64,000 nt of DNA, taken from the NCBI GenBank assembly GCA_947588835.1, contig CANPZS010000001.1, positions 1 to 64,000 of the forward strand. The letters are read 5' to 3'. Below the pieces are notes generated by a model that saw only the letters and a list, made by a program, of their open reading frames with translations, ran no database searches and was not told the DNA's origin. The stretch comes from an uncultured Bacteroidales bacterium (lineage in GTDB: Bacteria; Bacteroidota; Bacteroidia; Bacteroidales; UBA932). Position numbers and translations under genes: made by a program. Shown one piece after another: positions 1 through 64,000 of this stretch (positions are counted from its first letter, which is position 1; every line of letters begins with the position of its first letter).

Positions 1-93
1 TCATGGGGTTCATCGTCACGGCCTTTCCGTGCCCCTCGTTCCGTCCCAAAGCCGGCCCCTTTACGAAGGGCCGTCCTCAAGGATTTGCATTTG

Positions 94-181
94 TCCGGAA
101 GAACGCATGAAGAATGTATGAAAAACGGATGAAGGACAGGTGAAAGACGGGCGAAAATTGGCGGAAGATGGGCAGAACTCT
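94..181. repeat. eight degenerate 11-bp tandem repeats
   Basis: Eight consecutive 11-mers can be laid out from 94 to 181, and every one carries GAA at positions 5-7 of the unit (for example ggatGAAggac, aggtGAAagac, gtatGAAaaac). The minus strand is open across it in more than one frame. The period and copy number equal those of the tract inside the AlbA_2 gene at 58259-58346, where the sense units also have a TTC/CTC-N-CC look. I infer a relic of a similar linker, but no flanking protein domain is recognisable here. Confidence 0.6.
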
Positions 182-298
182 TTGGACAAAAAGTATATCA
201 AATAATCGAATCACAAAGGATTCGCTGCATAAATTCATTGCGAATCATAAATTATCTGATACTCATGATATAACGCGGTTTTCATTAGATCTTTAGAC

Positions 299-350
299 AC
301 GAAAAACAACTTTTTTACCGCATTTTTATCATAAAAAGGTAGTTTTTCGT
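299..350. repeat. imperfect inverted repeat
   Basis: The left arm, starting ACGAAAAACAAC at 299, mirrors the right arm, ending GTAGTTTTTCGT at 350. The AT-rich centre includes short complementary T and A runs. It could be a recombination or insertion scar, the end of a lost mobile element, or a weak bidirectional terminator. No transposase and no target duplication is visible beside it. Confidence 0.5.
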
Positions 351-476
351 GCAAAAATGCTTTTGGCTATTCAAAATTCATTATCTTTACAGACCTTCCC
401 TGCGTGGTTGTCGTAGACACAAGAGCGACGGCACCTTTAAGGAGGTTCACCGGGCCGGCATCATCTACGTCCTGAC

Positions 477-590
477 ATGTACGTCCTGCGCGGCATGCCG
501 TCCCTCTACGTGCTGGACGGCGCGCACCGCGTCCTGGCCAAGTACGCCACGCCCGAGCGCGTGGTACCGTTCATTTGTGGAAAGGACTAA
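477..590 (+). pseudogene. C-terminal fragment of DUF5106/thioredoxin-like gene
   Basis: About 37 codons read as the final strand-helix of a TlpA/DUF5106-type thioredoxin-fold protein: a cis-proline-like MPSLYVLD, then RVLAKYATPERVVPFI and a stop at 588-590. This matches the usual family ending (IPT/S-L-Y-L-L-D, then I/V-L-x-K-x-A-T). The catalytic CxxC half is absent, and the upstream sequence falls out of frame, so this is a scrap and not a gene. Its stop overlaps the stop of the convergent abiEii remnant. Family assignment rests on motif memory over a short stretch. Confidence 0.5.
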
Positions 591-1355
591 CGCTTTTTGG
601 CATGCTCCATTAGGTTCTGCACCTCATTCCAATAGAAGAAGGCTTCGATATTACTCTTTTTGAACTTATTGAGTTTGGTTGGCAACGGGACTGAAATGAC
701 GGCATCCGAAAGTGCGGTGGCATTGTCATTGTCATTGTCAAAATGATGCACATCGTTTACTCCCATTTCTATAAGTTTGCTCAGATAGGCTGCTTTGGCA
801 GCATTGATGATGACACTGTCGATTGTATAGTTCTCGCTGTGAATAAAATTGCGAACTTTATTGATCCCGGCATTGAGCAAGGTAAATTCTTTAGGCGCTA
901 TTCCGCCACGAAGAGATAGGCAGCGTAACGATGTCGGAATAATGATTCTCCTCGAACAATACATCCAGCAGGATCTTATCCTGGCTATACCCGGACGGAT
1001 AGGCAACTTGATAATGGTATTTTGCATGGCGCTTGGGAACACTTGAGCGGGTATTGCGCGCGACAAGCTCAACTTCTCCAAATCCGTATTCCGAAGAATA
1101 GACACGCAAATAATCTTCAATCTGCATATCAGGAAGACAAATAATGTCCACATCCGTAGAAAGGCGTTTACTGCTGTTCAGATGAAGCATGATTGCGGAC
1201 CCTCCTTTGAACAGCAAAGGACATCCTGCACGCACCAAGGCCGCGAGCAAAGAAAATGCCCGAATCGTCTTTTCCGCAAGTGATATGTTCTTTACTCCGT
1301 TCGCTCGCGCTACCTGTTCAATCCATTCATACGTTCGGCTGTCAGGATGTATCAT
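587..1355 (-). pseudogene. AbiEii-family nucleotidyltransferase toxin, internally deleted
   Basis: Two reading frames together give the ends of a type IV toxin of the AbiEii nucleotidyltransferase family. The N-terminal part (1355 down to about 915) has the fold's signature: LLFKGGSAIMLHL, then STDVDIICL with the metal-binding DxD. The second frame (about 910 down to 587) supplies the family's C-terminal helix (GINKVRNFIHSENYTI, AAKAAYLSKLI). The usual middle with the LGDKLTAFAPxTTG segment is missing, so an internal deletion of very roughly 80 residues has also shifted the frame. It overlaps the antitoxin gene by 4 nt, the normal AbiE layout. The product is almost certainly non-functional. 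Confidence 0.75.
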
Positions 1356-2077
1356 GGGTTTATCGTATTGAGTATTTCCGTGATTCTGTCCTTGCGGTTG
1401 CGTCGGGTTGCATACCGGAGCAGGCGGCGGACATTCATATCGTGTATCTGGAAAGCATTTTCATAAATGGTATACAACTCTGCCCCTTGTGCAAATAGCA
1501 ATTCATGATCACAGGCTGCGTCGACGAGAATTTTTTCTAACGTCGGAACAAGGTAATCATGCACGGAGACAACAGGCGCTTCCTTAATCAAGGGACGAAC
1601 AATGATCAGCTCATCCGTTGTAATATATCGTTCACACTCTTGCTCCGTTGGGTTTAAAAGAATGGTTTTATATTCTTGAAGCCCACGTAAAAAGTAGAAT
1701 ACCGACTCCGAGGCATCTCGTTCAACATCCACGAACAGGAAGCGTACTGCCGGGATGTGTTGCATGTAACGAGTAAGCACGGCCGGTTTCCAAATGCAGA
1801 AATCGGCAAACGGGAACTTGACGCGCACCTGCCGGGCAAGGCTCAATTCTTCTTCCGAGGGAGCATAGTGAAATTCTTTTTTAGCATGCTTTGCAGGAAA
1901 GCTGTAGAGCCCACGCCCTTCATTCTGTAATTGCCCGCTGCGGGCAAGACGATACAATGCAACCTTGGCAGAAGACGGGGCAATATGATGCGATTTCAAA
2001 TACTGCATTAGCCCAGCACGCTGAAACGGTGCGTTCTGCGTTGAGGCATACTGCCTAATATGGTCGGCTATCGTCAT
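1352..2077 (-). CDS. AbiEi-like antitoxin (type IV TA, DUF6088/DUF6577 type)
   Basis: This 241-residue protein has an N-terminal winged helix-turn-helix (about residues 8-60, RAGLMQYLKSHHIAPSSAKV) followed by the characteristic AbiEi middle and C-terminal regions (FCIWKPAVLTRYMQHIP, TILLNPTEQECERY). In AbiE systems this protein represses its own promoter and counteracts the nucleotidyltransferase toxin encoded next to it. The frame is intact, although the partner toxin is deleted, so it now looks like an orphan antitoxin. The start follows a good -7 box at 2102-2109. Confidence 0.8.
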   Translation of the reverse strand: MTIADHIRQYASTQNAPFQRAGLMQYLKSHHIAPSSAKVALYRLARSGQLQNEGRGLYSFPAKHAKKEFHYAPSEEELSLARQVRVKFPFADFCIWKPAVLTRYMQHIPAVRFLFVDVERDASESVFYFLRGLQEYKTILLNPTEQECERYITTDELIIVRPLIKEAPVVSVHDYLVPTLEKILVDAACDHELLFAQGAELYTIYENAFQIHDMNVRRLLRYATRRNRKDRITEILNTINP

Positions 2078-2101
2078 AAATCCTTATGTTGCTCCTGCAT
2101 A

Positions 2102-2132
2102 CAAAGGTAATCAAATTTGGCAAATAATTAAA
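2102..2132 (-). promoter_or_regulatory. Bacteroidetes-type promoter of abiEi
   Basis: On the minus strand, TTTA (2132-2129), a 19-base spacer and TACCTTTG (2109-2102) match the Bacteroidetes consensus TTTG-N19-TAnnTTTG with one mismatch in the -33 element. The start codon lies about 25 bases downstream. Confidence 0.55.
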
Positions 2133-2250
2133 ATTTTGCCGAATCTGTTTACTTTTATATGCTATTTTGATCCGCTATGTTTTTATCCCGGGCTGTCCCT
2201 GCTATCTCCGTCATAATGGCAAGCTCCCGCTCGTTTATCGTGCCATCTGA

Positions 2251-2501
2251 AAATCCTTAGAAAACTACGGAGAAGCTACGGAGAAAATTACGGAGAAAGC
2301 TACGGAGAAAGCTACGGAGAGTACTACACAGAGGGTGTTTGACCTGATGAAAAAAGACACTGACATTACCATCGACGAAATAGCTGCAAGCATCGGTATT
2401 ACAAGAAATTCAAGATGATTGACCGTATAGGCGACGATTTTGGCGGCCATTGGGAAGTCATTAAAAATAGTTTTCGTATCTTTGAAGCCGCAATACGATG
2501 A
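2251..2501 (+). pseudogene. C-terminal remnant of AlbA_2/AAA_4 (RecG-like) protein
   Basis: An open stretch from 2251 encodes a TEK-rich linker built from four 12-bp repeats (2275-2322, unit gctacggagaaa), followed by a winged-helix start (RVFDLMKKDTDITIDEIAAS) and a stop at 2416. In the next frame from 2415 comes MIDRIGDDFGGHWEVIK, the usual last strand of the same domain. About ten residues of the recognition helix are missing. Such TEKxTEK linkers followed by a winged helix typify COG2865-type proteins with an N-terminal AlbA_2 domain; the whole N-terminal part is gone. The same family survives intact at 58038-59549. Confidence 0.65.
2477..2484 (+). promoter_or_regulatory. -7 box upstream of DUF3667 gene
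   Basis: TATCTTTG matches TAnnTTTG exactly, and lies 13 bases before the ATG at 2498. No clear -33 TTTG lies at the expected distance. The box sits inside the tail of the preceding pseudogene. Confidence 0.4.
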
Positions 2502-3355
2502 CAAAGAAGAACATTCAATCCCAGTATGCGGCTTTCCGGGCGTGGCAGCAGCGTCCTTACGAAGTGGCGCCCCTCGCCGACGAGGAGCATGAATGCGCCA
2601 CCTGCGGCACCCGTTATCAGGGCAACTACTGCCCCCGGTGCGGGCAGTCCGCCCGTATCGGCCGCTACTCCGCGAAAACGGCCCTGCAGGAACTCCTCGA
2701 CCAGTGGGGCATTGGCAATCGCAGCCTGCTACGGACCATCCGTGATCTGATCCTGCGGCCGGGCTACCTGATCCGCGACTATCTGGCCGGCCGGCAGCGG
2801 GCCTATTTCCCGCCCTTCAAGCTGCTTTTTCTGCTGACCACCGTATCGGTCGCCACCGCCTGGCTCAAAAGCCGGCTGTTCGGCGGCGCTCCCGTGGCCA
2901 CGGGGGCCATGAATGTTCCGGAACCCGCCGTCGACGGCAGTGCGCAAGCCTTCGAGCTGGGAATCCGTCATGTGATGGAATGGTTCAACCGCACCCAGGA
3001 ATTGTTTCCCAATATTTTCTCGCTCGCGATAACCGTTCTGCTGACCTTGGGCGTCTATCTCTTTTTCCGCAAGGCGAAAGCCATTCCCCATCTGCGCTTC
3101 GCGGAGACGTTCATAGCCATGGTTTACATTGCCAACATGACGTCCCTCTACGACATCGTGGTGCAATTCCTGCCCTTGTCGTCCGACCTCTCGATGATCT
3201 CGCTCTGCCTGATCGTCATCCCGCTGAAGCAACTGTCCGGATTCGGTTGGATGAGTACGATCCTGCGCGTGGCGGCAGCGGTCGTGCTGGATGTGGTCTT
3301 GTTTGTCCTGCTCTTCTTTCTGGCGGCCGTCGTGGTGGGATTCATCGGGGCGTGA
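2498..3355 (+). CDS. DUF3667 family membrane protein with zinc ribbon
   Basis: This 285-residue protein has a [18 protein letters not shown] zinc-ribbon motif near residues 35-52, the family block [20 protein letters not shown], then [14 protein letters not shown] and several further hydrophobic helices to the C-terminus (about four or five). DUF3667 is a Bacteroidetes family of unknown function; membrane location is inferred from the helices. The gene stands between two pseudogene fragments, so it may have arrived with, or survived in, a decaying accessory region. Confidence 0.8.
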
Positions 3356-3368
3356 AATCCATTCGCGG

Positions 3369-3593
3369 TTGGAACGGGGCGGATCAACGTCGTGTCCCGC
3401 AAGGACGTTGATGCGCTCTACGAGCACCATTTCCTGCATTCGCTGGGCATCGCGGAGTATGTCCGCCGCCGTCCTGGATCTCGGCACCGGAGGCGGCTTT
3501 CCCGGAATGCCGCTCGCGGTCGAATCCCCCGACGCGCGCTTCACGCTCTGCGACTCCATCGGCAAGAAAATCCGGGTGGCGCCGGAATCTTGA
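3369..3593 (+). pseudogene. rsmG: rsmG fragment (16S rRNA m7G527 methyltransferase), frameshifted
   Basis: Three frame segments reconstruct the N-terminal half of RsmG. WNG and [17 protein letters not shown] are separated by one extra G near 3378; then [10 protein letters not shown] and, after a second shift near 3460, the SAM-binding [16 protein letters not shown] and [14 protein letters not shown] stop follows at 3591-3593. Both the C-terminal half and the beginning are missing. The functional copy must lie elsewhere, since the gene is normally single copy and near-universal. The fragment may mark the end of an insertion that duplicated part of rsmG. Confidence 0.8.
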
Positions 3594-3643
3594 CAGGGTA
3601 CGATTTGACTGCGCCTTGATTTTATGTTTTTCCGTTTTTTCAC

Positions 3644-3759
3644 TACCTTTGCGCCGCAAAATCGTAAGAAACCCAAGATTCATGCGGATTGTAGGCAACT
3701 GAAGTTTTTCGCAGCCTGGCAGAGCTGAAACTCCAAGTACCAACAAAACGTGAATCAAA
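3644..3759 (+). promoter_or_regulatory. -7 box and 108-nt leader of MFS gene
   Basis: TACCTTTG (3644-3651) is an exact TAnnTTTG box, preceded by T-rich DNA but no clean TTTG at N19. About 100 bases of untranslated leader follow, longer than for most genes here. I compared it from memory with common riboswitch cores and recognised none. Confidence 0.45.
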
Positions 3760-4914
3760 ATGAATCGGACAAAATCGGGCAATCTTACTTTCACCATCCT
3801 TTCGATTTCCCTTCTTACCGTGATGGCCGGGGCGGCGATGGCTCCTGCGCTCGGTGTCATCCGCGGGCATTTCGCGGAGCAGAGCGGCCTGACGGTGCAG
3901 CTTATCGTGAGCCTGCCGGCGCTCTTTATCATCATTGCCAATTTCTTTTTTCCGGCTCTGTGCCGTTTGATGAAGACCAGGACCATGGCAGTGCTGGGCC
4001 TCTGCATGTATATCGCTTTCGGCGCCGGGGCGTTCTTTGCGCGGGATATCCTGACCGTACTTGCGATGAGGGCTTTGCTGGGCGTAAGCGTCGGAATGAT
4101 AATGCCGTTGTCCACCGGGCTGCTGGCATATTATTTCCCGCCGGAGGAACAGGCTCGCCTGATGGGCCTTTCGGCTTTTATGAATCAGACGGGCGGAGTG
4201 ATTGCGACTTTTCTCAGCGGGTTCCTCTGCGCCTTCGGGTGGAATTTTTCGTTCTTGGTGTATCTGCTTGGCGTGATCGCCTTGGTGCTCGTCGTCGCGT
4301 TCCTTCCGAATGACAGGCTGGCGGCCGGCAAGAGGCGGGGCAGGTCTGCGGCGTCGCTGCTGCGCTTTGCGCCGTCCGTGACTGGCATGTTCCTGTTGAT
4401 GATTCTGTTTTTCATCTTCCCGACCAATTTCGCCATCACCTCGCTTTCCAACGGGTCCCTGACGCCGGACGGGATTACTCTTATTATGGTAGGTCTTGAC
4501 GTGGTCGCGGCGGCCGTCGGGCTTGTGTTCGGACGGATGATGAAATCCTTTCCGCGCGCAATGAAATATATGGCTCCGGTCGGATTTACCCTCGGCTTCA
4601 TGTGCTTTTCGGCGGGAACGGAACTTTTCTGGCTGTTGGCCGGCTCCGTCCTGATCGGCCTTGCAAACGGCGTCGGCGTGCCTTATCTGAACACTGTCGC
4701 TTCCGTCAAGGGCGGAAAGGATGCGGCCGCTGCCGTGATGCCGCTGCTTTCGGCGGCGATGTTTCTCGGCCAGTTCGTCTCTCCGCTCATCGTCAGTTCC
4801 TGCGCAAGGCTGTTTACGGGTGTGACCGCACCGTACAAAGTAGGTGTCGTCATCGGGATTGTCTTTATCGTTCAGGCTTTCTGTTCAAGGAAATATCAGT
4901 CGGTGTCAGTTTGA
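3760..4914 (+). CDS. major facilitator superfamily transporter
   Basis: This 384-residue protein is hydrophobic throughout, with about 12 membrane helices. Typical MFS features are RALLGVSVGMIMPLSTGLLAYYFPPEEQARLMG in meaning (the helix 4-5 region with acidic and arginine residues) and a repeated half from about residue 205. It would be an inner-membrane secondary transporter, most likely a drug or metabolite exporter. The substrate cannot be inferred. The ATG at 3760 is chosen over a GTG ten bases upstream in another frame. It appears monocistronic behind the TACCTTTG box. Confidence 0.85.
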   Translation: MNRTKSGNLTFTILSISLLTVMAGAAMAPALGVIRGHFAEQSGLTVQLIVSLPALFIIIANFFFPALCRLMKTRTMAVLGLCMYIAFGAGAFFARDILTVLAMRALLGVSVGMIMPLSTGLLAYYFPPEEQARLMGLSAFMNQTGGVIATFLSGFLCAFGWNFSFLVYLLGVIALVLVVAFLPNDRLAAGKRRGRSAASLLRFAPSVTGMFLLMILFFIFPTNFAITSLSNGSLTPDGITLIMVGLDVVAAAVGLVFGRMMKSFPRAMKYMAPVGFTLGFMCFSAGTELFWLLAGSVLIGLANGVGVPYLNTVASVKGGKDAAAAVMPLLSAAMFLGQFVSPLIVSSCARLFTGVTAPYKVGVVIGIVFIVQAFCSRKYQSVSV

Positions 4915-5001
4915 AGCGTATTGCCAAATAACGGAAATATTGTTTGTTTTTCCAGAAAAAATCATAAGCATGCAACGGATGATTCTTCGTACTTTAGCAA
5001 A

Positions 5002-6015
5002 ATGAAAAAGTATTTTGTCATTGCAGCAACGGCGCTTGCGGGCATGAATTTCTGCGAAAGCGCCAGATCGCAGTCCTTGCCGGACGGCGAAAACTCAACA
5101 GAGTCATCCGTTGTGTATTTTACCCGCGACATCAGCCCCGAAGGGCTGGTCCGCGTCTATGAGGCGCTGGGCGTGAAGGCGTCCGGCCGCGTGGCGGTGA
5201 AGATCTCCACGGGGGAGTCGGAGAAGTCCAATCATCTGCGCCCGGAACTTATCGGCGACCTGGTGAAGAAGGTGAACGGCACGTTGGTGGAGTGCAATAC
5301 GGCATATTTCGGAAACCGTTCCAGTACGGCTGCGCACAGGGCTGAGATCGCCAGGCGCGGCTATGAAAAGATCGCCCGCGTGGACATCATGGATGAGGAG
5401 GGCGAGATCAAGATCCCTGTCAGGGACACCAAGTGGCTCAAGTACGACATTGTGGGCTCCCATCTGCAGAACTATGACTTTATGATTAATCTGGCCCACT
5501 TTAAGGGCCATGCGATGGGCGGATTCGGCGGAGTGCTGAAGAACGCTTCCATCGGCGTGGGATCGCAGAACGGCAAGGCCTATATCCATTCCGCGGGCAA
5601 GACGGAAGACTGGCATCACATGTGGGAGAATATGCCCGAAGGCTGGGCGGAGAGTCCTGAGAAGAATACGCCGTTTATAGAGTCGATGGCTGCCGCTGCG
5701 CAGGCAGTGCACGATTTTATGAAAGGGAATGTTATCTATATAGATGTGATGAACAACATCTCCATAGATTGCGACTGCGACGGCAATCCGCACAGGCCGA
5801 CCGTGGCCGACATCGGCATCGCCGCTTCGCTGGACCCGGTGGCTCTGGATAAGTTCTGCCTGGATCAGGTCTTCAATCTTCCCGAAGACGATGACAACGA
5901 CGCCAAGCCCTTGATAGAGAGGATTAACCAAAGGCACGGCACGCACATAGTCTACAGGGCCGAGGAAAACGGTCTCGGTACGACGAATTATTCCGTGGTG
6001 GACATCGATAAATAA
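5002..6015 (+). CDS. DUF362 domain protein, secreted
   Basis: This 337-residue protein starts MKKYFVIAATALAGMNFC, a signal peptide, so the ATG at 5002 is preferred to in-frame codons further upstream. The body fits DUF362: VAVKISTGE near the start, HLRPELIGDLVKKV, the INLAHFKGHAMGGFGGVLKN core, and VMNNISIDCDCDGN, a Cys pair in the family's conserved C-terminal block. DUF362 proteins often occur with ferredoxin-like domains, but no 4Fe-4S CxxCxxCxxxC domain is present here. Function unknown; an exported or periplasmic location is inferred. Confidence 0.8.
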   Translation: MKKYFVIAATALAGMNFCESARSQSLPDGENSTESSVVYFTRDISPEGLVRVYEALGVKASGRVAVKISTGESEKSNHLRPELIGDLVKKVNGTLVECNTAYFGNRSSTAAHRAEIARRGYEKIARVDIMDEEGEIKIPVRDTKWLKYDIVGSHLQNYDFMINLAHFKGHAMGGFGGVLKNASIGVGSQNGKAYIHSAGKTEDWHHMWENMPEGWAESPEKNTPFIESMAAAAQAVHDFMKGNVIYIDVMNNISIDCDCDGNPHRPTVADIGIAASLDPVALDKFCLDQVFNLPEDDDNDAKPLIERINQRHGTHIVYRAEENGLGTTNYSVVDIDK

Positions 6016-6032
6016 ATATTTTTAAAGGGTAC

Positions 6033-6063
6033 TTTGATTTGGCACATTGTCTTTCTATTTTTA
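6033..6063 (+). promoter_or_regulatory. promoter of addB-addA operon
   Basis: TTTG (6033-6036), exactly 19 bases, then TATTTTTA (6056-6063), which is one base off TAnnTTTG. It is followed 19 bases later by the ATG at 6083. Confidence 0.5.
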
Positions 6064-6082
6064 CGATGAAAAAAAATGTGCT

Positions 6083-9028
6083 ATGATACCTTTTCTGAAA
6101 CAGGTCGCGGAGCATTATTACCGCAGGGGAGGCATCGGAGGGATATGTTTTATTTTCCCGAACCGTCGCTCCACGGCCTTTTTCCGCAAATATCTCGGTG
6201 AGACCGTGGCGGCGGATCCGGAGGCCGTGCCTTTCAGGGCTCCGGACATGATGGCCGTGAATGATTTTTTCCGCAGGGCCGGCGGTTTCGAGGCGACGGA
6301 CAGGATTCCGCTGCTTCTCGAATTGTATGCGTGCTACCGGAAACTGTATGCGAGGGCGGAGAGTCTGGATGATTTCATTTTCTGGGGAGACGTGCTGCTC
6401 GGGGATTTCGACGATACGGACAAGTATCTTGCCGATCCGAGGCGGCTGTTTACCAATGTGGCTGATTTCAAGAGTATACAGGATGATTTTTCTTATCTGA
6501 GCGAAGGCCAGAGGGAGGCGATGGAGGCTTTCGTGTCGCATTTCCGCAGCGGGGCCGGAGGGCCGGCGGCCGATACGGGCTCGGATGATCCGGGGGTGAA
6601 GGCCCGTTTCCTGTCTATATGGAACATACTTTATCCGCTTTATACGGATTTCAACAAAGTGTTGAAGTCCAAGGGAATGGCGTATGAGGGCATGATGTAC
6701 AGGAGTCTTGCGGAACGGATGAGGGACGGCAGCGCGGCCGATGTGCTGCGGCCTGCGTTCCCGGATACGGAACTATATGTCTTCGTGGGACTCAATGCGC
6801 TTAATGAATGTGAGAAGACCGTGCTGAGGCGGATGAGGGACGCGGGCCTTGCCGAGTTCTGCTGGGACTATTCGGGAGATCTCATTAGGGATCCTCAGAA
6901 CAAGTCGTCTTTTTTCATGAAGGACAATATCCGTGAATTTCAGCAGGCTCCGGGGCTCGAATTGGATCCCGGAGGCGTGTCGGTGCCTGATGTCAGTGTA
7001 GTTTCGGTGCCGTCGGCCGTGGGGCAGGCGAAGCTCCTGCCCTCCCTGCTCGCAGGGTTCGGCCCCGTCGCCGCAGGCGACTGGGTCCGCACGGCCATCG
7101 TGCTTCCGGACGAATCACTCCTTTCCACGGTATTGAATTCCATACCTCCGGAGATAGAGGACATCAATGTGACGATGGGCTATCCCATGAAGGGGAGCGC
7201 GATATACGCCCTGCTTTCCGCCTGCAATTCCCTTCAGCTCCATATGCGCGGCCATGACGGCGGCTGGTCCTTCTACCACCGTCAGGTGCGCGCCATTCTG
7301 TCCGACAGCCTTTTTCTGCGCATCGCCACGGATGAAGAAAAGGAGCTTGCGGCCCGCATCAGGCACGACGCCAAATATTATGTGCCGCTCGGCGACCTTG
7401 CCGGCACGCCTTTTTCCGATGCCGTCTTCCGCCCGGTGGCATGCCGTCCCGATGTCGCGGACCCCGCCCAGACAAGGGCGTTGCAGGATTATCAGACGGA
7501 GCTGCTTGCTCTCATCGACGGCCGTCTCCGTGAGTCCGGCGGAATGCCTGCGGAGCAGGATTTCGTAAAGAAATGCATGACAGCCGTCAATATGCTCCGC
7601 ATGGTGACGCTCGAGGTCATGCCCGCGACGTACATGCGCATCCTCGACCGCATCCTGTGCGGCATCTCGGTGCCGTTCCTCGGCGAACCGCTCCGCGGAC
7701 TGCAGATTATGGGGCCGCTGGAGACCAGGGCGCTCGACTTCGAGAACGTCATCATCCTGTCCGCCAACGAAGGGGTTTTCCCGCAGCGTACTGTAAGTTC
7801 TTCTTTCATTCCCCCGGAGCTCCGCAGGGGCTTCGGCCTGCCCGCTTATGAATATCAGGATTCGGTACGGTCCTATTATTTCTACCGCATGATTTCCCGT
7901 GCCTCCAAAGTGTGCCTTGTGTGCGATTCGCGCACCGACGGCCTCAAGTCCGGGGAGGAAAGCCGTTTCATAAAGCAGCTTGAATATCATTTCGGGCTTC
8001 CGCTGCACAGGTCGGTCGCCGTCACGGAGCTGTTTCCGAACCATGACGACGGCAGGTCTGTGCCGAAGACGGAGGCGGATGCGGAGGCCATCCGCTCGAT
8101 GGATCTTTCGGTGACCGCCCTGCAGCATTATATCACGTGCCCGGCCAAGTTTTATTTTGCCGATCTGAAAAAGCTGCGTCCGGATGAAGATGTGGCGGAA
8201 TCGCTCGACGGCAGGATGATAGGGAACGTGTATCATGCAGTGATGCAGGCCCTTTATCTCGGCGGCGAGGCCATGCGGACGGATTTCCCGATGAAGGACA
8301 GGGCTGCCGTGGCGGCCGGCGTCAAGGCTCCGCTCGAATATGTCACAAGGGATTATATAAACGGCTGGCTTCGCCGCGAGGGCGATCTGCGCAGGCGGAT
8401 ACGTTTCCTCATATGCGAGGAAATGAACATGCGCGAGATAAGCGGACGCAACCTTGTCATTGAGAACATCATTCTCGAATATGTGAAACGAACCCTGCAC
8501 CGTGAACTGGAGCTCATGGACGTCTACGGGACGGGACGCATACGCATTCTGGGCCTGGAGTACCGCTGCCGCACCGATTTCTGCGGCCTGCATTTCAAGG
8601 GCTTTCTCGACAGGGTGGACAGCCTGCGCGAGGGGGAGATACGCGTGGTCGATTACAAGACCGGCAAAGTGACCGGACATGATCAGGTGACTGACGGACC
8701 GGAAGCCGCCGGGACCGTGGAAAGGCTGTTCGGCGAGAAGGAGCGGGACCGTCCCAAAATCGCGCTGCAGCTTTTCATGTACGACATGTTCCTCCGCGGA
8801 GATCCGCGGTTTTCCGGCATGGAGATAGTGAACTCAGTCTACGATGTCCCGGGATTCTTCTCCGGAGGCATCCGTAACGTCCCGGTGGGCAGGGAGTTCG
8901 CTGCCGGGGTGACGGAGCGGCTCGGCACGTTGCTCGGGAGCATGACGGACGTATCGGTGCCTTTCACGAGGACGGAGGACAGGGATGCCTGCAGATATTG
9001 CGATTTCAAATTGATTTGCGGAAGATGA
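6083..9028 (+). CDS. AddB-like PD-(D/E)XK nuclease/inactive helicase subunit
   Basis: This 981-residue protein begins MIPFLKQVAEHYYRRGG, the normal start of the Bacteroidetes AddB-like family; an in-frame TTG 36 bases upstream is less likely. It has a degenerate helicase N-terminal half (CFIFPNRRS in the Walker A position) and a C-terminal RecB-type nuclease with NVYHAVMQ, RVVDYKTGK and an iron-sulfur-type cysteine set (C686 in ITCPAKFYF, then C970, C973 and C979). With AddA it should form the double-strand-break resection complex that loads RecA after Chi recognition. It overlaps addA by 4 nt (ATGA). Confidence 0.85.
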   Translation: MIPFLKQVAEHYYRRGGIGGICFIFPNRRSTAFFRKYLGETVAADPEAVPFRAPDMMAVNDFFRRAGGFEATDRIPLLLELYACYRKLYARAESLDDFIFWGDVLLGDFDDTDKYLADPRRLFTNVADFKSIQDDFSYLSEGQREAMEAFVSHFRSGAGGPAADTGSDDPGVKARFLSIWNILYPLYTDFNKVLKSKGMAYEGMMYRSLAERMRDGSAADVLRPAFPDTELYVFVGLNALNECEKTVLRRMRDAGLAEFCWDYSGDLIRDPQNKSSFFMKDNIREFQQAPGLELDPGGVSVPDVSVVSVPSAVGQAKLLPSLLAGFGPVAAGDWVRTAIVLPDESLLSTVLNSIPPEIEDINVTMGYPMKGSAIYALLSACNSLQLHMRGHDGGWSFYHRQVRAILSDSLFLRIATDEEKELAARIRHDAKYYVPLGDLAGTPFSDAVFRPVACRPDVADPAQTRALQDYQTELLALIDGRLRESGGMPAEQDFVKKCMTAVNMLRMVTLEVMPATYMRILDRILCGISVPFLGEPLRGLQIMGPLETRALDFENVIILSANEGVFPQRTVSSSFIPPELRRGFGLPAYEYQDSVRSYYFYRMISRASKVCLVCDSRTDGLKSGEESRFIKQLEYHFGLPLHRSVAVTELFPNHDDGRSVPKTEADAEAIRSMDLSVTALQHYITCPAKFYFADLKKLRPDEDVAESLDGRMIGNVYHAVMQALYLGGEAMRTDFPMKDRAAVAAGVKAPLEYVTRDYINGWLRREGDLRRRIRFLICEEMNMREISGRNLVIENIILEYVKRTLHRELELMDVYGTGRIRILGLEYRCRTDFCGLHFKGFLDRVDSLREGEIRVVDYKTGKVTGHDQVTDGPEAAGTVERLFGEKERDRPKIALQLFMYDMFLRGDPRFSGMEIVNSVYDVPGFFSGGIRNVPVGREFAAGVTERLGTLLGSMTDVSVPFTRTEDRDACRYCDFKLICGR

Positions 9029-12000
9029 TAACCATAATGAAAGCTTCTGCGGGATCGGGAAAGACTTTCAATCTCGCGAAAAAATATATTGAACTTCTGT
9101 TCCGCAGCCATGATCCGGCCGCGTACAGGCATATCCTTGCAGTGACCTTTACCAACAAGGCCACCGACGAGATGAAGGGCAGGATATTGCAGAAACTGAA
9201 CGTACTGGCCACCGATCCGCGCAGTTCGGGCTATTTCGACGATTTCGTTCCTGCCGTGTTCGCATCCGAGGATGAGCTGCGCCGCTGCGCCCGCCGCTGT
9301 CTCAGCGCCATCCTGCATGACTACGGGGCATTTGCGGTCAGCACCATAGACCGTTTTTTCCAGCAGACGCTGAGGGCGTTTGCCCACGAGATAGGCAGGT
9401 TCGCCTCATATCAGGTGGAGCTGGACAAGAAGTCGCTCGTCACGGAGAGCGCGGACCGTTTTCTCGATTCCATAACGGAACGCGACGCTCAGGTTCTCAG
9501 ATGGCTGACCGACGGAGCCATAAAAAGAATGAGCGAGGGAGGCCGTTTCCGGCTCGACGAGGCCGTGGAGGAGTATGCGGTCGATGTGCTTTGCTCCGAT
9601 TCCTATGCGGAGATGGCCGGGCGTACGGGCGCGGACGAGTCCGTGAGCTATTCGAGGGAGAATCTGTCCCGTATCCGGGGGACCTGCAGGCGCATGCTGT
9701 CCTCCTATCGGGAGTCCGTGGCTTCGGCCGCGCGCAAAGCCGTTTCCCTTTTCGGCGACGCCGGCATTCCTTTGGACAGGACGTATTACAAATTCATGTG
9801 CGGCATCGAATCCAAATATGCCGGGCTGAAGCCGGATGACAAGATAGAGCCGCCTTCGGACAGGACGCTGAAGATTGCGGCCGATCCGATGAAATGGTTC
9901 TCCAAGGCGGAAGCCGCAAAATGGCGCCCCTGCACAACGCCCGAAATGGAGTCGGCGCTGGCCGGGTTCGCCGGACTCTTCGGAAAGGACTACGACGTAT
10001 ACCGCACCGCGGAAATAATTGACGGCCAGCTGTACGGGCTCGGCGTCGTGGCGGACATAAGCCGTGAGCTGTCGGCCCTTATGAAGGAGAAGAACGTCAT
10101 GGCCCTGAAAGATTCCGATTCGATACTCCGCAAGATAATAGACGGTTCCGACACACCGTTTATATATGAGAAGACCGGGGTGCGCTACCATAATTTTCTT
10201 TTGGACGAGTTTCAGGACACGTCTTTTATGCAGTGGAGCAATTTCCTGCCGCTTGTCCGCAACAGCGAGGCCCAGGGTTTCGAAAGCCTCATCGTGGGGG
10301 ACGTCAAGCAGTCGATTTACCGGTGGCGCGGCTCCGACTGGCATCTTCTCAATACCGGTCTGCAGCGCGAATTCGGCATCGCGGACGATGATGTGGTGTC
10401 GCTTCAGGACAATTACAGGACTCTGCGCGAGATAGTTGAGTTCAACAACGGCTTTTTCGGATTCGCCGCCGGAGAGGCTGACCGTCTGGCCGGAGTCGAC
10501 CCGTCTTCGCCCGACAGCGTTTCCCGCATCTATGGCGACGTCCGCCAGCGGCCCCGGACCGGAGATGACGCTCCGGGCAGCGTCGAAGTGGTTTTCTGCG
10601 GGAGCGAGGAGGCCGAGATGGATGAGATTCTCAAAGGCGTGCGTGCCGTAAAGGATGCGGGAGGGGAGTACGGCATGACGGCCGTTCTCGTCCGGAAGAA
10701 CGACATGGGGGCCGCCGTCGCCGACATGCTTGTGAAGAACGGCATTCCTGTGGTGTCGGACGATTCCCTGAAAGTCAAGTCTTCCGTCACTGTGCGCCGC
10801 CTTGCCGCCCTGCTTTCCTATATGGACAATCCTGACGACGGTATCAATGCCTATCTTGCGACCGAACTCGGCGTGCGGCTGCCTGAAAATCATTATCCTC
10901 TTGCCGAGCTTTGCGAACTTCTGGCAGGGAAGCTGAGGGAGCTGGACGGAGAGCTTTTCCGCCGGGAAATCCCCTATGTGCTCACTTTCCTCGACAAGGT
11001 CCTCGAATGGACGTCTTCCAACGGCAACGACCTCGGGGCTTTCCTCAAGTGGTGGCGGGACGAGGACGCGGTCATAAGTTCTTCCGAATCGTCCGGCGCC
11101 GTGCGGATAATGACGATACACAAGGCCAAGGGGCTTGAATTCCCTTATGTCATAGTTCCTTTCGCGGAAAAGATGGAACTGTCTGACAGCCTTGCCTTGA
11201 AATGGTGTACTCCGGCCGCCGAAGGTACCGGACTTGAGTCCGTAGGGCATGAGGCCTACCGTGTCAGGATGAGCGGCAAGGCACAGCGGAGCCTGTTTGC
11301 GGAAGATTATGAAAAAGAAATGCGCCTGCAATTTATTGACGGCATAAATATTTTTTACGTGGCTCTGACGAGGGCTGAAAAGGGCTTGAAGATAATCGCC
11401 GCTGCTCCTTCGGAAAAGGCTGCGGCAGGGAAATCGCCGGCGCGGAATAATATGGCGACGCTGCTGCATGCCTATGTGGCCGGCAGGGGACTGTCGCAGG
11501 AAGATGACGGCACTTTGAGGTTCACCGCCGGTGCTGCGTATGATTTCGGCTCGCCGCTCCTTCGCGGAAAAACGGTGCCGTTCTATGACGGGGACCGGGA
11601 TTTCTTCCCCGCGGCGGCCGACGGCCGGCTCAGGTTTGCTTCGGGGGAAATGTCGCCCGAACGCCTGCATGGCATAGCTATGCATGACATACTTTCACGG
11701 GTGAAAAAAACTTCGGATCTCGGTCCGGCCGTGGCCGCCGCCGTGATGTCCGGACTTCTGACGGAAGAAGAAAAGGATTCCGCTGAACGGTTCCTGCGCG
11801 GGCGCATCGAGTCCGTTGCCGGGCGCGGCTGGTTCCCGGAGGACGGGGCCGGAGTGTTCAACGAAACGAGCTTTTTCGGCCGCGACGGTCTCGAGTACCG
11901 TCCGGACAGGGTAGTGATACGTGACGGCGCGGCAGCCATAATCGATTACAAGTTCGGGGCGCGGGAACCTGCCCACCGCAGGCAGGTCATGCGCTACGCC

Positions 12001-12096
12001 GGCATTTTCAGGGACATGGGGTATTCTGCCGTGAGCGCGTATCTGTGGTATTTCGGCGAGGAAGATGAAAACGCGGTTGAGGAGATTTGCCATTAA
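9025..12096 (+). CDS. AddA-like UvrD-family helicase/nuclease
   Basis: This 1023-residue SF1A helicase has Walker A ASAGSGKT at residues 7-14, motif Ia AVTFTNKATDEMKGRI, motif II LLDEFQDTS, motif III GDVKQSIYRWRGSD, motif IV NYRT, motif V IHKAKGLEFPYVIVPF and motif VI ALTRAEKGL. The C-terminal RecB-like nuclease shows MHDIL and AAIIDYKFG. The ATG at 9025 overlaps the addB stop; starting 27 bases further upstream would run into addB. It acts with the preceding gene in recombinational repair of double-strand breaks. The distance from B. subtilis AddA is large, so the name denotes family type only. Confidence 0.88.
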   Translation: MITIMKASAGSGKTFNLAKKYIELLFRSHDPAAYRHILAVTFTNKATDEMKGRILQKLNVLATDPRSSGYFDDFVPAVFASEDELRRCARRCLSAILHDYGAFAVSTIDRFFQQTLRAFAHEIGRFASYQVELDKKSLVTESADRFLDSITERDAQVLRWLTDGAIKRMSEGGRFRLDEAVEEYAVDVLCSDSYAEMAGRTGADESVSYSRENLSRIRGTCRRMLSSYRESVASAARKAVSLFGDAGIPLDRTYYKFMCGIESKYAGLKPDDKIEPPSDRTLKIAADPMKWFSKAEAAKWRPCTTPEMESALAGFAGLFGKDYDVYRTAEIIDGQLYGLGVVADISRELSALMKEKNVMALKDSDSILRKIIDGSDTPFIYEKTGVRYHNFLLDEFQDTSFMQWSNFLPLVRNSEAQGFESLIVGDVKQSIYRWRGSDWHLLNTGLQREFGIADDDVVSLQDNYRTLREIVEFNNGFFGFAAGEADRLAGVDPSSPDSVSRIYGDVRQRPRTGDDAPGSVEVVFCGSEEAEMDEILKGVRAVKDAGGEYGMTAVLVRKNDMGAAVADMLVKNGIPVVSDDSLKVKSSVTVRRLAALLSYMDNPDDGINAYLATELGVRLPENHYPLAELCELLAGKLRELDGELFRREIPYVLTFLDKVLEWTSSNGNDLGAFLKWWRDEDAVISSSESSGAVRIMTIHKAKGLEFPYVIVPFAEKMELSDSLALKWCTPAAEGTGLESVGHEAYRVRMSGKAQRSLFAEDYEKEMRLQFIDGINIFYVALTRAEKGLKIIAAAPSEKAAAGKSPARNNMATLLHAYVAGRGLSQEDDGTLRFTAGAAYDFGSPLLRGKTVPFYDGDRDFFPAAADGRLRFASGEMSPERLHGIAMHDILSRVKKTSDLGPAVAAAVMSGLLTEEEKDSAERFLRGRIESVAGRGWFPEDGAGVFNETSFFGRDGLEYRPDRVVIRDGAAAIIDYKFGAREPAHRRQVMRYAGIFRDMGYSAVSAYLWYFGEEDENAVEEICH

Positions 12097-12109
12097 AATG
12101 TTATATTTG
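12077..12109 (+). promoter_or_regulatory. promoter before DUF4290-ftsK run
   Basis: TATATTTG (12102-12109) is an exact -7 box, with a weak TTGA (12077-12080) 21 bases upstream. It lies across the addA stop codon, 20 bases before the ATG at 12130. Confidence 0.5.
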
Positions 12110-12129
12110 CAAAATATCGAATCATATTT

Positions 12130-12810
12130 ATGGAAGGAAACGAAAATACCGTCAAGCTTTACTACAATACCGAAGTCGAAAAGCTGAAGATGCCGGAATA
12201 CGGCAGGAACGTACTGAAGATGGTGGAACAGCTCCGCGAAATCGATGACAGGGAGAAGCGGAGCCGCCAGGCCGCGGCCATTGTGAGGGTGATGGAAACA
12301 CTTAATCCCTACGTGCATCAGCAGGACAACTTCGAGCACAAGCTCTGGGATCACCTGTATATGATCGCCGGCTTCGATCTGGATATAGACTCGCCGTATC
12401 CGGCTCCGGTGCCCGAGGAAATGCAGAGCCGGCCGCGGATGGTTCCCATAAAGAAAAGGCCCATCAAGGCCAACCATTACGGCCGCAACATAGAGAGCAT
12501 TATAGATTTGGTGGCCGGGGAGCCGGACGGGGAAACCAAGACCGCCATGATACGTTCGCTCGCCATATACATGCGCCAGCAATATCTGATATGGAACAAG
12601 GACAGCGTAGCCGACGAGACCATTTTCAGCGACATCGAGAAGCTATCGGACTACAGGATCAAGGTGCCGGAAGGGCTGGGACTCACCAAGCTGGCTTCCG
12701 ACGCCAATTTCTCACGGCCGGGCCTCAATCTCAATTTCGGCGGTCAGGGAAATAACGCCCGCGGCCGCAACGGCATGCGCGGCCGCCGCATGGGAGGCAA
12801 AAAGAAATGA
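12130..12810 (+). CDS. DUF4290 domain protein
   Basis: This 226-residue soluble protein matches the Bacteroidetes-specific DUF4290 family: LYYNTEVEKLKMPEYGRN at the start, MVEQLREI, then LNPYVHQQDNFEHKLWDHL. The C-terminus is a glycine/arginine tail (about residues 205-226) that could bind nucleic acid, though this is only an inference from composition. No function is established to my knowledge. It overlaps ftsK by 4 nt and begins a tightly packed run through uvrA. Confidence 0.85.
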   Translation: MEGNENTVKLYYNTEVEKLKMPEYGRNVLKMVEQLREIDDREKRSRQAAAIVRVMETLNPYVHQQDNFEHKLWDHLYMIAGFDLDIDSPYPAPVPEEMQSRPRMVPIKKRPIKANHYGRNIESIIDLVAGEPDGETKTAMIRSLAIYMRQQYLIWNKDSVADETIFSDIEKLSDYRIKVPEGLGLTKLASDANFSRPGLNLNFGGQGNNARGRNGMRGRRMGGKKK

Positions 12811-15194
12811 CTCCTGAAAGGAAGAACAAAATATATCTGGTGACGGGACTCATAGCCATGGCATTTGCCGCAACGGCCCTTGTGTCTTCCGTTTCGTATT
12901 GCTTTACATGGCAGGCCGATCAGAGCCTTGCCGGAGCCACTCTTTCCGAACAGTCGGAAGACGTCCTCAATTCGGGCGGCCCTGTCGGATTCAGGCTCGG
13001 GCGGTTTCTCGTGGGACAGAGTTTCGGACTGGCGGCATTCGTCCTCATAGGCTTTTTTGCCGTCCTGGCCGTGAAGCTTTTCTTCCGCCGCGATAATTTC
13101 CGTATCCTCGACGCCTCCGTGCTGACTCTTACGGGGACGTTCCTGCTTTCCATGACTCTCGCCTGCCTGTCACCGCTTTTGTCTTTGCAAAATGCCTTTG
13201 GCGGAAGTCTCGGCGGGGAATGCGGCATGTTTGTCGTGGAATGGATGCAGAGCATGTTCGGCGTCATTCTTACATGGGTCTTTCTGCTTCTCCTCATCGT
13301 CCTGTGGCTTATTTTTGCAAGCAGGCGATTCTTCACGTGGGTGACGTCCGCCCGGCCTGTCCGCAGGGTAAAGGAAGCGGCTCCGTCGCCGCAGTATGGC
13401 GGGACCTCCGAAGTTCCGTCGCCTGAGGATGATGTGGAAGAAGATGAAGAATATGACGACGAGGTTCCTGAGGCTGAAGCGCCGGAGGAGCCTGTGCGCA
13501 AAGAAGAAGTGAAAGTGCCTGACATTCCCGCAAATCCGTCGGAGCCGGAAGAACGGAATGCGGACGAAGGCATGGAGGTGATCAAGGATGACAGCCTGAA
13601 CGGTCCCGTCAGGGAGGAATTGACCCGCCTCGACATGAGGGACGAACTTCCGGACTATGTTTTCCCGCCTCTCGACCTGCTCGGCAATTATGATTCGTCC
13701 CGCAGGGAAGTGTCGAGCGAGGAATTGGAACGCAACAACAACAAGATACGTGCGACGCTCGCCAATTACAAGATTCAGGTGAGCGAGGTCAAGGCCGTGG
13801 TAGGCCCTACGGTGACTCTGTATAAGGTGAAGCCCGCTCCGGGAGTGAAGATAGCGGCCATAAAGAACCTCCAGGAGGACATAGCCATGCAGCTGAATGC
13901 CAGGGGTGTGAGGGTGGTGCCGCTGTCCGATTCGGTGGGCATAGAGGTGGCCAACGACCAGTCTTCCATAGTGCCGTTGAAGGCCCTGCTGAACGATGCG
14001 TCGTTCCGCGAGAGCAAGGCGGAGCTTCCGATAGCCATCGGATATACCATCACGCAGAAAGTCAAGGTGTTCGATCTTGCCGATGCGCCCCATCTGCTGG
14101 TGGCCGGCGCCACCAAGCAGGGCAAGTCGGTGGGCCTCAATGTCATAGTGGCTTCACTCCTGTATTCCCGCCACCCGTCCGAGCTGAAATTCGTCTTCAT
14201 AGATCCGAAGATGGTGGAATTCTCATTGTACGCCAAGCTCCTGAAGCATTATCTTGCCGTTCTGCCGGGAGCGGTCAGCGAAGAGGATGAAAAGAACAGG
14301 GCGATAGTGAAGAACCCCAAGCTCGCGGGCGAGATATTGAAGTCCCTGTGCGTGGAGATGGACAAGAGGTACGAACTGCTCAGCCTCGCCGGCGTGAACA
14401 ACATCAAGCTGTACAACGAGAAATACAAGGACCGTCATCTGCTTCCCACGGAGGGACATCGTTTCCTCCCGTATCTGGTGGTGGTCATAGACGAATATGC
14501 CGATCTCACCATGTCGGTGGGCGCCGGTCCCGAATCCAAGGCTCTCGCCCGCGGCATAACCACTTCCGTTATCCGTCTTGCCCAGAAGGGGCGTGCGGCC
14601 GGGCTCCATGTGATACTCGCCACGCAGCGTCCTACCGTGGATGTGGTGACGGGCCTCATAAAGACCAATTTCCCTATGCGGATAGCGTTCAGGGTAACTT
14701 CGGGCGTGGATTCTTCCACCATCCTCGGCGCGCCGGGGGCTGAGAAGCTGATAGGCAACGGCGACATGCTGATTTCCAGCGGCGTGGAGATGGAGCGTGT
14801 GCAGTGCGGCTATATAAGCAACGACGAAATCCGCGCGATTACGCAATTCATAGGTTCACAGAATACTTACCGCAAGTGCTACAATATTCCTTACTATCTG
14901 CCGGAAGCGGAGCCGGAATCGGGCGACGACGGAGGCGGCATGATAGACATGAAGAATATAGACGAGCGTTTCGAGGAGGCCGCCCGCATGGTGGTCGTTT
15001 CACAAAAGGGCTCCACCTCGGATCTCCAGAGGCATCTTGGCATGGGTTATGCAAAGGCAGGCAGGGTGATGGATCAGCTGCAAGCGGCAGGCATAGTCGG
15101 ACCGCAGTCCGGCACCAAGCCGCGTGAAGTTCTGATCAAGGATCTGAACGAACTGGAAGAACTGCTTAAGCATTATCTCAACGACCGGAGCTGA
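12807..15194 (+). CDS. ftsK: DNA translocase FtsK
   Basis: This 795-residue protein has four N-terminal membrane helices (within about residues 8-175), an acidic linker (about 195-270), the RecA-like motor with Walker A GATKQGKS and Walker B VVVIDEYADL, the family block LATQRPTVDVVTGLIKTNFP, and the C-terminal winged-helix gamma domain (QKGSTSDLQR onwards) that reads KOPS-like polar sequences. It pumps DNA through the division septum and activates XerCD at dif. The linker is short compared with E. coli FtsK, as is usual in Bacteroidetes. It sits 2 nt before the LolA-like gene. Confidence 0.95.
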   Translation: MTPERKNKIYLVTGLIAMAFAATALVSSVSYCFTWQADQSLAGATLSEQSEDVLNSGGPVGFRLGRFLVGQSFGLAAFVLIGFFAVLAVKLFFRRDNFRILDASVLTLTGTFLLSMTLACLSPLLSLQNAFGGSLGGECGMFVVEWMQSMFGVILTWVFLLLLIVLWLIFASRRFFTWVTSARPVRRVKEAAPSPQYGGTSEVPSPEDDVEEDEEYDDEVPEAEAPEEPVRKEEVKVPDIPANPSEPEERNADEGMEVIKDDSLNGPVREELTRLDMRDELPDYVFPPLDLLGNYDSSRREVSSEELERNNNKIRATLANYKIQVSEVKAVVGPTVTLYKVKPAPGVKIAAIKNLQEDIAMQLNARGVRVVPLSDSVGIEVANDQSSIVPLKALLNDASFRESKAELPIAIGYTITQKVKVFDLADAPHLLVAGATKQGKSVGLNVIVASLLYSRHPSELKFVFIDPKMVEFSLYAKLLKHYLAVLPGAVSEEDEKNRAIVKNPKLAGEILKSLCVEMDKRYELLSLAGVNNIKLYNEKYKDRHLLPTEGHRFLPYLVVVIDEYADLTMSVGAGPESKALARGITTSVIRLAQKGRAAGLHVILATQRPTVDVVTGLIKTNFPMRIAFRVTSGVDSSTILGAPGAEKLIGNGDMLISSGVEMERVQCGYISNDEIRAITQFIGSQNTYRKCYNIPYYLPEAEPESGDDGGGMIDMKNIDERFEEAARMVVVSQKGSTSDLQRHLGMGYAKAGRVMDQLQAAGIVGPQSGTKPREVLIKDLNELEELLKHYLNDRS

Positions 15195-15196
15195 AG

Positions 15197-15769
15197 ATGA
15201 AATTTTTTTCTTTTTTGACCATTGCGCTGCTTTCTTTCGCGTCCGTCCGGGCCGCATGGGGGCAGAGTCGGGACGGAGCCGCCCTGCTCGGCCGCATGGC
15301 CGGACACAGGGTAAGTTTCGGCTATGGATGTACGGTGGACGATGTCTCTTATTCAGGCCGTATAACGTTGCAGGATACGGCTTTCGTGATGCACGGCTTC
15401 GGCGGCATGGAGGTTTTCAGCGACGGCGTCACACGATGGACCGTTGACACGGCGGCCGAAGAAGTTCTTGTCGAGAATGAGAAGGATGCCGGCATATTGG
15501 CCTCGCCCGGCCGTCTCGTGGGAGCCTGGGAGGATTTCTTCACGCTGTCAGGAGACAGGTTCGTCCCGCGCCGGGACTGTGACATCTCCTACATCGTCAT
15601 AGAGGCCTGTACTGAAGACTCCCTCGACGCTTCCGTGCTCCTGTCCGACGGCAGGACCGCCCGCTTTTCGCTCGGCGATATCGTGTTTGCGGAGAAGGGG
15701 CCGGAGTCGGATTTCGTATTCGACGCCGCATCCGCGGGAGATTCGTTCATAGTTACTGATTTGCGCTGA
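15197..15769 (+). CDS. LolA-like outer-membrane lipoprotein carrier
   Basis: This 190-residue protein has a signal peptide (MKFFSFLTIALLSFASVRA) and then a LolA-type beta-rich pattern: short paired strands around SGRITLQDTAFVMHG, SDGVTRWTVDTAAEEVLVE, and a C-terminal DLR end. LolA family members shuttle lipoproteins across the periplasm. The position directly after ftsK is the arrangement I know from other Bacteroidales. Similarity to classical LolA is weak, so specificity is inferred from fold and context. It is translated from 2 nt behind ftsK and 7 nt ahead of uvrA. Confidence 0.65.
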   Translation: MKFFSFLTIALLSFASVRAAWGQSRDGAALLGRMAGHRVSFGYGCTVDDVSYSGRITLQDTAFVMHGFGGMEVFSDGVTRWTVDTAAEEVLVENEKDAGILASPGRLVGAWEDFFTLSGDRFVPRRDCDISYIVIEACTEDSLDASVLLSDGRTARFSLGDIVFAEKGPESDFVFDAASAGDSFIVTDLR

Positions 15770-15776
15770 AAAATTC

Positions 15777-18629
15777 ATGGTCGTGCCTGAAACCGGAAAC
15801 ATAGTCATACGCGGAGCCAACGTTAACAACCTGAAGAATCTGTCGGTGGAGATTCCACGCGGCAAATTCGTGGTCATTACCGGCATTTCAGGCTCGGGCA
15901 AGTCTTCCCTTGCCTTCGACACTTTGTTCGCGGAGGGCCAGAGGCGTTTCGCCGAAAGCCTGTCATCCTATGCGAGGCAGTTCCTCGGCAGGATGGCCAA
16001 GCCGGACGTGGAGCTTATCGAGGGCATTCCGCCCGCAATAGCCATAGAGCAGAAAGTAAACGTGCGGAATCCGCGTTCCACGGTGGCCACCGCCACGGAG
16101 ATATACGATTATCTGAAACTGATTTTCGCGCGCATAGGCAGGACCTATTCTCCGGTGAGCGGCAGGGAGGTGAAATGCCATACTGTCAATGACGTACTTG
16201 AATATATCTTTGAGGAGGGCGTGACGGCCGCCTACGTGCTTGCCGACATAGGATGGAAATCCCGCCAGGACAAGGTCGAGGCGATGCTTTCCCTCAAGGA
16301 GAACGGCTATTCGAGATTTTTCGATCAGGATTCCGGCCGCGTGCTTCGCATAGAGGAAGTGATGCAGATGGCGGACGGCGGGGTTTATCCCGACAATCTG
16401 TATCTTCTCGTCGACAGGGTCAGGTTGTCCGGAGCCCCGGATGAAGACATGAGGGCCCGTCTGCAGTCGTCCGTGGCAGCGGCGTTTTCCGACGGGGACG
16501 GGTCGATGTCTGTGCGCAGGGAGCTTGCCGGGGGCGTCGCCGAATTTATGGAATTTCACAGCCGCATGGAGCTGGACGGGATGGTTTTCCGCGAGCCTGA
16601 CGAATTCATGTTCAGTTTCAACAGTCCGCTCGGCGCCTGTCCGGTATGCGGAGGTCTCGGCAAGATAATAGGCATAAGCGAAGATCTGGTCGTGCCCGAC
16701 AAGACGAAAAGCATCTATGACGGGGCAATAGCCTGCTGGCGGGGCGAGAAAATGGGATGGTTCAAAGACCGCGTCGTGCGGGTGGCCGGACGTTACGGCA
16801 TCCCCGTGTTCGAGCCGTATTGCAATCTTTCCGACAAGGTGAAGAAAATTTTGTGGGAAGGCCACAGCGTGGACGGGGACGAAGATTCCATCGTAGGCAT
16901 AAATGAATTTTTCAAGTGGGTGGAGTCCAACCGCTACAAGATACAATATAAATACATGCTGAGCCGCTATTCCGGACGCACGGTATGCCATGAGTGCGGA
17001 GGCACGAGACTGCGCCGGGAAGCCCTGTATGTCCGCGTGGGAGGCAGGAACATCGGGGAACTGCTCGAAATGAACGTGGACGCGCTGCTGTCCTTTTTCT
17101 CCGGGCTGGAACTGACCGATTATGAAAGGAGCGTGGCGGGCAGGGCAATAGATGAGGTGGTCACCCGGCTCGGGTACATAAAGGACGTTGGACTGTCGTA
17201 CCTTGCCATGAACCGCAGCTGCAATACCCTGTCGGGAGGCGAGAGCCAGAGGGTCAGCCTGGTGACGGCTCTCGGCAGTTCTCTGGTGGGGTCCATGTAT
17301 ATCCTTGACGAACCGAGCATAGGGCTGCATCCGCGCGACACGGCACGGCTTATAGAAGTGCTGCGCCGCCTGAGGGACATAGGCAATACGGTGGTCGTGG
17401 TGGAACATGACGAAGAGATGATACGGGCGGCCGACATGCTTATAGACATGGGGCCTTTGGCCGGCGCAGGCGGAGGGAAAATAGTGTTCCGCGGAAAGTA
17501 TGGCGCGGACCTGCCTGCAAAGACCGTGGATGCGTCGCTCACCCTGCAGTATCTTTCCGGAAAAAGGACCCGGTATACGAGGGAGAAACGGGGATGGAAC
17601 TATTCGATATGCGTGCGCGGCGCAATGGAACACAATCTGAAGAATATAGACGCCGAATTCCCGCTCGGAGTGCTTACCGTTGTGTCGGGAGTCAGCGGCA
17701 GCGGCAAGTCCACTCTTGTGGGAGACATATTGTACCGCGCTCTCAACAGGAGGATAAATGAGACGGGAGACCTGCCCGGCATTTTCAGGGGGCTGGACGG
17801 CAATCTGGACAGGATTTCCCGTGTGGAATACGTCGACCAGAATCCTATCGCCAAAAGTTCCCGTTCCAACGCCGTGACGTATCTGAAAGTATACGATGAT
17901 ATACGGAAACTGCTGTCCGAGCAGCAATACGCCAGAATAAACGGTTTCACGCCTTCGTACTTTTCATTCAATCAGGACGGCGGGCGTTGTCCGGAGTGCC
18001 AGGGCGACGGAGTGGTGAAGATCGGCATGCAGTTCATGGCCGACGTGACGATGGTGTGCGAGACATGCGGCGGCAAGCGTTTCAAGCCTGAAATATTGGA
18101 AGTCAAATATTGCGGGCGCAATATAGACGACATATTGAACATGAGCGTTGAGGAGGCCATCGCTTTCTTTTCGGGACGCAAGGAGCCTCTTGCCGCTTCC
18201 ATAGTTTCCGGCCTGCAGCCTCTCGTCGACGTGGGGCTTTCGTATATCAAGCTCGGACAGAGCAGCAGTACGCTTTCCGGAGGAGAAAGCCAGCGCATCA
18301 AGCTCGCCTATTTCCTGTCGATGAGCCGGAATGCGGACAGGCCGCGCCGCGACAATATCCTGTTCATATTCGACGAGCCTACCACGGGCCTTCATTTCTA
18401 TGACGTGGAGAAATTGCTGAAGGCTTTCGACGTACTTCTCTCCGACGGGCACACCATAGTGGTGGTGGAGCATAATACGGATGTAATACGTGCGGCCGAC
18501 TGGGTGATAGATCTCGGGCCGGACGCGGGGGACGACGGCGGACGTATAGTCTTTGCCGGCACTCCCGAAGATATGGTCAAGAATTCCGATACTTTTACGG
18601 CCCGATATTTGTCCGGCCATATCGGATGA
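15777..18629 (+). CDS. uvrA: excinuclease ABC subunit A
   Basis: This 950-residue protein has two ABC ATPase halves: Walker A GISGSGKSS near residue 38 and GVSGSGKST near 640. Both signatures are present (LSGGESQRVSL, LSGGESQRIKL), with Walker B sites ILDEPSIGLHPRD and IFDEPTTGLHFYD. Cys clusters mark the zinc modules (CPVCGG, CHECGG, CPECQGDG, CETCGG). UvrA recognises distorted DNA and loads UvrB in nucleotide excision repair. Length is normal. It lies within the ftsK run and is followed 10 nt later by the first stealth gene. Confidence 0.96.
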   Translation: MVVPETGNIVIRGANVNNLKNLSVEIPRGKFVVITGISGSGKSSLAFDTLFAEGQRRFAESLSSYARQFLGRMAKPDVELIEGIPPAIAIEQKVNVRNPRSTVATATEIYDYLKLIFARIGRTYSPVSGREVKCHTVNDVLEYIFEEGVTAAYVLADIGWKSRQDKVEAMLSLKENGYSRFFDQDSGRVLRIEEVMQMADGGVYPDNLYLLVDRVRLSGAPDEDMRARLQSSVAAAFSDGDGSMSVRRELAGGVAEFMEFHSRMELDGMVFREPDEFMFSFNSPLGACPVCGGLGKIIGISEDLVVPDKTKSIYDGAIACWRGEKMGWFKDRVVRVAGRYGIPVFEPYCNLSDKVKKILWEGHSVDGDEDSIVGINEFFKWVESNRYKIQYKYMLSRYSGRTVCHECGGTRLRREALYVRVGGRNIGELLEMNVDALLSFFSGLELTDYERSVAGRAIDEVVTRLGYIKDVGLSYLAMNRSCNTLSGGESQRVSLVTALGSSLVGSMYILDEPSIGLHPRDTARLIEVLRRLRDIGNTVVVVEHDEEMIRAADMLIDMGPLAGAGGGKIVFRGKYGADLPAKTVDASLTLQYLSGKRTRYTREKRGWNYSICVRGAMEHNLKNIDAEFPLGVLTVVSGVSGSGKSTLVGDILYRALNRRINETGDLPGIFRGLDGNLDRISRVEYVDQNPIAKSSRSNAVTYLKVYDDIRKLLSEQQYARINGFTPSYFSFNQDGGRCPECQGDGVVKIGMQFMADVTMVCETCGGKRFKPEILEVKYCGRNIDDILNMSVEEAIAFFSGRKEPLAASIVSGLQPLVDVGLSYIKLGQSSSTLSGGESQRIKLAYFLSMSRNADRPRRDNILFIFDEPTTGLHFYDVEKLLKAFDVLLSDGHTIVVVEHNTDVIRAADWVIDLGPDAGDDGGRIVFAGTPEDMVKNSDTFTARYLSGHIG

Positions 18630-18639
18630 GAAATGATTT

Positions 18640-19521
18640 ATGGATGCAGTGATAACATATGTAAACGGGCTCGATCCCGTGTGGCGGAAAAGTTATGAGA
18701 CTCATGTCGGCGTGCAGGCCGTTACCAAGTACTACAGGGACTGGGGCACGCTGAAATATCTTTTGAGAGGAATAGAAACCCACATGCCGTTTATACGGAA
18801 CGTATATCTGGTGGTGTCGGGGGAGAGCCAGATACCTGAATGGGCTGACAGGGAAAATCTTCACATTGTTCTGCACGAAGACATTATCCCCCGCAGCTTC
18901 CTGCCCACATTCAACAGTACGGCAATCGAATTGTTCCTTTACAGGATAAAGGGCCTGGATGAAGAATTCCTTTATTTCAATGACGACTTTTTCCCCGTTT
19001 CCGACAGCCGCGCCGACGATTTCTTCAGGGACGGCAAGGCTTCAATCCGTTTCACCCGTCATTTTTACAGCTGCGGCATGTACAAAAAGCATGTGCGCAA
19101 TGCCGACTGCCTTGCGCGCAAGGCATTGGGCCTCAGGCATTCGATTAATTTTGTCCGTCCGCAGCATACTTGTTATCCGATGATCAGGAGCGAGGCCGCG
19201 GAATTGTTTTCGAAGGTGGAAGCCGACCTGCTCGCTTCGGTGACGAGCATACGCAAAAGCATAAACTGCAACGGATACGTATTTGAGGATTATCTCTACT
19301 ACAAAGGCAAGACGGAGCCGGCGAGGTTCAACAGCAAATATTTTTCTTTGGCGTTGGTCCCGATAGGAAGAATATGTTCGTATATCGTTTCCCCGCGCCG
19401 TTCTTTCGTGTGCATCAACGATGTCAGCCTGCCCGAAAGCAGGTTCATCGAATACCGGACGCGCCTTCACGAGGCCTTCGAAAAGAAATTCCCGTGCAAA
19501 TCCCGTTTTGAATTGAAATGA
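18640..19521 (+). CDS. stealth-family sugar-phosphate transferase (first of pair)
   Basis: This 293-residue protein shows the stealth conserved regions: CR1 DAVITYVNGLDPVW at the start, CR2 with RNVYLVVSGESQIPEW, FLPTFNSTAIELFLYRI and FLYFNDDFF (about residues 75-115), and a CR3-like HTCYPMIRSEAAELF. Characterised stealth proteins are hexose-1-phosphate transferases that build capsular or exopolysaccharides with phosphodiester links. No signal peptide is visible, so a cytoplasmic site is inferred. It overlaps the second stealth gene by 4 nt, so the two are probably made together and may act sequentially. Confidence 0.82.
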   Translation: MDAVITYVNGLDPVWRKSYETHVGVQAVTKYYRDWGTLKYLLRGIETHMPFIRNVYLVVSGESQIPEWADRENLHIVLHEDIIPRSFLPTFNSTAIELFLYRIKGLDEEFLYFNDDFFPVSDSRADDFFRDGKASIRFTRHFYSCGMYKKHVRNADCLARKALGLRHSINFVRPQHTCYPMIRSEAAELFSKVEADLLASVTSIRKSINCNGYVFEDYLYYKGKTEPARFNSKYFSLALVPIGRICSYIVSPRRSFVCINDVSLPESRFIEYRTRLHEAFEKKFPCKSRFELK

Positions 19522-20486
19522 AGATAGACGCTGTAATCACCTGGGTGGACGGAAATGATCCTGCCCATCGGGAACGTATGAAGGCATACGGCAGCAAGGC
19601 CGATTTTTCAAGGGATGACGTGGCGGGAAGCACCCGGTATGCCAGCGTCGGGGAAATCTTCTGGTGCGTTGCGTCCATAAACCGTTTCGCCCCGTTCGTC
19701 AACAAGATTTACATCATTACGGACGGGCAGGATCCCCGTCTCGACGTCTTTCTTGACAAGAATTTTCCCGAAGGGCATATTCCTGTGGAAATAGTCGACC
19801 ACAGGACCGTATTCAGGGGATACGAACGCTTCCTGCCGGTGTTCAATTCTTTGGCGATAGAGTCGGTCATGTGGCGTATTCCGGGGCTCAGCGAACATTT
19901 CTTGTATTTCAATGACGATATAATGCTCGCCGCGCCGGTGACGCCCGGAGACTTTTTCACCGAGGATGGAGGCATCGTATGCTATGCCGACAGATATTCC
20001 GTCTTTTTTACCGATCTGACCCGTGCCCTGAAAACCATAGTGCACCGCGGACAGAGACAGGTCACCTTCAAGGGCATGCTGCGCAATTCCGTCCGGGCGG
20101 CCGGAGGCGGCGGATATTTTCTGCATTACGGACATTCGCCGAAAGCCCTTCTGAAGTCTTTCTTTGAAGATTTCTTTGCTTCCCGTGAAGATGTCCTGCT
20201 CGGGAACATAGGCCACAGGTTCCGGAGTCCGGATCAGTTCTGTCCCGAGGAAGTGCAGATCCTGTGCCTTTACCGTTCCGGCCGTTGCGAAGTGCGCAGT
20301 CTTGGAGACAGGCTGTTTTTCTTCCAGATGAAAGACAGGCCGGGTTACCCCGAAAAAAAATTGCGCGCCTTGGAAAAGGGGAACTATGTTTTCTGCTGCT
20401 TCAACTCCTTGGACAAGACTGGCGGACAGGTCAGGGAAAGGATCGTGTCCTGGGTATGCAGGCGTCTTGACATAGAGCCTGCCTGA
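19518..20486 (+). CDS. stealth-family sugar-phosphate transferase (second of pair)
   Basis: This 322-residue protein is a divergent paralogue of its neighbour: CR1 KIDAVITWVDGNDPAHR, CR2 NKIYIITDGQDP, FLPVFNSLAIESVMWRI and FLYFNDDIML, then a longer C-terminal half with a basic patch. It would add a sugar-1-phosphate to a surface glycan. There is no capsule cluster nearby, and these genes sit behind uvrA in a housekeeping run. The acceptor, donor and even the pathway are unknown. The run has no obvious terminator after 20486. Confidence 0.82.
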   Translation: MKIDAVITWVDGNDPAHRERMKAYGSKADFSRDDVAGSTRYASVGEIFWCVASINRFAPFVNKIYIITDGQDPRLDVFLDKNFPEGHIPVEIVDHRTVFRGYERFLPVFNSLAIESVMWRIPGLSEHFLYFNDDIMLAAPVTPGDFFTEDGGIVCYADRYSVFFTDLTRALKTIVHRGQRQVTFKGMLRNSVRAAGGGGYFLHYGHSPKALLKSFFEDFFASREDVLLGNIGHRFRSPDQFCPEEVQILCLYRSGRCEVRSLGDRLFFFQMKDRPGYPEKKLRALEKGNYVFCCFNSLDKTGGQVRERIVSWVCRRLDIEPA

Positions 20487-20697
20487 GCCCGGCGGGTTTC
20501 CATTTTCCCCGGCGGATTACGGAATTACGACATTGATGTCGGAGACGGACTTTCTCCTCCTCAGTCCGCTGCATCCGGCACGGCGATGCGTCGTGCAGTC
20601 GGGAAATCCATCTCACAAGTCCGTCTCTTCCATCAGTGCCATATATTTCTTCGCACATGTACTCGTCAAGGAAAAACATGCTCCGAAGTGCGTACGG

Positions 20698-20728
20698 TTT
20701 GTTTTTTATTGAACTCTGCGTATATTTG
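20698..20728 (+). promoter_or_regulatory. consensus Bacteroidetes promoter without a downstream ORF
   Basis: TTTG (20698-20701), exactly 19 bases, then TATATTTG (20721-20728): a perfect match to TTTG-N19-TAnnTTTG and the best in the window. The first plausible gene start is more than 350 bases away, so either a long leader for DUF47 or a separate non-coding transcript is made. Confidence 0.65.
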
Positions 20729-20734
20729 TCCCGT

Positions 20735-20900
20735 GAAAGCGGAAGTCTTGGCATCTGTCCCGTGACGCCCGTGAAGCGGTGCATGGAGCATTTTGTCAAA
20801 AAGGCCGGTGCGATTGTTTGGGAAAGCAAGAGAAACGCTGCAGATGGGCAGCACCCGATACGGGCATGCAGATAGTGTTTGGAGGCCCGGCCTTTCATTT
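20735..20900 (+). ncRNA. candidate structured RNA
   Basis: Downstream of the consensus promoter several complementary segments occur. AAAGGCCGG (20800-20808) pairs perfectly with CCGGCCTTT (20887-20895). CCCG/CGGG (20854-20857, 20861-20864) forms a tight hairpin. Alternatively, an ATCTG-CCCGT segment near 20752 can pair with ACGGG...CAGAT near 20860-20873; the last two options are mutually exclusive. Neither tmRNA, RNase P RNA, SRP RNA nor a known riboswitch core is recognised. Ends are guesses: start from the promoter, end from the last helix. Confidence 0.35.
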
Positions 20901-21085
20901 CATATTTTGGATGAAGTTTCATAGTTGTCGTAATTGTTTGACCGATGCAAATGTAAACCGCTTTCCTGTTTTTTCCGCGGCGGGACCATGTATTGTACCG
21001 ACGTTTTTTTGTTTTTGGATGCATTTATTTGTTTTTTATAGGAAAACATAAAGAAACGTTGCAAGGAACGTATGTGTTTTTTATG

Positions 21086-21739
21086 ATGTTTTTTGAAAAA
21101 ATAAAGAATCTTTTCAAGGCGAAGAAAGATTTCGTGCCCATTTTCATGCAGCAGGCGACCTTTCTCTGCCAGACTTCCGATCTGCTCGTGAACATGCTCG
21201 AGAGTACGGATCCGGACGAGTGGAAACGCTGCGAGAAGGAAATAAAGCAGTGCGAAATTCAGGGGGACGCCATATTGACGGAATTCCATATATTGCTTTT
21301 CGGACGCATAATAGGGATAATAGACAAAATCGATCTGCAGACCATAGCTATGTCGATGGACGACTGCGTCGACGGCATAAAGGGAGCCGCGAAGGCTCTG
21401 CTCATCTATCAGCCGAGGTATATAGACGATCATCTCAAGGAGCTGGCGCAGCTGATCAAGGCGGAGGCCTATGCGCTGAAGGAACTCCTGCCGAGACTGA
21501 CCGACATAAAGCACGAGACGCAGAACATCATTCTTCAGTGCGACAGGGTGACGGAGCTCGAACATGCGGCCGACGAGACCTTCGAGGAATACATAGGCCA
21601 TATATTCGGGGACGAAACCGACTACAAGGAGATGATCAAGTACAAGAGCCTTGCGGAGATTCTTGAAAACGTCACCGATTCGGGCAAGCGCGTCTCGGAC
21701 AATGTGAGGAAACTGCTGCTCAAGTACAGGAACGTATAG
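21086..21739 (+). CDS. DUF47/PhoU-like protein
   Basis: This 217-residue, largely helical protein belongs to the DUF47 (TIGR00153, PhoU-like) family: MFFEKIKNLFKAKKDFVPIF at the start, then EKEIKQCEIQGDAILTEFH and KRVSDNVRKLL at the end. Family members usually sit beside a PiT-type phosphate transporter and regulate it; here no transporter is adjacent, since an RNA-like stretch lies upstream and the nqr operon is convergent. The start could equally be the ATG at 21083; both follow a purine-rich AAGGAA at about 21063. Confidence 0.8.
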   Translation: MFFEKIKNLFKAKKDFVPIFMQQATFLCQTSDLLVNMLESTDPDEWKRCEKEIKQCEIQGDAILTEFHILLFGRIIGIIDKIDLQTIAMSMDDCVDGIKGAAKALLIYQPRYIDDHLKELAQLIKAEAYALKELLPRLTDIKHETQNIILQCDRVTELEHAADETFEEYIGHIFGDETDYKEMIKYKSLAEILENVTDSGKRVSDNVRKLLLKYRNV

Positions 21740-21777
21740 CCTGCGGGGCAGGCCGCTTCCCGTCAAGGCATGAAACA

Positions 21778-21812
21778 ATGAAGCCGGCCCCTCGAGGCCG
21801 GCTTCATCAATT
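21778..21812. terminator. bidirectional terminator between DUF47 and nqrF
   Basis: A perfect 12-bp stem, ATGAAGCCGGCC/GGCCGGCTTCAT, with a 6-base loop (21790-21795), followed by CAATTTT. It lies between convergent genes (DUF47 ends at 21739, nqrF ends at 21837), so it may serve both strands. Confidence 0.75.
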
Positions 21813-21836
21813 TTGCGGACAGGCTTCCGCCGTATC

Positions 21837-23108
21837 CTATGCGCCGAAGTTGTCGTACAGGATGCTTTCCGGAGCCACTCCGAGACTGTCGAGAAGATTG
21901 TTCACGGAGGCCACCATCATAGGAGGACCGCACATGAAATATTTGATGTCTTCCGGAGCTTCGTGATTCTTGAGGTAGGTTTCGTACATCACGTTGTGTA
22001 CGAATCCTGCGGTGTATTTTACCCCCGCCTCGTCCGCCGCCGGATCGGGCCTGTCGAGAGCCAGATGGAAGCTGAAGTTGGGGAATTCCTGTTCGATCTC
22101 CGCGAAGTCTTCGAGATAGAATGCTTCTACCAGGCTGCGGGCACCGTAGAAGAAATTGACTTTTTTCTTGGTCTTCAATGTCTTGAAGAGGTGCATTATA
22201 TGGCTTCTGAGCGGAGCCATGCCGGCGCCTCCTCCCACGAAGATGTATTCCTGCGAATCAGGATCGTCCTTGGGCAGCAGGAATTCTCCGTAAGGGCCGC
22301 TTATCATCACCTTGTCGCCCGGCTTGCGCGTGAAGACGTACGAGGACGCTATTCCCGGAGGAACCGGCAGCATCTTGAATACGCCCTTTGGCTGGCTCCT
22401 GTCGAAAGGAGGTGTGGCGATGCGGACGTTCAGCTTAATGACGTCCTTTTCGGCCGGATACGAGGCCATGGAATAGGCACGTATGGTGGGCGTCTCATTA
22501 TGGGCATGGATGCCGAAGAATCCGTACCGGTCCCAGTCGCCCCTGTATATGTCGTCTACGTCTATGTCCTTGAAGTCGACGTCGTATGCAGGAATGTCTA
22601 TCTGGATGTATTCGCCTGACTTGAAGTCTATGTGTTCGCCTTCAGGAAGCCTTACCGTGAATTCCTTTATGAAGGTGGCCACGTTCTTGTTGGAAATCAC
22701 CTCGCATTCGAGTTTCTTGACGCTGAGGGCGGATTCTGGAACGGCTATGGAGAGGTTGTCCTTCACTTTCACCTGGCAGCCGAGCCTCCAGTTGTCTTTT
22801 ATCTGTCTGCGCGAGAAGAATCCGGTTTCGGTGGGCAGTATGGAGCCGCCGCCTTCGAGTACGCGGACTTTGCACTGTCCGCAGTTGGCCTTTCCGCCGC
22901 AGGCCGAGGGCAGGAATATCCCCTTGTCCGCAAGCGTCGCCATAAGGTTGTTTCCGGGAGCCGCCTCAAGTTCCTTGGCCCCGTTGTTTATATTGATCTT
23001 GACCGTGCCAGAAGGGGTCAGCTTTATTTTGATCCAAAGCAGCAGGGCCACGAGGACAAGGGTGACGATCGTAATGACCGCGATTGATGAAAATATCGTT
23101 GAAATCAT
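21837..23108 (-). CDS. nqrF: Na+-NQR subunit F
   Basis: This 423-residue protein has one N-terminal membrane helix (residues 5-27), a plant-type ferredoxin domain with cysteines in SACGGKANCGQC plus RLGCQV, then a FAD-binding domain (IRAYSMASYP) and an NAD-binding domain (IFVGGGAGMAPLRSHI, YFMCGPPMM). It is the electron entry subunit that oxidises NADH and passes electrons through FAD and 2Fe-2S into the sodium pump. Last gene of nqrABCDEF; 18 nt separate it from nqrE. Terminator at 21778. Confidence 0.96.
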   Translation of the reverse strand: MISTIFSSIAVITIVTLVLVALLLWIKIKLTPSGTVKININNGAKELEAAPGNNLMATLADKGIFLPSACGGKANCGQCKVRVLEGGGSILPTETGFFSRRQIKDNWRLGCQVKVKDNLSIAVPESALSVKKLECEVISNKNVATFIKEFTVRLPEGEHIDFKSGEYIQIDIPAYDVDFKDIDVDDIYRGDWDRYGFFGIHAHNETPTIRAYSMASYPAEKDVIKLNVRIATPPFDRSQPKGVFKMLPVPPGIASSYVFTRKPGDKVMISGPYGEFLLPKDDPDSQEYIFVGGGAGMAPLRSHIMHLFKTLKTKKKVNFFYGARSLVEAFYLEDFAEIEQEFPNFSFHLALDRPDPAADEAGVKYTAGFVHNVMYETYLKNHEAPEDIKYFMCGPPMMVASVNNLLDSLGVAPESILYDNFGA

Positions 23109-23126
23109 TGTGCTGTCTCCTTGTAA

Positions 23127-23741
23127 TTAAAGTGATATACCCATGAACATCATGAATGCCATGCCCATCAGGCCCACTGTTATGAATGTGATTCCAAGGC
23201 CTTTCATGGCTGCGGGCACGTTGCTGTACGACATCTTTTCACGTATGGCCGCAAGGGATACGATGGCCAGGAACCAGCCCAGCCCCGATCCGAGCGCATA
23301 GACGGCCGATTCGCCGAGGTTGGCGAAATCTCTCTGCTGCATGAACAGGGAGCCGCCCAGAATGGCGCAGTTAACCGCTATGAGCGGCAGGAAGATGCCG
23401 AGCGACGAGTACAGCGACGGGGCGAATTTCTCCACCACCATTTCAACTATCTGCACTATGGCGGCTATGACCGCTATGAAGATGATGAAACTGAGGAAGC
23501 TCAGATCCACGTCGGCGAAGCTCTCCCCGAGCCAGGACAGCGCTCCGGGCTGAAGCACGTACCTGTTGAGGAGATAGTTTATCGGAAGCGTCACGAGAAG
23601 CACGCATATAACAGCAACGCCAAGGCCGGACGCAGTTTTGACATTTTTGGACACCGCCAGGAACGAGCACATTCCGAGAAAGTATGCAAAAATCATATTG
23701 TCGACGAAAATCGACTTTACGAATAAGCTCAAATAATCCAT
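23127..23741 (-). CDS. nqrE: Na+-NQR subunit E
   Basis: A 204-residue integral membrane protein with six hydrophobic helices and the usual NqrE start ([29 protein letters not shown]). NqrE and NqrD are homologous, oppositely oriented subunits forming the core of the Na+ channel, with an iron site at their interface; the Cys near residue 25 (GMCSFLAVS) and the one in AVNCAILGG fit that site. It lies between nqrD and nqrF with 18-19-base gaps. Confidence 0.95.
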
Positions 23742-23760
23742 GATCGATAGGCGTTAGATG

Positions 23761-24375
23761 TTATTTTTCCTGAAGATCCTTCTGGATGCTTCGTTGAATC
23801 CATATTATGCAGCCGAGAAGTATGAGCGCGAACGGGGGCAGTATGACCAGATTGTTGGTCACGTAGCCGAAGCGGTTCAGAATGTCTATGCCGAACAGCG
23901 TGCCGCTGCCGAGCAGTTCGCGGAAGAAGGCCACGATTATCAGGATCAGGCCATAGCCTGCTCCGTTGGCCAGGCCGTCAAGCAGCGAGGGGAACGGCTT
24001 GTTGCCCAGGGCGAAAGCCTCTATGCGTCCCATCACGATGCAGTTGGTGATGATCAGGCCGATATATACGGACAGCTGTTTGTCGATGGCGTATGTGGCT
24101 TCGAACGATTTGAGTACCTGATCGACGAGAATTACCATCATCGACACGACCACGAGCTGCACAATAATGCGTACGCGGCTCGGAATCGAGTTCCTCAGCA
24201 GCGACAGCACGAGGCTGGAAAGTCCGGTGACCACTATCACCGAAAGGGCCATGACGAGGGCTCCCTTGAGCGTCACGGTGACGGCCAGGGACGAGCAGAT
24301 GCCGAGAACAAGGACTGTTATGGGGTTGCCCTTGAAAATCGGATTGAGCAAGGTTTCTTTGAGTTTAGAGTCCAT
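23761..24375 (-). CDS. nqrD: Na+-NQR subunit D
   Basis: A 204-residue membrane protein with six helices. NPITVLVLGICSSLAVTVTLKGA holds the conserved Cys of the membrane iron site near residue 27, and IGLIITNCIVMGRIEAFAL the second. It pairs with NqrE to form the pseudo-symmetric membrane core of the sodium-pumping NADH:quinone reductase. It begins 3 nt after the nqrC stop, so translational coupling is likely. Confidence 0.95.
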   Translation of the reverse strand: MDSKLKETLLNPIFKGNPITVLVLGICSSLAVTVTLKGALVMALSVIVVTGLSSLVLSLLRNSIPSRVRIIVQLVVVSMMVILVDQVLKSFEATYAIDKQLSVYIGLIITNCIVMGRIEAFALGNKPFPSLLDGLANGAGYGLILIIVAFFRELLGSGTLFGIDILNRFGYVTNNLVILPPFALILLGCIIWIQRSIQKDLQEK

Positions 24376-24378
24376 ATT

Positions 24379-25230
24379 CTATTCCTCCTCATTTGTTTTG
24401 TCATCGCATCCGGCCGTCTCCGCATCGCAGCAGCATGACTGCGCCTGATCTCCGCAGCAGTCTTCCGCGGTCGCCGCAGCCCTTGCGGTGAAATATTTTG
24501 CGTATGCCCCGAGCCACGTGCCTATTGCGGCCTCAAGGCCCTTTGAAGTCATCGTAGCGCCGGTGATAGCGTCTATCTTGTTGTCTTTTATTGAATTGCC
24601 CTGAGCGTCCTTGGGCGCCCCGCCCTTCACTATCTCGAATATTTCCGAGCTTTCGAAATCGGCCTGCTCGCCGACGAATTCATGCTGGAAGTCGGGATCG
24701 TCCTTTATCCGGGCTCCGAGTCCGGCGGTTTCGCTGTCGTGGTCGAAATAGGCGCCCACGATCGTTTTCATGTCATCCTTGAATGCGATGTATCCCCAGA
24801 TCGGACCCCAAAGGCCGGCTCCGTAGACCGGGACGACAGTGACGTCGTTCTTGAATATGAAAACGGGCAGCGCGGTTTCGCCCTGCTGTTTCCCCTTTAT
24901 TATATAGTCGAGCTTCTTAAGTTCGGCCGGAGAATACACCTGCTTGGACTCGATGTCGAGGTCGTCGTTCTTGTTGCCTTCGGCGTCTATCGTGAATGCC
25001 ATGTCTATTTCCTCGCCGTACTTCTCGAGGACGGCCGCATTGCCCATGGCCTGGAATTCGGCTTTGGTGCCGAATGCGGCGGCCGTGAGCATCTGGCTGA
25101 TGGTATCGGCCTTTTCATTGGCTTCCTGCCTGCTCTTGAGAGACTGGGAGACGAATGCGAGCACCGCTGCTACCAAAACGACAATGACGGTCGTATATAT
25201 TACCGTATAGGAATTGTTGTTAGTGTTCAT
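24379..25230 (-). CDS. nqrC: Na+-NQR subunit C with cysteine-rich tail
   Basis: This 283-residue protein has one N-terminal helix (about residues 8-30) and the FMN-binding domain. The covalent FMN site is the final Thr of DAITGATMTSK (T228). After the normal end near residue 255 comes an unusual acidic, cysteine-rich tail: CCG at 258-260, CCC at 266-268 and C275, six cysteines in all, ending NEEE. NqrC moves electrons from NqrF or the iron site to NqrB. FMN is attached by ApbE, encoded at 32805. Confidence 0.95.
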   Translation of the reverse strand: MNTNNNSYTVIYTTVIVVLVAAVLAFVSQSLKSRQEANEKADTISQMLTAAAFGTKAEFQAMGNAAVLEKYGEEIDMAFTIDAEGNKNDDLDIESKQVYSPAELKKLDYIIKGKQQGETALPVFIFKNDVTVVPVYGAGLWGPIWGYIAFKDDMKTIVGAYFDHDSETAGLGARIKDDPDFQHEFVGEQADFESSEIFEIVKGGAPKDAQGNSIKDNKIDAITGATMTSKGLEAAIGTWLGAYAKYFTARAAATAEDCCGDQAQSCCCDAETAGCDDKTNEEE

Positions 25231-25251
25231 ATTTCAATATGTTTAAGCGGT

Positions 25252-26397
25252 TCAGACTCTTTTGGCCCTTTTGGATACAGCCCTGCTGACGACGCAGTGG
25301 TCGATGAGCGGAGCGAGCGTGTTCATCATGAGTATCGTGAGCATCATTCCTTCGGCATATCCCGGATTGAACAGTCTCACGGTGACCGTCAGCGCCCCGA
25401 CTAAAAATCCGTATATCCATTTGCCTGTCTCGGTCTGGGCCGAAGTCACAGGATCGGTGGCCATGAATACGGTACCGAACGCGAAGCCTCCGAGAACGAG
25501 CTGATAGTATGCGGGAATGTCGGTCACTCCGAACGCAGTGCCGAGCCAGCCCACCAGAAGGCCGCCGGCTACGGATGAGAGCATTATCTTCCAGCTCGCC
25601 ACCCCGGTCCACAGCAATATGACGGCGCCTATCAGTATGGCTATCACCGATGTCTCTCCGACGGAACCGGGCACGAAGCCTGCGAACAGGCTCCAGAAAT
25701 CGAATCCTGCGCCGTCAAGCTTGGAGAGGCCGTCCGCCCCGTCGAAAGCGTATGAAAGGGGAGTGGCTCCGGTGAATCCGTCCACCGCCGTTCCGCGGTT
25801 GAGGTTTATCCATACTTCGGAACCCGACATTTTGCTCGGATATGAGAAAAACAGGAATGCGCGCGCCAGCAGCGCGGGGTTCCAGATGTTCATTCCGGTG
25901 CCGCCGAACAGTTCCTTGCCGATGATCACGGCGAAGGCTACGGCAAGGGCGAGCATCCACAGGGGCACGTCCACCGGAACGATCAGCGGGATCAGCATCC
26001 CTGATACGAGATAGCCTTCGTTCACCTCCTCGTTCCTTATCTGCGAAGATATGAATTCTATGGCCAGTCCCACTATGTAGGACACGAGATAGAGCGGAAG
26101 GACTTTGAGGAATCCGAACCAGAACATCTGCAGGAATCCCCAGCCGGCTCCCGTGGCGACGGAAGTCTGGTACCCCACGTTCCACATGCCGAACAGCGCC
26201 GCAGGAACGAGGGCCAGCACAACTATTATCATTACCCTTTTGAGGTCTATCGCATCCCTTATATGCGCGCCTCTGCGTGTCACCGTTCCGGGAACGCGGA
26301 GGAATGTCTCGAAGGCGTCGGCCGTCGAATGGAGGAAACCGAGTTTGCCGCCTTTTTCGAAAAGGCCCGGTTTGCTTACGTTGCTTTCTTCTGCCAT
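25252..26397 (-). CDS. nqrB: Na+-NQR subunit B
   Basis: This 381-residue multi-helix membrane protein carries the covalent FMN motif DGFTGATPLS, with T212 the expected phosphoester site, and the family block IGKELFGGTGMNIWNPALLARAF in meaning (about residues 159-181). NqrB holds riboflavin and FMN, binds quinone with NqrA and carries the sodium pathway. The gene follows nqrA by 4 nt and precedes nqrC by 21 nt. Confidence 0.96.
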   Translation of the reverse strand: MAEESNVSKPGLFEKGGKLGFLHSTADAFETFLRVPGTVTRRGAHIRDAIDLKRVMIIVVLALVPAALFGMWNVGYQTSVATGAGWGFLQMFWFGFLKVLPLYLVSYIVGLAIEFISSQIRNEEVNEGYLVSGMLIPLIVPVDVPLWMLALAVAFAVIIGKELFGGTGMNIWNPALLARAFLFFSYPSKMSGSEVWINLNRGTAVDGFTGATPLSYAFDGADGLSKLDGAGFDFWSLFAGFVPGSVGETSVIAILIGAVILLWTGVASWKIMLSSVAGGLLVGWLGTAFGVTDIPAYYQLVLGGFAFGTVFMATDPVTSAQTETGKWIYGFLVGALTVTVRLFNPGYAEGMMLTILMMNTLAPLIDHCVVSRAVSKRAKRV

Positions 26398-26401
26398 AAT
26401 C

Positions 26402-27757
26402 TTAAGCCATTTCTTTAATCATCAGGTCTATACCGTTGCTGATAATGGCCTGTATATCGTTCTTGGAGGGATCTACGTAGTCGCAGAGCGCAAGGTCTTC
26501 CGGCAGCACTTCGTATATGCCGAACTGCTCCATCTTGTCTATGTCGCCTGCAAGGCATGCCTTTATCAGATATATGGGGAAAATCTCCATGGGGGTCACG
26601 TCCGCGAAGCATTTTGTCGCGACGAAGGCGCGGGGGCCGCCGTGGAGGTTCGTGTCCATGTCGTACACTTTCTTGGGCGTCAGCCATGAGAAGTAGCAGT
26701 GGGAAGTGCTGAACAACTTGGGCCTGAACGGCTTGGCCCAGCCGAGCAATTCTTTTTCCCTGCCTTCGCCTATGAGCGTCACCTGGTTGTCGAAGAATCC
26801 GAGGTATCCGTCGGCGCCTACGTTCTCGCCTGTCAGGACGTTGCCGCTGATGTAGCGTACGTCGCAGTCCTTTTTGCAGAACTCGGAAACGGCGCTCATC
26901 GGCATGCCGGGGAATGCTTCGACGTATGCGGGATTTTCAGCCGCGGGGCCGGTGACGGCCACTTTTCTGGAGAGGTCGCATCTGCCCGTATCGAACAGTT
27001 TGCCGATTGCGGCGAGAATCGTCAGCGACACGGTCCATACCGTCTCGCCTTTTTTGATGGGCGAAATGTGGCTGATCTGCACTCCTACGTTGCCGGCGGG
27101 ATGCCTGCCCCTGATTATGTGGAGCGCGGCTCCCTCGATTTTGTGGAACGGGCTGCCGGAATAATTCTCCACGTTGAGGGAGACATGCACTCCGCCTCCT
27201 GTCAGCTTGGCGAGCGCATTTATGCCGGTCTGTACGTGCCCGGCCTGGTCTCCGAGAGCGAAATCGAAGTCGGCCGCCAGCGGGGCCGTGTCGAATGCGG
27301 AGATGAAGATGGCTTTGGGCTTCACGGCCGGATCGGCCATAACGCCGTAGGGCCTCTGGACCAGACCGGCCCACAGGCCGCTTTTCAGAAGGAGTTCCCT
27401 AACGTCGTCGGCAGTGAGCGGGGCCACTTTACGCTTGCCGAAGTCAACGGCTTCGTTTTTGCCGTCCGCTTTTATGAGCACCGCCAGCAACTTCCTTTTT
27501 TCGCCCCTCAGCACCTGATGCACCGTACCGCTTACGGGGGAGGTGATCAGAATCTCGGGGTTCCGCTTGTCGCACATGACGGGAGAACCTGCCAGAACGC
27601 TGTCTCCTTCCCTTACAAGCAGTCTGGGAACAAGGCCTTTGAAGTCGGATGGCTTCAACGCTGCCACGTCCGGAACGACCGTCTTGACGACCTTACGGGC
27701 AGCGGCACCCTTGATGGGGATGTCGAGTCCCTTTTTCAAATCGATGGTGTTGGACAT
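26402..27757 (-). CDS. nqrA: Na+-NQR subunit A
   Basis: This 451-residue soluble subunit is of normal length. It starts DLKKGLDIPIKGAA, the typical NqrA N-terminus, and contains GLVPRLLVREGDSVLAG and the RHPAGNVGVQI block conserved in the family. NqrA contributes to the quinone side of the complex. First gene of the operon, divergent from the UvrD-like gene at 27846. A weak -7 candidate TATCTTCG lies on the minus strand at 27807-27800. Confidence 0.96.
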   Translation of the reverse strand: MSNTIDLKKGLDIPIKGAAARKVVKTVVPDVAALKPSDFKGLVPRLLVREGDSVLAGSPVMCDKRNPEILITSPVSGTVHQVLRGEKRKLLAVLIKADGKNEAVDFGKRKVAPLTADDVRELLLKSGLWAGLVQRPYGVMADPAVKPKAIFISAFDTAPLAADFDFALGDQAGHVQTGINALAKLTGGGVHVSLNVENYSGSPFHKIEGAALHIIRGRHPAGNVGVQISHISPIKKGETVWTVSLTILAAIGKLFDTGRCDLSRKVAVTGPAAENPAYVEAFPGMPMSAVSEFCKKDCDVRYISGNVLTGENVGADGYLGFFDNQVTLIGEGREKELLGWAKPFRPKLFSTSHCYFSWLTPKKVYDMDTNLHGGPRAFVATKCFADVTPMEIFPIYLIKACLAGDIDKMEQFGIYEVLPEDLALCDYVDPSKNDIQAIISNGIDLMIKEMA

Positions 27758-27845
27758 TATAAGTTGTTTTAGTATTTGCGCGTTGTTGTTGCAATCGTGC
27801 GAAGATAGCTAATTTTTTGTAAATTCGCAGGCATTTGTCGCTATT

Positions 27846-30179
27846 ATGATCGAATCCATAGTCAAAGATCTCAACGAAGAACAGCGTCTGGCAGTCGAAT
27901 GTCTCGATGGCCCCGTGCTGATAGTCGCCGGGGCCGGCTCCGGCAAGACGAGGGTGCTCACTTCGCGCATAGCCCTCCTTATAGACAGGGGCGCCGGACC
28001 GGAACATATTCTGGCCCTTACCTTTACCAAAAAGGCCGCGGGAGGGATGAAGGAACGCATCGCCGCCATGGTCGGGCAGGAGAAGGCCAGGAAACTGAAC
28101 ATGGGCACCTTCCATTCGGTGTTCGTGCGCATCCTGAGGGACTATGCCGACGTCCTCGGCTATCCGTCCTCCTTCACCATTTACGACACCGGCGATTCGG
28201 TGAGCGCAATAAAGGCCTGCATACGCGAGCTCCGGCTCGATGAAAAGATTTACAAGCCGAGGGAAGTGCTTTCGCGCATTTCCATGGCCAAGAACAATCT
28301 CTGCACCGCTGATGCGTACGGACGCAACGCCACGGTCCAGATGAACGACCGCGCGGCCCGCAAGCCTGAGATTTTCAGGATCTACGCTTTGTACGACAGG
28401 TTCTGCCGGCAGTCCGGAGTCATGGATTTCGACGACATCCTGCTGAACATGAATCTGCTCCTCAGGGACAACGAGGACGCCCTCAGGGAAATAGCTGGAC
28501 GCTTCACCCACATCCTCGTGGACGAGTATCAGGACACCAATCTCGCCCAGTATACGATACTCAGGATGCTCGGGCGCTTTCACCGCAACATATGCGTCGT
28601 GGGCGATGATTCCCAGTCCATATACGCATTCCGCGGGGCGCGCATAGAAAACATCCTGAATTTCTGCAAGGACTATCCCGACAACAGGACTTTCCGCCTC
28701 GAGCGGAACTACAGGTCCACAAAGGTCATCGTAAATGCGGCCAACTCATTGATCGCCAACAATGAGAACCGTATCCCCAAAACCTGTTCTTCGGTAGGGG
28801 AGGAAGGCGAGAAGATACGTCTCGTCAGATCGTTCGACGAACAGGAGGAGGCGAGGATGATAGCCACGGCCATATTGGCGAGGATGCGGGCCGAACATGC
28901 CGAGTACAAGGATTTCGCGGTGCTTTACAGGACCAATTCGCAGTCGCGCGTGCTGGAGGAGGCGCTCCGCAGGATGAATCTGCCCTATATGGTCTATTCG
29001 GGCAATTCTTTTTTCGAGAGGGCGGAAGTCAGGGACATGCTTTCGTATATGAAACTCGTGGTGAATCCCAACGACGATGAATCGTTCCGCCGCGTTGTCA
29101 ACAAGCCTGCGCGCGGGATAGGGGATACGTCGCTTGCTGCGCTCGCTTCGGCCGCGAGGGAAAACGGATGTACCCTTTTTGAGGCCTGCCGCATCGCCGA
29201 TCTGGAAAAATATGGCCTGAAAGCCGCCGCATTGAAGAAAATAAAGGCTTTCCATGATTTCATAGCCGGCTTCTCCCAAAGGGCGGAAACGGAGAATTGC
29301 CGTGAATTGGGCAAGGCTCTCGCGGACGGATCGGGGCTGTATGCATATTTCAAGGAGGACTCCAGCGTGGAAGGGCAGTCGAGGGCCGCCAACATAGAGG
29401 AGCTGCTCAACAGTACTGCCTTGTTCCAGGAACAGAGACAGGAGGAGGATCCCTCAGCCGTCGTGCCGCTTGCCGACTTCATAGAGGACATTTCGCTTCT
29501 GAGCAATGCGGATACGGGCGACGGGGATGATTCCAACAGGATAGCCCTTATGACCGTGCATTCTGCCAAGGGACTTGAATTCCCGTACGTGTTCATATCG
29601 GGGATGGAGGAAAACCTTTTCCCGTCCGGAGGCATGCTCTCGTCTGAAAATGACGTCGAGGAAGAACGCAGGCTGTTCTATGTGGCCGTAACGAGGGCAA
29701 TGAAGGCCGTCACGCTCACTTTCGCCGATACGAGGATGCGCAACGGTAGGCACGAGTCCAATGCTCCGAGCCGTTTCATCCGTGAGATAGCTCCGCAATA
29801 CATTGCCAATCCTCTGCGCCGGGAGGATTTCCGGAGAGTGCGCGGCGCGGACGCAGCCAGGCCTGTGGCTCCCCGTCCCGTCATTTCACGTCCCGTTCCT
29901 TCGCGCGCCGACGTATCGGCTCCGCGGTACGGCGCAATCGAGATGATCCGCAACAGGCCCCTGCCTCCGAAGATTCCCGACGAGGAGTTCGTGCCCGTTC
30001 CCATGGAGCGGCTGAAAGTCGGGCAGCGCATAGAACACAACCGCTTCGGCGCGGGACTCATAACGGAAATCACCGGGAAGGTGCCGGACCTGAAGGCTAG
30101 AATAACCTTCGATCGTTTCGGCGACAAGCTTTTGTTGCTCAAATATGCTAAAATTCGCTTCGAGAGTGTTGCGGAATGA
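27846..30179 (+). CDS. UvrD/PcrA-type DNA helicase
   Basis: This 777-residue SF1A helicase has Walker A GAGSGKT near residue 29, motif Ia ALTFTKKAAGGMKERI (Lys where TNKAA is usual), motif II LVDEYQDTN, motif III GDDSQSIYAFRGA, RNYRST, motif V HSAKGLEFPYVFISG and motif VI YVAVTRAMKA. The C-terminus has the PcrA/UvrD-type DRVxH-like end (RIEHNRFGAGLI). It unwinds DNA 3' to 5' in excision and mismatch repair and strips RecA. Divergently transcribed from nqrA. Whether it is PcrA or UvrD proper cannot be settled by reading. Confidence 0.93.
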   Translation: MIESIVKDLNEEQRLAVECLDGPVLIVAGAGSGKTRVLTSRIALLIDRGAGPEHILALTFTKKAAGGMKERIAAMVGQEKARKLNMGTFHSVFVRILRDYADVLGYPSSFTIYDTGDSVSAIKACIRELRLDEKIYKPREVLSRISMAKNNLCTADAYGRNATVQMNDRAARKPEIFRIYALYDRFCRQSGVMDFDDILLNMNLLLRDNEDALREIAGRFTHILVDEYQDTNLAQYTILRMLGRFHRNICVVGDDSQSIYAFRGARIENILNFCKDYPDNRTFRLERNYRSTKVIVNAANSLIANNENRIPKTCSSVGEEGEKIRLVRSFDEQEEARMIATAILARMRAEHAEYKDFAVLYRTNSQSRVLEEALRRMNLPYMVYSGNSFFERAEVRDMLSYMKLVVNPNDDESFRRVVNKPARGIGDTSLAALASAARENGCTLFEACRIADLEKYGLKAAALKKIKAFHDFIAGFSQRAETENCRELGKALADGSGLYAYFKEDSSVEGQSRAANIEELLNSTALFQEQRQEEDPSAVVPLADFIEDISLLSNADTGDGDDSNRIALMTVHSAKGLEFPYVFISGMEENLFPSGGMLSSENDVEEERRLFYVAVTRAMKAVTLTFADTRMRNGRHESNAPSRFIREIAPQYIANPLRREDFRRVRGADAARPVAPRPVISRPVPSRADVSAPRYGAIEMIRNRPLPPKIPDEEFVPVPMERLKVGQRIEHNRFGAGLITEITGKVPDLKARITFDRFGDKLLLLKYAKIRFESVAE

Positions 30180-30235
30180 GAATTATTTCCTATTTTTGCA
30201 TTGAAGTTTTTCATAGTTTAAGTTTAGGTTAAGTA

Positions 30236-30275
30236 GCAGGGAGATCGCAGCGATGCAATCTCCCTGTGAAATTTT
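30236..30275 (+). terminator. intrinsic terminator after the helicase gene
   Basis: A 9-bp stem CAGGGAGAT/ATCTCCCTG (30236-30244 and 30257-30265) with a 12-base loop is followed by TGAAATTTTT. It lies between convergent genes, 57 bases after the helicase stop. Confidence 0.65.
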
Positions 30276-30313
30276 TATGCGGCTATGCGGCAAGTCCGGC
30301 CCGGCATGGTCCT

Positions 30314-31078
30314 TTACCATTTGCCCGAGGCGCCTCCGCCTCCGAAGGAACCTCCTCCGAAGCCTCCGAAACCGCCGGAACCGCCTCCGCCCCACGATCC
30401 TCCATGGCCTGGCCCCGGTCCCGGAAAATAAATATTGCGGAAACTTCCGGTACGCCCTCCCGGGCCGGATCCGCCTTTGCGGTGCCTGCCGGCGATAATG
30501 ACGATTATGATTAGGAATATGATGAATGCCATCAGGATGAATGCCGCGGCTTCTTCGCCTCCGTCGTCCCGCGGCTCCGATATTTCCCCGCTTGCGAGGG
30601 CCTTCAGCTGTTCGCAGGCTTCATAGACTCCCTGGAAATAGTCTCCCTCCCTGAAGCAGGGAATCATCACGTTTTCTATGATGCGCTTGGCATAGGCGTC
30701 GGGTATGGCCCCTTCGAGTCCGTAGCCTACCTGTATCGCCGTCTCCCCTGGGCCGCCGGCGTTCTTCGGCTTGACCAGAACGACTATGCCGTTGTCCGAT
30801 TTTTCGCTCCCGACGCCCCATGAGAGACCGATCATCGTCGCGTATTCGGAGGCCCCGTAGCCTTCGAGATCATTCACGGTGACCACAGTTATCTGGTTGG
30901 AAGTGCTGTCGTCGAACGCCACGAGCATCTCTTCGAGCTTGGCGTTCTGATATGAATCGAAGATGCCGGCGAAGTCGTTTACGAGCCTCGGCGGATCGGG
31001 AGGCGCGGGGATGCCCGCCGATACGTCGGACAGGGCGACCGCAACGGACAGCAGAAGTGCGGGAAAGCGCAGGCCCAT
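30314..31078 (-). CDS. TPM-domain (YgcG-like) membrane protein
   Basis: This 254-residue protein has a signal peptide (residues 1-22), a TPM domain (VNDFAGIFDSYQNAKLEEML, QITVVTVNDLEGYG, GYGLEGAIPDAYAKRII), a membrane helix (about 181-202) and a glycine-rich tail (GGSGGFGGFGGGSFGGGG), the hallmark of the YgcG/DUF477 family. The TPM domain faces the periplasm. It overlaps the LemA context closely (2-nt gap); lemA-TPM pairs are common and their products may work together at the membrane, but no reaction is proven. Confidence 0.85.
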   Translation of the reverse strand: MGLRFPALLLSVAVALSDVSAGIPAPPDPPRLVNDFAGIFDSYQNAKLEEMLVAFDDSTSNQITVVTVNDLEGYGASEYATMIGLSWGVGSEKSDNGIVVLVKPKNAGGPGETAIQVGYGLEGAIPDAYAKRIIENVMIPCFREGDYFQGVYEACEQLKALASGEISEPRDDGGEEAAAFILMAFIIFLIIIVIIAGRHRKGGSGPGGRTGSFRNIYFPGPGPGHGGSWGGGGSGGFGGFGGGSFGGGGASGKW

Positions 31079-31080
31079 CG

Positions 31081-31665
31081 TCAGAATTCCACCTTGGGCG
31101 CGGCAGATGCGCCTTCGGCGGCCTGGAAATAGCCTTTCGTGCTGAAGTTGAAAATGCCGGCGATTATGTTGCCGGGAAAGCGGCGAACCTTTACATTGTA
31201 TGCCTTGGAGGCTTCGTTGAATTTCATCCTTTCGGTGCTTATGCGGTTCTCCGTGCCTTCAAGCTGGGCCTGGAGCTCCCTGAAATTCTCGCTTGCCTTC
31301 AGGTCGGGATAATTCTCCTGTATGGCCATGAGTCTTCCGAGCGCCGTGGAAAGTTCTCCCTGCGCCTTTTGGAATTCGGCTATGGATTCCGGCGTGAGAA
31401 GGGACGGATCAACAGTAACGGACGTGGCTTTCGCCCTGGCCTCCGTCACGGATTCGAATGTGCCGCTTTCATGTTCCGCATAGCCTTTTACGGTGGCTAC
31501 GAGATTTGGAATCAAATCCGCCCTGCGCTGATATACGTTTTCCACCTGTGCCCAGGCCGTGGCTACGTTTTCTTCTTCCTTCACAAGGCCGTTGTAAGTT
31601 TTCGTGCCCCATGCGACGATCACGGCCGCGATGGCGAGCAGGAGGGCCAAAAGTCCTTTTTTCAT
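31081..31665 (-). CDS. lemA: LemA family protein
   Basis: This 194-residue protein has one N-terminal membrane helix (residues 4-20) followed by a helical bundle with the family signature YNGLVKEEENVATAWAQVENVYQRRADLIPNLV in meaning (about residues 24-56) and the closing RFPGNIIAGIFNF. LemA proteins are conserved membrane-anchored proteins of unknown molecular function. It lies between a lipoprotein gene (15-nt gap) and the TPM gene (2-nt gap), apparently one operon. Confidence 0.88.
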   Translation of the reverse strand: MKKGLLALLLAIAAVIVAWGTKTYNGLVKEEENVATAWAQVENVYQRRADLIPNLVATVKGYAEHESGTFESVTEARAKATSVTVDPSLLTPESIAEFQKAQGELSTALGRLMAIQENYPDLKASENFRELQAQLEGTENRISTERMKFNEASKAYNVKVRRFPGNIIAGIFNFSTKGYFQAAEGASAAPKVEF

Positions 31666-31680
31666 GGTTCTGCAATTGTT

Positions 31681-32733
31681 TTATTCTTGTCCTACGGCGT
31701 CTCTCACGCATCTTACCGATGCGGCCAGCGTCCGTTTGTCCCCGAGGCCGATGAATATGTCGGGCTCATTGACATTTATATAATGATAATATGCTTCGGC
31801 GCCGTTTTCCGGACTTTCCGTGGCCGTCCAGAACGCGGCGTATCCGTAGCTTCCCTTGAATGTCGCATCTTCCCCGTCGGTGACGGCGTATCCCGCGGGG
31901 ATGGCGCATAGGCCGTAGCGGTCGGTAATCTTGACATCCGGCCAGAATTCCCACATCTTGGCGCCGTTGAAATATATGTCGCCCATCATGGCTCCGGCGG
32001 CTCCCGACATCTGCGTGAAAGGCGCCGTTTCGCTGTCCGTCAATGCGCTTCCGAGCGCGGCCCAGTCAGCTTCGGTAGGCAGTCTCCACCCTTCGGGACA
32101 TGCCGTGACCGCCTCTTCGTAGGTGTAGTATCTGCCCGATATGTAGCTCATCACATCGTAGCCCATATACGGTATTCCGGAACCGGTATAGGCGAGGTTG
32201 TTGCGGAACCAGTCGAGGCCTCCCACCGTGGAATAATAGTATACGTTTTCTCCCTTGTGGGCGCCCGTGTCCCTCGTGTCGGTTATGAATTTGTCGTCCT
32301 TTTCTATGCCGGTGCCCGTAAGCGAGCCTCCGACGGCCGGGTCGACTATGGTGAAGTTCCTCACGGTGGACATGGCATTGTAGTCGGATGCGAAGGCTCC
32401 GCAGGTAATGCTGAAAGTGCCCGTAGTGTCGGGGACGGTGAATATGAATTCGCCGCTTATGCTTTCGGGATCGTTCTCAAGACGCACGGTATCCCTGATG
32501 TCGAAGGCTGCCGCCGCCCAGTAGTATCCAAGTGAAAGCCCTTCCGGATGATAGACGCCGGAAGGCGTCAGGGTGATCCTGTCCCCCGCGCGCACGTATG
32601 CAGGCATGTCGAAGGAGATGAGTCCTTCAAGGCTGCCGACGTATGTCGAAGAGCTCCCTTCCTTGTGGCACGAAAAAACCGCCGTTCCGGCAGCCGCAAG
32701 CAGCATCGCTTTAAAGAATGCTATTCTTTTCAT
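31681..32733 (-). CDS. surface lipoprotein with Fib_succ_major domain
   Basis: This 350-residue protein has a lipoprotein signal with the lipobox ending SC at about residue 21 (GTAVFSCHKEG). An Ig-like N-terminal half (about residues 30-130, AGDRITLTPSGVY) precedes a C-terminal domain of the 'Fibrobacter succinogenes major paralogous' type: GRYYTYEEAVTACPEGWRLP, WAALGSAL, FWTATES and SVRCVRD. Such domains occur in surface lipoproteins of Bacteroidetes; the role is unknown. It is the first gene of the lemA-TPM run. Confidence 0.8.
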   Translation of the reverse strand: MKRIAFFKAMLLAAAGTAVFSCHKEGSSSTYVGSLEGLISFDMPAYVRAGDRITLTPSGVYHPEGLSLGYYWAAAAFDIRDTVRLENDPESISGEFIFTVPDTTGTFSITCGAFASDYNAMSTVRNFTIVDPAVGGSLTGTGIEKDDKFITDTRDTGAHKGENVYYYSTVGGLDWFRNNLAYTGSGIPYMGYDVMSYISGRYYTYEEAVTACPEGWRLPTEADWAALGSALTDSETAPFTQMSGAAGAMMGDIYFNGAKMWEFWPDVKITDRYGLCAIPAGYAVTDGEDATFKGSYGYAAFWTATESPENGAEAYYHYINVNEPDIFIGLGDKRTLAASVRCVRDAVGQE

Positions 32734-32766
32734 ATTGCAAATATCGTTATTTTATCGAAAATCTCC

Positions 32767-32774
32767 TACATTTG
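32767..32774 (+). promoter_or_regulatory. -7 box of apbE
   Basis: TACATTTG matches TAnnTTTG and lies 30 bases before the ATG at 32805. No convincing -33 element at N19. On the other strand a near-match (gATATTTG) could serve the divergent lipoprotein operon. Confidence 0.45.
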
Positions 32775-32804
32775 CCGATACTCTTTCAACAAACTCTTTG
32801 CCAA

Positions 32805-33875
32805 ATGCGTAAAGCTTTGATTGCGGTGTTGGAAACCTGTGCCGTCCTGTCCGCCGCGCTGTCCTGCGGCGGCGGGGACCGCTATGTGCAGATATCGGGA
32901 TATGCCCAGGGCGGGACCTATTCGGTGAAATTCAACATGCGCGGCGCCGACATGACGGCCGAAGCCCTCAGGGACGGCGTGGATTCCCTGCTTGTGCTGG
33001 TGGACACCACCTTGTCCGGCTATGACAGGGGGTCTATGCTGAGCCGCTTCAATGCCGGCGAGACGGTGGTCCCGAACGAACTTTTCATGGATATATATGA
33101 GTATGCCGCGGACATGTTCGTGCGTTCCGGAGGGGCGGTGGACGTGGCTGTCGGCCCTCTTTTCGATGCCTGGGGCTTCGGCTTCACTTCCGATTCGCTG
33201 CCGTCGGGGAACGAGGTGGCGGAGATAATGTCCCGGTGCGGCATGGGCAGGCTCCGGCGCGACATGCGCGGAGCCTTGCGGGACGGACGGCTTGCGCCGG
33301 CCGCCCTGCTGTCGGGCGAGGCCGCGGCGGCCTCGCCCGACGCCCTGCCCAGGCTGAATTACAATGCCATAGCCCAAGGATATACTTGCGACATCATCGC
33401 TTCCTATCTCAGGGAGCACGGGGTGAGGGACATGCTTGTGGACATAGGCGAGATTTTCTGCGACGGGCTGAATCCCGACGGCGTACCGTGGGCCTTGGGA
33501 ATAGACAGGCCTGTCGACGGGAACGACGAGCCGGGCGCGGACCTGAAAGGGATATGGCGCTCGGACGGAGGCCCTCACGGCGTGGTGACCTCCGGCAATT
33601 ACCGGAAATATTATATTAAGGACGGCCGCAAATATTCGCATTCCATCGATCCGCGGACCGGATTCCCGGCCGAGAGCAATCTGCTCAGCGCGACGGTGTC
33701 GGCCGCGGATGCCGCCACTGCCGACGCCGTGGCCACGTGGTGCATGGTGATAGGGCTCGAGGCTTCGAAAGATCTGCTTTCGGAAGACGGTCTGGAGGGC
33801 TGCCTCATATATGACGAGGACGGGGAGATGCGCATGTGGACGTCCCCCGGCTTCGAGGTTGAGGATGCAGGATGA
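32805..33875 (+). CDS. apbE: FAD:protein FMN transferase (ApbE), lipoprotein
   Basis: This 356-residue protein has a lipoprotein signal with Cys at about residue 21 (LSAALSCGGG), so it should sit on the periplasmic side. The ApbE core is clear: GGTYSVKF, DVAVGPLFDAWGFG, LNYNAIAQGYTCDII, LVDIGEI, and the C-terminal VVTSGNYRKYY, YSHSIDPRTGFPA and ATADAVATWCMVIG. It transfers FMN from FAD onto Thr/Ser of target proteins; NqrB and NqrC, encoded 5-8 kb to the left, are the obvious targets. The ATG at 32805 is chosen because it begins the signal peptide. Confidence 0.92.
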   Translation: MRKALIAVLETCAVLSAALSCGGGDRYVQISGYAQGGTYSVKFNMRGADMTAEALRDGVDSLLVLVDTTLSGYDRGSMLSRFNAGETVVPNELFMDIYEYAADMFVRSGGAVDVAVGPLFDAWGFGFTSDSLPSGNEVAEIMSRCGMGRLRRDMRGALRDGRLAPAALLSGEAAAASPDALPRLNYNAIAQGYTCDIIASYLREHGVRDMLVDIGEIFCDGLNPDGVPWALGIDRPVDGNDEPGADLKGIWRSDGGPHGVVTSGNYRKYYIKDGRKYSHSIDPRTGFPAESNLLSATVSAADAATADAVATWCMVIGLEASKDLLSEDGLEGCLIYDEDGEMRMWTSPGFEVEDAG

Positions 33876-33891
33876 CGCCTTGCCCGCCGCG

Positions 33892-34964
33892 TCACATGGA
33901 GCCTATCGTTTCCACGATGCGGAGCAGCAAGGAGGCTATGGCGCCGTCCGCGCGTACGAGCGCATACGGGCACAGTCCCGCCGCGCTGAGGGCTATGGTG
34001 AGCACGGATACGGCTACGAATATGGTGGTGACGGGCACGGCCGTCATGTTGGCTATCAGGAAATAGGCGGGGAAGCTACGGAAATGCAGCCATGCGGCCG
34101 GCGCCGTGGCGATCTGGCATGACAGGGCGAGCGTAGCCGCGTCCCATGCCTTTTTCATCGGGTCCCACCGGCCGCCGCGGTACAGCGCCGAGAGGGGCGG
34201 ATGCAGGATGAATATGCCGGCCATGGCGAGGTACGAGAGCTGGAATCCGGCGGAAGCTATGCTGGACGGTCTTGCGGCGAGCTGCAGCGTGAGGGATGCG
34301 CACAGGACCTTAAGCGCTGAACGGCGGCGGCCGAGTATTCTGAGACTTTCGTTCATCAGTATGAACAGGAAGGCGCGGACGGTGGACGGGGAGGAGCCCG
34401 TCATGATGGTATAGAAGGCGCTCAGCGCTACCGTGACCGCGTATCTTATTGTCCTTGCCGCCGGGAAATTGCCCGTGAATGCGGCAAGGCGCGTGAAAAT
34501 GACGTATATCACTCCCATGTGCAGCCCGGAGAGGGCGAGAAGATGGGACGAGCCGCTGTCCCTGAACGATCTGACGGTGTCCGCGTCGAGAAGGGATCTG
34601 TCTCCGAGGATTATGGCGCGGAGTAGAGGCTCCGTGTGCGGGTCAGGAAACGGGATGCGGCTTATGACGCCCTGCAGGTACCCTGCCGCTGCGGAGGCGG
34701 TCCTCCGCAGCATGCCCGGCGGCCGGGCGGGCCCTACGCCGGGCAGGGCGTCGTTGAGCACGCAGAACAGTCCGCATGCGAATGCGGCGACGGCGATGCC
34801 CCAAAAGCCGGAGGCGGCCGGAAAGGAACTCCGGCGGCCGATGCCGCCGCGAAACGGCTTGCGCCGTTTCCGATGCCCCGCAAGGCCATCGCCCCGGCCG
34901 CCGCGCCGGCGACGAAGAACACGGACAGCCATTCGGCCTCTCTTCCGTACACTGTGTCTTTCAT
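33892..34964 (-). pseudogene. comEC: ComEC/Rec2-like competence membrane protein, apparent frameshift
   Basis: The main frame carries the ComEC competence domain: ILGDRSLLD, FRDSGSSHLLALSGLHMGVIY, TGSSPSTVRAFLFILM, AGFQLSYLAMAGI, and many membrane helices. The N-terminal 45 residues that look real (MKDTVYGREAEWLSVFFVAG, start 34964) are in another frame; the main frame there reads an arginine-rich, implausible stretch. A single-base shift near 34800-34860 would join the two. There is no C-terminal metallo-beta-lactamase domain, as in many Bacteroidetes versions. It is either a broken gene or an assembly error in GC-rich DNA. DNA-uptake channel if intact. Confidence 0.7.
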
Positions 34965-35011
34965 AATTCAAGTTTTGCCGCCAATGTAGTGAAATAATTG
35001 AAATTTATACT

Positions 35012-35019
35012 TAACTTTG
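35012..35019 (+). promoter_or_regulatory. -7 box of ackA
   Basis: TAACTTTG matches TAnnTTTG, 39 bases before the ATG at 35058, in an AT-rich upstream region. No clear TTTG at the -33 position. Confidence 0.5.
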
Positions 35020-35057
35020 TGTGTTACTTTTTCGTACAAAACAATAAAACAGGAATC

Positions 35058-36269
35058 ATGATTATATTGGTCATTAATTGCGGAAGCTCTTCAATAAAGT
35101 ATCAGCTGCTTGACATGAAGAGCGATGATGTTTATGATGTCATTGCCAAGGGCATAGTCGAAAAAATCGGACTGCCTGAAGGAGGCCTCACATACAGGCC
35201 CGCCGGCAAGGACAAGGTTGAAAAGGTCCTGTCCATTCCCGACCACAAGACGGGGATGCAACTCATACTTTCCGAGCTGACCGATCCGGAGCACGGCGTG
35301 CTCAAGTCGCTTGAGAACATAGAGGCCGTAGGGCACCGTGTAGTGCAGGGAGGGGAGTTCTTCTCCAAGAGCGCCCTCGTCAATGAGGAAGTGTTGCGCA
35401 AGATAGAGCTCTGCTGCGACTTCGCCCCGCTCCACAACCCCGCCAACCTGCTCGGTATCCGGGTAATAGGCGATATCCTTCCTTCAGTGCCCCAGGCCGT
35501 CGTCTTCGACACTGCATTCCATCTGACCATGCCGGCCTATTCCTATATGTACGCACTCCCTTACGAATATTATGAAAAATACCGCGTGCGCAGATATTGC
35601 GCCCACGGCACGAGCCACCAGTTCGTAGCGGGCAAGGGCGCCCGCCTCGCCGGGCTCGACATGGAGAATTCCAAGATCATCACCTGCCACATAGGGGCGG
35701 GCAGTTCGATCTGCGCCGTGCAGAACGGGAAGAGCGTCGAGTCTTCCATGGGCTTCACGCCCCTCGAGGGCATGATAATGGGAACGCGCGTCGGCAACAT
35801 AGACGCCAACGCCGTGCTTTATATCATGAAGAAGGAAGGCCTTACGCCCGACCAGATGACGGAAATCCTCAACAAGAAGAGCGGCTTCCTCGGACTGTCC
35901 GGCAAGACTTCCGACGCCAGGGAGATGGACAAGCTCGCGTCCGAAGGGGATGCCAGGGCCAAGCTCGTGCTCAAGAAGCTGACCCACGACATAATAAAGA
36001 TAATAGGTTCATACATGGCCGAGATGAACGGCGCCGACCTGATTGTCTTTACCGGAGGCATCGGCGAGCACAACAGCCGCCTGCGCCGCAGAGTTCTGGA
36101 GAATTTCTCGTACGTGGGCGTCAAGGTGGACTACGAGGCCAATACGGCGTGGGGCGAGGACGCCATTATCACCGCTCCTGATTCCGCCGTGAAGGCCGCG
36201 CTCATCACCACGGACGAAGAGCTTGTGATAGCGAGGGACACGATGCATCTTGTGATGGACGAAGAATAA
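35058..36269 (+). CDS. ackA: acetate kinase
   Basis: This 403-residue ASKHA kinase starts ILVINCGSSSIKYQL, the acetate-kinase phosphate-1 motif; the ATG at 35058 is chosen because this motif begins at residue 3. Other family landmarks are VFDTAFH, RRYCAHGTSHQFV, CHIGAGSSICAV, GFTPLEGMIMGTRVGNIDA and FTGGIGEHN. It makes ATP and acetate from acetyl phosphate. It is followed 15 nt later by a phosphotransacylase, forming a substrate-level phosphorylation pair. Specificity for longer acyl phosphates cannot be excluded, but the GTRxGxIDA motif is that of acetate kinases. Confidence 0.95.
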   Translation: MIILVINCGSSSIKYQLLDMKSDDVYDVIAKGIVEKIGLPEGGLTYRPAGKDKVEKVLSIPDHKTGMQLILSELTDPEHGVLKSLENIEAVGHRVVQGGEFFSKSALVNEEVLRKIELCCDFAPLHNPANLLGIRVIGDILPSVPQAVVFDTAFHLTMPAYSYMYALPYEYYEKYRVRRYCAHGTSHQFVAGKGARLAGLDMENSKIITCHIGAGSSICAVQNGKSVESSMGFTPLEGMIMGTRVGNIDANAVLYIMKKEGLTPDQMTEILNKKSGFLGLSGKTSDAREMDKLASEGDARAKLVLKKLTHDIIKIIGSYMAEMNGADLIVFTGGIGEHNSRLRRRVLENFSYVGVKVDYEANTAWGEDAIITAPDSAVKAALITTDEELVIARDTMHLVMDEE

Positions 36270-36283
36270 AATCAAGATAAGAG

Positions 36284-37192
36284 ATGATAACTAATTTCGA
36301 AGATCTGTTTGCCGAGCTCAAGGCAAAGAAAATCTGCAAAAAGGTAGTGTCCGCCTGGGCTGTGGACGATCATACCGTGACGGCCGTTTCCAAGGCCGTG
36401 GACATGGGATTCGCCGAAGGAATCCTCGTCGGCGACGAAGCCCTCATAAAGAAGGTCTGCGCGGAAAACGGCATTGATGCCGGGAAATTCCGCATAGTCC
36501 ACAATCCCAACGAGACGGAGGCCGTGGCGCAAGCCGTCAAGATGGTGCATGACGGAGAAGGCGACGTGCTGATGAAAGGTCTTTGCAGCACAGACAAATT
36601 TCTCCGCGCCATCCTTAACAAGGAAACGGGCCTCCTGCCTCCCAAGGGCCTTCTCAGCCATGTGGGCGTGATCAAGAATCCCAAGTACCACAAGCTTATT
36701 TTCATGAGCGACATGGCCGTGATTCCCCTTCCCGATTTCCGCCAGAAAGTGAAGCTGGCCGGATACCTTGTGTCGGTGGCCAGATCGTTCGGCATAGAGA
36801 AGCCCAAGATAGCCTTCATCGCCGCTTCCGAGCAGATGCTCGATTCCATGCCTGCGTGCATTGAGGGAGCCATGCTCGCCAAGATGGCGGACAGGGGCCA
36901 GATAAAGGGCTGCATAGGAGACGGCCCTCTCGCGCTTGACGTGGCCATCGACAGGGAGTCCGTGGAGATCAAGCATCTCGCCAGCCCAGTGGCCGGCGAC
37001 GCCGACTGCCTGCTGTTCCCCAACATCGAATCCGCCAACGTGTTCTGGAAGTCCAATTCCAAGCTCGCCGACGGCGTGCAGCAGGCCGGCATGCTCGTGG
37101 GCACCAAGGTTCCTTGCGTCCTTGCGAGCCGCGCCGATACGGTGGAGACCAAGTTGCTCTCCATCGCCGAAGCGGTTACTTTCGTGAAATAA
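36284..37192 (+). CDS. phosphate acetyl/butyryltransferase (Ptb type)
   Basis: This 302-residue protein is of the short PTA_PTB fold: LMKGLCSTDKFLRAILN (the CoA/phosphate binding region), HVGVIKNP, MSDMAVIPLPDF and GDGPLALDVAI. It exchanges CoA and phosphate on an acyl group. The sequence is nearer to phosphate butyryltransferases than to the long Pta, yet its partner is an acetate-type kinase, so acetyl-CoA may be the real substrate. It is co-transcribed with ackA and followed by a strong terminator. Confidence 0.85.
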   Translation: MITNFEDLFAELKAKKICKKVVSAWAVDDHTVTAVSKAVDMGFAEGILVGDEALIKKVCAENGIDAGKFRIVHNPNETEAVAQAVKMVHDGEGDVLMKGLCSTDKFLRAILNKETGLLPPKGLLSHVGVIKNPKYHKLIFMSDMAVIPLPDFRQKVKLAGYLVSVARSFGIEKPKIAFIAASEQMLDSMPACIEGAMLAKMADRGQIKGCIGDGPLALDVAIDRESVEIKHLASPVAGDADCLLFPNIESANVFWKSNSKLADGVQQAGMLVGTKVPCVLASRADTVETKLLSIAEAVTFVK

Positions 37193-37206
37193 TTGATTTT
37201 ATCGGC

Positions 37207-37247
37207 TTTCCGCCGCGATGGCAAACCGTCGCGGCGGAAATTTTTAT
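37207..37247. terminator. strong intrinsic terminator after ackA operon
   Basis: A 12-bp perfect stem TTTCCGCCGCGA/TCGCGGCGGAAA (37207-37218 and 37229-37240) with a 10-base loop is followed by TTTTTATT. It lies between convergent operons and could end transcription from both sides. Confidence 0.85.
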
Positions 37248-37261
37248 TGCCGGGCGGAACC

Positions 37262-38512
37262 CTATTCGCTGAACAGATCCCTGCGCGGGAGCAGCGTGCT
37301 GTATTTGGTCCTCAGTCCGGAGAACAGTTTGGCAGTGTCGCCGGTGAACCGGGAGCCTTTCCATGTGCTGGTGTTGGTGATCATTATCCAGCATTCTCCG
37401 TCGGGATAATATTTTATGAGCGCGCTGGTGCCGGAGAAGGATCCCGTTCTGGTCCATTCTCCGCTCTCTTTGGTGTCTATCCATCCGAGGGAATAGGTGC
37501 TCGTGTCGAAGAACTGCGTCATCTGGAATACGGAAAACGAAGAAATTATGTCCGGAATCCCGGTGCGCGCGTCGGCGCATGCCACGAGACGGGCGAGTTC
37601 CACAGTGGAGCCGGTCCATGCCCCCGCGCCGGAAAGGGCGTGTATGTCGTTGCCTCCGTAGCAGCGTATCACTTCGCATCCGCTGCAGTTGTATTCCTGC
37701 ACCGGAGGATCGTCCCTGAAGACATAGTACCTTGCTTCGTTGGGATATTTTTCGCCGTAATAATTGTTTGCGATGTGGAAGTCCGTGCAGCCGGCCTTGT
37801 GCAGCACTTCTTTCTGCATGAAAGTCTCGTAGTCCGTTCCCGACAGCTTCTCGATTATCATCGAAAGCAGCAGATATCCGAAATTGGAATATTCCTGCGA
37901 AGTCCCCGGCACGTAGGCCAGACGCTGCGGAAGCAGCAGCTTCGTCAATGTCTCCTGGTCGGGAGGTGTATTCAGTCCGTTCTTTTTCATCAGTGTCCGC
38001 GTCGAAAACATCGGGTCGCCTCCCCGCGAAGTGAACCCGGCCTGATGTCTGAGCAGATGCTCCACGGTGATGAGATAATAGTTGTCGTCCGTTATGTATC
38101 CGTCGTATTCGTTCAGTATGCCGGCCGGTCCGAATACCGGACTCTCGAGAGACAGCATCTTCCTTTCCTGCAGCACCATTATCCCTATCGCCGTTATGAG
38201 CTTGGATACTGATGCCATCCTCATTATGTTGCCCGGATGCATGCGCACCCCTTTTTCCTCGTCCGCGAAACCGTATCCTTTGGCGTACACGAGCGAGTCT
38301 CCGCGCATTATGGCGAGGGAGGCCCCGTGTATTCCCCAGTTGCGCATGTAGCCCTCTATCTCCGTGTCCATTTTCCTGAGCTCCGGAATGTCGGACATGT
38401 CGTTCGTTATCCTGTCGTTCAGCCCGCCGCCGGATGCCGCGCGGACGTCCATGGCCGTGATGAACAGAAAGACGGCCGAAAGGGCCGCGGCAAGGTGCGG
38501 TTTGGTCGTCAT
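37262..38512 (-). CDS. serine hydrolase, class C beta-lactamase fold
   Basis: This 416-residue protein has a signal peptide (about residues 1-25) and then the DD-peptidase/beta-lactamase fold: the catalytic S-x-x-K is S101-V-S-K104, and YSNFGY supplies the Y-x-N motif. The K/H-x-G triad is not clear in the C-terminal region (WTRTGSFSGTS is the nearest). Family members include D-aminopeptidases, esterases and peptidoglycan-acting enzymes, so antibiotic resistance should not be assumed. It overlaps the cytidylate-kinase-like gene by 4 nt and is the last of a six-gene operon. Confidence 0.82.
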   Translation of the reverse strand: MTTKPHLAAALSAVFLFITAMDVRAASGGGLNDRITNDMSDIPELRKMDTEIEGYMRNWGIHGASLAIMRGDSLVYAKGYGFADEEKGVRMHPGNIMRMASVSKLITAIGIMVLQERKMLSLESPVFGPAGILNEYDGYITDDNYYLITVEHLLRHQAGFTSRGGDPMFSTRTLMKKNGLNTPPDQETLTKLLLPQRLAYVPGTSQEYSNFGYLLLSMIIEKLSGTDYETFMQKEVLHKAGCTDFHIANNYYGEKYPNEARYYVFRDDPPVQEYNCSGCEVIRCYGGNDIHALSGAGAWTGSTVELARLVACADARTGIPDIISSFSVFQMTQFFDTSTYSLGWIDTKESGEWTRTGSFSGTSALIKYYPDGECWIMITNTSTWKGSRFTGDTAKLFSGLRTKYSTLLPRRDLFSE

Positions 38513-39120
38513 ATTCTTATCTTGCCCGCCTTCCTTCCGAAATCGATTATCATGTCGGCGGTGCCCTCTATGCCGAGTATCGACGAGTCTACGCAGAGAT
38601 CATAGTTCGAAGCCTGTCCCCAGTCGCCGAAAGTGAAGAAATTATAGTAGGTGGATCTCGTGCGCTCCTTTTTCTGTATCAGCGCGGCGGCTTCGCCGTC
38701 AGACAGTCCCGAGCGCTCGGCCACCATCTTTTTGCGTATCTCTACAGGCGCGGTTATGAATACGTCGAGGCAGTCCATGTCGCGCAGTATGTAGTCGGAG
38801 CAGCGTCCTATGATGACGGCCGATTCCTTGGCGGCTATGCTGCGTATGACTTCGCTCTGGATCTTGAAAAGCACGTTGTCGTTCACGTAATTTTCGGAAT
38901 GCACGAAACGGCTGGACGAGAAGAAGCTCGATACGGAGAACAGGCTCCTGTTTTCATCGCTCTTCACAAACAGTTCCCTTGAAAATCCGCTCTGTTCGGC
39001 GGCCTTGGAAATCAGTTCGTTGTCGTAGACGTGGATGCCGAGCTTGCGTCCTATTTCATTGGCGATCAGCCGGCCCCCGCTTCCGAATTGTCTTCCGATG
39101 TTGATGATGGTGTTCTCCAT
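38509..39120 (-). CDS. cytidylate kinase-like protein
   Basis: This 203-residue P-loop protein starts NIGRQFGSGGRLIANEIGRKLGI, the cytidylate-kinase-like family's nucleotide-binding loop, and has VYDNELISKAAE and SAVIIGRCSDYIL. True Cmk is longer and differs in sequence. Members of this family are widespread in gut anaerobes and of unsettled substrate. It overlaps the following gene by 4 nt and lies 6 nt after the MATE gene. Confidence 0.82.
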   Translation of the reverse strand: MENTIINIGRQFGSGGRLIANEIGRKLGIHVYDNELISKAAEQSGFSRELFVKSDENRSLFSVSSFFSSSRFVHSENYVNDNVLFKIQSEVIRSIAAKESAVIIGRCSDYILRDMDCLDVFITAPVEIRKKMVAERSGLSDGEAAALIQKKERTRSTYYNFFTFGDWGQASNYDLCVDSSILGIEGTADMIIDFGRKAGKIRI

Positions 39121-39126
39121 ATTGTC

Positions 39127-40521
39127 CTATATTTTGCTGCCGAGAATGGACGGATCGTCTCCGTCATTCAGACGGTTGAATTTTTTCATCAGATTTATTA
39201 TCAATATCATGGCGAGCAGCGCGGATACCGCGTCCGATATCGGGAAACTGATCCATACCCCGGTCTCGGAGTTCATGATGTCCGGCAGTATGTATATGCA
39301 GGGCAGCAGGAAGAGCAGCTGGCGCGAAAGCGACATGATGATGGATTTCTGCACCATGCCGAGGCATTGGAAAAAGTTGGACGTCACCATCTGGAATCCG
39401 ACTATGGGAAAGATGATGTTCATGGACCTGAGGCCTTTTGCCGCAAGTGCCTTCAGTTCCGGATCGCTTGTGAACAGCGATACCGCCTGGACGGGGAACA
39501 CCTCCGATATGAAGAATCCGACGGTGCATACCAAGGTGGCCCAGAGCGCGGTCTTGCGATAGACTTCCTTTACTCGGGAGTACTGGCGCGCGCCGTAGTT
39601 GTAGCCGGCTATAGGCTGCATGCCCTGGTTGAATCCCATCACTATCATGCCGAAAAGGAATGAAATCCGGTTCACTATGCCGTAGGAGCCTATGGCAAGG
39701 TCTCCTCCGTATTTGAACATCTGCTGATTGATGAACAGCACCACTATGCAGCTCGCCAGGTTCATGAGGAACGGGCCCATGCCTATCGAAAGCGAATCCT
39801 TTGCGATGCGTATGTCAAGCCTGAACGGGTTCTTAGGGATGTGCAGCAGCTTTTTTTCATCCATGAAATAGTGCAGGGAGTATATAAGGGCCAGCAGCTG
39901 GCATACTATGGTGGCTATCGCGGCGCCGTCTATGCCCATTCCGGCGGCGAAAATGAGTATGGGATCAAGTATGGCGTTGGAAGTGACGGTGAAAAGCGTG
40001 AGCTTCATGGCGAGCTGCGGATTTCCGGAGGACCGGATGACGCTGTTGAGGCCGAAATACAGGTGCGTTATTACGTTGCCGAGGGCAATTATGGTCATAT
40101 ATTCTTTGGCGTACGGCAGCGTGTTGTCGCTCGCTCCGAAGAAATGCAGTATCGGATCCATGAAAATCATGGAGAATACCGTGAACAGGAGTCCGACTAT
40201 CACGTTCAGCGTTATTTCGTTGGAAAGCACCTTGTTGGCCGATTCGTGGTTGCGCTGGCCGAGCAGTACGGAAATCATGGTAGAGGCACCGACGCCGACG
40301 AGGGTGCCGAGCGCCGAAGAAATGTTCATCAGCGGGAACGTCACCGCCAGGCCGGAGATGGCGAGGCCGCCGGCTCCGGGTATGTGCCCGATGAATATGC
40401 TGTCGACCATGTTGTACAGAGAAGACGCGGTCATGGCTATTATTCCCGGCACCGCGTATTCTTTTATGAGGACATTGATTTTCTTTGTCCCCAGTTCGGA
40501 AGGTATGGTATCTGTCCTCAT
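39127..40521 (-). CDS. MATE family efflux transporter
   Basis: This 464-residue protein has about 12 membrane helices in two halves. Family signs are YNMVDSIFIGHIPGAGGLAISGLAVTFP in meaning near the start (helix 1-2), PILHFFGAS and FNQGMQPIAGYNYGA (about residue 300-315). It is an inner-membrane Na+- or H+-coupled multidrug or metabolite exporter. Substrate unknown. It abuts the FKBP gene (1-nt gap), so it is translated within the operon. Confidence 0.92.
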   Translation of the reverse strand: MRTDTIPSELGTKKINVLIKEYAVPGIIAMTASSLYNMVDSIFIGHIPGAGGLAISGLAVTFPLMNISSALGTLVGVGASTMISVLLGQRNHESANKVLSNEITLNVIVGLLFTVFSMIFMDPILHFFGASDNTLPYAKEYMTIIALGNVITHLYFGLNSVIRSSGNPQLAMKLTLFTVTSNAILDPILIFAAGMGIDGAAIATIVCQLLALIYSLHYFMDEKKLLHIPKNPFRLDIRIAKDSLSIGMGPFLMNLASCIVVLFINQQMFKYGGDLAIGSYGIVNRISFLFGMIVMGFNQGMQPIAGYNYGARQYSRVKEVYRKTALWATLVCTVGFFISEVFPVQAVSLFTSDPELKALAAKGLRSMNIIFPIVGFQMVTSNFFQCLGMVQKSIIMSLSRQLLFLLPCIYILPDIMNSETGVWISFPISDAVSALLAMILIINLMKKFNRLNDGDDPSILGSKI

Positions 40522-40522
40522 T

Positions 40523-41575
40523 CTAAGGTTTCTCCGTCATTTCGATATCGAAGCAGAGAGGTGCGAATCCGGGTATGGCGCTTCCGCTTCCGCTTGCCCC
40601 GTATGCGAGCGGAGAATAAAATACCGTGGATATCTTTTCCATGGGCTTCATCATGAAGACGGCCGCCTGGAACCCGGTGCAGAGGCTGCTGGAACTTGTG
40701 CCCATCGTGATGTCGGCATATTGCTCCGTCCGGTTTATGCTGACCGGCCCATATGTCCTTGAAGGGTTGTAGATGTTGTAGACTTTGGCGGTATCCTTGA
40801 TGGTGGTGTCGAACACCTGGCCGTTGAGCAGCCTGCCGGTGTAGTTTATGTAGATCACGGTGTCGGACGGCATTTTGGGCGCCTCCCCTTCGTATGCCTC
40901 CCTTACATAATAATAGAATCCGTATTTGAGGCCGGTGGTGTCGTTGCCGTAATAGGTGGAGTCCACGCCGTCCATATATTTTTCGGTGAACCGTTCCATG
41001 GTGTCGACCTGCCACTTGTATATGTCTTCCGATATGTCCTCGAGGCTTATGGTGTAGATGGTGCTGTTCACGCTGGTGGAGTGCTCGATATATTCGTCTG
41101 CAGAATCGTAGCGGGAATATGTCAGGAGCCATGAGGGGACGGCGACTTTTCTTTTTCCGCCCACCCTCATGCCTTCTATGATCTCCTGCACGCCTGCGTA
41201 GCAGAAGCCGTCGCCTATGCCCCACGGGGCGGGACCGTAATAGTTGGAAGTTGAATAGGATCCGAGCTGCTTGGCCACGCTTTCGTCGTTAGTGGCGCTT
41301 ATGGCGCCGTCGAGCCCTTCCATGGTGTAGGTGACGAACGCATAAGTGACGGAGTCCCTTTTGGTCCATGCCCTGCCTTCGCCGGGCGTGTCTTCAATGA
41401 TATATATGCCGTTGCCGGACGGCGCCGCGTCGGGATAGTTTACGTGCATCCACGACTCGAAATAGAGCTTTTCGGCCGAGTTGGCTTCCGTCTTCTGCTC
41501 CTTGACGCACGATGGCGCAATGACGGCGCACAGCAGGCACGCCGCCGCAATTCCATATGTCCTGTATATGTTCAT
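40523..41575 (-). CDS. tandem-domain FKBP-type peptidyl-prolyl isomerase lipoprotein
   Basis: This 350-residue protein has a lipoprotein signal with Cys near residue 23 (VIAPSCVKEQ). Two FKBP-like domains follow: one about residues 75-180 (VTYAFVTYTM, GVQEIIEGMRVGGKRKVAVPSWL) and one from about 240 (DTVIYINYTGRLLNGQVFDTT, GFQAAVFMMKPMEK, YGASGSGSAIPGFAPLCFDIEM). The second keeps more of the canonical isomerase motifs; the first lacks the full VFDSS strand and may be structural. Outer-membrane-attached periplasmic folding helper by inference. Confidence 0.85.
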   Translation of the reverse strand: MNIYRTYGIAAACLLCAVIAPSCVKEQKTEANSAEKLYFESWMHVNYPDAAPSGNGIYIIEDTPGEGRAWTKRDSVTYAFVTYTMEGLDGAISATNDESVAKQLGSYSTSNYYGPAPWGIGDGFCYAGVQEIIEGMRVGGKRKVAVPSWLLTYSRYDSADEYIEHSTSVNSTIYTISLEDISEDIYKWQVDTMERFTEKYMDGVDSTYYGNDTTGLKYGFYYYVREAYEGEAPKMPSDTVIYINYTGRLLNGQVFDTTIKDTAKVYNIYNPSRTYGPVSINRTEQYADITMGTSSSSLCTGFQAAVFMMKPMEKISTVFYSPLAYGASGSGSAIPGFAPLCFDIEMTEKP

Positions 41576-41597
41576 CGTTCAAAAATGTCTGATCATT

Positions 41598-42143
41598 CTA
41601 TAAAATTTCTTCCACCCATATGTGGAAAGCCAATGCCGACTTTGCAGGAATCGTGCCGACATCGGCATTTCCGAAGCCATATTTTCCGGAAAAAAGGATA
41701 AAGCATTCTTCTCCGCCCCTTACGCCTTTCAGCCCGTTCCTGAGGCCTGTCAGCAGAGGACCTGCCATATCCAGAGTGTCTGGCCTGAACTCCGTTTCGT
41801 CGCCCATTGACCATCCGGCGCTTTCGGCCGTGCCGGCATGGTTCGTCCAGAACATGTCGCCTGCCGATACTGAGGAGCCGCTAAGGACATAGCCTGCATA
41901 ATAGACGGACGCAGAGCCGGATTCCCCGAGTTCTGCGCCTTCGCCCTCAGTGATCACGAGCCTTGCGCTTCCTCCGTTGTATACGGTGCGCAGCTCCGTG
42001 TCCGAAGCCGACTGCCTTGCGCTTATGAAGCTCTCTATCGTGCTTTCCTGGCCGTCGTATGTGCTTTCCTCAGACTTTTTCCCGCAGGAGGCGAGGAGCA
42101 TGGCGGCGCAGAAGCATAAAATCGTCAAACGTTGTCCTTGCAT
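41598..42143 (-). CDS. single-domain FKBP-type isomerase lipoprotein
   Basis: This 181-residue protein has a lipobox LLASC near residue 20, a charged spacer, and an FKBP domain (GSASVYYAGYVLSGS, GLRNGLKGVRGGEECFILFSGKYGFGN, IPAKSALAFHIWVEEI). It resembles the gliding-associated GldI/FKBP lipoproteins of Bacteroidetes, but several active-site aromatic residues cannot be matched, so catalytic activity is uncertain. Its start overlaps the DHH gene by 19 nt, and the next FKBP gene follows 22 nt later. Confidence 0.8.
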   Translation of the reverse strand: MQGQRLTILCFCAAMLLASCGKKSEESTYDGQESTIESFISARQSASDTELRTVYNGGSARLVITEGEGAELGESGSASVYYAGYVLSGSSVSAGDMFWTNHAGTAESAGWSMGDETEFRPDTLDMAGPLLTGLRNGLKGVRGGEECFILFSGKYGFGNADVGTIPAKSALAFHIWVEEIL

Positions 42144-43195
42144 GGTTTCATGAAAAATTCGGCGCTCGCTTTCCTTATGTATTCCGCGGCATCGGCGCGC
42201 CCCGTGATGCCGCCGCCAAAAAACAATTTGCCTCCGGCCGCGTTTTCATGCCCGCCGCCGCTGAAGAATCGCCCGGCGAAACGTGCCGCTGAGGTGCCGC
42301 TCCTGGAACGTACCGACACTCTGAAATATCCGGCTTCGTCTTCGGTGAGAAGCATGCTCAAGCGTATCCTGGCGGCGCACAGAGGTATGTTCACGAATCC
42401 TTCCGTTTCCCCCTCCCTCATGCCGAAGCGCCTGCGTATGTCCTTGTCTATTATCATGAAGGCCGTTCCCTCCGGGGTTATTTCCATGTTCTCATGCAGG
42501 AGGTAGCCCATCAGGTTCAGCCTGTTGATGCGGCTCCCGTGGTACAGCCTCCTAAGTATCGACTCCCGGTCTACGCCGGCTTCGAGCAGCCCGGAGGCCA
42601 TGGCGAGGGTGCCGCCGCCTACGGAGTTGGCGAAGTTGTTGGTGTCGGTGGTCATGCCTGCCATGAGGGCGTATGCCGACCTTTTCGGCAGGTTGGAGGC
42701 GTTTCCGAATATGTCCGGCATTTCCATCAATATGTCGTACAGCATTTCGGAAGCCGAGGACACGTCGGTTCTCGAGAATACGAGGCCGAAGCTCTCCGTT
42801 TCGGGGCCGATGTGATGGTCTATGAGCACCTTCGCCGCTTCCGAAGCCGTTAGGGCTTTTTCCAGATTTCCCGTGCGCGAAAATCCGTTGCAGTCGAGGC
42901 ATATGATCAGATCCGACGCGGCGATGCGCGCTTCCGTTTCCCGCGGTGCGAGGCTGTGGAAGAATATCCCGTCCCTGACTTTCCTGGGCGCTATGAATGA
43001 GATATTGTCCCCGTAGGGTTCGGAGAATGCTATCGCAGCGTCCTTGCCCCGTTTTTCGGCCAGATAGCAGAGCATGGCCGTACAGCTGCCGAGCGCATCG
43101 CCGTCGGGGCGGGTATGCGCCACGATAGTCACCGCGGATGCGCCGTCTATCATGCCGTCCAGCCTGTCTATGTCGTCTTTCCGGATTTCAGTCAT
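42125..43195 (-). CDS. DHH/DHHA1 phosphoesterase (NrnA-like)
   Basis: This 356-residue protein has the DHH-family motifs HTRPDGDALGS (motif I), DLIICLDCNGF, VLIDHHIG (the DHH motif) and MTTDTNNF, followed by a DHHA1 domain with RFFSGGGHENAAGG. NrnA-type enzymes degrade nano-RNA, and many also hydrolyse pAp or cyclic-dinucleotide products (pApA). It is the first gene of the six-gene reverse operon. The minus-strand box TAATTTTG (43248-43241) lies upstream. Confidence 0.9.
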   Translation of the reverse strand: MTEIRKDDIDRLDGMIDGASAVTIVAHTRPDGDALGSCTAMLCYLAEKRGKDAAIAFSEPYGDNISFIAPRKVRDGIFFHSLAPRETEARIAASDLIICLDCNGFSRTGNLEKALTASEAAKVLIDHHIGPETESFGLVFSRTDVSSASEMLYDILMEMPDIFGNASNLPKRSAYALMAGMTTDTNNFANSVGGGTLAMASGLLEAGVDRESILRRLYHGSRINRLNLMGYLLHENMEITPEGTAFMIIDKDIRRRFGMREGETEGFVNIPLCAARIRLSMLLTEDEAGYFRVSVRSRSGTSAARFAGRFFSGGGHENAAGGKLFFGGGITGRADAAEYIRKASAEFFMKPCKDNV

Positions 43196-43240
43196 CGTTC
43201 ATAACCACGTTTCGGCGGAAACTTGAAATAATTCGTTTTG

Positions 43241-43248
43241 CAAAATTA
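43241..43248 (-). promoter_or_regulatory. -7 box of the DHH-FKBP-MATE operon
   Basis: On the minus strand TAATTTTG matches TAnnTTTG and lies about 46 bases before the ATG at 43195. No clear -33 element. Confidence 0.4.
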
Positions 43249-43256
43249 CAAATTAT

Positions 43257-43288
43257 ATTGCATTTCATAAATCAATTTCATAACTTTG
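43257..43288 (+). promoter_or_regulatory. promoter of the 43323 gene
   Basis: ATTG (43257-43260), a 20-base spacer, then TAACTTTG (43281-43288). The -7 box is exact and the -33 element has one mismatch. The ATG follows at 43323. Confidence 0.5.
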
Positions 43289-43322
43289 TCCGACGGTTGA
43301 AATATATATAAACTCAATAATA

Positions 43323-44015
43323 ATGAACAAGCTTGTCAAAACTATCACCGAAATCCTGTTGTTGGCGGTAGCGGTCCTTTTGGTGGTGCTGATCGTACGC
43401 AGCATTCAGGAACCCGTCAAATTCAACAAGGAAAAAGCTGCCAGGGAGCAGGTGGCGATACAGCGCCTGAAGGATCTCCGTGATCTTGAGGTGGCTTACA
43501 AGAGTGCCAACAATCATTTTTCCGACAACATCGACACCCTCAAGGCTTTCTATCAGGAGGGCAGTCTCGAGGTGGTTCTTCAGATCGGTTCGCAGGACGA
43601 CTCTCTGGCCGTTGCCAGGACTGCGGAGCTCAAGAAAAAGAACAAGAAGCTCACCAATGAGGATCTGTACGAACTTTACAAGAAGGGCGACACCGAGCTG
43701 GTATTCTCCATCAGCACGGAAGTTCCGGTAAGGGACACCTTGTTCAAGAACAGGCCCGACTTCTCGATTGATTCTCTCGGGTACATACCTTTCTCCGGAG
43801 GCGAGAAGGTCCAGATCGAAGCCATCGTCAAGAAAGTTTCCGGCGTGGACGTTCCGCTTTTCGAGGCGAGGGTTCCTTACAAGGCCCTGCTGAAAGGCAT
43901 GGACAATCAGCTCCGCATCAATCTTGACGCCGAAAGGGAAAACCAGAACCGCTACGAGGGTCTTCAGGTAGGCAGCGTCAGCGCTCCCAACAACAATGCC
44001 GGCAACTGGGAGTAG
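43323..44015 (+). CDS. membrane-anchored coiled-coil-like protein, unknown function
   Basis: This 230-residue protein has a single N-terminal membrane helix (about residues 8-27) and then a charged, partly helical region (residues 33-115, RLKDLRDLEVAYKSANNHF) and a compact C-terminal part (FSIDSLGYIPFSGGEKVQIEA). I recognise it only as a protein conserved among Bacteroidales; no catalytic motif is visible. It leads a three-gene run with DUF3822 and rsmD (7-nt and 1-nt gaps). Topology would place the bulk in the periplasm or cytoplasm; the sequence does not decide. Confidence 0.75.
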   Translation: MNKLVKTITEILLLAVAVLLVVLIVRSIQEPVKFNKEKAAREQVAIQRLKDLRDLEVAYKSANNHFSDNIDTLKAFYQEGSLEVVLQIGSQDDSLAVARTAELKKKNKKLTNEDLYELYKKGDTELVFSISTEVPVRDTLFKNRPDFSIDSLGYIPFSGGEKVQIEAIVKKVSGVDVPLFEARVPYKALLKGMDNQLRINLDAERENQNRYEGLQVGSVSAPNNNAGNWE

Positions 44016-44022
44016 TTCTCCT

Positions 44023-44712
44023 ATGTTCGGCTACGATTCAGAGACAAACGGAATATCCATTCAAGTATCCTTGGGTGGATATTCTTTTAGAGTGGGCGAA
44101 GGAAAGGAAATACGCCGTTCCGGCTGGCTCGACCATGAAAAACTTTTCACCGCGCCCGAATTCCACAGGAGCTATGACCGTGTGGAAATCTCCCTGCTGA
44201 CGCCCAAGACGGCCCTGATTCCGGAGGAATTCTTTTCGGCCTCCACTGCAAGGGAGTCCCTCGCCGACGTGGTGCCGCTGAGGGACGATGACAGGGTGGG
44301 GTATATGAGGGTCCCGGATTACGGTGCCGTGCTGCTGTTTTCCACGTCCATCGATGAGACATTTTCCAAGGTGGTAGCCCGTACGGTCATGAAGTCGGAC
44401 GGTTCGGCCGTGCCCATCGTTCCTGAGACGTATTATCTGCTAAGGGACGTCGCCGGCATAGGGGAGTACAACAAGATAATGGCTTCGTATGCGGACGGGT
44501 GGCTTTATCTGGCCATAGCCCAGGGGGACAGGCTCAGCCTGTGCAATGTGTTCCCGGCCGTGGATTTCACCACCGCGGAGTATTTTATCTTTCTCGTCAT
44601 GAAGAGCCTTCAGATGAATCCGGAGGTGTCCTCGGTCTTTTTCAGGACCCCGCTGTCGATGGAGGAAGAATTGTCTCTTTACAGGTATTTCAAGGCAGTG
44701 GAGCGCGTCTGA
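44023..44712 (+). CDS. DUF3822 family protein
   Basis: This 229-residue protein fits DUF3822, a Bacteroidetes family with an ASKHA-like fold and no assigned function. Landmarks are GISIQVSLGGYSFRV at the start, VEISLLTPKTALIPEEFF, and the C-terminal DFTTAEYFIFLVMKSLQMNP. DUF3822 next to rsmD is the arrangement I recall in this phylum. The ATG at 44023 is chosen as the start because it opens the conserved N-terminus; an in-frame codon 27 bases upstream would overlap the previous gene. Confidence 0.82.
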   Translation: MFGYDSETNGISIQVSLGGYSFRVGEGKEIRRSGWLDHEKLFTAPEFHRSYDRVEISLLTPKTALIPEEFFSASTARESLADVVPLRDDDRVGYMRVPDYGAVLLFSTSIDETFSKVVARTVMKSDGSAVPIVPETYYLLRDVAGIGEYNKIMASYADGWLYLAIAQGDRLSLCNVFPAVDFTTAEYFIFLVMKSLQMNPEVSSVFFRTPLSMEEELSLYRYFKAVERV

Positions 44713-44713
44713 C

Positions 44714-45250
44714 ATGCGTATAATTGCAGGAAAGCTCAGGGGGACTTCCATCAATCCTCCGGCATGGTACAAGGCCCGTCCCACCACCGATTTCGCCAAG
44801 GAGGGGCTTTTCAACGTGCTCGACAACGAATATGATTTCGAGGGGCTCAAGGTCCTCGACCTTTTCGGCGGCACGGGAGCCATATCCTTCGAGTTCGCTT
44901 CACGCGGGGCCTCGCGCGTCTATTCCGTGGAAATGTCTAAGGAGAACGCCGCTTTCATACGCCGGGAAGCCGGACGCCTCGGCCTCGGCAATGTGACGGC
45001 GGTGCGGGACAACGTGTTCGATTTCCTCGGGATATGCCGGGAAAAATTCGACATAGTGTTCGCCGATCCCCCGTATGACCTTGAAGGGCTCGACAGTATA
45101 CCGGATAAAGTATTTTCGGAAGACTTGACATATCCGGGATGCTATTTCATTCTGGAGCATCCAGGAAAGTATTCCTTTGCGGACCACAGGTATTTTGTAA
45201 AGGAAAAGACGTACGGCAGGGTGCATTTCAGCTTTTTCGCAAAGCCGTGA
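44714..45250 (+). CDS. rsmD: 16S rRNA m2G966 methyltransferase RsmD
   Basis: This 178-residue class I methyltransferase starts MRIIAGKLRG with the family's RPTTDFAKEGLFNVL, the SAM-binding motif VLDLFGGTGAISFEFASRG, and the catalytic FADPPYDL (N/D-PPY type). It methylates G966 of 16S rRNA during ribosome assembly. It lies 1 nt after the DUF3822 stop, and convergent to the HerA-like gene (3 nt between stops). Confidence 0.93.
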   Translation: MRIIAGKLRGTSINPPAWYKARPTTDFAKEGLFNVLDNEYDFEGLKVLDLFGGTGAISFEFASRGASRVYSVEMSKENAAFIRREAGRLGLGNVTAVRDNVFDFLGICREKFDIVFADPPYDLEGLDSIPDKVFSEDLTYPGCYFILEHPGKYSFADHRYFVKEKTYGRVHFSFFAKP

Positions 45251-45253
45251 CCG

Positions 45254-46774
45254 TCATTTGAGCAGGTTGCCGAGAATGCCGCGCGACAATTCCCTCGTAA
45301 GCGTCCTCGTGGCCGCGCCGGCCGCTTTTTTCGTGGTCTTTCCTTTTATGTTTTTCACAACCTTGTTGCTTACGTCGGCCGCCAGGGTGGCGGTGACCGC
45401 AGTCAGCACGGATTTGAAGATTTTGCCGCCAAGTCCTTTCCCGCCGGATTCCTTTTTCCTTTCTTCCTTCTTCTCAGTCTTTTCCTGCTCCTGCGATTGC
45501 CTGAGCAATACTTCAAAGGCGCTTTCACGGTCTACGGCTTTGTCGTAGCGTCCGTACAGCCGGGACTTTTTAATGGTTTCCTCGCGCTCGGAGGCGCTGA
45601 CCGCCCCTATACGGCTCAGCGGGAACACGATTTTCGCCCTTTCCACCATGGCAGGCGCGCCTTTTTCGTCCAAAAGCGATACGAGCGCTTCGCCGGTTTC
45701 GAGATTCATGATGGCGTCCGCCGTATCGAAGGCGGGATTCGGCCTGAAGGTCTGGGCCGCCGTCTTCACCGCTTTCTGGTCTTTCGGGGTATATGCCCTG
45801 AGAGCATGCTGGACGCGGTTGCCGAGCTGGCCCAAAATGTCTTCAGGAATGTCCGAAGGGCTCTGGGTAACGAAATATATGCCGACGCCCTTGCTCCGTA
45901 TGAGGCGTATTACCTGCTCTATCTTGCCTGTGAGCGCTTTTGACGTGCCCTCGAACAGCATGTGGGCCTCGTCGAAGAAGAACACCAGCTTGGGCAGGTC
46001 CATGTCTCCGACTTCGGGAAGTGTGTCGTAAAGCTCTGACAGAAGCCACAGCAGGAAGGTGGAATAAAGTTTGGGCCGCAGCATCAGCTTGTCGGCCGCG
46101 AGCACGTTCATCACGCCCTTTCCTCCTTCGTATTGCAGCAGGTCGTAGATGTCGAATGACGGCTCCCCGAAAAATTTGTCGGCTCCCTGGTTCTCAAGCG
46201 CGAGCAGGGCCCTTTGGACAGCTCCCACGGTGGCCGAGGATATGTTGCCGTAGGCCGTGGTGAATTCCGCGGCGTTTTTGGCCACGAAGTCGAGCATCAT
46301 CCTCAGGTCTTTCATGTCTATGAGCAGCAGACCCTTTTCATCGGCTATGCGGAAGACGATGTTGAGCACTCCGGTCTGTGTTTCGTTGAGTTCGAGCAGG
46401 CGTCCGAGCAGCTCCGGGCCCATTTCGGACACCGTGCTCCTCATGGGATGGCCCTGTTCGCCGAAGACGTCGAAAAAGCGTACCGGACACGGCTGGAATT
46501 CGGGGGCCGTGAGCCCGAATTCCGGCAGTCTCTTTTCGATGAATCCCGAGAGGCTGCCGGGACGGCTTATGCCCGACAGGTCTCCTTTCATGTCCGCCAT
46601 GAAGCATGGCACTCCGGCCTGGCAGAACGTTTCTGCCATCACCTGCAGCGTCACTGTCTTTCCGGTGCCGGTCGCTCCGGCTATGAGTCCGTGGCGGTTG
46701 GCCATTTTACCGCAGATGCTTATCGGACCTCCGTCCGAATGGGCTATGTACAGGCCTCTTTCCTTGTCGAGCAT
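45254..46774 (-). CDS. HerA-like ATPase (DUF853/YjgR type)
   Basis: This 506-residue P-loop ATPase has Walker A GATGTGKT at residues 33-40, the MADMKGDLSG motif, Walker B LVFFFDEAHMLF near residue 253, and IYFVTQSPSDIPEDIL. The C-terminal 80 residues are a lysine-rich linker (EKTEKKEERKKE) and a GGKIFKSVL-type tail. It belongs to the HerA/FtsK superfamily, DUF853 branch, whose role is undefined. It follows the CoA-transferase gene by 16 nt. A DNA-pumping function is plausible but not shown. Confidence 0.85.
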   Translation of the reverse strand: MLDKERGLYIAHSDGGPISICGKMANRHGLIAGATGTGKTVTLQVMAETFCQAGVPCFMADMKGDLSGISRPGSLSGFIEKRLPEFGLTAPEFQPCPVRFFDVFGEQGHPMRSTVSEMGPELLGRLLELNETQTGVLNIVFRIADEKGLLLIDMKDLRMMLDFVAKNAAEFTTAYGNISSATVGAVQRALLALENQGADKFFGEPSFDIYDLLQYEGGKGVMNVLAADKLMLRPKLYSTFLLWLLSELYDTLPEVGDMDLPKLVFFFDEAHMLFEGTSKALTGKIEQVIRLIRSKGVGIYFVTQSPSDIPEDILGQLGNRVQHALRAYTPKDQKAVKTAAQTFRPNPAFDTADAIMNLETGEALVSLLDEKGAPAMVERAKIVFPLSRIGAVSASEREETIKKSRLYGRYDKAVDRESAFEVLLRQSQEQEKTEKKEERKKESGGKGLGGKIFKSVLTAVTATLAADVSNKVVKNIKGKTTKKAAGAATRTLTRELSRGILGNLLK

Positions 46775-46790
46775 ATTGTATGGGTATTTG

Positions 46791-48092
46791 TCAGATTTTC
46801 ACAGTGTAGATGTGCGGTCCGAAGCGTTCGAATGCGGCCTTGTCGAGCATTTCGCGGTCGTCCGGGTGCGCTATGCCTATCATGAGCCTGGCCCTTTCCT
46901 GCAGCGATCTGCCCGTGAGGTCTACGGCTCCGTATTCCGTTACGATCCAGTGGGCGTCGGCCCTCGGCGTCACCACTCCGGCCCCGGAATTCAGGACGGG
47001 CACTATCTTGTTCTTTCCCTTGTTGGTGCGGGATGCGAAGGCAGTTATGGATTTGCCCCCTTCGGACATGGTGGCGCCCCTCACGAAGTCCAGCTGGCCC
47101 CCGGTGCCGGAGAAAAAGCGGGTACCGATGCTGTCGGCGCATATCTGTCCCGTGAAGTCCACTTCCGTGGCCGAGTTGATTGCCATGGTATTCGGGTTGC
47201 GGGATATTGTCCACGGGTCGTTGGTGTATTTGATGTCTTTCATCAGCACGTCCGGGTTGTGGTCGATGAAATCGTACACTTCTTTGGAGCCGAGCAGGAA
47301 CGACGCCACCACTTTTCCGCGGTCGAGCGCTTTGCACGAACCGTTTACAACGCCCTTTTCTATGAGCTTCAATATGCCGTCGGCGAACATTTCGGTATGG
47401 ATGCCTATGTTTTTGTGGTTCGCCAGCTCGGCCGCGAGGGCGTTCGGCAGCGCGCCGATGCCCATCTGTATGCAGGCTCCGTCGGGAACGAGCGCGGCGC
47501 AGTTGCGGCCTATGATCTTCTCCGTTTCGGTGGGTTCGGCGAATTCTTTCGTCACGAGCGGCGTGTCGTCTTCCACAAGGCAGTCGAAACGGTCTATGTC
47601 GACGAGGTCTCCGTATGCGAACGGGACATTCCTGTTGACGACGGCAATGGCTTTTCTGGCCACTTCAAGGGCGGCTATGGTGCAGTCGACCGAAGTGCCG
47701 AGCGACACCTTGCCGTTCTCGTCCGGCAGCGACACCTGCACCATGGCCACGTCGCAGGGCAATATGCCGCAGCGGTACAGTCTCTGCGACTCTCCGAGGT
47801 GGACAGGCACATAGTCCGCATAGCCCGAATTGACGTTGGGCCTTATGTTGGAGCCGATGAAAAATCCCTGGTCGAAGAAGATGCCGCTGTATCTGGGATC
47901 GCTGTACGGCGCAGGGCCTTCGGTATGGAAATGATGGAAATGCAGATCGCGGAGTTCTCCTGCGTCCGCCCTGCGGCACAATGCCTCGATCAATATCTGC
48001 GGAACGCTTGCGACACTGCTTAAGTGTATGCGGTCTCCGGTCTTTACGAGCTTTACGGCATCGTCGGCGGAGACGAAATGAATGTGTTTCAT
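46791..48092 (-). CDS. acetyl-CoA hydrolase/CoA-transferase family protein
   Basis: This 433-residue protein belongs to the Cat1/Cat2-type CoA-transferases. It has IHLSSVASVPQILIEALCRRA at the N-terminus, IQMGIGALPNALAAEL, the catalytic glutamate in IGIHTEMFADG, and the C-terminal SGTGGQLDFVRGA, IVTEYGAVDLTG block. It likely moves CoA between acetate and butyrate, 4-hydroxybutyrate or succinate; the donor cannot be read. The start at 48092 (MKHIHFVSADD) is preferred to one ten codons upstream. With ackA and the Ptb-type gene it suggests acyl-CoA fermentation. Confidence 0.9.
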   Translation of the reverse strand: MKHIHFVSADDAVKLVKTGDRIHLSSVASVPQILIEALCRRADAGELRDLHFHHFHTEGPAPYSDPRYSGIFFDQGFFIGSNIRPNVNSGYADYVPVHLGESQRLYRCGILPCDVAMVQVSLPDENGKVSLGTSVDCTIAALEVARKAIAVVNRNVPFAYGDLVDIDRFDCLVEDDTPLVTKEFAEPTETEKIIGRNCAALVPDGACIQMGIGALPNALAAELANHKNIGIHTEMFADGILKLIEKGVVNGSCKALDRGKVVASFLLGSKEVYDFIDHNPDVLMKDIKYTNDPWTISRNPNTMAINSATEVDFTGQICADSIGTRFFSGTGGQLDFVRGATMSEGGKSITAFASRTNKGKNKIVPVLNSGAGVVTPRADAHWIVTEYGAVDLTGRSLQERARLMIGIAHPDDREMLDKAAFERFGPHIYTVKI

Positions 48093-48119
48093 AAAAAATA
48101 CTTGAGGAATGAATTCCTG

Positions 48120-48127
48120 CAAAGATA
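48120..48127 (-). promoter_or_regulatory. -7 box of the CoA-transferase gene
   Basis: On the minus strand TATCTTTG matches TAnnTTTG, 28 bases before the ATG at 48092. No clear -33 TTTG. Confidence 0.45.
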
Positions 48128-48141
48128 ATAGAATTTCTTAG

Positions 48142-48149
48142 TATATTTG
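48142..48149 (+). promoter_or_regulatory. -7 box of mazG
   Basis: TATATTTG is an exact -7 box, 38 bases before the ATG at 48187. It faces away from the -7 box of the CoA-transferase gene 15 bases to the left, a compact divergent promoter region. Confidence 0.5.
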
Positions 48150-48186
48150 CATTGGGCTGCGTCCCGCATCTGTAACGCGATGAATC

Positions 48187-49008
48187 ATGAATGACAAGAG
48201 AGAAGAAAAGCTCCTGCAGATAGGCAGGCTGCTCGACATAATGGACAGGCTCAGGGAGGAATGTCCGTGGAACGGCGCCCAGACCAACGAGTCGCTGCGC
48301 ACCATGACCATAGAGGAAGTGTATGAACTTAGCGACGCCATTCTGCGCAAGGACGACAATGATATCGAAAAAGAACTTGGGGACGTGCTGCTGCACGTCA
48401 TTTTCTATTCAAGGATAGCCGAAGAGGAAGGGCGTTTCGACATCGCCGGCGTGGCGCGGCGCGAATGCGAAAAGATGATCTACCGACACCCCCATGTCTT
48501 TTCGGACACGAAGGTCAAGGATGCCGGACAGGTCTCCGAGAACTGGGAGATGCTGAAGACGAAGGAGAAGGGAGGCAACAGGAGGATACTCTCAGGCGTG
48601 CCGGACGGGCTTCCGCCGCTGCTGAAGGCGTATGCCATGCAGGACAAGGCCCGTGGAGTGGGTTTTGACTGGGAGGAGAAATCCGATGTGTGGGACAAGG
48701 TAAAGGAGGAGCTCGGAGAGCTTATGGACGAGTTCAATGCCGCGGAAAAGGCTTCGGACGATGCCGGAAAGGCTGCCGCGCATGACCGTGCCGAGGAGGA
48801 GCTCGGGGATTTCATATTCTCCGTGGTCAATGCGGCCAGGCTTTACGGACTTAATCCAGATACGGCCCTCAACAGGAGCTGCGCCAAATTCAGGCGCCGT
48901 TTCACGTATCTTGAGGAGCAGACCATACGCCGTGGCCGCATGCTTGCCGACATGACCCTCGAAGAAATGGACGCCGTCTGGGACGAGGCCAAGGCAAAGG
49001 GGCTATGA
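48187..49008 (+). CDS. mazG: nucleoside triphosphate pyrophosphohydrolase MazG
   Basis: This 273-residue protein has two MazG domains. The N-terminal one has CPWNGAQTNESLRTMTIEEVYELSDAI and EKELGDVLLHVIFYSRIA in meaning, with the EExxE and ELGDxL metal-binding clusters; the C-terminal one repeats with VKEELGELMDEFNAA and EEELGDFIFSVVNAARL. It hydrolyses (d)NTPs to monophosphate and pyrophosphate, cleaning non-canonical nucleotides and affecting ppGpp. It overlaps tcdA by 4 nt. Confidence 0.93.
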   Translation: MNDKREEKLLQIGRLLDIMDRLREECPWNGAQTNESLRTMTIEEVYELSDAILRKDDNDIEKELGDVLLHVIFYSRIAEEEGRFDIAGVARRECEKMIYRHPHVFSDTKVKDAGQVSENWEMLKTKEKGGNRRILSGVPDGLPPLLKAYAMQDKARGVGFDWEEKSDVWDKVKEELGELMDEFNAAEKASDDAGKAAAHDRAEEELGDFIFSVVNAARLYGLNPDTALNRSCAKFRRRFTYLEEQTIRRGRMLADMTLEEMDAVWDEAKAKGL

Positions 49009-49784
49009 CGGAGGCGTGGAAAGCCCGGACCGGGATGCTGATAGGGGACGGCGGCATGGAAAAGCTGCGCGCCTCCACGGTGGCCGTCGTCGGCATCGGG
49101 GGCGTAGGGGCGTATGCGGCCGAAATGATTGTCAGGGCCGGCGTCGGCCATATGGTGATAGTGGACAGCGACACCGTTTCCGAATCGAACATAAACCGTC
49201 AGCTGCCGGCCCTACATTCCACCGTAGGCCGGCTCAAGACCGAAGTGCTGGCGGAGAGGCTCACCGATATAAGTCCAGGGCTGGATCTGACAGTCGTCCC
49301 GGAATACCTTCTTGCCGATTCCGTGTCCCCGGAGTCCGGACTTCTGTCCGAAAGGACCGCCATGCCGGAGCACGCCCGCAAGGCGGAAGACATCCTGGGC
49401 GGTTTTGACCTCGATTTCGTCGTGGACGCCATCGATACGCTGAGCCCGAAGATTTCGCTGATCGAATATTGTCTTGGCCGCGGCATACCGCTCGTCTCAT
49501 CCATGGGCGCGGGAGCCAAATACGATGTTACGAAAGTGCGCATAACGGACATTTCTGAATCATTCCGGTGCCCTCTCGCCTTCATGGTGCGCAAGAAACT
49601 GCATAAGAAAGGCATACGGACAGGATTCAAGGCCGTTTTTTCGGAAGAGGCGCCTGACGAAAGGGCCATAGTGCCGGACGAGGGGGCCAACAAGAGGTCC
49701 ATAGTGGGGACGATATCCTATCTCCCCGCCGTGTTCGGCTGCGCCTGCGCCCAGGCGGCCATCGGGCATCTGCTCGGAAAATAA
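49005..49784 (+). CDS. tcdA: tRNA threonylcarbamoyladenosine dehydratase
   Basis: This 259-residue E1/ThiF-like ATPase has the nucleotide-binding VGIGGVGAYAAEMIVRAGVG in its first third, VDSDTVSESNINRQL (adenylation Asp and Arg), VVDAIDTLSPKISLI and a conserved SSMGAGAKYD. TcdA (CsdL) cyclises t6A37 to ct6A in tRNA with ATP. The two Cys usually quoted for persulfide handling are not required. It sits 22 nt before the alpha-galactosidase gene. Confidence 0.9.
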   Translation: MTEAWKARTGMLIGDGGMEKLRASTVAVVGIGGVGAYAAEMIVRAGVGHMVIVDSDTVSESNINRQLPALHSTVGRLKTEVLAERLTDISPGLDLTVVPEYLLADSVSPESGLLSERTAMPEHARKAEDILGGFDLDFVVDAIDTLSPKISLIEYCLGRGIPLVSSMGAGAKYDVTKVRITDISESFRCPLAFMVRKKLHKKGIRTGFKAVFSEEAPDERAIVPDEGANKRSIVGTISYLPAVFGCACAQAAIGHLLGK

Positions 49785-49806
49785 TTCCATTGAAAACCAT
49801 ACCATC

Positions 49807-52017
49807 ATGAAAAGAGCTGCAACGATCTTTATGTTCATACTTCTGTCCGCCGGCGTTTTCGCCCAGGTGCGGACTGACGGCCCCGTAGTGGCAATCGATA
49901 CCAAGGGCATGACGGTCCTTTTGGAGGCACGCGGCGGGGAGCCGCTGCGCTACCTTTATATAGGGGAGAGGCTTGATTCGGCCGATGTCGGCGCCGTGCC
50001 GGCCGCCGGCGCCATACGGATGGATGCATATCCGGCATACGGGCAGGGCAATATACGGTCCGACGCGCTTGCGGTGACCCATTGGGACGGGAACATGAGC
50101 ACGGAAATGGCCGTGAGCTCAGTCTCCATAGAAAATTCCGAAGACGCTTCGACGGCATGCATACTGTTGAAGGACAGGATATACGACTTCTATGTGAAAG
50201 TCTTCTACAAGGCATTCCTGGATGCGGACATGGTGGAGACGTGGACGGAACTGACTTCGCTGGAAAAGAAGCCCGTGCTGCTTCGGCGCTTCGATTCCGC
50301 TTTCCTGCCGCTCAGGACGGGAAACGTATGGGCTTCCCATCTATATGGTTCATGGGCCAATGAAGGCCGCCTCGTCCAGGAGCCCCTTGAAAGGGGAACG
50401 CTGCTTATAGAGAACAAGGACGGCGTCCGGAATTCGCAGACCTCGCATTCGGAGATAATGTTTTCCCTTGACGGAAAGCCTCTTGAAAATGCCGGAACCG
50501 TGCTCGGCGCCGCCCTTTGCTACAGCGGCAATTTCCGTCTCGAAGTGGTTACTGACGATTCGGACTATCACAAGTTCTATGCGGGGATATGCCCGGACAA
50601 CAGTTCAGTCAGCCTCGGCAGGGGAGAGTCGTTCCGGACTCCGGAGCTGGCCTTTACCGTCAGCGGCGAAGGACTCGGAGGCGCGTCGCGCAATTTCCAT
50701 GACTGGGCCCGCGCCCACAGGCTCGCCCACGGAGACAGGGAGCGCAAGATACTTCTCAACAGCTGGGAAGGCGTGTATTTCGATGTGAATGAGAGCGGCA
50801 TGGCGGAAATGATGTCCGAAATCGCAGGCATGGGCGGAGAACTGTTCGTGATGGACGACGGCTGGTTCGGGGAAAAGTATCCCAGAGTCAGGGACCGCAG
50901 CTCTCTCGGGGACTGGAAAGTGGACAGGAACAAACTCCCCCACGGCCTCGGGTGGCTCGTGGACGAGGCGGACCGGAACGGAATCGGCTTCGGAATATGG
51001 ATAGAGCCGGAGATGACGAATACGGTGTCGGAACTGTACGAAGCCCATCCAGACTGGATAATAAACGCTCCCGGCCGGGATGTGGTGCAGGGCAGGGGCG
51101 GTACGCAGGCTGTGCTTGATCTGGGCAATCCCGCGGTGCAGGACTATGTATTCGGCATAGTGGACGGTCTGATGAAAGAGTGTCCGGGCATAGACTATAT
51201 AAAATGGGATGCCAATATGTCCGTTTCAAGCCATGGCAGCTCCTGGCTTCCTGCGGACAGGCAGTCGGAACTCAACATACGATATCATCAGGGTTTCGCC
51301 GCCGTGTGCGAACGGATACGCGCCGCATATCCCGACATTACGATCCAGGCCTGCGCCAGCGGGGGAGGACGTGCCAACTACGGGGTCCTTCCATGGTTCG
51401 ACGAATTCTGGGTGAGCGACAATACGGATGCGCTTCAGCGCATATATATGCAGTGGGGGACTTCTTATTTCTTTCCTGCGATCGCCATGGCGTCGCATAT
51501 AAGCGCCGTTCCCAATCATACCGTGGGCCGCGTCACTCCGCTTAAGTTCCGCATCGACGTGGCCATGGGCGGACGTCTCGGCCTGGAGCTCCAGCCGCGC
51601 GACATGACGGACGCCGAAAAGATGCAGTGCAGGCAGGCCATCGCCGACTACAAGAAAGTCCGTCCCGTCGTGCAGTTCGGTGACCTTTACCGTCTGGTTT
51701 CGCCTTATGACGGCCTCGGCGTAGCTTCGCTGATGTATTGCTCCAAAGACAAGTCCCAGGCCGTTTTCTATTGGTACAGGACGGAAAATTTCTACGACAG
51801 CCATTTGCCGAGAGTGAAGATGGCCGGGCTCGATCCGGACAGGATGTATACGGTGTATGAACTTGACAGGATCGGTGAATCCGCCCTGCCTTTCGAGGGC
51901 CGGAGCTTCAGCGGAGCGTTCCTGATGTCCTCCGGGCTTGAAATGCCGGGAGGCTTTTCCGGCAGGCTTGGAGGATATTCCAGCCGCGTGCTTCATCTTG
52001 TGGCTGAGCCGCGTTAG
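49807..52017 (+). CDS. GH36 alpha-galactosidase, secreted
   Basis: This 736-residue protein has a signal peptide (RAATIFMFILLSAGVFAQ, residues 3-20), a beta-rich N-terminal domain and the GH36 TIM barrel. The nucleophile is D468 in YIKWDANMS, and the acid/base D538 in WVSDNTDALQRI; the substrate-binding CASGGGRANYG precedes the latter. It removes terminal alpha-1,6-galactose from raffinose-type oligosaccharides or galactomannan in the periplasm or outside. There is no SusC/SusD pair nearby, so it is not in a classical utilisation locus. Confidence 0.93.
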   Translation: MKRAATIFMFILLSAGVFAQVRTDGPVVAIDTKGMTVLLEARGGEPLRYLYIGERLDSADVGAVPAAGAIRMDAYPAYGQGNIRSDALAVTHWDGNMSTEMAVSSVSIENSEDASTACILLKDRIYDFYVKVFYKAFLDADMVETWTELTSLEKKPVLLRRFDSAFLPLRTGNVWASHLYGSWANEGRLVQEPLERGTLLIENKDGVRNSQTSHSEIMFSLDGKPLENAGTVLGAALCYSGNFRLEVVTDDSDYHKFYAGICPDNSSVSLGRGESFRTPELAFTVSGEGLGGASRNFHDWARAHRLAHGDRERKILLNSWEGVYFDVNESGMAEMMSEIAGMGGELFVMDDGWFGEKYPRVRDRSSLGDWKVDRNKLPHGLGWLVDEADRNGIGFGIWIEPEMTNTVSELYEAHPDWIINAPGRDVVQGRGGTQAVLDLGNPAVQDYVFGIVDGLMKECPGIDYIKWDANMSVSSHGSSWLPADRQSELNIRYHQGFAAVCERIRAAYPDITIQACASGGGRANYGVLPWFDEFWVSDNTDALQRIYMQWGTSYFFPAIAMASHISAVPNHTVGRVTPLKFRIDVAMGGRLGLELQPRDMTDAEKMQCRQAIADYKKVRPVVQFGDLYRLVSPYDGLGVASLMYCSKDKSQAVFYWYRTENFYDSHLPRVKMAGLDPDRMYTVYELDRIGESALPFEGRSFSGAFLMSSGLEMPGGFSGRLGGYSSRVLHLVAEPR

Positions 52018-52082
52018 CCGCGTCCCGGCCCGTCCGGACTGCATATTTTGCCGGCTCTTTCCGTCTTAATCTAAATTTTGCG

Positions 52083-52090
52083 TATCTTTG
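52083..52090 (+). promoter_or_regulatory. -7 box of the 52119 gene
   Basis: TATCTTTG is an exact -7 box, 28 bases before the ATG at 52119. A TTTC at 52058-52061, 21 bases upstream, could be a weak -33 element. Confidence 0.5.
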
Positions 52091-52118
52091 CACCTGTTTT
52101 ATATATCGAAACGGCAGA

Positions 52119-53267
52119 ATGTCCGCAAAATACAGAATAAAAGAGGTCGGGTCCCGGAAAGATTTGCGCAAGTTCATTAATTTCCCGGACCTGCTTTACA
52201 AGGATTGTCCGCAATATGTGCCTGCGCTCCATTCATCGGAGATGCATTCGCTTACCGCGGCCGCGCCTCTGGAATATTGCACCCGCAAAATGTGGCTCGC
52301 ATATGACGGCGACCGTGTCGTCGGCCGTATATGCGGTATGATAAACCCCAGATACAACGAACTTTACGGCAAGAAAAGGGCCCGTTTCGGATGGTTCGAC
52401 ACCGTCCGGGACATGGAGGTCGCCCGGCTCCTGCTCTCCACCGCCGAAGAATGGGCGGCCGGCCGGGGAATGGATGAAATACATGGTCCGCTTTATTACA
52501 ACACTCTCGGCAAGCAGGGCATGCTGGTGGAAGGATTCGATAACGTGCCCGTTTTCAACTGTCTTTACAATTTCAGCTATTACAACGACTTCGTGACGGC
52601 GCTCGGCTATGAAAAGGAATGCGACTGGCTGGAATACAAGATTCCCGCCGCGCAGGATGTTCCTGAAAAGATGCGCCATGTGGCGTCCATGCTCATGGAA
52701 CGGTACAAACTGCACGAAGGCAGCATCTCGAAGCTGAAAAAGGATCCCGCCATGGTGCGGCATTTTTTCGAAGTATACAATGAAAGTTTCAGGAAAACGG
52801 TCTATAATTTCATTCCTTTCACGGAAAGCGAGATCAAGGAGGAGGCGGCTTCTGTCATGCCATATCTCAACGACAGGGTGAGCAGCATAATACTCGATGA
52901 AAACGAAGATCTCGTGGCTTTCGCAATCAATTTTCCCGACATCTCAGGGGCGCTGAAGAAAGCGCGCGGAAGTCTCTTCCCGTTCGGGTGGGTGCATCTG
53001 CTCAGGGCCCTGCGGAATTACGGGACCGTCGACATGATGATAAACGGGGCCGTGCCCGAATGGCAGAATACTGGCGTCTCGTCGGTATATCACTGTATCC
53101 TGTCCACCAAGTACAGGAATGCCGGCGTCAGATGGGGCCTTTCCAATCCGCAGCTGGAGACCAACGGGGCAGTGAACGTATGGAGCCGTTATGAAAATAA
53201 ACTGTATATGCGCAGGCGCTGCTATGTGAAGAAGATAGGGAAGCCTGTGCGGGAAACGACAGAATGA
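52119..53267 (+). CDS. GNAT-like protein, unknown substrate
   Basis: This 382-residue protein fits the acyl-CoA N-acyltransferase superfamily by layout: AYDGDRVVGRICGMIN near residue 65 resembles the beta4 strand and acetyl-CoA loop, and DTVRDMEVARLLLSTAEEWAAGRGMDEIHGP the following helix. No recognisable catalytic residue or known substrate. I recall similar uncharacterised proteins of about 380 residues in Bacteroidales. It precedes prfA by 14 nt and may be in one transcript with prfA and queF. Confidence 0.65.
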   Translation: MSAKYRIKEVGSRKDLRKFINFPDLLYKDCPQYVPALHSSEMHSLTAAAPLEYCTRKMWLAYDGDRVVGRICGMINPRYNELYGKKRARFGWFDTVRDMEVARLLLSTAEEWAAGRGMDEIHGPLYYNTLGKQGMLVEGFDNVPVFNCLYNFSYYNDFVTALGYEKECDWLEYKIPAAQDVPEKMRHVASMLMERYKLHEGSISKLKKDPAMVRHFFEVYNESFRKTVYNFIPFTESEIKEEAASVMPYLNDRVSSIILDENEDLVAFAINFPDISGALKKARGSLFPFGWVHLLRALRNYGTVDMMINGAVPEWQNTGVSSVYHCILSTKYRNAGVRWGLSNPQLETNGAVNVWSRYENKLYMRRRCYVKKIGKPVRETTE

Positions 53268-53281
53268 CAGTATAGAAATTT

Positions 53282-54373
53282 ATGGCAGAAAACAATTCAT
53301 TGCTGGACAAAGTACTGAGTCTTCAGGACAAATTCGTGGCGCTGCAGTCGCAGCTGTCCGATCCGTCCGTGATGTCGGACATGAAAAAGTACGTGCAGCT
53401 CAACAAGGATTACAAGCAGCTCGAACCTATCATAAAGGCCGGGCTGGAATACAAGAAACTCATCGACGGGCTTTCCCAGGCCAAGGACATAATGCTGAAC
53501 GAGAAGGATGACGAGCTCAAGGAAATGGCGAGGGAGGAAATCGCCGGCATCGAGCCGAAAATCCAGGAGATGGAGCGCGACATCAAGCTCCTTCTCATTC
53601 CTGCGGATCCGGATGACGGGAAAAACGCCATAATGGAGATCCGGAGCGGCACAGGCGGAGACGAGGCCTCCATCTTTTCCGGCGACCTTTTCCGCATGTA
53701 TTGCAAGTTCGCCGAGACCAAGGGCTGGAAAGTGGAGGTGAACAGCCAGACCCCCGGTACGGTCGGAGGCTACAAAGAGATTATTTTCAAGGTCTCGGGT
53801 CCGGAAGGGACGTACGGCACACTGAAATACGAGTCCGGGGTGCACCGCGTGCAGCGTGTTCCGCAGACGGAGGCCCAGGGCCGCATCCAGACTTCCGCCG
53901 CGTCCGTGGCCGTGTTCCCCGAGGCGGGCGAATTCGACATAGAGCTGAACATGAACGATATCCGCAAGGATACCTTCTGCTCATCCGGCCCCGGAGGGCA
54001 GGGTGTCAACACCACGTATTCCGCCGTCCGGCTGACGCATATTCCGTCGGGCATAGTGGTGCAGTGCCAGGAGGAACGCTCCCAGCTGAAGAATCTCGAC
54101 CGTGCGATGGAGGAGCTCCGTACCCGTCTCTACAACCGGGAGCACCAGAAATATCTTGATGAAATAGCGTCGAGGCGCAAGACGATGGTCTCGACCGGTG
54201 ACCGTTCGGCGAAGATACGTACCTACAATTACCCTCAGTCGCGCGTGACGGATCACCGCATCAACTGGACGATGTACAATCTGCCCGTTTTCATGGACGG
54301 GGACATACAGGAATGCATTGATCAGCTGCAGGTGGCTGAAAATGCGGAAAGGCTTAAGGAGGCCGGCGAATAG
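53282..54373 (+). CDS. prfA: peptide chain release factor 1
   Basis: This 363-residue protein has the class I release factor plan: [18 protein letters not shown], codon-recognition tripeptide P194-Q-T196 (the P-x-T type of RF1, reading UAA and UAG), and the catalytic G238-G-Q240 in [12 protein letters not shown]. At the position seven residues after the PxT Thr, where RF1 usually has a His (GRIHTS), the sequence is Q203 (GRIQTS). In Thermus RF1 that His stacks on the stop codon. Length and other motifs are normal. It sits 2 nt before queF. Confidence 0.95.
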
Positions 54374-54375
54374 AT

Positions 54376-54828
54376 ATGGCGCGCGAAGACAATCTCAAGG
54401 CACTCGGCAGGAAAACCGAATACCGCAGCGACTATGCTCCGGAAGTATTGGAGACCTTTGTGAACAAGCATCAGGACAATGACTATTGGGTGCGTTTCAA
54501 TTGTCCTGAATTCACGAGCCTGTGTCCCATAACGGGGCAGCCGGACTTCGCCGAGATACGCATAGCCTATGTCCCGGATGTCAGGATGGTGGAAAGCAAA
54601 AGCCTCAAGCTGTATCTTTTCAGTTTCCGCAATCACGGAGATTTCCATGAGGACTGCGTAAACACCATAATGAAGGACCTGATCCGCTTGATGGACCCCA
54701 AATATATAGAGGTCACGGGGCTGTTCTCTCCCCGCGGCGGCATATCGATATATCCTTTCGCCAATTACGGCCGTCCCGGTACCAAGTACGAGAAACTGGC
54801 CGAGGAGCGTTTCGCCCGTCACGAATGA
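54376..54828 (+). CDS. queF: preQ0 reductase QueF
   Basis: This 150-residue protein is the short, unimodular QueF. It has the catalytic Cys C50 in [17 protein letters not shown]57 shortly after, and the substrate-binding [10 protein letters not shown] with HEDCVN. It uses NADPH to reduce the nitrile of 7-cyano-7-deazaguanine to preQ1 in queuosine synthesis. No other queuosine gene is next to it. It ends 3 nt from the stop of the convergent fabZ. Confidence 0.93.
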
Positions 54829-54831
54829 CGG

Positions 54832-55260
54832 CTATTCTTTCGGCACCAGCGCAAAGGTGAGTTTCCCTCTGCAGCACAGTTTTCCGCCTACATCCAGCCT
54901 GGCTTCGCAGAAAAACAGATTTCCCTTTCTGTCTTTCAGGGTACAGGTGGTCTCTACCAGATCTCCGGGGCGCACTATGTTCTTGAACTGGACTCCGTCG
55001 ATGCCGCGGTAGAGGGTATTGTTCCCTTGTATTTCATCCTTTACGAGTATGGCGCAGCTCTGTGCCATTATTTCGCATTGGATTACGCCGGGCACCACGG
55101 GGTTGCCCGGAAAATGTCCGCGGCAGAAAAACTCGTCTTCCTTGATGAGGTATTTGCCGTGCGCCGCTCCGTTGTCGTCAATGTAGGCCTCTTCTATGAG
55201 AAGCATAGGCTCCCGGTGCGGAAGATACTTTTTGATTTCTTCTTTGTTAAGTGTCATCAT
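54832..55260 (-). CDS. fabZ: 3-hydroxyacyl-ACP dehydratase
   Basis: This 142-residue single-domain hot-dog protein has the FabZ motif: H49 in CRGHFPGNPVVPGV, and the catalytic acid E63 in VIQCEIMAQ. It dehydrates 3-hydroxyacyl-ACP to trans-2-enoyl-ACP in fatty-acid elongation. It lies 17 nt after fabF as the last gene of the run fabH-fabF-fabZ; separate from the LpxC-FabZ fusion usual in Bacteroidetes, so it may be an additional dehydratase. Confidence 0.88.
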   Translation of the reverse strand: MMTLNKEEIKKYLPHREPMLLIEEAYIDDNGAAHGKYLIKEDEFFCRGHFPGNPVVPGVIQCEIMAQSCAILVKDEIQGNNTLYRGIDGVQFKNIVRPGDLVETTCTLKDRKGNLFFCEARLDVGGKLCCRGKLTFALVPKE

Positions 55261-55277
55261 GGCCGCTTCGTTTTATA

Positions 55278-56537
55278 TTATTCTTCGTATTTGCGGAATG
55301 CTACGCATGCATTGTGGCCTCCGAAGCCGAACGAATCCGATATGCCTATCGTCAGGTCGGTTTTGACGGCGGTGTTGGGGGTGTAGTCGAGATCGCACTC
55401 CGGATCGCTGGCGTCGAGATGAATCGTCGGAGGGACGATCCCTTCGCGGAGGGCGAATATGGTGGTGATGGCCTCGGCGGCCCCGGCCGCTCCCAACATG
55501 TGGCCCGTCATGGATTTGATGGAACTGATGTGGGCTTTGTATGCATAGTCGCCGAGGGCGTTTTTGTAGGCCATGGTCTCGGCTACGTCGTTGAGCTTGG
55601 TGCCTGTGCCATGGGCGTTTATGTACATGTTGTCTTTTTCGGGATCGAATCCGGCCTCGCGGAGGGCGATCCGGATGCACTCGGCCTGGGTGGTTCCGTC
55701 CGGTCTCGGGGCGGTGGGATGATAGGCGTCGCAGGTGTTGCCGTATCCTACTACTTCCGCGTATATCCTGGCTCCGCGCGCCTTGGCGTGTTCAAGTTCT
55801 TCAAGGACTATGATGCCGGCGCCGTTTCCCATTACGAAGCCTTTTCTGTTGGCGTTGAACGGGAGGGAGGCGTAATTGGGGTCGGTATCGCGGGAAAGAG
55901 CCTTGGCGTTCGCGAAACCGGCTATTCCGAGCGGAATGGTGGCGTTTTCGCAGCCTCCGGCTATGATGGCGTCGGCATAGCCGTGGCGGATGGCGCGGAA
56001 GGCTTCCCCTACGGTGTTCGTGGACGTGGCGCAGGCGGTCACGATATCGAGCACGGGACCGTTGGCGTTATGCTTTATGGCAATATGCCCGGCGGCAATG
56101 TTTGAAATCATCGTGGGGATGAAAAGCGGGGACACCCATTGTCCCGAAGGCTCCTCCAGCATCTTTACGGTCTCGCGGTACTGTATCTCGAAGCCTCCTA
56201 TGCCGGAGCCTACGTAGACGCCGAGGCGGAACGGATCGATGTTCCTGTCTTCTCCGTCGGCGCGGAGTCCGGAGTCTGTCATCGCCTGGTATGCGGCGGC
56301 GACGCCGTACTGGGTGAAGAGATCCTGTTTGCGGATGAACGCTTTGTCCATGCCGTACATCTCAGGCTGGAAATTCTTTATTTCGCCGGCGATATGCACC
56401 GGAAGCTCCTCTGTGGGAAATTCATGGATATAGTCTATTCCGCAAACTCCTTCGGTCAGGTTTTTCCAGAATGTAGGGATGTCGTTTCCCACCGGGGAAA
56501 TGATGCCCACACCTGTTGCTACTACACGTTTGGCCAT
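55278..56537 (-). CDS. fabF: 3-oxoacyl-ACP synthase II
   Basis: This 419-residue condensing enzyme starts KRVVATGVGIISPVGND. Its catalytic triad is C169 in VTACATST, H309 in NAHGTGTKLND and H346 in KSMTGHMLGAAGA. It elongates acyl-ACP with malonyl-ACP. It has no acpP beside it, unlike the usual acpP-fabF pair, which suggests that this operon might be a second set. It begins 42 nt after fabH stops. Confidence 0.93.
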   Translation of the reverse strand: MAKRVVATGVGIISPVGNDIPTFWKNLTEGVCGIDYIHEFPTEELPVHIAGEIKNFQPEMYGMDKAFIRKQDLFTQYGVAAAYQAMTDSGLRADGEDRNIDPFRLGVYVGSGIGGFEIQYRETVKMLEEPSGQWVSPLFIPTMISNIAAGHIAIKHNANGPVLDIVTACATSTNTVGEAFRAIRHGYADAIIAGGCENATIPLGIAGFANAKALSRDTDPNYASLPFNANRKGFVMGNGAGIIVLEELEHAKARGARIYAEVVGYGNTCDAYHPTAPRPDGTTQAECIRIALREAGFDPEKDNMYINAHGTGTKLNDVAETMAYKNALGDYAYKAHISSIKSMTGHMLGAAGAAEAITTIFALREGIVPPTIHLDASDPECDLDYTPNTAVKTDLTIGISDSFGFGGHNACVAFRKYEE

Positions 56538-56579
56538 ATATCAAAATTTAAATTCGACTGCAAATATACTCATTTTATT

Positions 56580-57527
56580 TTACCACTCAAGGATGGCGGC
56601 CGCCGACAGCAGGCCGGCTCCGAATGCGCTGAATACCAATATGTCGCCTTTCTTGAACAAGCCTTTCCTGTTGCATTCGTCCAAAAGTATGGGACAGGAG
56701 GCCGACGAGGAGTTGCCGTGGTCCGCTATGTTGGTGGGGAACCTTTTCTCCTCTACGCCGAGGGCGTTGCGTATCCCTTCGATGATGCGCATGTTGGCCT
56801 GGTGGATCATGAAATAGTCCACGTCGTCGATCGTCATGTTCACGCCGGCGAGGAGCTCCCTTATGTCTCTCGCGGAAGTCGAGACGGCGAAACGGAACAC
56901 GTCGCGGCCTTTCATCTGCAGGGGTACTTCAGTTTCTTCCTTGGTTATGTACGGAGTGGGCGTGAGCTTGTGGAACTGCCAGATCTTGTCGGGCGCAGGA
57001 TCCGCGCTGAGCCTGGTCGCCTTCAGGTTGTCGCCCTTGGTGAAGACGGCCGCTCCGGCGCCATCGCCGAAAAGGACGCATGTGCTCCTGTCCTCCCATG
57101 AAGTCATTCTGGTGGGTTCTTCCGGGCAAACTATCAGGACGTTGGAGTATTTGCCCGCCGAAATGTACGTATCGGCGATGTCCATGGCGTAGATGAATCC
57201 GGGGCAGGCGCAGTTGATGTCTATGCAGGGACATTTCATGCCGAGTCCCGCGGCGATTATGCAGCTGATTCCCGGGGTGACGTATTCATTGATTACGTTG
57301 GAGCATATGAAGAAATCTATGTCCGATATTTCGAGCCCGGCATCCGCGATGGCCCTGCGGGCCGCTTCCATGCCGAGATCCTCGATTTTTTCGTCGCTGA
57401 TGACATGCCTCGACCTGATGCCCGTGCGGGAGGTTATCCACTCGTCGCTGGTGTCGAGAAACGAGGACAGCTCATCGTTCGTAACTATTTTCTTGGGAAG
57501 CGCGCTCCCTGTACCTATTATATTCAT
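56580..57527 (-). CDS. fabH: 3-oxoacyl-ACP synthase III
   Basis: This 315-residue enzyme starts MNIIGTGSALPKKIVTNDEL; the ATG at 57527 is therefore the start, although the frame stays open far upstream into an unrelated remnant. Catalytic residues: C108 in NCACPGFI, H242 in MIHQANMRII and N272 in DHGNSSSAS. Pro at the position following the catalytic Cys (usually S or A) and Cys106 are uncommon. It condenses an acyl-CoA primer with malonyl-ACP to start fatty-acid synthesis. Confidence 0.92.
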   Translation of the reverse strand: MNIIGTGSALPKKIVTNDELSSFLDTSDEWITSRTGIRSRHVISDEKIEDLGMEAARRAIADAGLEISDIDFFICSNVINEYVTPGISCIIAAGLGMKCPCIDINCACPGFIYAMDIADTYISAGKYSNVLIVCPEEPTRMTSWEDRSTCVLFGDGAGAAVFTKGDNLKATRLSADPAPDKIWQFHKLTPTPYITKEETEVPLQMKGRDVFRFAVSTSARDIRELLAGVNMTIDDVDYFMIHQANMRIIEGIRNALGVEEKRFPTNIADHGNSSSASCPILLDECNRKGLFKKGDILVFSAFGAGLLSAAAILEW

Positions 57528-57552
57528 AAAATTAAAGACTTGATTCCGGGCG

Positions 57553-57584
57553 CAAAGGTAGTACAAAAAACAGAAAAACAGAAA
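57553..57584 (-). promoter_or_regulatory. promoter of fabH-fabF-fabZ
   Basis: On the minus strand TTTC (57584-57581), a 20-base T-rich spacer, then TACCTTTG (57560-57553). The -7 box is exact and -33 has one mismatch. The ATG follows at 57527. Confidence 0.5.
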
Positions 57585-57669
57585 GTCGAGGCGAATAAAT
57601 TGACAGACAATAGATAAGGGAGATTGATGCGGACATAGGGAAAGTCGGCGGAGACTGGTAAAAAGCCAA

Positions 57670-57702
57670 GAAAAACCGTCGCGGCGCTGTTCGCCACGAC
57701 GG
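57670..57702 (-). terminator. terminator of the reverse-strand accessory operon
   Basis: On the minus strand CCGTCGTGGCG, loop AACAG, CGCCGCGACGG (57702-57676; 11-bp stem with one mismatch), then TTTTTCTT. It lies below the wHTH remnant and above the fabH promoter, so it would insulate the fab operon from the accessory operon. Confidence 0.75.
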
Positions 57703-57767
57703 CCGCTTCTTTCAGGTCCTTCTGTCCACAGATGGCGTGAGTAATGCTCCGCTCCCGCTGTCGTGGA

Positions 57768-58019
57768 CCCTTTGAATGTGTAGTGAGTGCCCATGCCGGT
57801 TACGCCATGGACATCCAGCAACTTATCTAATTGTGTCAGCAATCGATACGCAGTTGTTTTGCTTACATTCAAGAGTCTTTGCACATCCGCATTGGCAATG
57901 CTGCCATTCTTGGCTACAAATTCAAGGATCGGGAAATATCTCTCGTCTATATTTTGTGCCCGTAATTGCGACTGTATGTCGGTATAAATGTAATGATAAT
58001 TTTCTAATTGAACGATGGC
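57768..58019 (-). pseudogene. orphan winged-helix C-terminal remnant
   Basis: From 58019 downwards an open frame without a start codon reads a complete small DNA-binding domain: QSQLRAQNIDERYFPILEF, then GSIANADVQRLLNVSKTTAY, RLLTQLDKLL and a wing GTHYTFKG. This matches the C-terminal winged helix seen on Fic-family and AlbA_2/AAA_4 proteins. It begins 18 nt below the stop of the intact AlbA_2 gene, so it is likely the tail of a lost or replaced paralogue. After TFKG the frame runs on as noise. The precise family is uncertain. Confidence 0.6.
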
Positions 58020-58037
58020 TTATAGCTTGGGATATAA

Positions 58038-59549
58038 TTATTTTATGGTTGTTTTCCATATTTTAGCTGCTTCCGTAAGACGGTATTGCTGCTTGGGGTG
58101 GTTTGGTTGCTTAGGATACAGGAGTTTTATGGCTCCGTCAGCCAATGCGGGAGCAAAATAATGTTCACGGAATGATGTGCGATGTTTCAGCCCGACACCT
58201 GCCATCATTTCATTCATCGTCATATAGCCGTCGTTCATCGAGAGAATCAACTTCTGCACTTGAGCAGAACTTGGGTGGAACTTGGACGGAGCTTGAGCGG
58301 TGGTTGAGCGGTGGTTGAGCGGTGGTTGAGCGGTAGCTGAGCGGTAGCCGGGGCGCTTGAAGGTGACAAAAACGAAGCCGCCGTCCCATCGCCATTCAGG
58401 CTCTTCCAAGCCCGCTTCACGGCAGGAGTCCATGATGCGTTTTGCTCCGGAACCCCAGCTTTCCAGATAGGTTGATTTGTAAAGAGTCTCTGCAACCCTC
58501 AGGTTGTATGGATAGGACTCATGCGGTCGCTTGATCGATTCCGGGGTAATCTGCGGTGGGAATATACCCGGATTAGCGATTTCTATCCGGTCATCATAAA
58601 TCGCTATGCGATTGGTCAGTTTATACTTCTCCCATTGGCGGTGGCAGAGGCTGTTTATGAGGGCCTCTCTCAACGCCTTATAAGGCACTTCGAGGCGTTC
58701 TTCCCGTTGTAGGCTATGATTGGTAATCTTGCCTCCGAGATTAAGGTGCTTAAAGAAAAATGCCATGCCTGCGTCAAGCAGATCAAAGAAATTGCCTTCT
58801 GCGAGTTGATCATCAACGAATTCGTTCTTGTCCGTACCGACAAAACGGGCCATTTTCAACCGAAACTGCGGATATTCGTCTATCTTGTCGGAGAAAAGCA
58901 GGGTCGCTGCATTTGTGGGCACACCATTTTTCAACAACTTCCATTTAGCCAAAGTATCCACGATGGGCTCACTCATGGCGCTTGCCGGAATACGGCCGCC
59001 TTCTACGCCGAGACGGATGCAACCTTTGATATGCTTCTCATTCAAATCGGTGAAAGCAACACCCGCAGCCGTGTAGCTTTCCCAGGCATACGCCTGTGGC
59101 TGATGAGCACGGATACGCTCGTCGTACATATCCTGCGGCATGACCTTTGTCGTACTCTCGATTTTATAGTACGGACATCCGTGATACGTATGCGGGCGTT
59201 CGCCCCAGACCCAACCGTCAAAGTGCATGGCAATGACTTTGTTTCCGGGATGTTCCGGCACGTCGACATAATGGACATAAATATCGACAGCCGGCTCCAG
59301 CCCGGCCAAAGCCTGCCCTATCTCCCGTTTGGTGGTTTCCGTAACTTCCTGTCCGATTATCTTCAGCGCGTTCGGAGCAATCCCGAAGATCAGCCAGCCA
59401 CCCTCCGTGTTGAGGAAGGCGCATGCCGCGTGCATGCCGTCTTTCAATTCTCCGGTACTTTTTTTCAGCTCCAACGTCCGGGATTCGTCAAAGGCTATCA
59501 GTTCTTTTATATCATCGATCGTCATATCGTACAGATTATTTCCGGCCAT
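58038..59549 (-). CDS. AlbA_2/AAA_4 (COG2865) ATP-binding regulator-like protein
   Basis: This 503-residue protein has an N-terminal AlbA_2 (Schlafen-like) domain (about residues 10-140; SRTLELKKSTGELK, NTEGGWLIFGI), then a GHKL-type region with PYKALREALINSLCHRQW and NRIAIYDDRIEIANPG and the WGSGAKRIMD loop, typical of the COG2865 family. A Pro/Ser/Thr/Gln linker (about residues 395-430) comes from 11-bp DNA repeats, followed by a winged helix. Such proteins are often regulators or accessory components of defence loci. It lies 12 nt after the GIY-YIG gene. Function in this operon unknown. Confidence 0.8.
   Translation of the reverse strand: MAGNNLYDMTIDDIKELIAFDESRTLELKKSTGELKDGMHAACAFLNTEGGWLIFGIAPNALKIIGQEVTETTKREIGQALAGLEPAVDIYVHYVDVPEHPGNKVIAMHFDGWVWGERPHTYHGCPYYKIESTTKVMPQDMYDERIRAHQPQAYAWESYTAAGVAFTDLNEKHIKGCIRLGVEGGRIPASAMSEPIVDTLAKWKLLKNGVPTNAATLLFSDKIDEYPQFRLKMARFVGTDKNEFVDDQLAEGNFFDLLDAGMAFFFKHLNLGGKITNHSLQREERLEVPYKALREALINSLCHRQWEKYKLTNRIAIYDDRIEIANPGIFPPQITPESIKRPHESYPYNLRVAETLYKSTYLESWGSGAKRIMDSCREAGLEEPEWRWDGGFVFVTFKRPGYRSATAQPPLNHRSTTAQAPSKFHPSSAQVQKLILSMNDGYMTMNEMMAGVGLKHRTSFREHYFAPALADGAIKLLYPKQPNHPKQQYRLTEAAKIWKTTIK
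58259..58346. repeat. eight 11-bp tandem repeats inside the AlbA_2 gene
   Basis: Eight 11-bp units (plus-strand consensus gTTGAGCGGTg) fill 58259-58346; three central copies are nearly identical and the outer ones diverge. Eleven is not a multiple of three, so gain or loss of one unit shifts the frame. In the other two sense frames stops occur at 58247 and 58210, so either shift would remove the C-terminal winged helix. All frames of the repeat are open, giving an 11-residue peptide period (STTAQPPLNHR). Confidence 0.85.
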
Positions 59550-59561
59550 AATAAATAGCTG

Positions 59562-60734
59562 CTAAAGATATATAATTTGTTGAAATTTCGGATTATATTC
59601 AATGGATTTGCCTGCTATGATTGCGATTATGGCTTCTTCGATCACCTTGAGTGGCACGATGAACCATTCCCGGGGGCGGAAGCCGTCCACGGTCACTTGT
59701 AATTGCACGTCTGCAAAAAGTTTATGGATAAGCGCTTCGAAGGTCGAAGATTTAACGTTGTATACCTTCCATGTGGCAACGACTTCTACATCGGCACATA
59801 AGTACGTGGGTTCGTTCTTCGCGTTTGCAATACGGCTTTCTACTGAAGTGGTGGTGAACCCTATCTTATACAGGTCTTTGATGGCCCTTATTTCCGGTCT
59901 GACAGATTTTGAGCGCAATACATAGATTGTTCCACTTTCGACATCGTTGTTGCTGATTGTGAAATACTGCTGCAACTCTTCATCTGTGAACTCCGTGCAA
60001 TTGACTACAGACAGGCCTGTTACGGACAGATTTTTCGTTATCGTCTTATATTTGATGTCCGACTCTGTGCCATTTTCGTAGATTACCCGCGTGCGCCCGT
60101 CCCGGTCTCCGTGTCTATTGAACCCTTCGTCTTCAAAGGCTGCAAGATAACCGATCATGCCATCTTCAATGAAATAGCTCCCTACTTTCAGGTTCTTTAC
60201 GCTGAACTTGGTAAGGCGATACTTGCCGGATTTCAATCCTTGGTGAAGCTCCTTGAAGTTGCTTTCGTATCTGTCGAAATCTTCACAAGGCACTCGTTTC
60301 CCCACATATTCAGCTTCTTTGCGGGCATTAAGCCGCTCCCTCATGTAATCGGGGACATCGAACAATCCGGAGTCGGCAGTGTCCCCGGTATCAGCGAACA
60401 AGGGGTCGTTGAAAATTGCTTCAAGCTGTTCTTCTTCGGTAGGCTCACGTTGATATTCAGGCTGAGGCGAAGGAAGGATACCATAGGTATCAAACAGACG
60501 GCATCGCTCAATTTTCGTTTCGTCTTTCAGCAATCCGACCCATTTATGATAAAGTGAAGTTTCGTCTGGAGTATTATCTTTCGGAAGCCGATTCTTGGCT
60601 TCATAGAAAGCCAGTATCTCCTGAAAACCTGCAATAAGGCGGTCGCTTGATGTTGGCCGTTTCTGCGGAGCGGTGACATCAGCGAACAAGGGGTCTTCAA
60701 ATATCTTTTCGAGTTCCTTGTCCCAGTTGATCAT
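59562..60734 (-). CDS. GIY-YIG (T5orf172-like) nuclease with duplicated DPLFAD motif
   Basis: This 390-residue protein has a C-terminal GIY-YIG fold: TIYVL (269-273), YKIGFTT (289-295), SRI (300-302), and the likely metal-binding E333 in FEALIHKLFADV, the T5orf172/MUG113 branch. The N-terminal half is unusual: LEKIFEDPLFADV (about 8-20) and LEAIFNDPLFADT (about 104-116) repeat one motif. A middle region (about 155-260) has no recognised fold. It overlaps the helicase gene by 4 nt (ATGA). I infer the DNA-cutting component of a restriction-like system. Confidence 0.8.
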   Translation of the reverse strand: MINWDKELEKIFEDPLFADVTAPQKRPTSSDRLIAGFQEILAFYEAKNRLPKDNTPDETSLYHKWVGLLKDETKIERCRLFDTYGILPSPQPEYQREPTEEEQLEAIFNDPLFADTGDTADSGLFDVPDYMRERLNARKEAEYVGKRVPCEDFDRYESNFKELHQGLKSGKYRLTKFSVKNLKVGSYFIEDGMIGYLAAFEDEGFNRHGDRDGRTRVIYENGTESDIKYKTITKNLSVTGLSVVNCTEFTDEELQQYFTISNNDVESGTIYVLRSKSVRPEIRAIKDLYKIGFTTTSVESRIANAKNEPTYLCADVEVVATWKVYNVKSSTFEALIHKLFADVQLQVTVDGFRPREWFIVPLKVIEEAIIAIIAGKSIEYNPKFQQIIYL

Positions 60735-62704
60735 TGGTGCTGTGCGAGTTTATTGCGTTTAAGTTGACGAAGGTGTTCGATAGCGAGCGCAATGCGGCGA
60801 GCCAACGGATCGCCGTCGGTAATATCCGGCATAGTTTTGCCCGGGTTTTCTTCTCGCCACTTGGGGAGGTATTTTGTAAAAAGCAAAATTGCTTCCTCAT
60901 CAGTAAGTTTTTCGGAGCGCTTTTCCTCTATAACATACTGAATGGTGCGCAGCACTTCAGGGGTCAGCGATTTGGATACGATTTCGTAAGCTCTCTGGAA
61001 AGGATTGATCTCGGCTATAAGGTTGATGTCAAGGTCATTGATATTGACAAATCTGTTGGCAATCCGAATGAGTTTATTGCCGGAATCATCGGGCACTACT
61101 ACTTGCTCGCCCTGTGTGGCGATAGTCAGGATTGTATGCTTTGCAACGGCATCGACTTCTTCCTCGGTTAGGTCGGGATAAGTATCTCGGATGATTTTCG
61201 GGATATAAACCTCGGTAATCATTTCTGTCATGCCTTCGCCGATGATAGCTTCCCGGATATTCTTATCAGAAAGCGTGGTTGCAACAAGAGTGTCGAGATC
61301 GTTCTCGACGATAGCCTTGGTCTTGTCATTCAGAGCCGGCAGACCTTTCACCTCAATGACATGATCTTCCTCCGGTGCAGTTGTCTTGTCTGGCTTTTTT
61401 TCATCATCCGATTTGGTCTTGAAGTTCCATTTGGGAGCCATAACCTGTTCCATTAGCAACGAGGCTGCAATAGCTTTCAGAAAATCATTTACGGCCATCG
61501 AGACATCGTCTTGCGCCGCATCAGGGTTGGGGATAAGGTTCGTGAACTGTGCATGGGTCTTTCCCTCACAGTCGCGTGTGCAACGACCGATGATTTGCAC
61601 TACTTCCGTAAGCGAGGCGCGGATGCCGATCGTGATGCAGTGCTCACACCATTCCCAATCGAAGCCCTCTTTGGCAGTACCGAGCGCGATGAGAATGTCC
61701 ATTGAATCGCGGTGGTTCATTCTCCGCAGATAGTTTTGCAATGCGTTTCTGCGTTCCGCATTGTCTTCCACGAGATTGCCGACCGTCAACAGACGGCCGT
61801 CGTTCGTCCTGACTTTATATAGATAATTGTCATAATCGCACGATTCAATTTCTCCGATGCACTTGATGATTTCGGCAACTTGATCGTATTTGTCCATAAA
61901 CGCTCCGGTCTTGCTTTTGGGGTGCGGAATGTGGATAAGCGTTTTCTTTGTCGTGTCCAGCACATCGGGAATAGCCGTGAGGTAGTTTCCTTGAAAGAAG
62001 CTATACCCGATGCCAAGACTTTTTAACCAACGGTAGCCGTTCAGTTGCTGGTAATAGTTGTAATTTATGGCCGGCTGGAATAACGCCTCATCTTCGGGGC
62101 GCATCACCGGCACGGCATCGCCTCTAAAATACGAGCCCGTCATTGCGAGAATGTGTGCCGATGTTTCGTTTAGAAGTCGGCGAATGAGCGAACCGAGGCG
62201 GTTCCCTTCGTCGGCCGAGCCATGGTGGAATTCGTCGATGCCGAAAAAAACGTTATCAAGTTTCCGTGCGTCAATACCGTTGAGCGAGTTAAGCAACGTG
62301 GTATGGGTGCAGACAAGTTTTGTCGCAGTCGGATTGTCAAGGAATTCCCGAAGTCTCGATTTCTTTGAGTTTTCACTACCGGCTGCAATGCAAAGGTTCC
62401 AATACGGAGCGACTTTCCAATCCTCGAAAAAGCCGGATTTCTTCAAAGGTGTGTCGTTGAAGCTGCGCCCTATGTTTTGCTGCGGCACGGCCACAATTAC
62501 CTTTTTGATACCTTGATGGGCGAGTTTGTCAAGGGCCACAAACATCATGGCGCGGCTCTTGCCCGATGCCGGAGGTGCCTTTACAAGCAGGTGCTGACGA
62601 TGACGCTGGGCATAGACCATTGCCTGCATTTCACGCATACCGAGTGCATCAGTAGCGCTCGACTTGCCCGTTTGGGCGTATTGTACTTCAACGAGATTAG
62701 TCAT
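60731..62704 (-). CDS. DEAD/DEAH-box SF2 helicase (type III Res-like)
   Basis: This 657-residue helicase has Walker A APPASGKS (residues 43-50), motif II D157-E-F-H, motif III AMTGS (187-191), motif V GTAKEGFDWEWCEHCI and motif VI QIIGRCTRD. The C-terminal third has no known nuclease domain and would be a partner-binding region. It resembles the motor of restriction systems that combine a methyltransferase and separate nuclease. The start at 62704 (MTNLVEVQYAQ) lies 4 nt below the DUF2971 stop; a start 8 codons upstream would overlap that gene. Confidence 0.85.
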   Translation of the reverse strand: MTNLVEVQYAQTGKSSATDALGMREMQAMVYAQRHRQHLLVKAPPASGKSRAMMFVALDKLAHQGIKKVIVAVPQQNIGRSFNDTPLKKSGFFEDWKVAPYWNLCIAAGSENSKKSRLREFLDNPTATKLVCTHTTLLNSLNGIDARKLDNVFFGIDEFHHGSADEGNRLGSLIRRLLNETSAHILAMTGSYFRGDAVPVMRPEDEALFQPAINYNYYQQLNGYRWLKSLGIGYSFFQGNYLTAIPDVLDTTKKTLIHIPHPKSKTGAFMDKYDQVAEIIKCIGEIESCDYDNYLYKVRTNDGRLLTVGNLVEDNAERRNALQNYLRRMNHRDSMDILIALGTAKEGFDWEWCEHCITIGIRASLTEVVQIIGRCTRDCEGKTHAQFTNLIPNPDAAQDDVSMAVNDFLKAIAASLLMEQVMAPKWNFKTKSDDEKKPDKTTAPEEDHVIEVKGLPALNDKTKAIVENDLDTLVATTLSDKNIREAIIGEGMTEMITEVYIPKIIRDTYPDLTEEEVDAVAKHTILTIATQGEQVVVPDDSGNKLIRIANRFVNINDLDINLIAEINPFQRAYEIVSKSLTPEVLRTIQYVIEEKRSEKLTDEEAILLFTKYLPKWREENPGKTMPDITDGDPLARRIALAIEHLRQLKRNKLAQHQ

Positions 62705-62708
62705 ATAT

Positions 62709-63605
62709 TCAAATTCTATATGGAACATTAGATTGTAAAATCCGACTCTTATCCCAAGTTCTTACGCCTTTATAGTCCAAAAAGATCAAAATTGATTCTC
62801 TTACCCTATTAAAATCGGCAGTAGGTCCAACAATTATGTTTTCAACACAATCAAATGGCATGGAATATTCTATATATGGAAGAAGAATCCCTTTCCGTTC
62901 CCTAAACAGAAGCTTGGATTCATTATTATTAATTGTGATTCGAGCCTCTTCTTCTGCATTATAACACCAATTTTTGATGCGAATGCCTATATGCCCACAT
63001 ATAACAGTATGTAAAACGTGCGCACGACTATAATATGGCATATTGTCTCCATGCTCCATTGATTCTTTCACAACACTTAGAGGAATCTCCTTATCTATCT
63101 CAAGGTATATCTCGTTTATGTCTTCCTTAAATTTACTGGTTAAACATTGGATTACATCGTTGCAGTTCGGATTACAATAGAAGCAATCTTTTAGGAGTAT
63201 ATTGGCTTCTAATAATTTTTGATAATTAAATACAAGAGCTACTCCATTGCCGTTAGAAGCATACATATCCCACATGTGGAGTGAATCATATGCTTTAGAA
63301 AAAGATATAAGATAGGGACAAATTGCTTGGCCTGTAGAGGTCATACGATAATTATCAAGAATATCATGATATAATTTGTTATCAACCAAAGTTTTAGCCC
63401 GACATTCATTGGGCACTTTTAGCTCATTTTCAATTTGATCTATTATCTCTGTGCAAAATCTTGCACCAAACTCATATTCATTAGGGTCGTTCATGTACTT
63501 GTAATGAGTAGCCCATAATTTAATATTGGGTTGATTTTCAGTATAGTCTTTGAACATTCCAAGAAGTCCAGAGGTTGTAGTATAATGTAACCGAAGTAAA
63601 CTCAT
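62709..63605 (-). CDS. DUF2971 domain protein, AT-rich
   Basis: This 298-residue protein fits DUF2971: LHYTTTSGLLGMF at the start, LWATHYKYMNDPNEYEFG, the core AICPYLISFSKAYDSLHMWDMYASNGNGVALVF in meaning (about residues 95-126) and the C-terminal PFDCVENIIVGP. DUF2971 proteins recur in defence islands but have no established activity. Base composition is clearly more AT-rich than all neighbours, and codon use is different, which suggests separate acquisition. Its ATG overlaps the methyltransferase stop by one base (TAATG). Confidence 0.82.
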   Translation of the reverse strand: MSLLRLHYTTTSGLLGMFKDYTENQPNIKLWATHYKYMNDPNEYEFGARFCTEIIDQIENELKVPNECRAKTLVDNKLYHDILDNYRMTSTGQAICPYLISFSKAYDSLHMWDMYASNGNGVALVFNYQKLLEANILLKDCFYCNPNCNDVIQCLTSKFKEDINEIYLEIDKEIPLSVVKESMEHGDNMPYYSRAHVLHTVICGHIGIRIKNWCYNAEEEARITINNNESKLLFRERKGILLPYIEYSMPFDCVENIIVGPTADFNRVRESILIFLDYKGVRTWDKSRILQSNVPYRI

Positions 63606-64000
63606 TATTTTGTCATTTTAGTGTAAAGTTTGAAAAGGTATTCGAGGCGTTCTTCGTCGGAGGTGAACGGATTGGGGCGGTAAATGCGCTCTACGGCGAG
63701 GTCGAGTTGATGATGGGCTTCGAGCAGCTCGTCGGGCATGGTTTCAGGATTATACATCTCGCCGAGTGTCATATCAAAATGCTCGTCGCGGATATTGAGA
63801 ATATTTTGAGCAAGACGCTCCAGATCTCCTTTCTCGGCTGTTGTTAGCTGCGGAAACGGGAAAGTATTGTAGCATAGTGTCGCAGAATAACGATAATCGG
63901 TTTTCAATCGTCCGCCAACAGTGCGAACCCATATATTATGCATTTTTGATGTTAGTAATGCGAATAGCCATTTCTCAGCATCGTAAATAGCAAAAGCTGA
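63605..64000 (-). CDS. MmeI/YeeA-like DNA methyltransferase, C-terminus only
   Basis: The frame is open to the window end, so the gene is partial at its 5' side. The visible ~131 residues begin SAFAIYDAEKWLFALLTS and continue MHNIWVRTVGGRLKTDYRYS, then YNTFPFPQL and a helical end (LDLAVERIYRPNPF, ERLEYLFKLYTKM). This is the target-recognition and C-terminal part of class I SAM-dependent adenine methyltransferases of the MmeI/YeeA group. The catalytic NPPY motif lies outside. With helicase and GIY-YIG nuclease it implies a restriction-modification-type system. Confidence 0.82.
   Translation of the reverse strand, partial: SAFAIYDAEKWLFALLTSKMHNIWVRTVGGRLKTDYRYSATLCYNTFPFPQLTTAEKGDLERLAQNILNIRDEHFDMTLGEMYNPETMPDELLEAHHQLDLAVERIYRPNPFTSDEERLEYLFKLYTKMTK

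What the first reader, a model, noticed from the sequence alone, without database searches (positions are those of the whole stretch)
58038..64000. Five-gene restriction-like operon combining methyltransferase, DUF2971, SF2 helicase, GIY-YIG nuclease and AlbA_2 protein
Seen: all on the minus strand with 1-nt, 4-nt (gap), 4-nt (overlap) and 12-nt junctions, ended by a terminator at 57670-57702. Known: the MmeI/YeeA-type methyltransferase, SF2 motor and GIY-YIG nuclease would supply modification, translocation and cleavage; I recall B. subtilis yeeA-yeeB-yeeC as a comparable trio but cannot verify it here. Inference: the DUF2971 insertion and the switchable AlbA_2 gene make this an uncharacterised variant with accessory control or effector proteins.
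Basis: partly seen in the sequence, partly recalled or inferred. Interest (0 to 1): 0.8.

Follow-up and report, generated by a model that had tools for sequence, protein, structure and literature searches.

The report
Restriction operon with swappable effector slot
A gut bacterium carries a known three-gene DNA-marking-and-cutting system (methylase, motor, nuclease), and comparison of about 90 relatives shows that the gap between its first two genes is a socket into which different toxin-like or defence genes are plugged, here one (DUF2971) predicted to fold like DNA-modifying ADP-ribosyltransferase toxins.

Summary
The five genes, junctions and terminator are real, but they are not one five-part system. 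The conserved core is a trio: a MmeI-like methyltransferase without a nuclease motif, an SF2 helicase and a GIY-YIG nuclease, i.e. the published dnmA-yeeB-yeeC ("Type I-like") restriction system. DUF2971 occupies a slot between methylase and helicase: 57 of 95 loci have >300 bp there, while 0 of 102 have >150 bp between helicase and nuclease. Elsewhere the slot holds Schlafen/AlbA_2 proteins, AbiJ, YhcG, zeta toxin, RhuM, DUF3990, toxin-antitoxin pairs or a PARIS fusion. Cargo changes faster than the core and is AT-rich (DUF2971 34% GC, helicase 49%); the methylase's recognition domain also varies fast. A confident DUF2971 model best matches ADP-ribosyltransferases (DarT, Z 7.6). I propose a restriction core with an exchangeable backup effector released when restriction fails, like PrrC or PARIS; the trigger is inference. 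The AlbA_2 gene is a rarer add-on with an 11-nt repeat that could switch its C-terminal domain. The 9.6-kb block sits where eight congeners have 160-240 bp. New variant of a known kind.

The parts
63605..64000 (-). C-terminal part (TRD end and C-terminal domain) of a MmeI/DnmA-type N6-adenine DNA methyltransferase; the whole gene is contig 63605-66349 (914 aa), N-terminal nuclease motif absent
   Evidence: Pfam MmeI_TRD/MmeI_C, MmeI_Mtase/hel/N on the full gene; aligns to MmeI 5hr4 only from residue 124, or profile position 93; NPPY and FDPACGSGNF invariant in 18 relatives
62709..63605 (-). DUF2971 protein, cargo of the methylase-helicase slot; predicted ADP-ribosyltransferase fold
   Evidence: Pfam PF11185; AF2 mean pLDDT 91.7; best structural matches DarT, Tpt1, CteC, NarE; conserved H7, S101-x-S103, E218-x-E220 in slot proteins; GC 34% against 46-49% of neighbours
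60731..62704 (-). SF2 (DEAD/ResIII) helicase, YeeB-like; ORF opens at 62728, likely start Met at 62704
   Evidence: Pfam DEAD/ResIII/Helicase_C; APPASGKS, DEFH and the GRC-RD motif conserved in 21 relatives
59562..60734 (-). GIY-YIG / T5orf172 nuclease, YeeC-like
   Evidence: Pfam MUG113 and T5orf172; GIY-YIG residues I270-Y271, K290-I-G, R301, E333, H337, E356-W invariant in 16 relatives
58038..59549 (-). Schlafen/AlbA_2 protein with HATPase_c_4 and C-terminal Fic-like_C domain; second, less conserved accessory gene
   Evidence: Pfam; related gene after the nuclease in L008 (82%), remnant in L004
58293..58345 (-). 11-nt tandem repeat (4.8 copies) in the linker before the Fic-like_C domain; loss or gain of one unit gives a 442- or 437-aa protein without that domain
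   Evidence: TRF; in-silico slippage
57674..57704 (-). intrinsic-terminator-like hairpin after the operon

Best explanation
The operon is a DnmA-YeeB-YeeC ('Type I-like') restriction-modification system that carries an exchangeable backup effector between its methylase and helicase genes. The methylase marks a short asymmetric site with m6A through its variable target-recognition domain. Helicase and GIY-YIG nuclease, guided by the methylase, act on unmarked DNA (inferred from domains and from the published Vibrio phenotype). The slot gene, here DUF2971, is predicted to be an ADP-ribosyltransferase of the DarT/Tpt1 kind. It would modify nucleic acid or another cell component and stop growth when the restriction core is inhibited or bypassed by a phage, as PrrC does inside EcoprrI and PARIS does after Ocr. 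Shown: the core, the slot, its rapid cargo turnover, the foreign base composition of the cargo, an empty site in congeners. Predicted from structure: the ART fold. Inferred: toxicity, control by the core, trigger. The AlbA_2 gene is a second backup effector of the Schlafen type whose C-terminal domain may be phase-variable.
For: Core order methylase-(slot)-helicase-GIY-YIG in Bacteroidales, Psychrobacter, plasmids of Enterobacterales, Vibrio, Aeromonas, Rhodococcus, Niallia and viral contigs. Slot >300 bp in 57/95 loci against 0/102 gaps >150 bp at the helicase-nuclease junction (Fisher p 2.7e-24, not corrected for relatedness or a few duplicate records). Cargo types needing separate events on the helicase tree: DUF2971 6 changes for 6 rows, AlbA_2 8 for 9, Cys-rich 4/4, AbiJ 3/3, YhcG 3/3. 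Helicases that are 97% identical (L009/L010) carry different cargo. Slot GC lower than own helicase in 52/55, median -8.3 points. Cargo identities are largely toxin or defence families: AbiJ_NTD4, YhcG, zeta toxin, RhuM, DUF3990, AriAB/PARIS (382 bits), HigBA-like and RelE-type pairs. DUF2971 model: the six best Foldseek hits are DarT or Tpt1; VIA Z 7.6 to DarT, next Tpt1, CteC, NarE. TRD 44% identical to L004 while the other segments are 82-93%. Empty site in eight congeners. Precedents: PrrC/PARIS as RM guardians, backup effectors inside BREX loci including Schlafen-HATPase-wHTH.
Against: B. subtilis dnmA-yeeB-yeeC gave no protection against three phages or plasmid uptake, so the core may not restrict everywhere. 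Foldseek E-values for the ART match are weak (best 0.046) and Z <8 can reflect a common arrangement; profile searches find no DarT by sequence; H7 is not conserved across all DUF2971 (Y8, D40, W112, Y115, K211, E220, R222 are, E218 nearly). No antitoxin gene lies beside DUF2971 here, so silence of the enzyme must come from the core or from a need for activation, which is untested. Several cargo families (c2, Cys-rich, membrane proteins) have no known function.
Confidence: 0.5

Rival explanations
1. The slot is only a neutral hot spot: selfish or stabilising genes (toxin-antitoxin pairs, RhuM, zeta) settle between methylase and helicase because insertions there do not break the core; they have no functional link to restriction.
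For: Some slots hold toxin-antitoxin pairs on the opposite strand (L035, L037, L040, L045, L046); cargo is very diverse.
Against: Most cargo is on the operon strand with start and stop codons overlapping or abutting the neighbours by a few bases, which suggests co-translation; the helicase-nuclease junction is never used; cargo is mostly of defence or toxin families.
Confidence: 0.25
2. DUF2971 and other slot proteins are part of the restriction enzyme itself (for instance an activity that modifies or damages foreign DNA), not a backup effector.
For: DarT relatives modify DNA; position between methylase and helicase; likely co-translation.
Against: Psychrobacter, the plasmid copies examined and several Prevotella-type copies have an empty slot with an intact helicase and nuclease; cargo families are unrelated to one another.
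Confidence: 0.12
3. The locus is a relic in which only the methylase still works, as proposed for B. subtilis, and the accessory genes are passengers.
For: B. subtilis data; coding remnants of other genes lie at both ends of the block.
Against: Intact frames and motifs in all core genes, dN/dS 0.07-0.18, continuing diversification of the TRD, phage sensitivity after deletion of the V. crassostreae homologues reported in the literature cited.
Confidence: 0.1

Closest known systems
DnmA-YeeB-YeeC of Bacillus subtilis ('Type I-like' RM; MmeI homologues without nuclease motif; Nye 2020 PMC7261158, Fernandez 2023 PMC9973331)
   Same: Same three families in the same order: MmeI-like m6A methylase without PD-ExK, SF2 helicase, T5orf172/GIY-YIG nuclease
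   Different: The Bacteroidales copies carry cargo between methylase and helicase; the published neighbourhood study notes only unspecified 'uncharacterized' neighbours. In many Prevotella-type copies the nuclease gene is split and carries an ASCH-like tail
PrrC in EcoprrI and PARIS (AriAB), guardians of restriction
   Same: Effector gene embedded in an RM operon or sensing anti-restriction; a PARIS fusion sits in this very slot in L032
   Different: Different effector fold (predicted ADP-ribosyltransferase); trigger not known
Backup effectors in BREX loci (PMC12839542), including Schlafen-HATPase-wHTH proteins
   Same: Same layered design and one shared effector type (AlbA_2/HATPase/wHTH)
   Different: Core is not BREX (no PglZ among the operon genes); one fixed slot with rapid swapping; cargo includes ART-like, RhuM, YhcG, AbiJ and TA genes
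DarTG (DNA ADP-ribosyltransferase toxin)
   Same: Predicted fold of DUF2971; conserved E-x-E in the last third of the protein, just before a strand, as expected for an ART
   Different: No sequence match; no DarG macrodomain antitoxin in the operon; substrate unknown
MmeI (Type IIL)
   Same: Methylase, helical spacer, TRD and C-terminal domains
   Different: N-terminal nuclease absent; cleavage presumably by separate helicase and GIY-YIG proteins

Membership tests
DnmA-YeeB-YeeC Type I-like RM | MmeI-like m6A methylase with NPPY and without PD-ExK nuclease motif | tested here: met
DnmA-YeeB-YeeC Type I-like RM | SF2 helicase next to a T5orf172/GIY-YIG nuclease downstream, motifs intact | tested here: met
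DnmA-YeeB-YeeC Type I-like RM | direct sequence relationship with the B. subtilis proteins | not tested
   B. subtilis sequence was not at hand; a Bacillaceae (Niallia) plasmid copy has the same trio
DnmA-YeeB-YeeC Type I-like RM | m6A at an asymmetric site; restriction of unmethylated DNA | not testable with these tools
   needs long-read methylation data and phage or plasmid assays
Type IIG/IIL (MmeI) | nuclease and methylase in one polypeptide (D...ExK in the N-terminal domain) | tested here: not met
   no such motif in the N-terminal ~120 residues of 18 relatives; no alignment of this part to MmeI
BREX | PglZ and BrxC/PglY in the locus | tested here: not met
   operon genes match no such family; flanks are fab genes and a LytTR regulator
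ADP-ribosyltransferase (DarT-like) for DUF2971 | ART fold | tested here: met
   AF2 pLDDT 91.7; DarT Z 6.4-7.6, Tpt1 5.3-5.5, CteC, NarE; strength moderate, on a predicted model
ADP-ribosyltransferase (DarT-like) for DUF2971 | class motif [H-Y-E] or [R-S-E] | tested here: inconclusive
   slot proteins keep H7, S101-x-S103, E218-x-E220; across wider DUF2971 the E-x-E holds (E220 invariant, E218 nearly so), H7 does not
ADP-ribosyltransferase (DarT-like) for DUF2971 | NAD+-dependent transfer | not testable with these tools
   biochemistry needed
PARIS (for the slot cargo of L032) | AriA ATPase fused or next to AriB TOPRIM/DUF4435 | tested here: met
   PADLOC AriAB 382 bits over residues 126-625; Pfam DUF4435 and AAA_21

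The most novel reading that the evidence does not exclude
DnmA-YeeB-YeeC systems of Bacteroidota are a chassis with a dedicated effector socket, and DUF2971 (a common family of unknown function) is a new family of ADP-ribosyltransferase toxins held silent by, and released upon failure of, the methylase-helicase complex, so that the restriction machine itself is the antitoxin.
Probability: 0.3. Interest if true: 0.8.

Novelty: new variant of a known kind. Interest (0 to 1): 0.6.

Why it matters
It suggests a testable second layer for the widespread dnmA-yeeB-yeeC trio, whose laboratory Bacillus copy (no cargo is described there) appeared inactive. One fixed socket, filled by many unrelated toxin or defence genes, is a ready source of candidate anti-phage effectors (several cargo families have no known domain) and lets one test whether restriction enzymes act as guards for suicide effectors. 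It also offers a functional lead, an ADP-ribosyltransferase fold, for DUF2971, for which the held literature has a single passing mention.

Tried and rejected
Five-gene unit: rejected, since cargo differs in nearly every close relative. Self-contained type IIG enzyme: rejected (no nuclease motif). BREX or DISARM membership: PADLOC and NCBIfam matches to DrmMI/DrmD and PglX models are methylase-domain hits far below the cut-offs. The exact 11-nt repeat was searched in 295 genomes of the order and found only here; the period, not the sequence, recurs. The second structure job, on the c2 cargo family, gave a poor model (pLDDT 64) and was not searched. Sequence profile of DUF2971 against PDB gave no meaningful hit. 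The BFVD (viral) fold search gave nothing below E 0.3. Repeats within each flank of the insert: none of 14 bp or more; repeats between the two flanks were not tested, so the insertion mechanism is unknown. Long plus-strand ORFs in the slots of L035, L037, L040, L045, L046 were rejected as spurious in favour of minus-strand toxin-antitoxin-like genes. A dN/dS value for the helicase against L004 is invalid (wrong frame used) and is not cited.

Full report
What is there. The window is contig C1:1-64000 of a 2.15 Mb assembly. The contig continues, and the methyltransferase is complete at 63605-66349 (914 aa). Domains: MmeI_N/hel/Mtase/TRD/C, DUF2971, DEAD/ResIII, T5orf172/MUG113, and SLFN_AlbA_2-HATPase_c_4-Fic-like_C.

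The core is a known trio. The methylase aligns with MmeI (5hr4) only from residue 124 on, and in a family profile only from position 93. The N-terminal ~120 residues are poorly conserved and show no D...ExK in 18 relatives. The helicase keeps its SF2 motifs (APPASGKS, DEFH, GRC-RD). The nuclease keeps the GIY-YIG residues. B. subtilis dnmA-yeeB-yeeC has the same make-up and was called Type I-like. It methylates GACGAG but did not restrict in B. subtilis, while deletion of the Vibrio crassostreae homologues is reported to raise sensitivity to some phages. Copies occur on plasmids of several phyla.

The slot. Helicase relatives were fetched from species genomes (53 loci), from the order (extended), from viral contigs and from plasmids. 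Of 95 loci with the methylase upstream, 57 have more than 300 bp between methylase and helicase. Of 102 with the nuclease, none has more than 150 bp between helicase and nuclease (Fisher p 2.7e-24). These counts include a few duplicate records and closely related copies, so the p-value is indicative only. On the tree, 42 of 48 rows of the Bacteroidales branch have an occupied slot, against 10 of 41 elsewhere. The ten plasmid copies read (some with a methylase gene cut by an IS element or the record start) have an empty slot.

Cargo. DUF2971 (window, L005, L014, L017, L018, L026); AlbA_2/Schlafen with HATPase and wHTH (L010, L015, L020-L022, L047, L048, L114, L115); AbiJ_NTD4; YhcG/DUF1016; zeta toxin; RhuM (eight loci); DUF3990 with DUF3791; HigBA-like; AriAB = PARIS (L032, 382 bits); FRG-like; minus-strand RelE-type pairs; and families without a name, two of them frequent. 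The FRG and RelE-type assignments, and membership of L114 in AlbA_2, rest on my reading of the sequences, not on a profile scan.

Exchange. On a helicase tree of 89 rows DUF2971 needs 6 changes for 6 rows, AlbA_2 8 for 9, Cys-rich 4 for 4, and AbiJ and YhcG 3 for 3 each; empty slots and RhuM are clustered. Helicases that are 97% identical (L009/L010) carry different cargo. Slot DNA has lower GC than its own helicase in 52 of 55 loci, median -8.3 points; in the window DUF2971 is 34.0% against 49% (helicase) and 46% (methylase). The methylase TRD is the other hypervariable part: 44% identity to L004 against 90, 93, 82 and 91% for the four other segments. The system therefore changes two things independently: what it recognises and what it carries.

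DUF2971. The AF2 model from 23 sequences has mean pLDDT 91.7, pTM 0.87. Foldseek's six best PDB hits are DarT (five) and Tpt1 (one), all with weak E-values from 0.046. VIA-align puts DarT first (Z 7.6, 3.2 A, 139 residues), then Tpt1 (5.5), the ART effector CteC and NarE; all rows above Z 3 but one (an OTU deubiquitinase) are ADP-ribosyltransferase-fold proteins. In the six slot proteins H7 (first strand), S101-x-S103 (a central strand) and E218-x-E220 are invariant, reminiscent of the ART class motifs named in the DarT1 paper. In the wider family E220 is invariant and E218 nearly so, H7 is not. I take the fold as likely (about 0.75), an active transferase as probable (0.6), and DNA as its target as open.

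How it may work. Inference: methylase and helicase form the sensor-motor, the GIY-YIG protein cuts, and the slot gene is a backup effector. Precedents are PrrC inside EcoprrI and PARIS as guardians of restriction, and auxiliary effectors inside BREX loci, among them Schlafen-HATPase-wHTH proteins, the architecture of the AlbA_2 gene here. PARIS sits in this slot in L032. No antitoxin is encoded beside DUF2971, so either the core restrains it or it needs a trigger.

The AlbA_2 gene. It follows the nuclease here and in L008 (82% over residues 9-408); L004 has a remnant. An 11-nt repeat precedes its Fic-like_C domain. A change by one unit gives 442- or 437-aa proteins that lack the domain. Relatives that end in this domain have 11- or 22-nt repeats with unrelated units. 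Across 30 sampled Fic-like_C domains of the order, linker repeats of 11 (or 22/33) nt occur in about 8 and of 12 nt in about 15. No variation within a population was seen, so phase variation is a proposal.

Arrival. In eight congeners read across this site (L177-L183, L186) the fabH and LytTR matches are 160-240 bp apart, whereas the window genome has about 9.6 kb between them (L184 and L185 are arranged differently). Relatives of the helicase are absent from 60 other genomes, 36 of the same genus, yet it is 85-92% identical to copies in scattered Bacteroidales. Horizontal transfer is the simple reading.

Verdict. Observation confirmed. The five-gene unit is not supported; the trio plus exchangeable slot is. 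The trio is known; the slot and the DUF2971 fold are the new parts, as far as the held literature shows. Statements made without a call number rest on my own knowledge or are inference.

Noticed in passing
window 58293-58345; L187, L191, L192, L193; L199, L201, L207, L211, L213, L215: Linkers before Fic-like_C domains carry tandem repeats of exactly 11 (or 22/33) or 12 nt with unrelated unit sequences; the 11-nt class would frame-shift the domain on slippage. Recurrent 11/12-nt periods might reflect phase variation or DNA-level constraints.
   Followed up: partly
window 57720-57990 (-): Coding remnant of a different winged-helix domain (VQRLLNVSKTTAYRLLTQLDKLLDVHGVTGMGTHYTFKG) right after the AlbA_2 stop, perhaps a displaced alternative C-terminus or the end of a lost gene.
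   Followed up: no
L002 10380-10700 (contig C1:66379-66699, -): Upstream of the methylase an ORF ends in what looks like the tail of an XRE-type regulator (GKVPPSLDMHVRIAKLLNIDKR); several relatives have other small genes there, L006 a DUF3990-like gene with a small partner.
   Followed up: partly
L035, L038, L040, L042, L045, L046, L049, L098: The nuclease gene is split: a separate ORF matching the N-terminal ~90 residues, then the GIY-YIG part; in the Prevotella-type copies the latter has an ASCH-like C-terminal extension.
   Followed up: partly
L029 5994-8668, L030 6578-9264, L128 3780-6495: The methylase is split into two ORFs in or near its TRD (before it in L029 and L030; in L030 and L128 with overlapping ends), resembling separate HsdM and HsdS genes.
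   Followed up: no
window 59562-60734, protein residues about 10-20 and 107-118: The nuclease protein has a twice-occurring acidic motif (IFEDPLFADV, IFNDPLFADT) in its N-terminal half, possibly a docking peptide.
   Followed up: no
G083 contig 69, 4923-5738 (L198): Three Fic-like_C domains in a row inside one 737-aa ORF.
   Followed up: no
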